Assembly (NCBI RefSeq): GCF_000448565.1
Contig: NZ_CM002128.1
Span: 428,159 to 463,057, forward strand
Length of the DNA: 34,899 nt
Source of the DNA: Streptococcus sp. HSISM1
GTDB taxonomy: Bacteria > Bacillota > Bacilli > Lactobacillales > Streptococcaceae
Direction of reading: 5' to 3'
Shown: piece after piece, positions 1 to 34,899 of the stretch
Position numbering within the stretch: the stretch's first letter is position 1
Layout: each line of letters starts with the position of its first letter
The notes under the pieces: generated by a model
What the model saw: only the letters and a program-made list of their open reading frames with translations
What the model was told of the DNA's origin: nothing
Database searches by the model: none
Translations under genes and position numbers: made by a program

Positions 1-299
1 TTATATTTCAGATTGGCGTGTTTATCGAACATCATTAGAGCGCTTTTACCTTTTAAATATCCCATGAAACTTGCAACACTAATTCTAGGTGGAATACTTA
101 CCAACATATGAACATGATCTGGCATTAAATGGCCTTCAATAATCTCAACACCTTTATAACTACATAATCTATGGAATATTTCTCCTAAACTACTTCGATA
201 TTGATTATAGATCACTTTTCGTCTATACTTAGGGGTGAACACAATGTGATATTTACACATCCATTTTGTGTGTGATAAACTATGTGCTTTTTGAGCCAT
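1..299 (-). mobile_element. tnpA: IS200/IS605-family transposase TnpA, cut by the left window edge
   Basis: Reading leftwards from the ATG at 299, the frame stays open to base 1 and gives about 99 residues beginning MAQKAHSLSHTKWMCKYHIV. This is the Y1 single-strand transposase fold of IS200-type elements: the N-terminal strand KYHIVFTPKYRRK and the metal-binding HUH-type motif in PDHVHMLVSIPP (H-V-H near residue 68) are both visible. The family is usually about 150 aa, so roughly one third, including the helix with the catalytic tyrosine, lies outside the window. Activity therefore cannot be judged. A purine-rich ribosome site (AAAGGAG on the minus strand) precedes the ATG. IS200-type elements move as single strands through subterminal hairpins; candidates for these lie at 383-431. 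Confidence 0.9.
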
Positions 300-382
300 A
301 TTTTTCTCCTTTCGCTTTACAATTGGCTTGAACACCTTAATTGTATCGCGTTTGGAGTTTTTTTGGTATAACCTTTGATGCG

Positions 383-431
383 CACCCGCATAGCGGGTGG
401 TTTTTTTGTCTCGCACCTAACGGAGCGAGAC
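383..431. repeat. Subterminal hairpins of the IS200-like element; first doubles as a terminator
   Basis: Two perfect 7-bp hairpins lie upstream of tnpA. CACCCGC (383-389) pairs with GCGGGTG (393-399) across a 3-nt loop and is followed by seven T residues (401-407), so it works as a rho-independent terminator on the + strand. GTCTCGC (408-414) pairs with GCGAGAC (425-431). IS200-type left ends are known to carry hairpins used for strand recognition and for shielding the transposase from outside transcription. I infer that role; the exact element boundary is not visible. Confidence 0.6.
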
Positions 432-469
432 GGACTGAAAGTCACATAATAAAAATGAACAATATTTCA

Positions 470-478
470 TGATATAAT
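470..478 (+). promoter_or_regulatory. Extended -10 promoter for the Ltp-repeat gene
   Basis: TGATATAAT (470-478) is a perfect extended -10 (TGn plus TATAAT), about 60 bases before the start codon. No convincing -35 is seen, which is common when the TG extension is present. Confidence 0.5.
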
Positions 479-540
479 ACTAATGAAAGCAGTTCCAGAG
501 GGATGAAAATTTCATTGGAGAAAAACAAGTAAAGGTAGTC

Positions 541-1317
541 ATGATGAAAAAGTTTTTGATATTTATTTTTACAATTTTTGGATTATTTGCAGGAATGCTA
601 GCTCTTATAGTAATTGATTATGAAATAAATTATAATAAATGGATAAATTCACGTTCAGGATCACAGTTGACTAATCCTGTACAAAAATACTCTTCTTCAA
701 GTGATGGAAATAAGGATGATTTTGAATCATCAAAACAAGAATACGCTACTTCAAGTTCTAGTACACAGAATTATGATTATAGAAAATACACTTCTTCAAG
801 TGATGAAAATGAGGACGATTTAGAATTATTATTTAATTTGCTTGTGAAAAAACTTTTTCATCCAACTTTAGTAGAAGAAGAATTTAAAAGGGCATATGCA
901 ACAGCTAAGCAACTGTCAAAGGATTCTCCTATTTCGAAGCAGGCTATCAAAAATAAAATAAAGATTTATAATTATTCAGAAGGAGCTAACCAGTACGCTA
1001 TATATAAGCTTAATATGGACTGGAAAGAGCAGGCTGTTTTAGCAGCAAAATCATATCAAAAGTTTCATTATTCAAAAGAAAAGTTAGTTGGGCAACTTGT
1101 AAATGTTGATCTATTTACTCCAGAAGAGGCTGATTATGCTATAGAAAAAGTTCATTTCGATTGGAAAGAGGAAGCTGTGAAAGAAGCGGAATCTTCTGCA
1201 AACGGTGGCAAGATTTCGAAAGAACGGTTATTAGAAATACTTGTTGAAAATAGAAAATTTACTCAAGAGGAAGCGGAGTACGCAATAGAACATGCCAAAA
1301 TAGATTGGTCTGATTAA
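541..1317 (+). CDS. Membrane-anchored protein with three Ltp-type helical repeats
   Basis: 258 aa. An N-terminal hydrophobic segment (about residues 4-25) is followed by a Ser/Asp/Glu-rich linker that contains a short internal duplication (KYSSSSDGNKDD near 50 and KYTSSSDENEDD near 83). The C-terminal half holds three tandem helical repeats of about 45 residues, each ending in a YAI...(M/F)DW motif (near residues 157-163, 200-206 and 249-256). This layout matches the 'host cell surface-exposed lipoprotein' (Ltp) repeat family. Some phage- or plasmid-borne members block phage DNA injection (superinfection exclusion). Unlike those, there is no lipobox cysteine, so it is likely held by an uncleaved signal anchor. 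ATG codons at 541 and 544 both fit the AAAGG site at 531-535. It sits next to an IS200-like end and is AT-rich, suggesting acquisition. A defence role is inference only. Confidence 0.75.
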   Translation: MMKKFLIFIFTIFGLFAGMLALIVIDYEINYNKWINSRSGSQLTNPVQKYSSSSDGNKDDFESSKQEYATSSSSTQNYDYRKYTSSSDENEDDLELLFNLLVKKLFHPTLVEEEFKRAYATAKQLSKDSPISKQAIKNKIKIYNYSEGANQYAIYKLNMDWKEQAVLAAKSYQKFHYSKEKLVGQLVNVDLFTPEEADYAIEKVHFDWKEEAVKEAESSANGGKISKERLLEILVENRKFTQEEAEYAIEHAKIDWSD

Positions 1318-1351
1318 ACGATAATTTTAATTTTGATTTTTGTAACATATT

Positions 1352-1383
1352 AAAGAGCTGGACAGTCTGCCAGCTCTTTTTTG
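1352..1383 (+). terminator. Rho-independent terminator after the Ltp-repeat gene
   Basis: AAAGAGCTGG (1352-1361) pairs with CCAGCTCTTT (1370-1379) and is followed by a T run. It closes the transcript of the gene ending at 1317. Confidence 0.85.
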
Positions 1384-1418
1384 TTACTTATAAACTTTTC
1401 TCATTTCGTAAAAAATAG

Positions 1419-1447
1419 TTGGAGCAAAGCTAGTTTTAAACTATAAT
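1419..1447 (+). promoter_or_regulatory. Promoter for the lipoprotein gene at 1519
   Basis: TTGGAG (1419-1424), a 17-nt spacer and TATAAT (1442-1447) form a good vegetative promoter between the terminator and the next gene. The start is about 65 nt upstream of the ATG. Confidence 0.65.
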
Positions 1448-1518
1448 AGAGGAAAAGGATTATCGATATGAAAAATTTATAGAACAAACATTTTAATCAA
1501 TAGAGAAGGAACCAGTTT

Positions 1519-2406
1519 ATGAAACCATCTAAAAAATTCATGCTCCTTACTAGCTGTGCCTTGGCGATCTTTGCTTTAGTGGCTTGTAGTAGCAACCAAA
1601 AGCAATACAAGGAAAAGCAGGCAAGTTCCACTGTACAGAAATCTAGTTCAGATAAGGAGCGCTACAAGGGAAGCTACAGCAACCTCAACAGCAAGGCGAG
1701 TGTCGAAGAAGTGCGGACTCTCTTGTCTGCTTATTTGGATCAGGACAGTGTAGATAAATTTTTGGGTCTGGTAACAGATTACGATAGCATTGTCGGCTCG
1801 GTCGGCTTGACGGGTGACTTCAGCAAGTTTAAGAAAACAGACTACAATGTTGAGAAGATCAGTGACTTGTGGACCAAGAAAAAGGGCGATTTCGTCGGGA
1901 CCAACTGCCGGATCAATAGCTATACTCTTCTGAAGAACCGCATTGAGATTCCTAAGATGAAAGCGGATAGTGAACTCTTGTTCGTGGACAATGATGCCAT
2001 TGACAAAGGAAAAGTTTTCGATGAGGCAGACAAGGAAGCCTTTAACATTCTCTATTCACGGGTTCCGACAGAAGCAACAACGGATGTCAAGGTCCATGCC
2101 AAGAAGATGGAAGAGTATTTTTCTCATTTCAAGTTCAATGAAAATGCCCGCATGCTTTCCGTTATCGTTCATGACAACCTAGATGGAAACACACTTTTTG
2201 TCGGGCACGTCGGTGTCTTGGTTCCTGCTAAGGACGGCTATCTATTTGTCGAAAAGCTAACCTTCGAAGAGCCCTACCAAGCCATTAAGTTTGCGACCAA
2301 GGAAGATGTCTACAAATACTTGGAGACCAAGTACCAAGACTACACAGGCGAAGGTCTGGCTAAACCCTTTATCATGGATAATGAAAAATGGGTTGAGATG
2401 AAGTAG
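1519..2406 (+). CDS. Lipoprotein, DUF4300-like
   Basis: 295 aa. The signal peptide ends in the lipobox LVAC, with Cys23 as the lipidation site, followed by a short Ser/Lys-rich tether and a soluble domain of about 240 residues outside the cell. The domain (beginning near YSNLNSKASVEEVRTLL at residue 53) resembles streptococcal DUF4300 lipoproteins in length and composition; that assignment is from memory of the family and not certain. No catalytic motif is recognised and the function is unknown. GAAGGA (1505-1510) is the ribosome site. It has its own promoter at 1419-1447 and probably heads an operon with the three membrane-protein genes that follow with gaps of 3 and 22 nt and a 4-nt overlap. 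Confidence 0.8.
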   Translation: MKPSKKFMLLTSCALAIFALVACSSNQKQYKEKQASSTVQKSSSDKERYKGSYSNLNSKASVEEVRTLLSAYLDQDSVDKFLGLVTDYDSIVGSVGLTGDFSKFKKTDYNVEKISDLWTKKKGDFVGTNCRINSYTLLKNRIEIPKMKADSELLFVDNDAIDKGKVFDEADKEAFNILYSRVPTEATTDVKVHAKKMEEYFSHFKFNENARMLSVIVHDNLDGNTLFVGHVGVLVPAKDGYLFVEKLTFEEPYQAIKFATKEDVYKYLETKYQDYTGEGLAKPFIMDNEKWVEMK

Positions 2407-2409
2407 AGG

Positions 2410-2826
2410 ATGAAAGACGGCGTGTTAGAATTTAGAAAGATAATGGAGTATGCTCCGATTCTATATGTGCTCATTTTCTTGCTCGTTTTCACTGTTTTCC
2501 TTTTCCTGAGAAGAAGGGCAATTGTGAGACGTAGTGGAGGTCCCTTCTTTGCTCCTTTCCACATTAGCCGTGGAATCTTCTATATCCATGTCGCTCTGTG
2601 TTTCAGTCGTCGCAGGATCCCGCTGAAAGAGATCAAGCAAATCACCTATGCAATTTTTCGTGGACGATCTGGGGGTGGGGCTCGCTATGCTTTTTATATC
2701 GAGCTTAGAAATGGAAAGACCATTCCCTTCTTTTTTGGAAAAAGTAAGCGGAATGAAGAGCTAGTGGAGAAGCTCAAACGAAATGCAGGCAGGTATGGGT
2801 TTAAGGTAGATAGCACTGGTAATTAA
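2410..2826 (+). CDS. Small membrane protein, function unknown
   Basis: 138 aa with one N-terminal transmembrane helix (about residues 13-32), an Arg-rich stop-transfer (LRRRAIVRR) and a basic cytoplasmic domain of about 100 residues with alternating beta-strand character. The latter recalls small bacterial PH-like domains, but I cannot confirm this. It starts 3 nt after the lipoprotein stop codon, so translational coupling is likely; AGAGG lies unusually close to the ATG at 2410. An in-frame ATG at 2443 would begin just before the helix (MEYAPILYVL) and is a credible alternative start. Confidence 0.65.
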   Translation: MKDGVLEFRKIMEYAPILYVLIFLLVFTVFLFLRRRAIVRRSGGPFFAPFHISRGIFYIHVALCFSRRRIPLKEIKQITYAIFRGRSGGGARYAFYIELRNGKTIPFFFGKSKRNEELVEKLKRNAGRYGFKVDSTGN

Positions 2827-2848
2827 TTGAAAGAAAAAGGAATCACGA

Positions 2849-3604
2849 ATGAGTAGAAAGCAAGCCCTTTCCATGTATTTGATAGGGACCTTTGGTCAAG
2901 TATTAGGAGTTAGCCTTCTGGTGTGGTTTTTAAGAGCAGGAGGAGTCAAGGTTGATTTTACATCATCATTTGGGATCATCGCTATTATTGTAGGTGGCTT
3001 GTCATCAGCTTTGTGGGGCAGTCTTGCAAGCATTAGTTACCATCAATCTAGTTTCAAACAAGTTTTAAAAGATTTTTTTCAAGTCAAAGACAGTTTGGCA
3101 AATTATTGCTTGGTGCTCGTTTTCTTGTTGCTTGACTTTTTCCCATTTATCTTAGGTGGTAAGATCACCACTCAATCGTTGGTCTTGCCAGTAGTGCTCT
3201 TTTTCAAGGCTCTTCTTTTTGGTGGAGTTGAAGAAATTGGCTGGCGTTATTTCTTTCAACCAACTTTGCAGGAAAAAATACCTTATTTTTCAGCTACTTT
3301 GATCACCTTTTTAGCTTGGTCTAGTTGGCATCTACTATACTTTTATATCGACGGTTCTTTAGCTGTCATTCAATTGTTTCCGTTTCTAGTAGGTTTGCTA
3401 ATTAACTGCTTTATCTTATCGGCCTTGTATCATAAAACGCAAAATTTATGGCTCTGTGTCATAACCCATGCCTGTATCAATTCCTTGTCTCAGATTCTAG
3501 TGAATGAAGAGGTATGGCTATCTATCGTCAGTAAAATTCTTATTATTAGTTTAGCAATCTGGATTGCAAGAAAGAAGTATGTAACTGTAAAGGAAGAAAA
3601 ATGA
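2849..3604 (+). CDS. CPBP-family intramembrane glutamic protease
   Basis: 251 aa with about eight hydrophobic segments. The family signatures are all present: EExxxR at Glu128-Glu129-Arg133 (GGVEEIGWRYFF), a second-motif histidine His161 (WSSWH), and HxxxN at His207-Asn211 (THACIN). CPBP (Abi/CAAX) proteases cut within membranes; in lactic bacteria several protect against self-made bacteriocins or act in surface signalling. AAAGGA precedes the ATG. The stop overlaps the next gene, also a CPBP member, by 4 nt, so the two are co-translated and may form a pair. No bacteriocin precursor is visible nearby, so the substrate is unknown. Confidence 0.9.
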   Translation: MSRKQALSMYLIGTFGQVLGVSLLVWFLRAGGVKVDFTSSFGIIAIIVGGLSSALWGSLASISYHQSSFKQVLKDFFQVKDSLANYCLVLVFLLLDFFPFILGGKITTQSLVLPVVLFFKALLFGGVEEIGWRYFFQPTLQEKIPYFSATLITFLAWSSWHLLYFYIDGSLAVIQLFPFLVGLLINCFILSALYHKTQNLWLCVITHACINSLSQILVNEEVWLSIVSKILIISLAIWIARKKYVTVKEEK

Positions 3605-4350
3605 GCAAATTTATTTCAAAACAATCAGTCGCTATCTGGTATGCATTGACTGCCCTCCTTGCTACTTTTCTAGTAGGTCAAGTTATCCTTTTCTTTTTCC
3701 CAGATAGGAGTAGTTTGGGTGCCTCACTACTGTTTATCCTAATGAACTTGATTCCCATGATTGTGGCTGCTGTCTTTTCTCTGGTGTTGAGTGAAGTCAA
3801 CTCCTTGGGTGAATTTTTCAAAAAGGTCTTTCTTCAAAAAGAAAGTTCCCTATCTTGGATCCTAGCTTTCTTCATCCCCGTCATCTATTATGGGATTTCC
3901 ATCCTGCTTATGAACGTTCGCTTTACTGGGAACTCCCTCTTGGCCTTCTTCCTTTATTTCCCCTGGACCTTATTATATGGAGGCCTAGAAGAAGTCGGTT
4001 GGCGTTGGTTTTTACAAGATCATCTTTCCTTTAGTAAGCACTTTATACCTAAAATGATGGTTCTTTCCATTGTCTGGTTCCTCTGGCATATTCCTATCTA
4101 TCAACTCCCTTGGATTACAGCTGGCTCGTCCAACTATCTCATCTTTTACCTGATGATTTTAGGGAATACCTTCCTATTTGGAGCGCTCAAGGAGTACTCG
4201 AAAGGAGCTGTCCCTTGTATCATCGCTCATATGCTAATTGATAGTCTGGCTGTCCTTATGCTGGTTCAAAGTTCTCTTCCTCAGATTATCCTTCTAGTTA
4301 TTTTCGAAATCCTAGTAGCCTCTTGGCTGGTGGCTGCACGAAAATCATAA
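3601..4350 (+). CDS. CPBP-family intramembrane glutamic protease, second copy
   Basis: 249 aa, polytopic. It carries EExxxR at Glu130-Glu131-Arg135 (GGLEEVGWRWFL), His163 in WFLWH, and HxxxD at His210-Asp214 (AHMLID), so the presumed active site is intact. Its start overlaps the upstream CPBP gene in an ATGA junction, the classical sign of translational coupling. The two proteins share the motifs but differ in most other residues, so this is an old duplication or a functional pair rather than a fresh tandem copy. The downstream gene at 4515 has its own promoter. Confidence 0.9.
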   Translation: MSKFISKQSVAIWYALTALLATFLVGQVILFFFPDRSSLGASLLFILMNLIPMIVAAVFSLVLSEVNSLGEFFKKVFLQKESSLSWILAFFIPVIYYGISILLMNVRFTGNSLLAFFLYFPWTLLYGGLEEVGWRWFLQDHLSFSKHFIPKMMVLSIVWFLWHIPIYQLPWITAGSSNYLIFYLMILGNTFLFGALKEYSKGAVPCIIAHMLIDSLAVLMLVQSSLPQIILLVIFEILVASWLVAARKS

Positions 4351-4424
4351 AAATAGAGTTGTACCTCTTTCGGTGGGAGTCTGTCATTTTTAGCCTTTAG
4401 GACTTCAATGTAGAGTCCATAAAA

Positions 4425-4433
4425 TGGTATAAT
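4425..4433 (+). promoter_or_regulatory. Extended -10 promoter for the ankyrin gene
   Basis: TGGTATAAT (4425-4433) is a perfect extended -10; the -35 region (TTCAAT at 4404-4409) is weak. It lies about 80 nt before the ankyrin-protein start. Confidence 0.6.
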
Positions 4434-4514
4434 CAGTTTAAAGAAGAACCTAGCGATAGGATCAAAGTATCAACACAGTGTTATTCTTATCTATAATGAG
4501 AGAGGGGGAAAACC

Positions 4515-5186
4515 ATGCAAAAAACCTTTCAGTTGTTGCGAAGAGGAGATCTAGAGGCCGTCCGTCAGATATTGGATAAAAAGCCTGAAGAAGTTAATGC
4601 TGTTTCGGGTGACAAACCTAAAAGAGATCAGGGACAGTCGCTCCTTCAAGTCGCTATCAAATCGGGACATTTAGATATTGCAGACTTACTTATTGATAGA
4701 GGAGCAGATCTTAACTTTATTGAAGAGCCGACAGAGCTGAATCCATTTTGTCAACCAGTCCTCCAAACAGCGGGTGGACGAGCTGTATTTGACTGCCGGC
4801 GCATGATCAAACTCTGGAATGGCCAATATGAGATGTATTCGTCTAAGGAAAAGGCTGACCGATCTTTCAAGGTTTTCGAGAAAATGTTGGAGCTTGGGGC
4901 TGATATATCTCAGAAGGACAGCCATGGTGGGACTTTGTTGCAAACTATTTTAATTGAAACCAAGGAAGTGTTGCCATCTTATTATTGGAAAACAAAAGAA
5001 ACAAGCGATAATGTCCTCATAACGGATGAATTGCGTCATGATTTAAATCGTATTTATGATCTATTAATTCGTTACGGTGTGACTGCTGACGAAATAGCTG
5101 TCTATCAGAACATTCCTCTCAAAGAACTTTATCAAGACAGTCCGACCATGGAGTTTTTAAATCGGTTAGATCAAAGCAAATCTTGA
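4515..5186 (+). CDS. Ankyrin-repeat protein
   Basis: 223 aa, no signal peptide or membrane helix, so cytoplasmic. Ankyrin units are readable: FQLLRRGDLEAVRQIL near residues 5-20, QSLLQVAIKSGHLDIADLLIDRGADLN near 41-67, and a third, interrupted one ending VFEKMLELGADISQKDSHGGTLL near 115-137. The remainder is helical. Ankyrin domains bind other proteins; no partner is indicated by the neighbours. The strong site AGAGGGGG lies just before the ATG. It is monocistronic, with its own promoter and terminator. Confidence 0.85.
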   Translation: MQKTFQLLRRGDLEAVRQILDKKPEEVNAVSGDKPKRDQGQSLLQVAIKSGHLDIADLLIDRGADLNFIEEPTELNPFCQPVLQTAGGRAVFDCRRMIKLWNGQYEMYSSKEKADRSFKVFEKMLELGADISQKDSHGGTLLQTILIETKEVLPSYYWKTKETSDNVLITDELRHDLNRIYDLLIRYGVTADEIAVYQNIPLKELYQDSPTMEFLNRLDQSKS

Positions 5187-5203
5187 TAAGCATTTGAACT
5201 ACT

Positions 5204-5236
5204 AGTTAAAAGAGTCTCAGTGCTCTTTTAACTTTG
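5204..5236 (+). terminator. Terminator after the ankyrin gene
   Basis: AGTTAAAAGAG (5204-5214) pairs perfectly with CTCTTTTAACT (5223-5233). The U tract is short, so efficiency may be moderate. Confidence 0.7.
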
Positions 5237-5288
5237 TCTGATAGAGCTAGAAGCAGTAGAAAATGTTAGACCGGATTTTCTTAAAAAA

Positions 5289-5322
5289 ATGGATACAAAT
5301 CCATGATGAAATAGAGTATACT
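5289..5322 (+). promoter_or_regulatory. glpK promoter with a palindrome across the -35 region
   Basis: TATACT (5317-5322) is the likely -10. The -35 position is occupied by the perfect inverted repeat ATGGAT (5289-5294) / ATCCAT (5299-5304), a good place for an operator. A second, looser inverted repeat, AGAAAAT (5258-5264) / ATTTTCT (5275-5281), lies upstream. No clean CcpA cre site is seen. The regulator is unknown. Confidence 0.4.
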
Positions 5323-5348
5323 AGTTTATGAAAGAACAAGATTTTTAA

Positions 5349-6881
<1,533 letters not shown>

Positions 6882-6910
6882 AGGGATCAATCAAATGAAT
6901 AGTTTATGAG

Positions 6911-7086
6911 AGAGAGTGGGACAGAAATCGGTCATTCGTTAGAATTCGATTTCGTCGTCCCACCTCCGCACAGTTGAGTAGGGCTGTAAAAGCTGATGAA
7001 ATCAGCGTAGTAGAGCCCACTCAACCACTGCGTCTTGCTTGACAATCCAAAAATAATTGAGAGGCTAGGACTTTTGTCCCAGCCTC
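6911..7086. repeat. Structured intergenic repeat of three hairpins
   Basis: This fills most of the gap between glpK and the reductase gene. Hairpin 1: GTGGGAC (6916-6922) with GTCCCAC (6957-6963), also AAATCG with CGATTT inside. Hairpin 2: GTTGAGT (6973-6979) with ACTCAAC (7019-7025), enclosing GCTGAT/ATCAGC. Hairpin 3: GAGGCTAGGAC (7061-7071) with GTCCCAGCCTC (7076-7086), one mismatch, which may also end the glpK transcript although the T run is poor. The two ends share a GGGACA core in opposite orientation. From memory, similar blocks are common between genes in oral streptococci. It has no open frame and looks like a non-coding dispersed repeat. Confidence 0.6.
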
Positions 7087-7207
7087 ATGTAGTTTTTACA
7101 GAATAGAACAGTTATCTGTTTTGGTTAAAAGCCATATTCTATTTCACTTATCACTAAATAAAAATATCATATAAATGAACTTTTTTTAAAAAATAACAGG
7201 CCAGAGT

Positions 7208-7236
7208 TTGACACTTTTTTCACAAAGGAGTATACT
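7208..7236 (+). promoter_or_regulatory. Strong promoter of the acetoin reductase gene with a Rex-like operator
   Basis: TTGACA (7208-7213), a 17-nt spacer and TATACT (7231-7236) form a near-consensus promoter. Bases 7208-7225 also read as an imperfect Rex operator (consensus TTGTGAAnnnnTTCACAA): the right half TTCACAA (7219-7225) is perfect and the left half keeps TTG. Rex is the NADH-sensing repressor of fermentation genes in streptococci. The promoter is seen directly; Rex binding is inferred. Confidence 0.6.
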
Positions 7237-7319
7237 GTTAGCATAGTTTTGTCGGATATTTATAATAGATCCCATCAAAACTAGTTGTCAACCCTTGCTG
7301 TTCTGATAGGAACGTTTGC

Positions 7320-7336
7320 TGGTATCGTTGATACCA
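7320..7336 (+). promoter_or_regulatory. Perfect hairpin abutting the ribosome-binding site of the reductase gene
   Basis: TGGTATC (7320-7326) and GATACCA (7330-7336) form a perfect 7-bp stem with a GTT loop whose last base is the first base of AAGGAGG (7336-7342). It could stabilise the mRNA 5' region, hide part of the ribosome site, or be a DNA operator. Confidence 0.45.
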
Positions 7337-7348
7337 AGGAGGAATCAT

Positions 7349-8113
7349 ATGTCTAAAGTAGCTATTGTCACAGGTGCTGGTCAAGGAATCGGTTTTGCAA
7401 TCGCAAAACGTTTGGTGCAAGATGGCTTCAAGGTCGGAGTATTGGACTACAATGCTGAAACAGCTGAAAAAGCAGTTGCTGAGTTATCAGCAGATAATGC
7501 TTTTGCAGTCGTAGCTGATGTGTCTAAACAAGAAGAAGTGGCTGCAGCTTTCCAAAAAGTTGTTGACCATTTTGGAGATTTGAATGTTGTCGTAAACAAT
7601 GCAGGTGTTGCGCCAACTACACCACTTGATACAATTACTGAAGAACAATTTACACGTACATTTGCTATTAATGTTGGTGGTGTGATTTGGGGTGCACAAG
7701 CGGCTCAAGCTCAGTTCAAAGCACTAGGTCATGGCGGGAAAATCATCAATGCAACTTCACAAGCAGGGGTTGTCGGAAATCCAAACTTGACCATTTATGG
7801 TGGGACTAAGTTTGCTGTTCGTGGGATTACGCAAACCTTGGCGCGTGATTTGGCTGATTCAGGAATCACTGTCAATGCGTATGCACCAGGTATCGTTAAG
7901 ACTCCAATGATGTTTGACATTGCTCATGAAGTAGGTAAGAACGCGGGCAAAGACGACGAATGGGGTATGCAAACTTTTGCTAAAGATATTACTCTCAAAC
8001 GTTTGTCAGAACCTGAAGATGTAGCAGCAGCGGTCAGCTTCCTTGCTGGACCTGATTCAAACTACATCACAGGGCAAACCATTATCGTAGATGGTGGGAT
8101 GCAATTCCATTAA
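7349..8113 (+). CDS. budC: Diacetyl reductase / acetoin reductase (short-chain dehydrogenase)
   Basis: 254 aa, cytoplasmic SDR enzyme. It reduces diacetyl to (S)-acetoin and acetoin to 2,3-butanediol with NADH, a fermentation branch that regenerates NAD+. The cofactor site TGAGQGIG (residues 8-15), NNAG (83-86), catalytic Ser137 and Tyr150-x3-Lys154 are all present, and the sequence is typical of the butanediol-dehydrogenase subgroup throughout. I chose the ATG at 7349 rather than an upstream in-frame ATG at 7316 because AAGGAGG (7336-7342) sits directly before it and the protein then starts [11 protein letters not shown] like its relatives. Monocistronic, with a strong promoter at 7208 and a terminator at 8121. 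The symbol butA is also in use. Confidence 0.93.
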
Positions 8114-8120
8114 GATAATA

Positions 8121-8159
8121 AATAGAGGTTGGGATCAATATCCTAACCTCTTATTTTTT
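8121..8159 (+). terminator. Terminator of the acetoin reductase gene
   Basis: AGAGGTTGGGAT (8124-8135) pairs with ATCCTAACCTCT (8140-8151), one mismatch, followed by TATTTTTTA. It lies between convergent genes. Confidence 0.85.
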
Positions 8160-8162
8160 ATG

Positions 8163-8582
8163 CTATTTCGTTAATACAATGGTATCAGAAGGATCGCGAT
8201 CGTCATCTTCAATAGTGAGTTGGTTACCTTCTAGTTTGTAATATTTGAGATCATCCCCCACAGTGAGAGTATGATTGTCGGCGTGAACGGTTACAGGCTT
8301 GCTTTCTTTCTCGCCATCCCTTTCAACCTCTTCCCATGTGCCCATCGTACCAGAGAGGGTCAGAGTGATCTGATCATTTTCATCAGTCCCTTTGTATGTA
8401 CCGTCTAGATTTTCAGCTTGGCTAGCCGTTTGTGAACCTTTAGAGCTTGAAGTGCTCGAAGAAACCTGTTGTGAACTATCAGAGTTTGCAGGTGTTTGAG
8501 CTGTCTGGTTTGAGCAGGCTGCTAAAAGACCAAGAACTGCCAGTGAGGCAAGAGAAAGTGTGAATTTATTGGACAATGTCAT
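8163..8582 (-). CDS. Small lipoprotein, function unknown
   Basis: 139 aa. The signal peptide ends in the lipobox LAAC (Cys23), followed by a Ser/Gln/Thr-rich tether (residues 24-57) and a compact domain of about 80 residues (NLDGTYKGTDENDQITLTL onward) rich in beta strands, which recalls the small lipocalin-like domains of streptococcal lipoproteins. I cannot name the family with certainty; an SP_0198-like lipoprotein is possible. AAAGGAGAG on the minus strand precedes the start. It converges on the reductase gene. Confidence 0.85.
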   Translation of the reverse strand: MTLSNKFTLSLASLAVLGLLAACSNQTAQTPANSDSSQQVSSSTSSSKGSQTASQAENLDGTYKGTDENDQITLTLSGTMGTWEEVERDGEKESKPVTVHADNHTLTVGDDLKYYKLEGNQLTIEDDDRDPSDTIVLTK

Positions 8583-8696
8583 CGGCTTCTCTCCTTTCTT
8601 TGATCATCCAAATATAGCAGAGGATAGAGGAGAAAACAATGAAAATGATTTTTCAGAAAAGGGAGAAAGAATTCCTTATATGTTCATCTTTTTAGA

Positions 8697-8728
8697 TCAA
8701 AAAAACCACTCCCGAAAGGGAAGTGGTT
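8697..8728 (-). terminator. Terminator of rpmE2
   Basis: On the minus strand AACCACTT and CCC pair with GGG and AGTGGTT (8704-8728) around a 4-nt loop, followed by seven U residues. It ends the L31 transcript before the divergent lipoprotein promoter. Confidence 0.85.
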
Positions 8729-8740
8729 CTGTGTTGGTTC

Positions 8741-8983
8741 TTATTTGAGACCGTATTTTTTGTTGAAACGATCCACACGTCCATCTGCTTGAGTGAACTT
8801 TTGACGTCCAGTGTAGAATGGGTGTGAGTCTGATGAAATTTCAACACGGATCAATGGGTAAGTTTCACCTTCGAATTCAACTGTTTCGCTAGAGTACTTA
8901 GTTGAACCGCTGACGAACTTGTAACCAGTAGTAGTGTCCATGAAGACAACAGGGCGATATTCTGGATGGATATCTTTTTTCAT
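8741..8983 (-). CDS. rpmE2: Ribosomal protein L31, type B (zinc-independent)
   Basis: 80 aa, the normal length for type B L31 of the large ribosomal subunit. The mature sequence [14 protein letters not shown]... contains no cysteine, so this is the C-minus form that does not bind zinc and can replace zinc-containing L31 under zinc limitation. The frame is open further upstream (to 9025), but the start at 8983 matches the family and is preceded by GAAAGGA, so the longer form is rejected. Promoter at 9042-9070 and terminator at 8697-8728 make it a single-gene unit. Confidence 0.96.
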
Positions 8984-9041
8984 TTTGCAATATTTCCTTT
9001 CTGCCATGGTCTCTTTCCGAGCCATAGATTGTTACTAAGCT

Positions 9042-9070
9042 AGTTTACCAAATTTCCAGGATCTTGACAA
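9042..9070 (-). promoter_or_regulatory. rpmE2 promoter
   Basis: On the minus strand TTGTCA (9070-9065), 17 nt and TAAACT (9047-9042). It starts transcription about 55 nt before the L31 start codon. No Zur palindrome is obvious. Confidence 0.6.
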
Positions 9071-9102
9071 GTATTTTCACTAATTTTATTTAAATTAATG
9101 AT

Positions 9103-9134
9103 CAAAAAATCACCCTGGTTAAGCCAAGGTGATT
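9103..9134 (-). terminator. Terminator after the tetraspan membrane-protein gene
   Basis: On the minus strand AATCACCTTGG (9134-9124) pairs with CCAGGGTGATT (9118-9108), one mismatch, followed by six U residues. The present stop codon of the upstream gene (9121-9119) falls inside the loop, which is one argument that the frame of that gene is shifted. Confidence 0.85.
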
Positions 9135-9727
9135 CTGATATTATTATTGTTCAGATTGATTTGGATCTTTTGGTGCTTCAACCGGTTGATCAGCTTGTCC
9201 CTCAGTATGTTCGTGAGTTTCTTTTTGATTTCATCTACAGCAGTTTTTACAGTAGAAGTTGTCACACGTCCAACAGATTGGGCAAATCCTTTACCTGATT
9301 CAGCAAGTTCTTCGAAGGTTCCTTTAGTGATTTTACCACCAGACATTGCCAAGAGACCAGTCACAACAATAGCGATTGATGCGATCAAAGCAAGGATCAA
9401 CCCAAAGCCAATTGAAACGCCGTAACCATTGAAGTCAGCAGCGTACTTGTTTACATTGAATACATCAATCAATGTTACAACAGTTGAGAGAGCCCCAGAT
9501 ACGATAACACCAATTGCAAAACCTTTTGGTAGTGAAGATTTTACATCATTCAAGCATGCAAGGACAATCGCAACGACTGCGAAGATAATAACGAACCATC
9601 CATCTCCGCGAAGACCATTCCAGCTGTATGAACCAAAAGCACCAGCATTCAGGCTTGCCCATGGCAAGAAAGAGCTAAGAATCGCTACCGCAGCAGAGAT
9701 AATGATAAACAAACGATTTTTTTCCAT
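9119..9727 (-). CDS. Four-helix membrane protein with a probable C-terminal frameshift
   Basis: 202 aa as read. Four hydrophobic segments (about residues 7-25, 46-62, 70-92 and 106-128) are followed by a cytoplasmic amphipathic stretch (TFEELAESGKGFAQSVG...). Function unknown. The start at 9727 (MEKNRLFIIIS) has AAGGAGA before it; the frame is open further upstream without a ribosome site. From residue 168 the tail turns into KLTNILRDKLINRLKHQK, unlike the rest. If the T5 run at 9222-9226 had one more base, the tail would instead read KKETHEHTEGQADQPVEAPK and end at 9144, just before the terminator hairpin. I therefore think the real C terminus is the acidic one and that this copy has lost one base, truly or by assembly error. 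Confidence 0.75.
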   Translation of the reverse strand: MEKNRLFIIISAAVAILSSFLPWASLNAGAFGSYSWNGLRGDGWFVIIFAVVAIVLACLNDVKSSLPKGFAIGVIVSGALSTVVTLIDVFNVNKYAADFNGYGVSIGFGLILALIASIAIVVTGLLAMSGGKITKGTFEELAESGKGFAQSVGRVTTSTVKTAVDEIKKKLTNILRDKLINRLKHQKIQINLNNNNIRITLA

Positions 9728-9803
9728 AATAAGTCTCCTTAATAATTTTATTAGCTTTATTTTACCATAAGGTTCTTGAATTGAAAACCCCACTAAAATA
9801 ATA

Positions 9804-9831
9804 AAAAGGCTGAGAATCGGTTCTCAGCCTT
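9804..9831 (-). terminator. Terminator of nrnA, containing its stop codon
   Basis: AAGGCTGAGAA (9806-9816) pairs perfectly with TTCTCAGCCTT (9821-9831), with a U run on the minus strand. The nrnA stop (TGA, 9826-9824) lies within the stem, so a ribosome finishing translation would cover it. Confidence 0.85.
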
Positions 9832-10768
9832 CGTTTGTGCGAGCCACTTCTTGTAGCTCTTGGTAGATTTGGTCATTTTCTTCAAGGGAGTAGGAGTTGG
9901 CTCCACTCGCTAGTGGATGGCCACCACCATTATGACGTTTGGCAATTTCGTTGATCACCTTTCGTTTGCTACGCATCCGGACACGGAAGTGACCGTCGGC
10001 CTGCTCGACAAAGATAGCCCAAACAGACACGGTATCGATTCGTCCAGGAGCTCCGACAATTGCAGCAGTCTCTGAATCACGTAGATCGAATTTCTTCAAG
10101 AGCTCTTGTGTCAAGGTCACACGCGCAGCGCCATGTTCATCGATCTCAAGATGGTCATAGACATAGCCTTGAAGCTTAGCTGTCTTAAGGTTGATCGTAT
10201 CCATCTGCCGAGCAAGTGCTGTAAAATCAAAGGGAATGCTTCGAAGATAGGCAGCGATCTCAAAGGTCCGAGTCGAAGTAGCAGGATAAAGGAAGCGACC
10301 TGTATCGCCGACAATCCCAGCATAGAGAAGACGCGCAGCACTAACTGGAAGCTCAAGATCCAATTCCTTAGCAAAAAGTGCGATTAACTCACTGGTAGAG
10401 CTAGACTCAGTATCGACCCAGAGCAGATCGCCATAAGCATCGTCATTTGGGTGGTGGTCGATCTTGATCAGGAAATCACCGTTCGTATAGCGCTTGTCAT
10501 CTATGCGGGGAGTATTGGCCGTATCACAGACAATCACCAAAGCTCCAGCATAGTCCTCATCTCTGACAGTATCCATCTCAGCAAGCCAAGTCAAGGTCGG
10601 TTCATCATAGCCAGTTGCCAAGACCCGCTTTTGAGGGAAGTGCGCACGCAGGAGATCCCGCAAGCCCACTTGGCTACCAATCGCATCCGGATCCGGATTC
10701 TGATGACGATGGATAATAATCGTGTCATAAGCTTGAATCTTTTCAAGAATGTCATTCATTACGTTCAT
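9824..10768 (-). CDS. nrnA: Bifunctional oligoribonuclease / pAp phosphatase NrnA
   Basis: 314 aa, a DHH/DHHA1 phosphoesterase. NrnA degrades short RNA oligonucleotides and dephosphorylates 3'-phosphoadenosine 5'-phosphate; in streptococci relatives also hydrolyse cyclic-dinucleotide breakdown products. Metal-binding motifs are intact: His20-x-His22 with Asp26 and Asp28 (IIHRHQNPDPDA), Asp82 (VCDTAN), DHH at 104-106, and the DHHA1 glycine loop GGGH at 281-284. GAGGT precedes the ATG at 10768; a second ATG three codons later is possible. Extended -10 TGTTAAAAT on the minus strand lies about 25 nt upstream. Confidence 0.95.
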   Translation of the reverse strand: MNVMNDILEKIQAYDTIIIHRHQNPDPDAIGSQVGLRDLLRAHFPQKRVLATGYDEPTLTWLAEMDTVRDEDYAGALVIVCDTANTPRIDDKRYTNGDFLIKIDHHPNDDAYGDLLWVDTESSSTSELIALFAKELDLELPVSAARLLYAGIVGDTGRFLYPATSTRTFEIAAYLRSIPFDFTALARQMDTINLKTAKLQGYVYDHLEIDEHGAARVTLTQELLKKFDLRDSETAAIVGAPGRIDTVSVWAIFVEQADGHFRVRMRSKRKVINEIAKRHNGGGHPLASGANSYSLEENDQIYQELQEVARTNEG

Positions 10769-10886
10769 ACATTACCTCATTTTCTCTGTCAATTTTAACA
10801 TAAGAAAGGCCCATCCAGCAAGCATTTATCACTAATTAGGAGCTATGGAAGCGGTTTTACATTGGTTAGATATTTTGTTAGAATGG

Positions 10887-11591
10887 ATGAATATGATGAA
10901 AGAAATTAAAAATAGACCATTCAGATTGAAAGTCTTTCTAGCTGCTTTGTCTCTAGTAGTTGTTGCTGGTATTTTCATAGATGTCCAGAGAGGTAAGATT
11001 GGTAAGGATTCAAAATCGATATTAGAACAACAACGATTTATTGTTGTAGATGATTCGGAAAATGAAAATTTATATAAATTTAATTTTGAGAATGGCTATG
11101 ATTTAAAGAGTAATAATTTTTATAGTATAACTCAGGTAGTTGAAAAAAATGGGAAGATGTATGATGGTAGTTCAGATGAAAAGCCTGATGACAGATATCA
11201 TTTATTCTTATACCGAAATGTCACTTCCGCAATTCTGAATTTAAAGGTTTCAAAAGATGAGATCGAACAATCAAACTTTATCATTGAGCGAGATCCGAAA
11301 TCTCTAATCACAAAATCACTAGTGAAAGGAAAAATGACACCTGAATTTGAGGCTAGAGTTTTAGATAAAACTGACAAATTTTCGAAAGTTCGGATCACCT
11401 ATAATAAAGATTATTTACCAGTAAAACTTGAATGGTATTTTAAAGGCGATGAAGGGCTGAAGTGGTATACCTGGAGCCGTTTTTCATATCCATATAAGAC
11501 TGAATCTGAATTTAATAAAAAACTAGATGAAGAAATCCAGCGTATTAAAGATATTAAAGAGGAGTACGAGTTGGAGAAGAAAAACGGATAA
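10887..11591 (+). CDS. Membrane-anchored hypothetical protein
   Basis: About 234 aa from this start. One N-terminal hydrophobic segment after a basic stretch (KEIKNRPFRLKVFLAALSLV) makes an uncleaved anchor, followed by a charged extracellular domain with many Asp/Lys/Tyr residues and a C-terminal predicted helix (KKLDEEIQRIKDIKEEYELE). No motif is recognised. The frame is open from 10845, but AGGAG there lies only 2 nt from the ATG. A promoter-like TTTACA (10856-10861), 17 nt, TAGAAT (10879-10884) overlaps that region, so a start at 10887 or 10896 is more likely. Clearly AT-richer than nrnA and flavodoxin on either side, suggesting a later arrival in an otherwise conserved gene order. Confidence 0.6.
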   Translation: MNMMKEIKNRPFRLKVFLAALSLVVVAGIFIDVQRGKIGKDSKSILEQQRFIVVDDSENENLYKFNFENGYDLKSNNFYSITQVVEKNGKMYDGSSDEKPDDRYHLFLYRNVTSAILNLKVSKDEIEQSNFIIERDPKSLITKSLVKGKMTPEFEARVLDKTDKFSKVRITYNKDYLPVKLEWYFKGDEGLKWYTWSRFSYPYKTESEFNKKLDEEIQRIKDIKEEYELEKKNG

Positions 11592-11717
11592 TAATTGAAC
11601 TATTAAAGCAATTCAAGAAGAAAACGAGGGCAATTAGGTTGAATCGGTCCAATTTTCTGTAACGTGCTCTTTCTTTCAGCTTATCGGGAAAGGTTTCGTG
11701 CAAAATGCTTGAAAAAA

Positions 11718-11726
11718 TGGTATAAT
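11718..11726 (+). promoter_or_regulatory. Extended -10 promoter of the flavodoxin operon
   Basis: TGGTATAAT (11718-11726), 27 nt before the flavodoxin start. No good -35. Confidence 0.6.
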
Positions 11727-11753
11727 ACGGAAAATAGATTTTGGGAGGAAATT

Positions 11754-12197
11754 ATGACTGTAGCGAAAATTGTTTTTGCTAGTATGACTGGAAATACTGA
11801 AGAAATCGCCGATATCGTAGCGGATAAATTCCGTGATCTTGGTGTTGAAGTAGATGTGGATGAGTGTACAACTGTGGATGCGGAGGACTTCCTTGATGCA
11901 GATATCGCAGTGCTAGCGACTTATACCTACGGCGATGGAGAGCTTCCAGATGAGATTCAAGATTTCTACGAAGATTTGGCTGGCCTTGATCTTAAAGGCA
12001 AACTTTACGGTGTTGTAGGATCAGGGGATACCTTCTACGATGAATTCTGTAAAGCAGTTGATGATTTCGACCGTTGCTTCGCTGCGACTGGTGCTGAAAA
12101 AGGTTCTGAAAATGTCAAAGTTGATTTGTCTGCAGAAGACGAAGACATTGAAAAATTAGAAGCCTTTGCGGAAGAACTCGTAGCCAAAGCAAATTAA
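11754..12197 (+). CDS. Flavodoxin
   Basis: 147 aa, short-chain flavodoxin, a cytoplasmic FMN-binding electron carrier. The phosphate-binding loop SMTGNTEEIAD (residues 10-20) and the flavin-contact loops TYTYGDGELPD and GSGDTFYDEFC are clear, and the protein is strongly acidic as expected. The frame is open from 11664, but GGGAGGA (11743-11749) and family alignment fix the start at 11754. It is followed by chorismate mutase and a CLC antiporter, an order I recall from pneumococcal relatives. Confidence 0.95.
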   Translation: MTVAKIVFASMTGNTEEIADIVADKFRDLGVEVDVDECTTVDAEDFLDADIAVLATYTYGDGELPDEIQDFYEDLAGLDLKGKLYGVVGSGDTFYDEFCKAVDDFDRCFAATGAEKGSENVKVDLSAEDEDIEKLEAFAEELVAKAN

Positions 12198-12260
12198 TGA
12201 CAAAGAGGTTGGATCGATGGATTACAGCCTCGATTTATATCCAAAATAAAGAGGAGACAC

Positions 12261-12533
12261 ATGGATTTAGATCAGATTCGTAAGGACATTGACCAGATCG
12301 ATCAAGAGCTTGTAGCCTTGCTGGAAAAACGGATGGTTTGTGTCGGTCAGATTATAGAATATAAGGAGCAGCAGGGCCTACCTGTGCTCGATCAGAGAAG
12401 GGAAAGAGAGCTGCTTGAGAAAGTCGGCTCTCTCGTGACGGATGAGCAGTATCGTGCGACTATTCAAGCTCAGTTTCAAGATATGATGAAGCGCTCGAGA
12501 GACTTCCAAGAGGAGGTAAGGGCGCGTGACTAG
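12261..12533 (+). CDS. Chorismate mutase, AroQ class
   Basis: 90 aa, a single all-alpha AroQ domain that converts chorismate to prephenate for Phe/Tyr synthesis, cytoplasmic dimer. The active-site residues of the E. coli domain are found with a constant offset of four: Arg7, Arg24, Lys35, Asp44, Arg47 and Glu48. No prephenate dehydratase or dehydrogenase domain is fused. GAGGAG precedes the ATG. Its last 8 bases overlap the GTG start of the downstream CLC gene, implying coupling. Confidence 0.93.
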   Translation: MDLDQIRKDIDQIDQELVALLEKRMVCVGQIIEYKEQQGLPVLDQRRERELLEKVGSLVTDEQYRATIQAQFQDMMKRSRDFQEEVRARD

Positions 12534-13743
12534 TCTATCTATCAAGCAAAAAGCACAACAGTATGTGGTCCTAACAGGGATGGCCCTCTTCATCGGTCTC
12601 TTGGTCGGTGCCATTGACATGATTTTTGGTCAAGGTCTTCTTCTGATTGGAGATTTCCGAAGCCAGCATTGGCCCTTGATTCTTTTCCTGGCTTTAGCAG
12701 GGCTTGTCATCGTTTATCTTTATAAACGTTTTGGTGGGAAGGCTTCAAAAGGGATGGGATTGATCTTTGATGTCGGGCATGCACGTGAGGAGAAAATCCC
12801 CTTGGTCTTAGTGCCTTTGATCATGCTGACGACCTGGATGAGCCACCTCTTCGGTGGTTCGGTTGGTCGGGAAGGCGTAGCGGTCCAGATCGGAGCAACC
12901 CTTTCGCATCGTTTTGCCCGTTATTTCCAGTTTCCAGATGCTTCGCGTATCTTTCTCATGACCGGGATGGCAGCCGGTTTTGCGGGGCTCTTTCAGACGC
13001 CACTGGCAGCAACCTTCTTTGCCCTTGAAGTCCTGACCGTTGGGGAGTTGCAGCTGATTGCTCTCTATCCAGCGCTCATCGCCTCGATCGTGGCGAGCTT
13101 TACCTCTCATGCTCTTGGCTTGGAGAAATTTGCTGTGCCACTCAAGGAATCGCTGAGCTGGACGCCAGAGACCTTGATCAAAGTTGCCCTTCTTGGCTTG
13201 GTGTTTGGCCTCGCTGGGAAGCTCTTTGCAGTTAGCCTTTCCTGGTTGAAGAAGACGGTCGCGAAAGTACTGCCTAATCCGTATATTCGAATCGCGGTCA
13301 TTGGGGCTGGACTCAGCTTGATCCTCTTGACTCTCCAGATGACCAAGGTCGGCTCTTATAGCGGACTCGGAACCAATCTGATTGATATGGCATTTCATCA
13401 AGGAAGTGCGCAGAGTTATGACTGGATCCTCAAGCTCCTCTTTACCGTGGTGACCATCTCTGCTGGATACCAAGGAGGAGAAGTGACACCGCTCTTTGCG
13501 ATCGGAGCTACACTTGGCGTCTTTCTAGCTCCTCTGCTGGGCTTACCCGTCTTGGTCGTGGCTGCTATCGGTTATGCCAGTGTCTTTGGTAGTGCGACCA
13601 CGACCTTGCTCGCACCGATCTTGATCGGAGGGGAGGTCTTCGGCTATGGCAATCTTCCTTTCTTTGTGATCGCCTGCGCCATCGCCTATTGCCTACCAAA
13701 AGAGTGGAGCATTTATTCCGGCCAAAAAGTTTCAAAAAAGTAG
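12526..13743 (+). CDS. CLC-family antiporter, probable fluoride/proton exchanger (CLC-F type)
   Basis: 405 aa with about ten to twelve hydrophobic segments. The start is GTG with AGGAGG nine bases upstream, inside the chorismate mutase gene. CLC signatures: GGSVGREGVAVQIGA (gate Glu116) and GGEVTPLFAIGATLG (Gly317 onward). Ordinary chloride CLCs have GREGP and GxFxP at these places; the GREG(V/T)AVQ and GEVTPLF forms are, as I recall, typical of the CLC-F subgroup that expels fluoride. I therefore favour fluoride export, relevant to an oral niche, over chloride channel activity. No fluoride riboswitch was found upstream. Subgroup assignment is inference; CLC membership is certain. Confidence 0.9.
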   Translation: MTSLSIKQKAQQYVVLTGMALFIGLLVGAIDMIFGQGLLLIGDFRSQHWPLILFLALAGLVIVYLYKRFGGKASKGMGLIFDVGHAREEKIPLVLVPLIMLTTWMSHLFGGSVGREGVAVQIGATLSHRFARYFQFPDASRIFLMTGMAAGFAGLFQTPLAATFFALEVLTVGELQLIALYPALIASIVASFTSHALGLEKFAVPLKESLSWTPETLIKVALLGLVFGLAGKLFAVSLSWLKKTVAKVLPNPYIRIAVIGAGLSLILLTLQMTKVGSYSGLGTNLIDMAFHQGSAQSYDWILKLLFTVVTISAGYQGGEVTPLFAIGATLGVFLAPLLGLPVLVVAAIGYASVFGSATTTLLAPILIGGEVFGYGNLPFFVIACAIAYCLPKEWSIYSGQKVSKK

Positions 13744-13753
13744 AGAAAAGAGC

Positions 13754-13782
13754 TTTACAAACCTGAAAATATCTGATATGAT
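13754..13782 (+). promoter_or_regulatory. rplS promoter
   Basis: TTTACA (13754-13759), 17 nt, TATGAT (13777-13782) preceded by TGA (extended -10). Confidence 0.7.
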
Positions 13783-13789
13783 AGTTTCT

Positions 13790-13862
13790 GTGCGTAATGG
13801 AAGCACAAAAATACAGTTTATCCGCTGAGGGAGGTCCCTCAAGATTGACGAAGATAGGAGAA
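13790..13862 (+). ncRNA. Structured leader of rplS, L19-leader-like
   Basis: The untranslated leader has two local stems: TGTGC/GCACA (about 13790-13806) and GAGGG/CCCTC around 13827-13840. In Firmicutes rplS mRNA carries an autoregulatory element bound by L19; size, position and the GAGGGAGGTCCCTC core fit that element, but I am matching from memory. Confidence 0.5.
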
Positions 13863-13866
13863 TAAA

Positions 13867-14214
13867 ATGAATCCATTAATCCAAAGCTTGACTGAAGGTC
13901 AACTTCGTACTGATATCCCTGCATTCCGTCCTGGTGACACTGTTCGTGTACACGCGAAAGTTGTCGAAGGATCTCGTGAACGTATCCAGATCTTTGAAGG
14001 CGTTGTTATCGCTCGTAAAGGTCAAGGACACACTGAAATGTACACTGTTCGTAAAATCTCTAACGGTGTCGGTGTTGAACGTACATTCCCAGTACACACT
14101 CCACGTGTAGACAAGATTGAAGTTGTACGTTACGGTAAAGTACGTCGTGCGAAATTGTACTACCTTCGTGCATTGCAAGGTAAAGCAGCTCGTATTAAAG
14201 AAATCCGTCGTTAA
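13867..14214 (+). CDS. rplS: Ribosomal protein L19
   Basis: 115 aa, usual length. Large-subunit protein at the subunit interface. The sequence from [18 protein letters not shown] to the basic C terminus is diagnostic, including the typical [19 protein letters not shown] and [15 protein letters not shown] segments. TAGGAG is the ribosome site. Single-gene unit with its own promoter, structured leader and terminator. Confidence 0.98.
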
Positions 14215-14221
14215 GACGAAC

Positions 14222-14253
14222 AAGGAGGCGGGAGTGATCTCGCTTCTTTTTTT
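14222..14253 (+). terminator. Terminator of rplS
   Basis: GAGGCGGGA (14225-14233) pairs with TCTCGCTTC (14238-14246) using G-U pairs, followed by seven T. It ends just before the tRNA. Confidence 0.8.
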
Positions 14254-14257
14254 ATAG

Positions 14258-14329
14258 GTCCCCTTAGTTCAATGGATATAACAACTCCCTCCTAAGGAGT
14301 AGTTGCTGGTTCGATTCCGGCAGGGGACA
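14258..14329 (+). tRNA. tRNA-Arg, anticodon CCT
   Basis: 72 nt. Acceptor stem GTCCCCT (14258-14264) with AGGGGAC (14322-14328) and discriminator A at 14329; CCA is not encoded. The anticodon stem ACTCC/GGAGT encloses the loop CTCCTAA, giving anticodon CCT, which reads AGG. The T arm is GCTGG TTCGATT CCGGC. I looked for a duplicated tRNA 3' end downstream, as left by integrating elements, and did not find one. Confidence 0.95.
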
Positions 14330-14779
14330 TATATTTATGACGATGAGGGATTGTCTATATTGAATAGAAATTCCTCTTTCTAGACTTTCCTTAGGTGATG
14401 ACGGATGTCAGCGAACTAAAACTAAAAATTTATGTACAATTGACTTAACATGAGCTAAACAATTGATACAACTGAATTAGAAGCATAAAGTACATTCTTT
14501 AAGGAGTGTACTTTATTTTTGTTTTGTACATTATTCTGGAGTGGTATTTTGTATGTTTTATAGTACATAATATCCTCTAATCTGAGAAATTAATTTGTAC
14601 ATTATTTTCAATGATAATCGATGTATAATAATAAATTTAAATTTCAAATTCTGAAACTACTTTTACATATAAATAATTGAATATAAATTGCTTTAGGCCT
14701 ATAATAAAGATAGGGATAAAAAGAAATCTTCCTAGAAAGGAGTATACTGTATCATATGTGACAGTATTATTAATGAATC
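14330..14779. other. Gene-free AT-rich stretch with the left half of a split repeat
   Basis: No credible gene in about 450 bases. It contains the left half of a split intergenic repeat (14384-14415, see the copy at 19583-19722), a terminator-like hairpin AAAGTACATTCTT / GGAGTGTACTTT followed by ATTTTTG (14487-14520), and several scattered GTACAT words. AAAGGAGTATACTGT at 14736-14750 exactly repeats 15 bases of the acetoin reductase promoter (7224-7238), so TATACT may be a -10 here. Confidence 0.5.
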
Positions 14780-14965
14780 ATGAAAAAAATAATTACTATA
14801 GTACAGTGCATTTTGTTTCCCGTGTCTCCTTATATAGCTAGAGAACTATGCTTGATGAGTAAAAATCTAGTCGATAATATGTTCCTTACATTCTTTATCA
14901 TGCTAACAATTTCTTTTTGGCTTGGTATTTGGAAGTTGGGAGATTTTGTGGGAAATCCAAAATAG
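14780..14965 (+). CDS. Possible small two-helix membrane protein
   Basis: 61 aa with two hydrophobic stretches (IITIVQCILFPVSPYIA and MFLTFFIMLTISFWLGIW). No adjacent ribosome site is visible, which weakens the call, but a -10-like TATACT lies about 30 nt upstream and a clean terminator follows at 15025. It lies inside the 734 bases that separate the two halves of an intergenic repeat, so it may be cargo of an insertion. No family recognised. Confidence 0.35.
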   Translation: MKKIITIVQCILFPVSPYIARELCLMSKNLVDNMFLTFFIMLTISFWLGIWKLGDFVGNPK

Positions 14966-15024
14966 AAAGTAAAAGTCTGTTTTAAATTAAGTAAGAGATT
15001 AGCTAACTAGTTTAAGTCAAATAT

Positions 15025-15056
15025 AACACGGCCATGATTCATGAGCCGTGTTTTTG
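15025..15056 (+). terminator. Terminator after the small membrane ORF
   Basis: AACACGGC (15025-15032) pairs with GCCGTGTT (15045-15052), with inner CATG/CATG, followed by a T run. Confidence 0.75.
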
Positions 15057-15336
15057 TATGAATGTACATTTGAAAAATTTTTAGTTTTCCTTTAAATAAA
15101 GTATTGACAATGATTAGCTCAAAAAAATTTTTTGGTTACTAGAAATCATAGAAGTTCGTGAATAATTCTTGAGCCTAAGACACTTTTTTCACAGCTGAAA
15201 GTCTCTAAAGAAAATAAATGGGAAATGTAAAGTCAAGAAAAGATGGAATATCTCCATGTAATGAATTGATTTTTTAGGAGGGAAGGAGTAAAATGTAGTT
15301 AATATGATGACTAATTATGGATAGAAAAAAAGTCAC
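15057..15336. other. Non-coding stretch with the right half of the split repeat
   Basis: No gene seen. Bases 15151-15204 match the right half of the cloverleaf repeat at 19583-19722: GAAGTTC, TAATT, TTGAGCCTAA and TCACAGCTGAAAGT (12 of 14 in the last block). The left half lies at 14384-14415. Confidence 0.5.
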
Positions 15337-15437
15337 AAAAAAAGCCCCGAATCGGTGCGCATTAGTGATTATGGATAACCATATTTTAACTCAAAAGAAA
15401 AATCTTTTGGCTGTGTTGTTTCGAATGGTTCCAAAAC
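15337..15437 (-). ncRNA. tracrRNA-like sequence of a decayed type II-A CRISPR system
   Basis: Reading leftwards on the minus strand: anti-repeat (15437-15410), an 18-nt hairpin CAAAAG/CTTTTG, GTTAAAATA (15390-15382), a nexus-like ATGG-TTAT-CCAT, then the terminal hairpin GCACCGATTCGGGGC (15358-15344) and seven U. The parts and their order match the S. thermophilus CRISPR3-type tracrRNA. Differences: the extra 18-nt hairpin next to the anti-repeat, and an A-G mismatch where the terminal hairpin normally has A-U. No cas9 is present in the window. It is probably a relic. Confidence 0.7.
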
Positions 15438-15955
15438 AATACTATTTCAAGCACTGCATCAAGTATCGTTATAGAGCCGTGTTGTTTCGAATGGTCCTAA
15501 GACTTATTTTTTGTATGATTATATCAGAATTTTTTTAAAAATGAAAGGGCTTTCTATGGAAAATGATGTGTTTTTTGATTATTTTTTAAGATCACTTAGG
15601 TTTCATTTTCGTGATAGGTGTAAGGATATTGGATTTATAGAGTTTTTCAAAGATGAAAATAATTGTTTTATTACTATAGAGGATTATGTTTTGGAATCTT
15701 TTGTAATATTGTCAAATATTTTGAGTCAGGAGAGGATTGTGTTTTCTTGTGGAATTATTTATAGTAAGGGGGTAGTTACTGGAGTAGAAGTATATATGAG
15801 TGTATTAGAGTTAGAAAGATTAAATAAATTGTTTAAAATATAGTTTTGAAAAATATTAAAAAACATAAGAGAATCTGTCTATGTAGGATGTGTGGAGTTA
15901 ATAGTATCAACGTTTCCTAGTTTTAGAGCTGTGTTATTTCGAATGATCCCAAAGC
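15410..15955 (+). CRISPR. Degenerate type II-A CRISPR remnant, three repeat copies
   Basis: Copy A (15410-15437) matches positions 9-36 of the canonical 36-nt streptococcal II-A repeat (GTTTTAGAGCTGTGTTG...) at all 28 positions. Exactly 30 nt (15438-15467) follow, the normal spacer length. Copy B (15468-15503) is a full 36 nt with five mismatches, three of them near the 3' end. Copy C (15920-15955) is 36 nt with four mismatches and lies 416 nt further on, after an unrelated small ORF. A terminator follows at 15980. Copy A is also the anti-repeat of the tracrRNA-like sequence on the other strand. No cas genes are present. Confidence 0.8.
15556..15843 (+). CDS. Small hypothetical protein lodged inside the CRISPR remnant
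   Basis: 95 aa beginning MENDVFFDYFLRSLRFHFRD. AAAGGG (15544-15549) is six bases before the ATG, a good ribosome site; the frame is open upstream to 15511 without one. The protein is rich in Phe, Ile, Leu and Glu, with no signal peptide or clear membrane helix, and mixed strands and helices ending in LELERLNKLFKI. Strongly AT-rich. It is not part of Cas9, Cas1, Cas2 or Csn2 as far as I can tell. It lies between degenerate repeats B and C. Function unknown. Confidence 0.5.
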   Translation: MENDVFFDYFLRSLRFHFRDRCKDIGFIEFFKDENNCFITIEDYVLESFVILSNILSQERIVFSCGIIYSKGVVTGVEVYMSVLELERLNKLFKI

Positions 15956-15979
15956 AAGAAAAACAAGAAATGATGGTCT

Positions 15980-16011
15980 AGGAGCTCGATACATTGAGCT
16001 TCTTTTTCTTT
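15980..16011 (+). terminator. Terminator after the last CRISPR repeat copy
   Basis: AGGAGCTC (15980-15987) pairs with GAGCTTCT (15995-16002), one G-U, followed by TTTTCTTT. Placement suggests it once ended the array transcript. Confidence 0.6.
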
Positions 16012-16131
16012 AGAAATTCAAATAATAATTTTACAGACTTTTATGTCATTAATTTATTTTTCCCCTCCGCTTTTTCTTTGACTCTCCTTTCTTATTTTTC
16101 TAAAATAGTAGGTGTGTGAAGGGAGATTGAT

Positions 16132-17100
16132 ATGAAAAAAGGTTTTGTGATTGTGCTTTCTGCTTTGGTCTTGGCTTCGTGTGGTCGTCCTCAGAGGACG
16201 GTGATACCTAAGAGTTCGGAGACCAAGCAGACAAGCACTTCAGACAAGAAACAGTCGGGTATGGACCTAAAAGTCATTAAGGCTAAGGACTACTCGAGTA
16301 TCAAGGGAACTTGGATCGATGGTCGTGGCAATGAGCTGGTCTTTGATGATAAGGGCTTGGTCAGCGAGGATGTTGAGCTTGATGCATCGAGCTTTAAGCA
16401 GAAGGACCAGATCGCTGAGATGACGGTCAGTGCCAAGTCAGGTGTTGGAGGCTACGGTCTCTTGCTCCTTCCAAAAGGTCAGAAAGCGGGCAAAGACGAT
16501 GCTTCGGATAAGTCTAAGGATCGGATCTGGGCTGGTCAGTCGCCGGCTTATGGTGATGATGATAATTTCTACTATCGCAAGAAAGAGCAACCCAAAGATC
16601 GGGAGCAAGTAGAGCGAGACGATAGCAGTAGTACGACAAAGACAAGCAAGGCCAAGAAATGGGCTAGCAGTCAAGGATCCGATACCAAGTCGTCAAAAAA
16701 ATCAGATAAGGATAGCTTCCCAGGCTATTCGTCTGACCAGATCGAAGCAGCGCGTGTCTGGGCTTATGTGATTCAGTCTGTTCCTAAGGAATTGAATATC
16801 AACGAAAGTGCTGCAGGTAGCTATATATACACAGATGGGATGGGAGTGACCTATCCAAAGACAGTCCACCATCTATATGGCTCTTATTCAGCCGAGGGAA
16901 ATGTGACCTATTCGTCCAACGGTGATGGAACGGTGACCATTTATCCTGTACCGAGTCACTGGCAACAGTCTCCTGATGAGTTGAACAGCCAAGAATTCAT
17001 GACGCAGTTCACCCAAGGAATCTTGGACCATGCGGAGACGGTAACATTGCCTGATGGGGATCCTGATACGATTCGGCAGATCTTAGCCGTCCTTCAGTAG
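16132..17100 (+). CDS. Lipoprotein, DUF6287-like N-terminal segment
   Basis: 322 aa. The lipobox LASC gives Cys17. After a Ser/Thr/Lys tether, KVIKAKDYSSIKGTWIDGRGNELVF (near residues 48-72) resembles the DUF6287 segment found in streptococcal lipoproteins (assignment from memory). A long low-complexity Ser/Lys/Asp region (about 125-205) links it to a C-terminal domain (SDQIEAARVWAYVIQSVP onward) containing HHLYGSYSAEGNVTYSSNG. Extracellular; function unknown. AGGGAGATTG lies before the ATG. Confidence 0.85.
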   Translation: MKKGFVIVLSALVLASCGRPQRTVIPKSSETKQTSTSDKKQSGMDLKVIKAKDYSSIKGTWIDGRGNELVFDDKGLVSEDVELDASSFKQKDQIAEMTVSAKSGVGGYGLLLLPKGQKAGKDDASDKSKDRIWAGQSPAYGDDDNFYYRKKEQPKDREQVERDDSSSTTKTSKAKKWASSQGSDTKSSKKSDKDSFPGYSSDQIEAARVWAYVIQSVPKELNINESAAGSYIYTDGMGVTYPKTVHHLYGSYSAEGNVTYSSNGDGTVTIYPVPSHWQQSPDELNSQEFMTQFTQGILDHAETVTLPDGDPDTIRQILAVLQ

Positions 17101-17125
17101 AAGTAGGAAATGAGAGCTTAGTTTA

Positions 17126-17154
17126 TTGTTTTTTTAAGCTGATCCTGATACAAT
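17126..17154 (+). promoter_or_regulatory. Promoter of the PrsW-family gene
   Basis: TTGTTT (17126-17131), 17 nt, TACAAT (17149-17154) with TGA extension. The expected start point near 17161 is immediately upstream of a terminator-like hairpin. Confidence 0.55.
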
Positions 17155-17167
17155 AGAAACACAGAAA

Positions 17168-17192
17168 AAAGACTGGTCTTCCAGCCTTTTTC
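17168..17192 (+). terminator. Terminator-like hairpin between promoter and PrsW-family gene
   Basis: AAAGACTGG (17168-17176) pairs with CCAGCCTTT (17181-17189), one mismatch, followed by more T. It may end the upstream lipoprotein transcript, act as an attenuator in the leader of the next gene, or both. Confidence 0.6.
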
Positions 17193-17215
17193 ATTTCCTT
17201 ATAGAAAGGTTTTTT

Positions 17216-18028
17216 ATGAAACGCAAAACGATTTTGTTTCTTTATTTACTGTTACTGACCATTGGGTTGGCTTATGAGACCCAGTCGCTGACGGAAGGCT
17301 GGATGTCGGGTAGCCAGTATGGGATTGTGGGACTTTCAACCTTGATCCTCTTAGTCTACGCACTTCCTGCTGTCTGGGCCCTCTTTCATTTTTCTAAGAA
17401 GTGGAAGTTGTCTTGGGTACCGGTGCTCTTTTCTCTGCTAGGTGGGGGCTTTGTGGCTGGTTGGTTGTCTAGCTTTGCTAATACCTATTTCCATGAAATG
17501 ATCCAAGCAATCGCTCCAAATAGTGAATTTTGGAACCAGTACGAGAGTGCTATTGCTGCGCCCCTCTTTGAGGAACCTTTTAAGTTGATTCCAATCTTCT
17601 TTGTCCTCTATCTATTTAATGTCCGTCGCCTCAAGTCCATCTTCCTTTTAGCAGTTGCGTCTGGTCTTGGTTTCCAAATTGTGGAAGACTTTGCCTATAT
17701 TCGTCAGGATCTGCCGGAAGGTTTCTCTTACACGGTGTCAGGGATTCTCGGTCGTGTGGCCAATGCGCCTATGTCTCACTGGGTCTATACCGGCCTTGTC
17801 ATGCTCGGTTTCTACTTGATTGTCCAAGCAAGTAGAGGTCGCAAGGATCTAAGTCTAGCAGGCTGGGGATACTTAGCAGCTGGTTTTGGACTTCATTTTG
17901 TAGGCAATTCTCCATTCTCACAAATTGTGACTGAGTTGCCGATTACGATTCCGCTTCTAAATGCAGTCGGTCTCTTCTTGATCTACCAAGCTTATCAAAC
18001 CGTCCAAAGTCTGGACCAAGGAAATTAA
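17216..18028 (+). CDS. PrsW-family intramembrane metalloprotease
   Basis: 270 aa, about seven to eight membrane helices. The family motifs are in place: EExxK at Glu119-Glu120-Lys123 (LFEEPFK), FxxxE at Phe153-Glu157 (FQIVE) and HxxxN at His227-Asn231 (LHFVGN); His188 in MSHWVYTG is also conserved in this family. PrsW of Bacillus cleaves an anti-sigma factor; in streptococci the substrate is not established, and no anti-sigma gene is visible here. GAAAGG precedes the ATG. Confidence 0.88.
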   Translation: MKRKTILFLYLLLLTIGLAYETQSLTEGWMSGSQYGIVGLSTLILLVYALPAVWALFHFSKKWKLSWVPVLFSLLGGGFVAGWLSSFANTYFHEMIQAIAPNSEFWNQYESAIAAPLFEEPFKLIPIFFVLYLFNVRRLKSIFLLAVASGLGFQIVEDFAYIRQDLPEGFSYTVSGILGRVANAPMSHWVYTGLVMLGFYLIVQASRGRKDLSLAGWGYLAAGFGLHFVGNSPFSQIVTELPITIPLLNAVGLFLIYQAYQTVQSLDQGN

Positions 18029-18034
18029 CAATAC

Positions 18035-18067
18035 AAAAATCGTATGTTTCAAACATACGATTTTTTT
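18035..18067. terminator. Bidirectional terminator between the PrsW-family gene and mnmE
   Basis: AAAAATCGTATGTTT and AAACATACGATTTTTTT form a nearly perfect palindrome with A and T runs on both sides, serving the two convergent genes. Confidence 0.9.
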
Positions 18068-18072
18068 GATCT

Positions 18073-19446
18073 TTATTTACCAAGACAGAACTGGCTGAAG
18101 AGTTGGGTAATGAGTTCATCAGGTGCAGCGTCCCCTGTGATTTCTCCGAGGATTTCCCAGGTGCGGGTGAGGTCGACTTGAAGTAGGTCGACCGGCATAC
18201 CGAGGGCCAAGCCTTCGTTGACAGCTTGCAGGGCTTCAACAGCTTTCTCGATCAGAGAGATGTGACGGGCATTTGAGAGATAAGTAGCGTCTTGCTCGAC
18301 TAGGCCAGCATTTTCAAAGAAGAGGGCATTGATGCGGTCTTCGATTTGGTCAATGTTTTGATTTTTAAGGACAGAGATCTTGATGTGATCAGCTGGGATC
18401 TCATCCAACTCGATTTGTTGCGGGAGATCGACCTTATTGAGGAGAATGATGCGGTTGCTGTCTTGAGAGATTTCAAGGAGTTGGCGATCTTGATCAGTCA
18501 AGGGTTCGCTGGCATTGAGGACCAGAAGAACCAGATCAGCTTCCTTGAGGGCTTTTTTCGAACGTTCGACACCAATTTGCTCAACGATGTCTTCGGTCTC
18601 ACGGATCCCGGCCGTATCGACCAGTTTGAGGGGAACCCCGTTGATGTTGACGTATTCTTCTATGACGTCACGGGTGGTTCCTTCGATATCGGTCACGATG
18701 GCTTTTTCTTCACGAAGAAGATTATTGAGGAGGCTGGACTTGCCGACATTTGGACGACCGATGATAGCAGTAGAGATCCCCTCACGTAAGATCTTGCCAC
18801 GGCGAGCCGTCTTCAGCAAATTAGTCAAGAGGGCTTCAAATTCTGTTGTCTTTTCGCGGATGATCTCAGTGGTTGCTTCTTCGACATCGTCGTACTCAGG
18901 ATAGTCGATGTTGACCTCGACCTGGGCCAGGGTATTGAGGATCTCTTGGCGCGTGTTGTTGATGAGGTCAGACAGGGAACCATCTAGTTGCTTCACAGCG
19001 ATGTTCATAGCCTTGTCGGTCTTGGCGCGGATGATGTCCATGACGGCTTCGGCCTGGGTCAAATCGACCCGACCGTTTAGAAAGGCCCGCTTGGTAAATT
19101 CACCAGGTTCAGCTAATCGAGCGCCTTCACGGATGACTAATTGCAGGATTTCATTGGTTACGGCAATCCCGCCGTGGGTATTGATCTCGATGATGTCTTC
19201 ACGGGTGAAGGTCTTAGGCGAGCGCATGGCTCCAACCATGACTTCGTCGAGAATCTCGTTCTTATCTGGATCCACGATATGACCGTAGTTGAGGGTGTGA
19301 CTTGCGACCTTGCTTAAATCTTTACCTTTGAAGATCTTTTGCGCAATGGCAAAGCTGTCTGTCCCGCTCAAGCGGACGATCCCGATCGCCCCCTCACCGA
19401 GAGGAGTCGAGATGGCAGCAATTGTATCAAATTCTTTAGTAATCAT
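18073..19446 (-). CDS. mnmE: tRNA modification GTPase MnmE
   Basis: 457 aa, standard length. With MnmG it adds the carboxymethylaminomethyl group at U34 of certain tRNAs. The N-terminal formyl-THF-binding domain is followed by the inserted G domain with GRPNVGKS (230-237), TTRD (257-260), DTAG (277-280) and NKVD (337-340), and the C-terminal FCLGK (453-457) carries the conserved cysteine. All motifs are intact. Its upstream region contains copy 1 of the 34-bp direct repeat (19478-19511). Confidence 0.97.
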
Positions 19447-19477
19447 GTCTTTCTCTTTTCCTGTAGATTCATCTCTA

Positions 19478-19511
19478 TTCTATCGTAAAGTCAGCGGACG
19501 GGCAAGGTTTT
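19478..19511. repeat. 34-bp direct repeat, copy 1
   Basis: It begins TTCTATCGTAAAGTC and ends GACGGGCAAGGTTTT. It matches copy 2 at 20370-20403 in 32 of 34 positions. The two copies bracket an 858-bp segment between mnmE and rpiA. Confidence 0.85.
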
Positions 19512-19582
19512 AAAACTTTTGAAAAGTAAACTTTTATCTATAAGAAAAATATTAAAATAAGATGATTGAAGAAAAGTCATTT

Positions 19583-19722
19583 AAAACACTTTCCTTATGT
19601 GAGTGCGGACGTCAGCGAACTTCTTTGAAGTTCCATGACTAATTATTGAGCCTAAAGTCTCAATAATTCCGTGTGCCTAGAATTTAATTGATCTAGGCAC
19701 TTAACTCACGGCGGAAAGTTTT
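19583..19722. repeat. Cloverleaf-shaped intergenic repeat
   Basis: A closing stem ACTTTCC (19588-19594) / GGAAAGT (19713-19719) with GTGAGT (19599-19604) / ACTCAC (19704-19709) encloses three perfect arms: GAACTTC/GAAGTTC (19617-19633), AATTATTGAG/CTCAATAATT (19641-19668) and GTGCCTAG/CTAGGCAC (19673-19700). A second, split and degenerate copy lies at 14384-14415 plus 15151-15204. No open frame. It could be a small non-autonomous mobile element or encode a structured RNA. Confidence 0.7.
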
Positions 19723-19804
19723 ATAAATCACTTGAAAAATTTTATAAGAAGAATTTGTTTCTATTTGGAAAGAAATTCTTGCTAAATATTATGAATTGCT
19801 TATT

Positions 19805-20293
19805 TTATTTACTAATCATAGCAAGATTAAATAATAAATTTTCAGTTGTTGAATCATCAGAATAATCATTTGATTCCTGGTATTGCCCGAATTTTGATAT
19901 TGTTTGCCATCCATCAGCTTTTAAATATGTACTGGTAGAATTGAAAACTTCATCTGCCAATGAATTAAATTTATCCTTTTTAAAATAAACCAATGAGGCA
20001 GTTATACTACCATCCCAAGCTCTAAAAACAACATCTTTATCCGGTTTTGAATCAGCATGGATAACATCGTAAATTGAATCATTAAAATTTTGAATTGCAT
20101 TTTCATCACTGATAGAGCTATTTAAATCAATGCTAACAATATAAATGTCATTTTCTGAATCATATTTAAAGTCAGTGAAATCGGTAGTGGAGATATAATC
20201 CTCAAATGATTTTGGTTCGGATGTATTATTTGTACAAGCAAATAAAAATAATAGTGCAGAAAATATTGTAAGAATGTAAATAATTTTCTTCAT
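19805..20293 (-). CDS. Small AT-rich lipoprotein within the direct-repeat cassette
   Basis: 162 aa. The start at 20293 (MKKIIYILTIFSALLFLFAC) has AGGTGAG five bases before it; an in-frame GTG nine bases earlier overlaps that site and is less likely. The lipobox LFAC gives Cys20. The mature protein is acidic, rich in Asp, Ser and Asn, with no recognised motif; a secreted lipid-anchored protein of unknown role. Extended -10 TGTTATACT on the minus strand lies at 20340-20332. Much AT-richer than mnmE and rpiA on either side, consistent with acquisition. Confidence 0.8.
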   Translation of the reverse strand: MKKIIYILTIFSALLFLFACTNNTSEPKSFEDYISTTDFTDFKYDSENDIYIVSIDLNSSISDENAIQNFNDSIYDVIHADSKPDKDVVFRAWDGSITASLVYFKKDKFNSLADEVFNSTSTYLKADGWQTISKFGQYQESNDYSDDSTTENLLFNLAMISK

Positions 20294-20369
20294 AGTTCTC
20301 ACCTGTTTATTAATAGTTATTAATTTAATTAAGTATAACAGATTTTAAAAAATATAACAACATAATATT

Positions 20370-20403
20370 TTCTATCGTAAAGTCCGCAGACGGGCAAGGT
20401 TTT
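20370..20403. repeat. 34-bp direct repeat, copy 2
   Basis: Same orientation as copy 1 at 19478-19511, two mismatches in 34. It lies in the rpiA upstream region. Confidence 0.85.
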
Positions 20404-20463
20404 GCTTTTAGAACCAAAAGTTGGAAAGGTTTTCAATTAATTAGTGAAATCTCTTTCAGAATA

Positions 20464-20472
20464 TGCTATACT
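20464..20472 (+). promoter_or_regulatory. Extended -10 promoter of rpiA
   Basis: TGCTATACT (20464-20472); the -35 is weak. About 28 nt before the start codon. Confidence 0.5.
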
Positions 20473-20499
20473 GTAATAGAATATAAAAGGAGGTCTATG

Positions 20500-21171
20500 A
20501 TGGTAAACCTAAAAGAACAGGTAGGAATTAAAGCGGCTGAGTTTGTCAAAGACGGCATGATTGTCGGTCTCGGTACAGGGTCAACTGCTTATTATTTTGT
20601 GGCTGAATTGGGTCGTCGCATCAAGGAAGAAGGCTTGCAGATCACAGCTGTCACAACTTCGAGTGTGACCTATGATCAGGCTGAAAGTTTAGGCATCCCG
20701 CTCAAGTCTATCGACGATGTCGAAGTGGTTGATGTGACAGTGGATGGCGCAGATGAAGTGGATCCTCAATTGAACGGGATCAAAGGGGGCGGTGGGGCTC
20801 TCCTCATGGAAAAAATCGTCGCAACCAATTCTAAAGACTGCATTTGGATCGTGGATGAATCTAAACAAGTCGCAACCCTTGGGGCTTTCAAACTTCCAGT
20901 GGAAGTAGTACAATACGGGGCTGAAAATCTTTTCCGTCACTTTGAGCAAAAGGGTTACCATCCTGCTTTCCGTCTCGCAGATGATCAACGATTTGTAACC
21001 GACCAAGGCAACTTCATTATTGACTTGGATCTCAAGGTGATCGAGGATGCACAAGCTCTAGCCAATGAACTGGATCACACCGTCGGGGTTGTAGAGCACG
21101 GTTTATTCTTGAACATGATTTCAAAAGTGATTGTAGGGACACCGGATGGCCCTGTCATCATTGAAAAATAG
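20500..21171 (+). CDS. rpiA: Ribose-5-phosphate isomerase A
   Basis: 223 aa. Interconverts ribose 5-phosphate and ribulose 5-phosphate, linking nucleoside breakdown to the pentose phosphate pathway. Family signatures are [11 protein letters not shown] near residue 24 and [21 protein letters not shown] near residue 84, with the catalytic acid and lysine in this region and EK just after. ATG codons at 20497 and 20500 are both possible; AAAGGAGG ends at 20493, which favours 20500 by spacing. First gene of the nucleoside salvage block. Confidence 0.96.
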
Positions 21172-21222
21172 GTTTCTCCAAAGAGGGGCCGGATCTAACA
21201 CGGCTCTCTTCTTATAGGGATT

Positions 21223-21231
21223 TGGTATAAT
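21223..21231 (+). promoter_or_regulatory. Extended -10 promoter of deoB
   Basis: TGGTATAAT (21223-21231), 33 nt upstream of the deoB start. A GC-rich hairpin (GGCCG...CGGC, 21187-21204) just before it may be the rpiA terminator, but its T run is poor. Confidence 0.55.
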
Positions 21232-21263
21232 ATAGCTAGTTTAATAAAGGAAAGAGGCAGTAT

Positions 21264-22475
21264 ATGTCGAAATTTAAACGCATGCACTTAGTTGTGCTGG
21301 ATTCAGTTGGGATCGGTGCTGCACCAGATGCCAATAACTTTGTCAATGCCGGTGTACCTGACGGCGCATCTGATACATTGGGCCACATCTCTAAAACCGT
21401 CGGCTTAAATGTACCAAACATGGCCAAAATCGGTCTTGGAAATATCCCTCGTGAAGTACCATTGAAGACGGTGCCAGCTGAAAGCAACCCAACTGGCTAT
21501 GTGACAAAATTGCAAGAAGTCTCTCTTGGGAAAGACACCATGACTGGTCACTGGGAAATCATGGGGCTCAACATTACAGAACCGTTTGATACTTTCTGGA
21601 ATGGTTTCCCTGAAGAAATTTTGACTAAAATTGAAGAATTCTCAGGACGTAAGGTCATCCGTGAGGCCAACAAACCTTATTCTGGTACAGCGGTCATCGA
21701 TGACTTTGGACCACGTCAAATGGAAACTGGTGAGTTGATCATTTATACATCAGCAGACCCTGTGCTTCAAATCGCAGCTCACGAAGACATCATTCCTTTG
21801 GATGAACTCTACCGTATCTGTGAATACGCTCGTTCCATCACTTTGGAACGTCCAGCACTTCTTGGTCGGATCATTGCGCGTCCTTATGTTGGGGAACCAG
21901 GCAACTTCACACGGACAGCCAACCGTCGTGACTTAGCTGTATCACCATTTGCGCCAACTGTTTTGGACAAGTTGAACGAAGCTGGTATTGATACCTATGC
22001 AGTAGGTAAGATCAACGATATCTTCAATGGTGCTGGTATTAACCACGACATGGGCCACAACAAATCAAATAGTCACGGTATGGATACCTTGATTAAGACC
22101 ATGGGACTTCCTGAGTTCCAAGAAGGCTTCTCATTTACCAACTTGGTAGACTTTGATGCTCTTTACGGTCACCGTCGCAATGCTCACGGCTACCGCGATT
22201 GCTTGCACGAATTTGATGAACGCTTGCCAGAAATCATCGCAGCCATGCGTGAAGACGATCTCTTGATGATTACGGCTGACCATGGTAACGACCCAACCTA
22301 CGCTGGTACTGACCATACGCGTGAATACATCCCATTCTTGGCTTATAGCCCATCTTTCAAAGGTAGCGGCTTGATTCCAGTTGGCCACTTTGCGGATATC
22401 TCAGCTACTGTGGCGGAAAACTTTGGTGTTGAGAAAGCCATGATCGGAGAAAGCTTCTTAGATAAATTGGTCTAA
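21264..22475 (+). CDS. deoB: Phosphopentomutase
   Basis: 403 aa, usual length. Converts (deoxy)ribose 1-phosphate, made by nucleoside phosphorylases, to the 5-phosphate. Alkaline-phosphatase superfamily with metal ligands in [11 protein letters not shown] (Asp13 onward) and ADHGNDPT near the C terminus, plus the catalytic threonine region [17 protein letters not shown] is the ribosome site. It heads a tightly packed run: the next ATG comes one base after its stop codon. Confidence 0.97.
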
Positions 22476-22476
22476 G

Positions 22477-23019
22477 ATGATGCTCTTTGCTCTCCTCGTA
22501 AGAGGAATCAATGTTGGCGGCAAAAACAAAGTGGTCATGGCTCAACTTCGTCAAGAATTGACGGAGCTGGGATTGGAACAAGTGGAAACCTACATCAACA
22601 GTGGCAATATCTTCTTTACGACAGGTCTTTCTCGATCTCAGTTAGTAGAGTGCCTGTCGACCTTCTTTGAGAATCACTATCCCTTTATTGAACGCTTTTC
22701 TCTCCTGAGTCGAGAAGACTATGAAGCAGAATGTGCAAACTTACCGCAATGGTGGACAGAAGAGATGGCTCGTAAGGATGTGCTCTTTTACACCGAGGGC
22801 TTGGATAGGGAATCCGTAGAAGAGAAGTTGCTTGCTTTGAAGCTAGGCGATGAAGTGCTTCACCTTGGCAAAACAGCGGTTTTCTGGGGCAAATCCTCAG
22901 AAGAAAGCTACGCTAAAACCGCTTACCACAAACATCTGATGAAGATGCCTTTCTATCGTCAGATCACTATTCGCAACGTTAACACCTTTGACAAAATTGG
23001 TACATTACTTAAGAAATAA
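22477..23019 (+). CDS. DUF1697-family protein
   Basis: 180 aa, cytoplasmic. The N terminus LLVRGINVGGKNKVVMAQLR and the ETYINSGNIFF block near residue 38 identify the DUF1697 family, whose function is not established. It starts directly after deoB with no ribosome site of its own, so translation is coupled. Two ATG codons (22477 and 22480) are possible. Position between deoB and punA suggests co-expression with nucleoside salvage without telling its role. Confidence 0.88.
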   Translation: MMLFALLVRGINVGGKNKVVMAQLRQELTELGLEQVETYINSGNIFFTTGLSRSQLVECLSTFFENHYPFIERFSLLSREDYEAECANLPQWWTEEMARKDVLFYTEGLDRESVEEKLLALKLGDEVLHLGKTAVFWGKSSEESYAKTAYHKHLMKMPFYRQITIRNVNTFDKIGTLLKK

Positions 23020-23032
23020 AAGGAGATACACA

Positions 23033-23842
23033 ATGACATTGTTAGCAAAAATCAATGAAACAGCTGCTTTCTTGAAGGGCAAAGGAATGGAAGCGCCTGA
23101 GTTTGGCTTGATCCTTGGATCAGGTTTGGGTGAACTGGCTGAAGAAATCGAAAATCCAGTCGTAGTAGACTACTCTGAAATTCCAAACTGGGGTCGTTCG
23201 ACAGTTGTCGGCCATGCTGGTAAATTGGTTTATGGTGAGCTTGCTGGACGTAAAGTTTTGGCCCTTCAAGGACGTTTCCACTTCTACGAAGGAAACCCAT
23301 TGGAAGTGGTGACTTTCCCAGTTCGCGTCATGAAAGTGTTGGGATGTGAAGGAGTGCTTGTCACCAACGCTGCTGGTGGTATCGGCTTTGGTCCTGGTAC
23401 TTTGATGGCTATTACTGACCACATCAATATGACTGGTAAAAACCCATTGATCGGTGAAAACTTGGATGACTTTGGTCCACGTTTCCCTGATATGTCGAAA
23501 GCTTACACTCCAGAATACCGTGAGACTGCTCATAAAGCAGCAGACAAATTGGGCATTAAACTGGATGATGGGGTTTATATCGGTGTGACAGGTCCAACTT
23601 ATGAAACTCCAGCTGAAATACGTGCGTTTAAGACTCTTGGTGCAGATGCTGTCGGTATGTCAACGGTTCCTGAAGTCATCATTGCGGCTCACTCTGGCTT
23701 GAAGGTTCTTGGTATTTCATGTATTACCAACTTTGCGGCTGGTTTCCAAGAAGAGCTTAACCACGAAGAAGTGGTAGAAGTGACGGAGCGCGTCAAAGGA
23801 GACTTCAAAGGCTTGCTAAAAGCGATTCTTGCTGAATTGTAA
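23033..23842 (+). CDS. punA: Purine-nucleoside phosphorylase, trimeric type
   Basis: 269 aa. Phosphorolysis of (deoxy)guanosine and (deoxy)inosine to base plus (deoxy)ribose 1-phosphate. Motifs: GSGLGEL (phosphate loop), GRFHFYEG, TNAAGG, and TGPTYETPAEIRAF followed by VGMSTVPE. The frame is open upstream to 22988 inside the previous gene, but AAAGGAG fixes the start at 23033. Its product feeds DeoB two genes upstream. The second phosphorylase class (DeoD) is encoded at 26271. Confidence 0.96.
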   Translation: MTLLAKINETAAFLKGKGMEAPEFGLILGSGLGELAEEIENPVVVDYSEIPNWGRSTVVGHAGKLVYGELAGRKVLALQGRFHFYEGNPLEVVTFPVRVMKVLGCEGVLVTNAAGGIGFGPGTLMAITDHINMTGKNPLIGENLDDFGPRFPDMSKAYTPEYRETAHKAADKLGIKLDDGVYIGVTGPTYETPAEIRAFKTLGADAVGMSTVPEVIIAAHSGLKVLGISCITNFAAGFQEELNHEEVVEVTERVKGDFKGLLKAILAEL

Positions 23843-23846
23843 GACC

Positions 23847-25079
23847 ATGAAAACACGACTCCAAAGCCTGCCTTACGGACTGAGGTTGCTTCTAGCCACT
23901 CTATCATTGGGAATAGGGACGGGTCTGGTCGGAATTGCCTGTCATTTTCTACTAGAAGGTGTGCAAGGACTGGCCTTTGGCCAAGATAAGGGGGACTTGC
24001 TTCAGCAATTTAATTACGCTGGAGGTTTTCGTAGATTCCTTGTCCTAGGTGTGACAGGGGTCTTGGCAGCAGGTTTCTGGTATATTCTGCAACGGCGCTA
24101 TAAAATTCTCTCCATTCGTAGGCAAATTGACCTAGCTGGAGACAGGGAACCAGCGGCCTTCCCCCACCTCCTTCATGCAGGGATGCAGGTTGCGATTGTT
24201 GGAGCAGGTGCATCGGTCGGAAAAGAAGGAGCCCCACGAGAGGTCGGGGCTCTTCTAGCTGGTCGATTGGGCAAAGGCTTCTTCTTGGCAATCAAAGAGC
24301 GAAAAGTTTTAATCGCCTGTGGTGCAGGAGCTGGGTTGGCCGCAGTCTATCAGGTTCCCTTTGCTAGTAGCTTGTTCGTCTTTGAGACCTTAGGGGTGGC
24401 CTATCACTGGAAAAATGTCTTACTGGTTTTGTTCAGTACTTATCTGGCGACTTGGGTGGCCCAGCCTATCGTTGGGCACGGTTCTATTTATCATATGTCG
24501 CTAGTCCATTGGTCAGCTAGCAGTTTCTTGCAGGCGTTTCTGATTGCTTTATTGGTTACTCCATTTGCGCTAGGCTTTCGATCTTTAGCTAAACGCGCGG
24601 GTCGCAAGCGACGGAAGGATGGAACAATTCTTTGGGCTCTTCCTCTAGCCTTTCTTGTTCTGGGGAGCCTAGTAGCCTTTTACCCCATCTTTATGGGAAA
24701 TGGTCAGGTACTAGCCCAGGCCTTGTTATCTAGTCAGTCGATTCCCTATCTTCCATTGACTCTTGCAGTGAAGGGGCTCTTAGTCTATCTCCTCTTACGT
24801 AATGGTGCCTATGGGGGAACCTTGACGCCATCATTTGCCTTAGGAATAGGGTCCGGTTACTTAGTGACTTTATTGATGACAGTCGTTGGAATTCATTTAG
24901 ATCCTGCTCTAGGGATGCTACTTGGTGCGACCGTCTTTTTAGGAACGACCCTACAAGCTCCTTTGACAGCTATTGCCCTGAGCCTTGGATTTACAGGGCA
25001 GTCTTTAAGTTTGACAATCCCGCTTGTACTTGCAACAGGTGTGTCTTACGTGATTCAAATGAGATGGGAGAAGAGATGA
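23847..25079 (+). CDS. CLC-family chloride channel/antiporter
   Basis: 410 aa, about ten hydrophobic segments. GAGASVGKEGAPREVG carries the gate Glu127, and GGTLTPSFALGIGSG near the C-terminal third is the second anion-site loop. These are nearer to ordinary chloride CLCs than to the fluoride type encoded at 12526, so the window holds two different CLC classes. The start at 23847, 4 nt after punA, gives a normal N terminus; an in-frame ATG at 23829 lies inside punA. The 3' end overlaps the next gene by ATGA. Confidence 0.9.
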   Translation: MKTRLQSLPYGLRLLLATLSLGIGTGLVGIACHFLLEGVQGLAFGQDKGDLLQQFNYAGGFRRFLVLGVTGVLAAGFWYILQRRYKILSIRRQIDLAGDREPAAFPHLLHAGMQVAIVGAGASVGKEGAPREVGALLAGRLGKGFFLAIKERKVLIACGAGAGLAAVYQVPFASSLFVFETLGVAYHWKNVLLVLFSTYLATWVAQPIVGHGSIYHMSLVHWSASSFLQAFLIALLVTPFALGFRSLAKRAGRKRRKDGTILWALPLAFLVLGSLVAFYPIFMGNGQVLAQALLSSQSIPYLPLTLAVKGLLVYLLLRNGAYGGTLTPSFALGIGSGYLVTLLMTVVGIHLDPALGMLLGATVFLGTTLQAPLTAIALSLGFTGQSLSLTIPLVLATGVSYVIQMRWEKR

Positions 25080-25789
25080 TGAAGGTACATTTTGTACTGC
25101 ATGAGACATTTGAAGTGCCGGGCGCTTATCTAAAATGGGCGCAGGAGCGTGGTCATCAGGTGACCACGACCAAAGTCTATGAGAATGAAGTCCTACCTGA
25201 GACTGTGGATGAGATCGACTTTTTGATCGTAATGGGAGGACCTCAATCGCCAGATGAAGATCGGGAAGCTTTTCCATACTACGATCCTCAGGCAGAGATC
25301 GAGTTGATTCAAAAAGCCATGAAGGCGGATTGCTACATCGTTGGGGTCTGTCTTGGTGCCCAGCTCCTGTCTGTTGCTTATGGAGCGAAGTATGAGCACA
25401 GTCCGGAACGCGAGATCGGCGTTTATCCTGTGACCTTGACACCGGATGGTCTAACAGATCCGCATGTCCGCTTGTTGGGAGAAACTCTTGAAACCGGTCA
25501 CTGGCATGGCGATATGCCAGGATTGACAGAGGATGCTGTCGTTCTTGCGACCAGTCAAGGTTGTCCACGTCAGATTCTTCGCTTCAGTCCTAAACACTAT
25601 GCATTCCAAGCCCACTTGGAATTTGATCCAGAAGCAGTCGATCTCTTGATTGCTGCAGACGGTGAAGATCTTTTGGAAGAACAAAGTCAAAAACTGACCT
25701 TTGTTCAAAAACCTGAAGCCATTCGTAATTACGATTATCGAGAAATGAATGCCAAACTCTATGCATTTTTGGATTCATTAACAAAATAA
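25076..25789 (+). CDS. Class I glutamine amidotransferase-like protein
   Basis: 237 aa. The GATase-1 fold is clear: oxyanion strand MGGPQSPDED, nucleophile Cys92 in GVCLGAQLLS, and His180-x-Glu182 in FQAHLEF complete the Cys-His-Glu triad. No synthase domain is fused and no partner subunit is adjacent, so it belongs to the stand-alone GuaA-like amidotransferase group, of which some members hydrolyse gamma-glutamyl compounds. The acceptor is unknown. ATG at 25076 overlaps the CLC stop codon in ATGA; GGGAG lies five bases upstream. Confidence 0.88.
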   Translation: MMKVHFVLHETFEVPGAYLKWAQERGHQVTTTKVYENEVLPETVDEIDFLIVMGGPQSPDEDREAFPYYDPQAEIELIQKAMKADCYIVGVCLGAQLLSVAYGAKYEHSPEREIGVYPVTLTPDGLTDPHVRLLGETLETGHWHGDMPGLTEDAVVLATSQGCPRQILRFSPKHYAFQAHLEFDPEAVDLLIAADGEDLLEEQSQKLTFVQKPEAIRNYDYREMNAKLYAFLDSLTK

Positions 25790-26268
25790 AAAATGAAAGG
25801 AAGGCTAGTTCGGGTTTAAATTGAACCTGGGCAAGCCATGACTTTCAAAACAATATTAAATTGAACCCGCCCTAAAAGCTGTGTGAAAAAGATCGATTGT
25901 CACTTTGCTTTTTACGGGCTTGGTATCTTATAGAAAGGTAGAGCATGTGTTCTAATTTGAACACAAGCGGAAAGCTTTTCTAATTACTCAATAAAAAAAG
26001 AAAGGATTGGTTTTCCGTATTCGCTGAACTGAATACGGGTTACTCTCCTCTAAATCATCAAAATTAAGAAAGAAAGGTAGAGCATGTGTTCTAATTTGAA
26101 CATGAGCGGAAAGCTTTTCTAAACAAAAAATGAAAGGAAGGGCAGTTCGGGTTTGAATTGAACCCGGGCTAGAGGCTATGTAATAAAGATAAATCCTCCT
26201 AGATGCGAGGCATCTTTGTCGGATTTCCTATTTTTACTTTGCCTCTTTAACGCCCTTGGTATCTTATA
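25788..26268. repeat. Cluster of hairpin repeats upstream of deoD
   Basis: The order is X-W-Y-Z-Y'-X'-W'. X (25788-25832) and X' (26125-26170) share AAATGAAAGGAAGG...AGTTCGGGTTT and fold on CGGGTT/AACC(C/T)G. Y (25932-25983) and Y' (26071-26122) match in 50 of 52 positions, with AGAAAGGTAGAGCATG and GTTC/GAAC arms. Z (about 25993-26052) has CCGTATTC/GAATACGG. W and W' end in the same TTGGTATCTTATA (25920-25932 and 26256-26268). Every X, Y and Z begins with GAAAGG. Each Y holds a 13-codon frame (12 aa plus stop) six bases after GAAAGG. Confidence 0.7.
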
Positions 26269-26270
26269 TT

Positions 26271-26981
26271 ATGTCTATCCATATTGCTGCTAAGCAGGGT
26301 GAAATTGCTGATAAAATTCTTCTTCCTGGGGATCCTCTTCGTGCGAAATTTATTGCTGAGAATTTCCTTGAAGACGCTGTTTGTTTCAACGAAGTGCGTA
26401 ACATGTTTGGTTACACAGGGACTTATAAAGGTCATCGTGTTTCTGTCATGGGTACTGGGATGGGGATGCCATCCATCTCTATCTATGCGCGTGAGTTGAT
26501 TGTCGACTACGGCGTGAAGAAATTGATCCGTGTGGGAACGGCTGGTTCTTTGAATGAGGATGTCCATGTTCGTGAATTGGTCTTGGCACAAGCTGCTGCA
26601 ACCAACTCAAACATCATCCGCAACGACTGGCCTCAATACGATTTCCCTCAAATCGCTAGCTTTGATTTGCTAGATAAGGCTTACCACATTGCCAAAGACC
26701 TTGGCATGACGACTCACGTCGGCAATGTCTTGTCATCAGATGTCTTCTATTCAAATTATGGTGAAAAGAACATCGAGCTTGGTAAATGGGGTGTGAAAGC
26801 TGTAGAAATGGAAGCAGCAGCTCTTTACTATCTTGCTGCTCAACACCATGTCGATGCCCTTGCTATCATGACGATTTCAGATAGTTTGGTCAATCCAGAT
26901 GAAGACACTACAGCTGAAGAACGTCAAAACACTTTCACTGACATGATGAAAGTTGGTCTTGAGACCTTGATTGCAGACTAA
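26271..26981 (+). CDS. deoD: Purine-nucleoside phosphorylase, DeoD type
   Basis: 236 aa, usual length; hexameric class acting on adenosine, inosine and guanosine and their deoxy forms. [20 protein letters not shown] is the family N terminus, followed by [36 protein letters not shown] and ISDSL with the catalytic aspartate. The ATG at 26271 is set by family alignment; an in-frame TTG at 26256 is unlikely. No Shine-Dalgarno sequence is visible before it: the bases are the end of repeat W'. The repeats upstream do carry GAAAGG, so the native leader may have been disturbed. Confidence 0.95.
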
Positions 26982-27747
26982 TGGCAAAATTCCTTCATGA
27001 TGAATGGCTCTATGATCTCCAAAATTATCACTACAGCCGGGCTCTGCGCTCTATCAAGCAACAGGAAGAAGTACCGGATTTGTTGGTGAGTTTACTCCAG
27101 TTAATGGCGGAGCGTCGAGAGCTCAATATCCAACCCGTCATGAATCAAAAGTTGAGAACCGAGTTGCTAGAGGCAACTGGTTTTCAGCTTTTTGGCATGA
27201 AGATCCAGAAAATGAGCAGTTGGCCAACTACCTCTATGACTTAGAGGCGAAGTTGCGAAATGAGCAGATTATTGACTTTGTTCGTGCCGTCAGCCCAGCT
27301 ATCTATCGGATCTTTATGCGATTGATTCAGTTGAAAATCCCTGATATTACCAACTATATCCATAACTCCAAAGAATCGAGTTATGACCGTTGGAAATTTG
27401 GGAGTCTGCATGCGTCCGACAACCCTATCCTGCAGCAATTCCACAGCGAAAGTGTGGTCAATTCATCCAGTTTGACAGAGTTGATTGTGCAGTTGGATTT
27501 GCCAGATAGCGTCAAAGTTGCGGCCCAACAATTGCGGGAGTTAGAAAAATCAGTTCGCAACCCCCTGGCCCACTTGATCAAGCCCTTTGATGAAGAAGAG
27601 CTCCATCGGACGACAGGTTTCTCTTCTCAGGATTTTATGAAGAATTTGATTGACCTTGCAAGCTACACAGGCATTCATTATGATCAAGCTAACTTTTATT
27701 TTGATCAGGCCAATGCTGTCATGGAAAAGCTACTAAAGGAGAAGTAG
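26981..27747 (+). pseudogene. Conserved hypothetical gene broken by a one-base frameshift
   Basis: Two overlapping frames together make one protein of about 255 aa. Frame 1 runs from the ATG at 26981 (overlapping the deoD stop by one base) to a stop at 27244. Frame 2 carries the rest to 27747. If the T5 run at 27189-27193 had six T, the text would continue FQLFWHEDPENEQLANYLYD without interruption. The protein is cytoplasmic, helical, with no motif I can name; NPLAHLIKPFDEEELHRTTG near the C terminus looks conserved. It is coupled to deoD upstream, and the sirtuin gene follows without a gap. The break may be real or an assembly error. Confidence 0.75.
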
Positions 27748-28479
27748 ATGGATAAGATTGCTCAACTACAGGAGATGATTGATCAGAGTCAACGGATCGT
27801 GTTTTTCGGAGGGGCAGGAGTTTCTACGGAGTCAAATATTCCAGATTTTCGAAGCTCAGACGGGGTCTATAGTGTTCAGGTAGGGCGGCATTTGACAGCG
27901 GAGCAATTGGTCTCCCATACTATGTTTGCGCGTTATCCTGAGGAATTTTTCGACTTTTACAAGAAGTACTTGCTCTACCCAGATGCCAAGCCCAATGCAG
28001 CCCATCGGTATCTGGCTCGACTGGAAGAGACTGGTAAGCTCAAGGCAGTGGTGACACAAAATATTGATAGTCTGCATGAAATGGCGGGGTCTAAGAAAGT
28101 CTTGAAACTCCATGGTAGTGCTGACCGTAATTACTGTACGGGTTGCCAGCGATTTTATGATTTGGAGGCCTTTCTAGCTTTAGAAGGCCCGGTTCCACAC
28201 TGTCTGGACTGCGGCAAGGTGGTCAAACCGGATGTGACTCTTTATGAGGAGCCTCTCGATATGGACGTCTTTAGCCAAGCAGCTCAAGCTATCCAAGAGG
28301 CTGATCTGCTGATTATCGGCGGGACCTCCCTTGTGGTCTACCCAGCAGCTAGCTTGATCCAGTATTTCCAAGGGAAGAAGTTAGTTGTCATCAATAAAAC
28401 CAGTATCCCACAAGACAAGCAAGCAGACCTGGTTATCGAAGGAAAGATTGGGGAAGTATTTTCTAAATTAAGACAATAA
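27748..28479 (+). CDS. NAD-dependent protein deacylase, Sir2 family
   Basis: 243 aa, complete sirtuin core. It removes acyl groups from lysines using NAD+, giving nicotinamide and O-acyl-ADP-ribose. GAGVSTESNIPDFRS (22-36), QNID (104-107) and catalytic His122 are present; the zinc site is Cys130-x2-Cys133 and Cys152-x2-Cys155. AAAGGAG precedes the ATG, which directly follows the stop of the upstream gene. Last gene of the deoD group, with a strong terminator. It lacks the extra domains of defence sirtuins, so housekeeping deacylation is the likelier job. The symbol cobB is used for some relatives. Confidence 0.94.
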   Translation: MDKIAQLQEMIDQSQRIVFFGGAGVSTESNIPDFRSSDGVYSVQVGRHLTAEQLVSHTMFARYPEEFFDFYKKYLLYPDAKPNAAHRYLARLEETGKLKAVVTQNIDSLHEMAGSKKVLKLHGSADRNYCTGCQRFYDLEAFLALEGPVPHCLDCGKVVKPDVTLYEEPLDMDVFSQAAQAIQEADLLIIGGTSLVVYPAASLIQYFQGKKLVVINKTSIPQDKQADLVIEGKIGEVFSKLRQ

Positions 28480-28482
28480 AAG

Positions 28483-28526
28483 AACACCTGAGAGGAGTGG
28501 AAGTCCACTTGTTTCAGGTGTTTTTA
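28483..28526 (+). terminator. Terminator of the deoD-sirtuin group
   Basis: AACACCTGA (28483-28491) pairs with TCAGGTGTT (28514-28522), with an inner AGTGG/CCACT stem, followed by T residues. Confidence 0.9.
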
Positions 28527-28603
28527 TGTCTCCCTTTTGACTAGCGCTATAAGAATGTAGTTGATTATGATATAATGAAATAGATTTTTGTAAGGAAGGG
28601 GGT

Positions 28604-29617
28604 ATGAAAAAGTTGAAAAAGATTTGGCCACTCATTTTGGTAGTTTTAGGACTATCCTTTTTTGGACTTTATAAATTTTTGAAAACATCTGTTAATCCTG
28701 GTTTATTTGATAGGAATGATCGGTATATTAGAGTTTACAACTACAAATCAGAGAAGATTAAGCCTAAAAGATCAAAAGTAAAAGAAATTAATCTTGAGTT
28801 TATATACGACGATAAGGCTGCTGTTCCTGATGGATTGACTTGGTCGGAAGATCTTCGGTCTGATATTGGTCCTTATGACGGTGGAGATGTTATTTTACAT
28901 GCTGTGTTAGAAGATGGCTCAAAAATCAGAATCTCGCTACAAAAGGCCTTTCGTTTAGGTCCAACATTTAGTCGCGATTTAGATCGCAATGATGAATTAG
29001 AGGAGAAAATGCTTCCTAGATTCCCGAAATTCAGTACAGAGTATAATAGAAATTATTCCTATGCTTATTTTAGTGGAATGATGTATGTAGGAGATGCTCT
29101 TTATCAAGCTCCCAAAACGGAAGCTGTTACGCGTTTTGACCTAAAGAATCCAAAAACTGGAAAGTTACAAACCTATTATGAATATGGGTATTTGCCAGAG
29201 AAAACAGATTCTCCTGTGTATTTAAAAACTAAAAAAGATGTGAGCCAAGCAGACATGCAATCGTTTTATGATGATTACCATGACAGTTGGAAGGGCTACT
29301 GGGACAGGGGAGTCGATTCCATCCCTAAAGAGTTGACTAGCACCTACCCATATCAATTTCACTATTATAAATGGTTCTATTCAGATTCTCTATCAAATCT
29401 CCCTCTGAAAATAGATCTCACAGGTTCTGAATTTAAAACAATCGTCACTCGTACGCAGCTGATAAAACCTGATCAAAATGATCAGATGAAAGTGCGGACA
29501 GCCACAAAAACCTATACAGAGAAAAATAAAGGGGAATACGTGCAGGAAGTCCTCGGTAAACTAAGGGAGTTCAAAGATATTAATGATCTAGCAAGGTATG
29601 AAAAGGAACATAAGTAA
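28604..29617 (+). CDS. Tandem paralogue 1, single-pass membrane protein of unknown function
   Basis: 337 aa. MKKLKKIWPLILVVLGLSFF is a signal anchor (helix about residues 8-26); the rest is predicted outside the cell. Landmarks shared with the next two genes: NPKTGKLQTYYEYG (near 184), QSFYDDYH (near 219), a W-containing YWDRG block, FYSDSLSNLPL (near 263) and TGSEFKTI (near 277), then KTYTEKN near the C terminus. This copy has the longest tail, about 25 residues beyond the others. Possible -10 TATAAT about 30 nt upstream; AAGGAAGGGGG is the ribosome site. Family not recognised. Confidence 0.75.
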   Translation: MKKLKKIWPLILVVLGLSFFGLYKFLKTSVNPGLFDRNDRYIRVYNYKSEKIKPKRSKVKEINLEFIYDDKAAVPDGLTWSEDLRSDIGPYDGGDVILHAVLEDGSKIRISLQKAFRLGPTFSRDLDRNDELEEKMLPRFPKFSTEYNRNYSYAYFSGMMYVGDALYQAPKTEAVTRFDLKNPKTGKLQTYYEYGYLPEKTDSPVYLKTKKDVSQADMQSFYDDYHDSWKGYWDRGVDSIPKELTSTYPYQFHYYKWFYSDSLSNLPLKIDLTGSEFKTIVTRTQLIKPDQNDQMKVRTATKTYTEKNKGEYVQEVLGKLREFKDINDLARYEKEHK

Positions 29618-29667
29618 GATTCAGGTGAGATCTATTTTGATAGGATAATCAATTTTTGGAGGTGACG

Positions 29668-30632
29668 ATGAAGAAGTTAAAGATTAATGATAAACACATC
29701 TTTTTTGCGTTGGTCAGTTTGTTTATTGGATATATTGGCCTTCGGTATTATATAAAGCCAGAATGGTTTGATTCAGAACATATTTATCATAAAGTATACA
29801 ATATAAAAGTTGCTTATAAAAAGAGCCAGAAGAAGACCTTACAGGATATTCATATCGAGTTTATTCATTTTGGAAAAAATAAATCTGTGGACGGTCAATG
29901 GAAAGAATCTACAAGAACAGATATAAAAACTGATGGGAATTGGCATTATAGTATTTTACATCTAACCTTTAGTGATAAAACTAAATTAGATATTCTATTT
30001 GACGAATATAAAACTGGTTATCTGTTTCAATCGGATAACAATAATTATAAACAATTTGAAAAGTTATCACTTCGTTTTCCAGGAATTGAGCAAGGTGATG
30101 GTAGAGGGTTTAGAAGCTATCTGATGATGTATCAGGGAGATACGATCTATCAAAATAATGATAATCAATATGTAGTTACAAGTTTCCAGATAAAAAATCC
30201 CAAAACTCATAAACTTCAAACATATTATGATTACGGTGTTGCACCAAAGTCTAATATTTTTCCACCAGTATATTTTTTACAAGATAAGAAAAATTCAGCA
30301 AAAGAACGCCAAGAATTTTTTGATGACTATCGACCTAATGATAGGATAAATTTTTGGAACCGAGGTCTTTATAATTCTGATAGCATTTTTAATAATCGGT
30401 TAAATATTGAGGCAGAGTGGTATAAGTCTCAATTATTTTATTCTGAACGGTTCGAGAACCTACCCATTTATCTTGGGATGACAGGTGATAAATTTAAGAC
30501 GACTATCACAGATACCTATGTTATAGATGGTCAGAACGACACTAAAAGGGAATCCGAGTTCAATCTAGATCAAAAACTTATACAGAGGAAAACAAAGACC
30601 AATTTGTAAAAGAAGTTCTTAACCAGAAATAA
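29668..30632 (+). pseudogene. Tandem paralogue 2, frameshifted near its 3' end
   Basis: As read, the frame from 29668 stops at 30609 (313 aa) with a tail FNLDQKLIQRKTKTNL that has no counterpart in its paralogues. Adding one A to the A4 run at 30544-30547 gives KKGIRVQSRSKTYTEENKDQ and a stop at 30632, matching GVRVASQSKTYTDKN in paralogue 3 and KTYTEKNKG in paralogue 1. The rest is intact: N-terminal anchor, NPKTHKLQTYYDYG, FFDDYR, FYSERFENLPI and TGDKFKT. GGAGGTGA fixes the ATG at 29668; an in-frame TTG at 29656 overlaps that site. The lesion affects only the last 25 or so residues and may be an assembly error. Confidence 0.75.
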
Positions 30633-30636
30633 AACC

Positions 30637-30673
30637 AACTCCAGATCACAAACACGATCTGGAGTTATTTTTT
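30637..30673 (+). terminator. Terminator after paralogue 2
   Basis: AACTCCAGATC (30637-30647) pairs perfectly with GATCTGGAGTT (30656-30666), then TATTTTTTT. It begins 5 bases after the restored stop codon of paralogue 2. Confidence 0.9.
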
Positions 30674-30842
30674 AGGTTATATTTCTCTTAAGAAATCTAT
30701 AGCGATATATAAAGGTATTCCAATATGTATTTATTCAAGATCGTTTCATTTCAAAACTTAGTCTTAACTTTGAAAAAGTAAGTGTTTATGGTTTAATGGA
30801 ATGGAATCCTATTATTATCACATCATTTTTCAGGAGGTGAAG

Positions 30843-31802
30843 ATGAAGAAGTTAAAACTTAAAAAGAGATATATTGTACTTAGTTTGATAGCAGCCTTGA
30901 CAATTGTCTACTTCGGACTTCGGTATTACATTAGGCCAGACTGGTTTGATTCAAAGTATATTTACCATAAGGTTTATCAATACAAAGTTAGTACAATCAA
31001 ACCCCAGAAAAAGATTATCAAAGAGATTAATATCGAAATTATTCACGATCGAAAGGAACAAAAACCTACGGAAGGACAGTGGCAAGAGTCCACCAGAACG
31101 GACTTAGTAGGCTTAAATGGCTTGCCTATCTTACATGTTACTTTTACAGACAAATCTAAGGCTGATATTCCCATAGAGACAGGTATAATTGGTCCTGCAT
31201 TTAGTCAGACGAATGTGGACAGAAAATTATATCAAAAACTCTCATATCGCTTCCCGAAATTACAGCTACTAGGCGAAACTCATCGTGATGTACTCTCCAC
31301 TCTTCTGATGCTTTACCAAGGTGATACCTTGTTTCAAATTCCTGAGGAAAGTACGGTTATTCAATTCCAAGTGAAAAATCCAAAGAACGGCAAGCTACAA
31401 ACCTACTATCAGTATGGGTCTGATCCTGATTTTGATTATTTCCGCCCAGTATTCTTTTTACAAACAAAATCGAGTTCATCCAAAGAAAAACAAGAATTCT
31501 TTGATGATTATCACCCATCCACTCAAAAGAATTATTGGGATAGAAGTCTTGATTTTAGTTATGATAATTTATCTGTTTCACAAAATTCTCACTTTTATAA
31601 ATTATTTTATTCCGATCGATTTAGCAATCTTCCACTAGGAGTCAGCCCAACAGGAAATACATTTAAAACTACAATTACAGATACCTATATCTTGCCAGAT
31701 GAAAATCGAAATAGCGAAGGAGTAAGAGTAGCATCACAATCGAAAACATACACAGATAAAAATGAATACACAACTGAAATACTTAGTAAAAATGTTAACT
31801 AA
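30843..31802 (+). CDS. Tandem paralogue 3, single-pass membrane protein of unknown function
   Basis: 319 aa from the ATG at 30843, chosen because AGGAGGTGA lies directly upstream and the N terminus MKKLKLKKRYIVLSLIAALT then matches its paralogues; the frame is open to 30801. One anchor helix (about residues 9-25), large extracellular domain. Shared landmarks: KVYQYKVSTIKPQKK, GQWQESTRTDL, NPKNGKLQTYYQYG, FFDDYH, FYSDRFSNLPL and TGNTFKTTITDTYI. Closest to paralogue 2, which has the same leader sequence around the ribosome site. It lies behind a terminator and so is probably a separate transcript. Confidence 0.75.
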   Translation: MKKLKLKKRYIVLSLIAALTIVYFGLRYYIRPDWFDSKYIYHKVYQYKVSTIKPQKKIIKEINIEIIHDRKEQKPTEGQWQESTRTDLVGLNGLPILHVTFTDKSKADIPIETGIIGPAFSQTNVDRKLYQKLSYRFPKLQLLGETHRDVLSTLLMLYQGDTLFQIPEESTVIQFQVKNPKNGKLQTYYQYGSDPDFDYFRPVFFLQTKSSSSKEKQEFFDDYHPSTQKNYWDRSLDFSYDNLSVSQNSHFYKLFYSDRFSNLPLGVSPTGNTFKTTITDTYILPDENRNSEGVRVASQSKTYTDKNEYTTEILSKNVN

Positions 31803-31884
31803 TTTCAGAAATTATGGATGTCGGAATAAGTTTGTGTATACAAGTTGTTGACCCATATTGATTTCTAAATATAGAGATGACTAT

Positions 31885-31925
31885 AAAAAATATCTGAGTG
31901 AACATGGATCACTCAGATATTTTTT
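31885..31925. terminator. Bidirectional terminator between paralogue 3 and the LysR gene
   Basis: AAATATCTGAGTGA and TCACTCAGATATTT form a perfect stem flanked by A and T runs, serving two convergent genes. Confidence 0.9.
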
Positions 31926-32832
31926 ACTTATCAAACTTCACTTCCTCAAGCAAGTACTCGATGAATTTTTCTCCCATTTTTGAGAGGGCTGTTTTTTCAT
32001 GTTTGATATAGACCAGCTCGATCGGGTCTTCGATATCAAGGGGGATGGAGACGATGTTATCGCCATTGAGATTGCTGTTGAGGATCCCGGTCGCAATGGT
32101 GTAGCCATCCAAACCAATCAAGAGATTAAAGAGGGTTGCCCGGTCACTGACGACGATGGATTTCTTATGATGCTCTTGAGAGAGGATCTCTTCTGAGAAG
32201 TAGAAGGAGTTGTGAGTCCCTTGGTCATAGCTAAGGTATGGGAAATCTTCCAGATCAGACAAGTGGACAATCTCTTTCTTGGCAAGAGGATTGGTCTTGC
32301 TGACAAAGATATGAGGTTGCGCTGTAAAGAGGTGGGTGGCAATCAGGTGATTATCATCTAGCATCTTAGAGAGGACATCCCGGTTGTAGCTATTCAAAAA
32401 GAGGACGCCAACTTCGCTTCGGAAATTCTTGACGTCATCGATGATCTCCCAAGTCCGCGTCTCCCGTAGGAAGAGCTCGTATTTTTCCATGTCGCTTTTC
32501 TTCAATAGTGAAACGAAGGCCTCAACCACGAAGGCGTAGTGCTGTGAAGAGACACTGAAAAGCTCACGAGAACCCACAGGATTTTTATAGCGCTCGGACA
32601 AGAGGTCAATCTGCTCCACCACCTGGCGGGCATAAGAGAGGAACTCCATCCCATCGCGGGTCAAAGTGATCCCTTTAGGATTCCGGATAAAGATTTCAAT
32701 TCCCATCTCATTTTCCAAGTCCTTAACGGCATTGGAAAGGCTAGGTTGCGTGATGAAGAGTTGTTTTGCGGCCTCATTCATAGAGCCGGTTTCGACGATT
32801 TTGATAATGTATTGTAATTGTTGTATTCTCAT
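31924..32832 (-). CDS. LysR-family transcriptional regulator, CpsY/MtaR-like
   Basis: 302 aa. The N-terminal winged helix-turn-helix (residues 1-60; AAKQLFITQPSLSNAVKDLE is the recognition region) is followed by a type 2 periplasmic-binding-like effector domain (about 90-300). The N-terminal sequence resembles streptococcal CpsY/MtaR regulators of methionine uptake and surface adaptation; I would not insist on the exact orthologue. On the minus strand an extended -10, TGTTAAAAT, lies within the inverted repeat CTTTTAT/ATAAAAG (32834-32853), a likely autoregulatory site. Confidence 0.88.
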   Translation of the reverse strand: MRIQQLQYIIKIVETGSMNEAAKQLFITQPSLSNAVKDLENEMGIEIFIRNPKGITLTRDGMEFLSYARQVVEQIDLLSERYKNPVGSRELFSVSSQHYAFVVEAFVSLLKKSDMEKYELFLRETRTWEIIDDVKNFRSEVGVLFLNSYNRDVLSKMLDDNHLIATHLFTAQPHIFVSKTNPLAKKEIVHLSDLEDFPYLSYDQGTHNSFYFSEEILSQEHHKKSIVVSDRATLFNLLIGLDGYTIATGILNSNLNGDNIVSIPLDIEDPIELVYIKHEKTALSKMGEKFIEYLLEEVKFDK

Positions 32833-32833
32833 G

Positions 32834-32853
32834 CTTTTATTTTAACATAAAAG
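32834..32853 (-). promoter_or_regulatory. Palindrome over the LysR-gene promoter
   Basis: CTTTTAT (32834-32840) and ATAAAAG (32847-32853), perfect arms with a 6-nt centre that contains part of the -10. LysR proteins usually bind such T-N11-A palindromes and repress their own gene. Binding is inferred. Confidence 0.4.
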
Positions 32854-33075
32854 AGCGCGTTTTTCCCGTAAAAGGTGGTCTTTCAAGGACTGTATCAGAG
32901 AATAACGCAGGCTGAGGGAGGTAATAGAAAGTAGGCTAGATCAAATATTTTAAAAATAGAAAATTGGAAACAAAATCTCCATCTGGGGACTGATTTTGAT
33001 GGAAAAATACAGTTTTGCCTTGCTTAAGATAAGTTCTGATTGATAGAATGGTAAAAAATTGATTGAGGAGATCTT

Positions 33076-34512
33076 ATGAAAAAACTCGTTTCCTGGTATA
33101 AGAAAAAGGATAAGGAATTGGAAACCCATTTCACAGCCGGTCTGTTGCAGATCAATTTTGTGACAAATGCACTGATTCTATTAGCCTTTTACATCTATTT
33201 GGTTATTAGTCAGTCGCTCTACGCAATAAAGGATCCATTCATTCAATTTAGTGTTTGGGAGGTCATTGCCTTCACCATGGAGATCTTTCCTTACGGTTTG
33301 ACTCTGGCCCTCTTTGTCCCCAATATTTTTGTCATCATTTATGGGATTGGTCGGTGGTCTAGCCTCCAGTTCAAAGAATCTGAGGAAGAAGCTCTCAAAG
33401 ATCCAGAACTGTTTGAGGATAGAGGGCCAAAAGAAGGAGAAAGGACAAGAGAAGATGACGCATTCCTTATGAAGGAAAAGCAGGAATCACCTAGTCCTAA
33501 GCCTGTCAAAAAGAAAAAGCAACAGCCTACAATTGTTCTTTGGTTTGGTCTCTTTGGTTGCTTTCTCGAAGCGATTTTCATTTACATCGTCAAGGAGATG
33601 ACTTTTTACGATTGGAGTGAAAGTTTGATCAATTCGCAGAAGCATGCCCTGATCTGGTCTGGCGCCTATCCGACCTTCTTCACACTGGCAGCTCTTACTT
33701 TACTAGCCTTGATTATCTATTCCTACCGGGATGCGAATTCACTCTCGCCGTTAGCAAATGTCTTCTGCATCAGTGGCATTCTAGGAGGAGTGGTTCTTCT
33801 CTTAGTTTTTGATAATCAACTGCAGGTAGCAAGTTTTCACACCTTTTTCTTACTGATCTATTCCATCCATCTTTTATGGGTTCGCATCAGGGAGTGGCAG
33901 GAAGATCGAACAGAGATAAGCTATGAGAATCGTCTGTTTCAATGGCTCCATCAGCTCTTAAACAAGTCGCGTAACTGGCCATGGCTAGCAGTTCTGGTTG
34001 CCCTTCCGACCCTAGCCCTTGTTGTCCTCGTTCTCATGCTCTTTGGGCAGCAGCCGGATTCCATGATCAAGGCCTGGACCAATACAGCTGACTGGGCCTT
34101 CTCACAGAAGATCCCTCCTCAGAATCTCATCATTGATGAGCACTATCTCTGTACAGTTGCGGCTGGTGGCCATGAAAATGTTGTCAAGCCCCAGCGGATG
34201 GGCGTCCGCCACGGACATCCAGTTGTTGTCAATCGCCAGCTTTGTATTGCCAACGCTTTTGAGCAGGTGCTGGAAGAAAAGACGCCACGTTTCCATCGCT
34301 TCTTGCGTCGCAATTATGACCGCTATGGCTATCCCTTTGCCAAACATATTAAGAAAAAATGGGCTATGGACCTGATCTACTACCTGATGAAACCGTTGGA
34401 ATGGCTCTTTTTACTGGTTCTTTATCTAGTTGACCGCAAGCCTGAAAACCGAATCGCCATGCAATACATCAAACCGATCCCAGAAGATTTTGACCCTAAG
34501 AAAGCTTCCTAA
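33076..34512 (+). CDS. Polytopic membrane protein, DUF6688-like
   Basis: 478 aa with about eight membrane helices. A charged cytoplasmic loop (about residues 97-150, ending PVKKKKQQP) splits the first two helices from the rest. The last third holds an unusually conserved-looking soluble segment: HYLCTVAAGGHENVVKPQRM (near 355-375) and GHPVVVNRQLCIANAFEQ (near 377-395), with Cys and His that might bind a metal or act in catalysis. This combination recalls DUF6688, named from memory. Function unknown. GAGGAG precedes the ATG. Confidence 0.7.
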   Translation: MKKLVSWYKKKDKELETHFTAGLLQINFVTNALILLAFYIYLVISQSLYAIKDPFIQFSVWEVIAFTMEIFPYGLTLALFVPNIFVIIYGIGRWSSLQFKESEEEALKDPELFEDRGPKEGERTREDDAFLMKEKQESPSPKPVKKKKQQPTIVLWFGLFGCFLEAIFIYIVKEMTFYDWSESLINSQKHALIWSGAYPTFFTLAALTLLALIIYSYRDANSLSPLANVFCISGILGGVVLLLVFDNQLQVASFHTFFLLIYSIHLLWVRIREWQEDRTEISYENRLFQWLHQLLNKSRNWPWLAVLVALPTLALVVLVLMLFGQQPDSMIKAWTNTADWAFSQKIPPQNLIIDEHYLCTVAAGGHENVVKPQRMGVRHGHPVVVNRQLCIANAFEQVLEEKTPRFHRFLRRNYDRYGYPFAKHIKKKWAMDLIYYLMKPLEWLFLLVLYLVDRKPENRIAMQYIKPIPEDFDPKKAS

Positions 34513-34526
34513 GTTACTGATTTTAC

Positions 34527-34555
34527 TTGACAAGCGAGAAGGAGCGCGATATAAT
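34527..34555 (+). promoter_or_regulatory. Consensus promoter of the pyrimidine operon
   Basis: TTGACA (34527-34532), 17 nt, TATAAT (34550-34555): perfect in both hexamers and spacing. Confidence 0.9.
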
Positions 34556-34568
34556 GAGACAAATTTAA

Positions 34569-34671
34569 CCTTTAAGAGGTCCAGAGAGGCCTGCAAGGAA
34601 AGACAGAAAAAAGATCAGCGGACGGAGTCTAGCTGATCATTTGTAGGACCTTGCTTTTGCGAGGTCTTTTT
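34569..34671 (+). promoter_or_regulatory. PyrR-binding leader and attenuator of pyrK
   Basis: The PyrR recognition loop GGTCCAGAGAGGCC (34578-34591) sits on a stem closed by CCTT (34569-34572) / AAGG (34595-34598). A terminator, GACCTTGC (34647-34654) / GCGAGGTC (34659-34666) plus U run, follows. GCAAGG (34593-34598) can pair instead with CCTTGC (34649-34654) as antiterminator. When UMP-loaded PyrR holds the first stem, the terminator forms and pyr expression stops. A further stem, GATCAGC/GCTGATC, lies at 34613-34638. Confidence 0.9.
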
Positions 34672-34695
34672 GCTGAAAGAAAGAAGAAGAAACCA

Positions 34696-34899
34696 ATGGT
34701 CAGTGACAGTTGTAAAAAACGCTTTGGCAAAATCATGATGGAGGAGATGGAGCTCGTCGCTCAAGAAGAAATCGCTCCCCGCATCTATTCTATGATCTTG
34801 AAGGGGGAAATGGTGGCGCAGATGCTGCCAGGTCAATTCCTTCATATCCGCGTCCCTGATGGGGCCAAGCTCCTTCGCCGTCCGATTTCAATTTCTGAG
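34696..34899 (+). CDS. pyrK: Dihydroorotate dehydrogenase electron-transfer subunit PyrK, cut by the right edge
   Basis: 68 codons are open to the window end. [19 protein letters not shown] followed by [20 protein letters not shown] is the N-terminal FAD-binding barrel of PyrK; RRPIS is the flavin motif. PyrK passes electrons from PyrD dihydroorotate oxidation to NAD+. The first 13 residues ([13 protein letters not shown]) are atypical, and ATG codons at 34735 and 34738 are alternative starts; the ribosome site AGAAGAAG before 34696 is weak. The PyrR leader upstream confirms pyrimidine control. Confidence 0.9.

What the first reader, a model, noticed from the sequence alone, without database searches (positions are those of the whole stretch)
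15337..15503. cas-less II-A CRISPR scar formed by recombination between tracrRNA anti-repeat and an array repeat
On the minus strand a tracrRNA-like RNA ends in the usual hairpin and U run; on the plus strand its anti-repeat (15410-15437) equals positions 9-36 of the canonical II-A repeat at all 28 positions, is followed by exactly 30 nt, then by a full 36-nt repeat. In intact II-A loci the order is tracrRNA (opposite strand), cas9-cas1-cas2-csn2, leader, array, so the anti-repeat and the array repeats are direct repeats on one strand. Recombination between them would excise every cas gene plus the leader and leave exactly this junction. A natural anti-repeat normally keeps mismatches to the repeat; the perfect match through the AAAAC end supports a hybrid. 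I know of no general description of this deletion route, though CRISPR loss by other recombination is known.
Basis: partly seen in the sequence, partly recalled or inferred. Interest (0 to 1): 0.78.

Follow-up and report, generated by a model that had tools for sequence, protein, structure and literature searches.

The report
CRISPR locus lost through its own repeats
A Streptococcus appears to have lost its whole CRISPR immune locus by recombination between the locus's tracrRNA gene and one of its array repeats, and the same kind of scar, sometimes keeping a last spacer, turns up repeatedly in related species.

Summary
A tracrRNA remnant (minus strand, 15337-15437) is fused in register to 28/28 bases of a type II-A repeat, then exactly 30 nt, then a degenerate repeat. 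The 30 nt match a Streptococcus phage tape-measure gene at 28/30, followed by TGG. No Cas9 was found in the genome.

Relative G225 has an intact locus at the same site. There the sequence that follows the window's second repeat is the array trailer, not the tracrRNA promoter side, so about 8 kb between anti-repeat and penultimate repeat is missing. Native anti-repeats end in CCAAC in 23 of 24 intact loci read and in CCAAAAC in 0 of 24; the window has the array form.

The scar recurs: a junction pattern hits 8 of 284 Streptococcus genomes and 2 of 301 genomes of other genera in the order. Nine further Streptococcus tracrRNA hits, plus G185, are joined straight to array trailers. Breakpoints, spacers and sites differ.

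Ten literature searches, with part of the listings seen, showed no description of this route. It is a new variant of a known kind. The molecular pathway and any selection for it are inferred.

The parts
13867..14214 (+). rplS (ribosomal protein L19), left anchor of the site
   Evidence: ORF; the near-identical G225 ORF is TIGR01024 rplS
14258..14329 (+). tRNA-Arg(CCT), left anchor of the site
   Evidence: ARAGORN and Rfam
15337..15437 (-). tracrRNA remnant: terminator hairpin, nexus region, extra small hairpin, anti-repeat; its native 5' side is replaced by array sequence
   Evidence: aligned with tracrRNAs that have adjacent Cas9
15344..15358 (-). tracrRNA terminator hairpin, 5 of 6 pairs
15410..15437 (+). 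hybrid anti-repeat/repeat: tracrRNA on its left, array repeat end on its right
15410..15426 (.). inferred crossover interval: 17 nt shared by hairpin-type anti-repeats and array repeats; array alleles lie to its right
15438..15467 (+). surviving 30-nt spacer; matches tape-measure gene of Streptococcus phage Javan372 at 28/30, followed by TGG
15468..15503 (+). last regular array repeat, degenerate (31 of 36)
15504..15555 (+). array trailer and upstream region of the small ORF; matching sequence follows the last regular repeat in the intact locus G225
15556..15843 (+). 95-aa ORF between last regular repeat and a distal repeat copy; no Pfam or NCBIfam hit up to E = 1
15920..15955 (+). third, distal repeat copy (32 of 36), also present in G225 and G030
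16132..17100 (+). lipoprotein gene (DUF6287), right anchor of the site

Best explanation
This is the scar of a type II-A CRISPR-Cas locus that was deleted through its own repeats. The tracrRNA anti-repeat and the array repeats lie in the same orientation on one strand on either side of cas9-cas1-cas2-csn2 and the leader. They therefore act as short direct repeats (17 to 25 identical nt in the loci compared). Recombination between the anti-repeat and the penultimate array repeat removed the tracrRNA 5' side, all cas genes, the leader and all but one spacer. It left tracrRNA 3' part, hybrid repeat, one spacer, last repeat and trailer. SHOWN: the junction, its register, the phage-matching spacer, an intact locus at the same site in a relative, no Cas9 found in the genome, and the same junction type in other genomes with differing breakpoints, spacers and sites. 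INFERRED: that the event was homologous pairing (RecA-type exchange, or strand slippage or annealing), the fate of the excised part, and that loss was favoured by selection. The remnant is most likely non-functional (inference).
For: Intact locus at the same site in G225: rplS, tRNA-Arg, tracrRNA, cas9, cas1, cas2, csn2, leader region, 30 repeats, trailer, ORF, distal repeat, lipoprotein. Both flanks align with the window. Equal exchange in G225 coordinates would remove about 8.0 kb. Diagnostic bases: anti-repeat end CCAAC in 23 of 24 loci with adjacent Cas9 that I read, CCAAAAC in 0 of 24; window CCAAAAC. Hairpin-type loci with Cas9 have ATAG where the array repeats of G048 and G067, and the window, have ATGG. 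Spacer 28/30 to phage Javan372, then TGG. No Cas9 in the genome by three queries. Recurrence: junction pattern, up to 2 mismatches, in 8 of 284 Streptococcus genomes, reversed control pattern in 0, and in 2 of 301 genomes of other genera, both with a tracrRNA-like stretch to the left and no ORF over 332 aa in the 3-kb locus. Zero-spacer form joined to array trailers in nine further tracrRNA hits and in G185. Closest pair: G067 (with Cas9) and scar G109 share tracrRNA, left flank and trailer. Breakpoint side differs: G138 and G178 keep CCAACAC; G282 and G046 have ATAG with CCAAAAC while their own array repeats read ATGG; the window has array alleles at both places. On an mnmE tree of 30 chosen genomes, scar versus intact needs at least 7 changes; counting well-supported branches alone, the intact group needs at least 5.
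Against: The direct progenitor (hairpin-type tracrRNA with cas genes at this exact site) was not found; the intact locus at the site has a canonical tracrRNA. G138 and G178 keep native alleles to the end of the anti-repeat, so a simple crossover inside the repeat does not explain them without heteroduplex repair or later conversion. Homology of 17 to 25 bp is short for efficient RecA exchange (recalled). Of 48 tracrRNA hits without adjacent Cas9, 17 are scars of this kind, 18 were inspected and not shown to be, and 13 were not inspected, so other loss routes exist too. Four of the 8 spacer-bearing scars gave no convincing phage match, and one of the 4 that did has TAG, not NGG, next to it. Cas9 elsewhere in G434 and G531 was not tested. 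No transcription or excision data.
Confidence: 0.93

Rival explanations
1. A repeat-spacer unit was inserted into the tracrRNA anti-repeat (misdirected spacer acquisition, or integration of an excised repeat-spacer circle), and the cas genes were lost separately.
For: My first reading of G030: its single anti-repeat is followed by the same TTATTTTTTGTATG sequence that follows the window's second repeat.
Against: In the intact locus G225 that sequence follows the last regular array repeat, while the native anti-repeat is followed by other sequence and cas9. G038 and G101 also have it directly after a full repeat. So it is the array trailer, and the inserted-unit model needs extra steps.
Confidence: 0.02
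2. The cas genes were removed by an insertion sequence or by random end joining, and the in-register junction is coincidence.
For: Relatives such as G038, G101, G226, G190 and G262 show, by eye, inverted-repeat, IS-like remnants left of the terminal repeat and have no listed tracrRNA-core hit, so another loss route probably exists at related loci.
Against: I see no such remnant at the window junction (by eye). Register is exact in 8 of 284 Streptococcus and 2 of 301 other genomes, with 0 hits for the reversed control pattern and 0 in 100 shuffles of the window.
Confidence: 0.02
3. One old deletion is shared by descent, and the different spacers and breakpoints arose later.
For: G032, G049, G189 and G215 share one junction; the window and G138 share left flank and tracrRNA type.
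Against: Scars carry different tracrRNA types, have different flanks (lipoprotein; mnmE; a gene that looks like ndk, by recall), hold different spacers, and interleave with intact loci on the mnmE tree. Horizontal transfer of loci and weak branches (11 of 26 inner branches well supported) blur this count.
Confidence: 0.05
4. The remnant is kept because it still makes a useful RNA (for example for an incoming Cas9, or as a small regulator).
For: Terminator stem scores 6 of 6 in 6 of 8 spacer-bearing scars. Weak promoter-like sites on the minus strand at 15606-15578 and 15650-15623 (9 of 12 each) lie upstream of the remnant and point toward it; I raised this rival from 0.05 to 0.07 for that reason on checking.
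Against: No Cas9 found in the genome. The native tracrRNA 5' side is deleted. The stem scores under 6 in the window and G138, and in 6 of 9 zero-spacer scars scored. The promoter scan finds 10 sites where shuffles give 4.6, so single sites mean little.
Confidence: 0.07

Closest known systems
Type II-A CRISPR-Cas locus (Streptococcus)
   Same: tracrRNA opposite in strand to the array, 36-nt repeat, 30-nt spacer, phage target followed by NGG; same site and flanks as the intact locus G225
   Different: No cas gene at the locus, no leader, one spacer; tracrRNA fused to the array
Orphan (cas-less) CRISPR arrays
   Same: Repeat-spacer-repeat without a Cas9 in the genome
   Different: This one carries a tracrRNA joined in register, which records how the cas genes were lost
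Spacer loss by recombination between array repeats
   Same: Same kind of event: exchange between short direct repeats. [quoted passage not shown] PMC6990116 reports spacer loss from plasmids likely by recombination between repeats (passages seen)
   Different: One partner is the tracrRNA anti-repeat, so the cas operon and leader go too
Deletion of CRISPR-Cas loci through IS elements or other homologous regions (S. epidermidis, PMC3784566)
   Same: Loss of the whole locus
   Different: There 16 deletions of 65,712 to 306,488 nt used IS431, IS256, Tn554, gene homologies or SCCmec excision (passage seen); here the locus's own repeats serve

Membership tests
Functional type II-A CRISPR-Cas system | cas9 in the genome | tested here: not met
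   none with PF13395, the G225 Cas9 or TIGR01865
Functional type II-A CRISPR-Cas system | tracrRNA with anti-repeat complementary to the repeat | tested here: met
   remnant at 15337-15437, aligned with tracrRNAs that have adjacent Cas9; transcription not tested
Functional type II-A CRISPR-Cas system | leader before the first repeat | tested here: not met
   the tracrRNA runs straight into the hybrid repeat
Scar of anti-repeat x array-repeat deletion (proposed here) | anti-repeat in register with a repeat end, then a spacer and repeat, or the array trailer | tested here: met
Scar of anti-repeat x array-repeat deletion (proposed here) | intact locus with the same flanks in a relative | tested here: met
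   G225; its tracrRNA type differs from the window's
Scar of anti-repeat x array-repeat deletion (proposed here) | excision observed directly | not testable with these tools
   needs a bench assay
Orphan CRISPR array | at least two repeats around a spacer, no cas genes | tested here: inconclusive
   repeat-spacer-repeat at 15402-15503; Cas9 not found genome-wide; cas1, cas2 and csn2 were not searched genome-wide

The most novel reading that the evidence does not exclude
The direct-repeat relation between anti-repeat and array is not just a weak point but a built-in excision route: type II-A loci regularly pop out as circles bearing cas genes, leader and array with a hybrid repeat. The scar or any related array could serve as a landing site for return by homologous recombination, so that loss and regain of CRISPR is a cycle.
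Probability: 0.1. Interest if true: 0.85.

Novelty: new variant of a known kind. Interest (0 to 1): 0.64.

Why it matters
How CRISPR systems are lost is often unknown because little is left to read. Here the loss leaves a scar that tells the route, the breakpoint and sometimes a last spacer. A type II-A locus with its tracrRNA on the far side of the cas genes from the array, in the orientation seen here, carries the needed direct repeats by its very function, since the anti-repeat must resemble the repeat (inference). The scar lets losses be counted across genomes, makes the excision rate measurable, and offers a test of what drives CRISPR loss. It also explains part of the cas-less tracrRNAs in Streptococcus: 17 of the 48 hits without adjacent Cas9.

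Tried and rejected
I first read G030 as showing that a repeat-spacer unit had been inserted into the anti-repeat. The intact locus G225 showed that the shared sequence is the array trailer, so I dropped it.

Self-targeting as the cause: the spacer has no second match in its own genome at up to 3 mismatches. Not supported for this spacer; the lost spacers cannot be tested.

Phage matches for the other scars' spacers: found for G138 (29/30, then AGG), G166 (30/30, then AGG) and G178 (28/30, then TAG, not NGG); none convincing for G046, G282, G072 and G231. With the window, 4 of 8 scars have a streptococcal phage match, 3 of those 4 followed by NGG. Plasmid collections were not searched.

The named-genome scan found the junction in only 2 contigs, S. 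porci and S. hillyeri. That scan allows no mismatch, and other scar genomes may not be in it or may be left out.

A consensus promoter scan of 15250-16130 gave 10 sites against 4.6 in shuffles. Two of them lie upstream of the remnant and point toward it, so transcription is not excluded. The 95-aa ORF has no Pfam or NCBIfam hit up to E = 1 and only weak PHROG hits (best E 0.062).

Literature: ten searches. Two returned nothing. Listings were seen in full for 46 (15), 92 (15), 98 (11) and 106 (4), and in part for (15 of 78; 12 of 42; 8 of 78, to 2014; 10 of 12). I saw passages found by term in six papers: PMC6546361, PMC8841824, PMC8616872, PMC6990116, PMC3784566 (12 of 19 places) and PMC3089615 (12 of 21 places). 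I read no paper whole. None of the listings or passages describes recombination between tracrRNA and array. PMC3089615 reports that 5 of 13 S. pyogenes strains lack CRISPR/cas loci; the passages seen give no mechanism. The library lacks most subscription papers and all preprints.

Full report
WHAT IS THERE. In the window a tracrRNA-like gene lies on the minus strand (15337-15437) between tRNA-Arg (14258-14329) and a lipoprotein gene (16132-17100). On the plus strand its anti-repeat 15410-15437 equals positions 9-36 of a type II-A repeat at 28 of 28 bases. It is followed by 30 nt (15438-15467), a repeat copy with 31 of 36 matches (15468-15503), a 95-aa ORF (15556-15843), and a third copy with 32 of 36 matches (15920-15955). 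The junction pattern occurs once in the window and in 0 of 100 shuffles. No Cas9 is found in the 2.33-Mb genome (one contig, completeness 95.65) with PF13395, with a streptococcal Cas9, or with TIGR01865.

THE 30 NT ARE A SPACER. They match the tape-measure gene of Streptococcus phage Javan372 (host S. parasanguinis) at 28 of 30, E 1e-4, and the phage bases that follow are TGG. The next best phage hits in that search have E 0.6 or more. The genome itself has no other match at up to 3 mismatches.

AN INTACT LOCUS AT THE SAME SITE. Relative G225 has rplS, a sequence matching the tRNA-Arg stretch, tracrRNA, cas9 (TIGR01865), cas1 (TIGR03639), cas2 (TIGR01573), csn2 (TIGR01866), a leader region, 30 repeats at 66-nt steps, the trailer TTATTTTTTGTATG, the small ORF, a distal repeat copy and the lipoprotein. 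The window aligns with it left of the anti-repeat and from the last repeat rightwards. In G225 the native anti-repeat is followed by other sequence and cas9, while the trailer follows the array. So in the window what lies between the anti-repeat and the penultimate repeat is gone; by G225 coordinates (anti-repeat from 1013, penultimate repeat 8990-9025) that is about 8.0 kb.

THE REPEAT IS A HYBRID. I read the anti-repeat of 24 loci with Cas9 within 2.5 kb (24 of the 69 found; 'intact' here means no more than this, and Cas9 is interrupted or partial in a few, such as G048 and G056). Of these, 23 end in CCAAC (G236 differs) and none in CCAAAAC. The window ends in CCAAAAC like the array. Its tracrRNA has an extra hairpin found also in G048, G133 and G067, whose anti-repeats read ATAG where the array repeats of G048 and G067 read ATGG. 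The window reads ATGG. The exchange therefore most likely lies in the 17 nt shared by both partners (15410-15426).

THE SCAR RECURS. A tracrRNA-core search gave 117 hits in 116 of 284 Streptococcus genomes. In 69 of 117 a Cas9 lies within 2.5 kb, always on the expected strand; in 48 it does not. Of these 48, 35 were inspected. Eight have the anti-repeat in register, 30 nt, then a repeat: the window, G138, G178, G166, G282, G046 (two spacers), G072 and G231. Nine are joined directly to an array trailer without a spacer: G030, G186, G032, G049, G189, G215, G034, G079 and G109 (comparators with array and trailer). G109 is an 83% complete genome. Eighteen others were not shown to be scars. Thirteen hits were not inspected; of these, six have Cas9 on another contig (G158, G018, G117, G194, G088, G144) and two far off on the same contig (G198, G130). 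G185 is a tenth zero-spacer case found by another search. A direct pattern search with up to 2 mismatches, independent of tracrRNA detection, found the same eight of 284 genomes, with no hit of the reversed control. In an order-wide sample of 365 (64 of the window's genus) it found the window, G138 and two genomes among 301 of other genera, G434 and G531, each with 2 mismatches. Both have a tracrRNA-like stretch on the left and no ORF over 332 aa in the 3-kb locus; Cas9 elsewhere in them was not tested. The pattern demands 30 nt. In alignments A2 and A3, where spacing was free, the direct repeats that I saw to the right of an anti-repeat also stood at 30 nt, by eye; in G253 and G275 the copy is inverted. 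In the zero-spacer ORF-type scars the distal repeat lies several hundred nt away.

INDEPENDENCE. Breakpoint alleles differ: G138 and G178 keep CCAACAC; G282 and G046 have ATAG with CCAAAAC, while their own array repeats read ATGG; the window has ATGG with CCAAAAC. The spacers of the eight differ. Flanks differ: lipoprotein, mnmE, a gene that looks like ndk (recalled), and others. The pair G067 (with Cas9) and G109 (scar) share tracrRNA, left flank and trailer, and differ as predicted. On a DNA tree of mnmE for 30 chosen genomes (18 scars, 11 intact, 1 other; G067 by a partial gene), scar versus intact needs at least 7 changes; on well-supported branches alone, which are 11 of 26, the intact group needs at least 5. 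The genomes were chosen, not sampled, and loci may move between species, so this is a guide only. By tracrRNA type, site and junction I count 15 kinds among the 18 Streptococcus scars (the labels are mine).

HOW IT WORKS. The anti-repeat must resemble the repeat to do its job, and in these loci it lies in the same orientation as the array. Shared stretches are 17 nt (G048 type) to 25 nt (G217 type) against the repeat used. Pairing between them, by RecA-type exchange or by slippage and annealing, would delete what lies between (inference). G138 and G178, which keep native bases to the end of the anti-repeat, fit best with heteroduplex repair toward the tracrRNA strand (inference). The tracrRNA 5' side is lost. 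The terminator stem, scored by a crude script, has 6 of 6 pairs in 22 of 24 intact loci, 6 of 8 spacer-bearing scars and 3 of 9 zero-spacer scars scored (G109 not scored, and for G186 the script picked another hairpin). That leans toward a decaying vestige but is weak for the window, whose score of 5 is shared by two loci with Cas9. Two weak promoter-like sites point toward the remnant, so transcription is open.

WHAT IS KNOWN. Spacer loss by recombination between repeats and whole-locus loss through IS elements or gene homologies are known (passages in PMC3784566 and PMC6990116). CRISPR loss in S. pyogenes is known (passages in PMC6546361, PMC8841824 and PMC3089615). Ten searches of an open-access library, with part of the listings seen, showed no account of loss through the tracrRNA anti-repeat. 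I file this as a new variant of a known kind.

Noticed in passing
window 15504-15955; L106 9092-9545; L065: A 95-aa ORF of unknown family lies between the last regular repeat and a distal repeat copy, as if it occupied the last spacer position; in G032 the distal repeat is followed by a trailer like that of loci without the ORF. Matches occur in 31 of 284 Streptococcus genomes, the window's included; in 8 of the 25 rows aligned no repeat stands just upstream (by eye).
   Followed up: partly
L052 and L064, upstream of the ORF (G182, G132): A repeat of another type (GTTTTTGTACTCTCAAGATTTAAGTAACTGTACAAC, CRISPR1-like by recall) stands about one spacer upstream of the II-A terminal repeat, which looks like two array types fused.
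   Followed up: no
L034 1600-1700, L035 1640-1740: In G038, G101 and relatives an inverted-repeat, IS-like remnant abuts the terminal repeat, and no tracrRNA is seen there: perhaps a second loss route at related sites.
   Followed up: no
window 15391-15409; L108, L109, L110: A tracrRNA variant with a small hairpin inserted beside the anti-repeat; genomes whose tracrRNA matches the window's, such as G133, G212, G067, G216 and G219, have Cas9 open frames of 1,447-1,457 aa, longer than most others.
   Followed up: partly
L140, L159 (G253, G275): tracrRNA-like sequences followed by an inverted rather than direct anti-repeat copy (by eye); G275 has Cas9 2.6 kb away on the opposite strand.
   Followed up: no
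L209 1350-1510 (minus strand): In G434 the scar keeps further repeats, with one spacer present twice (by eye).
   Followed up: no
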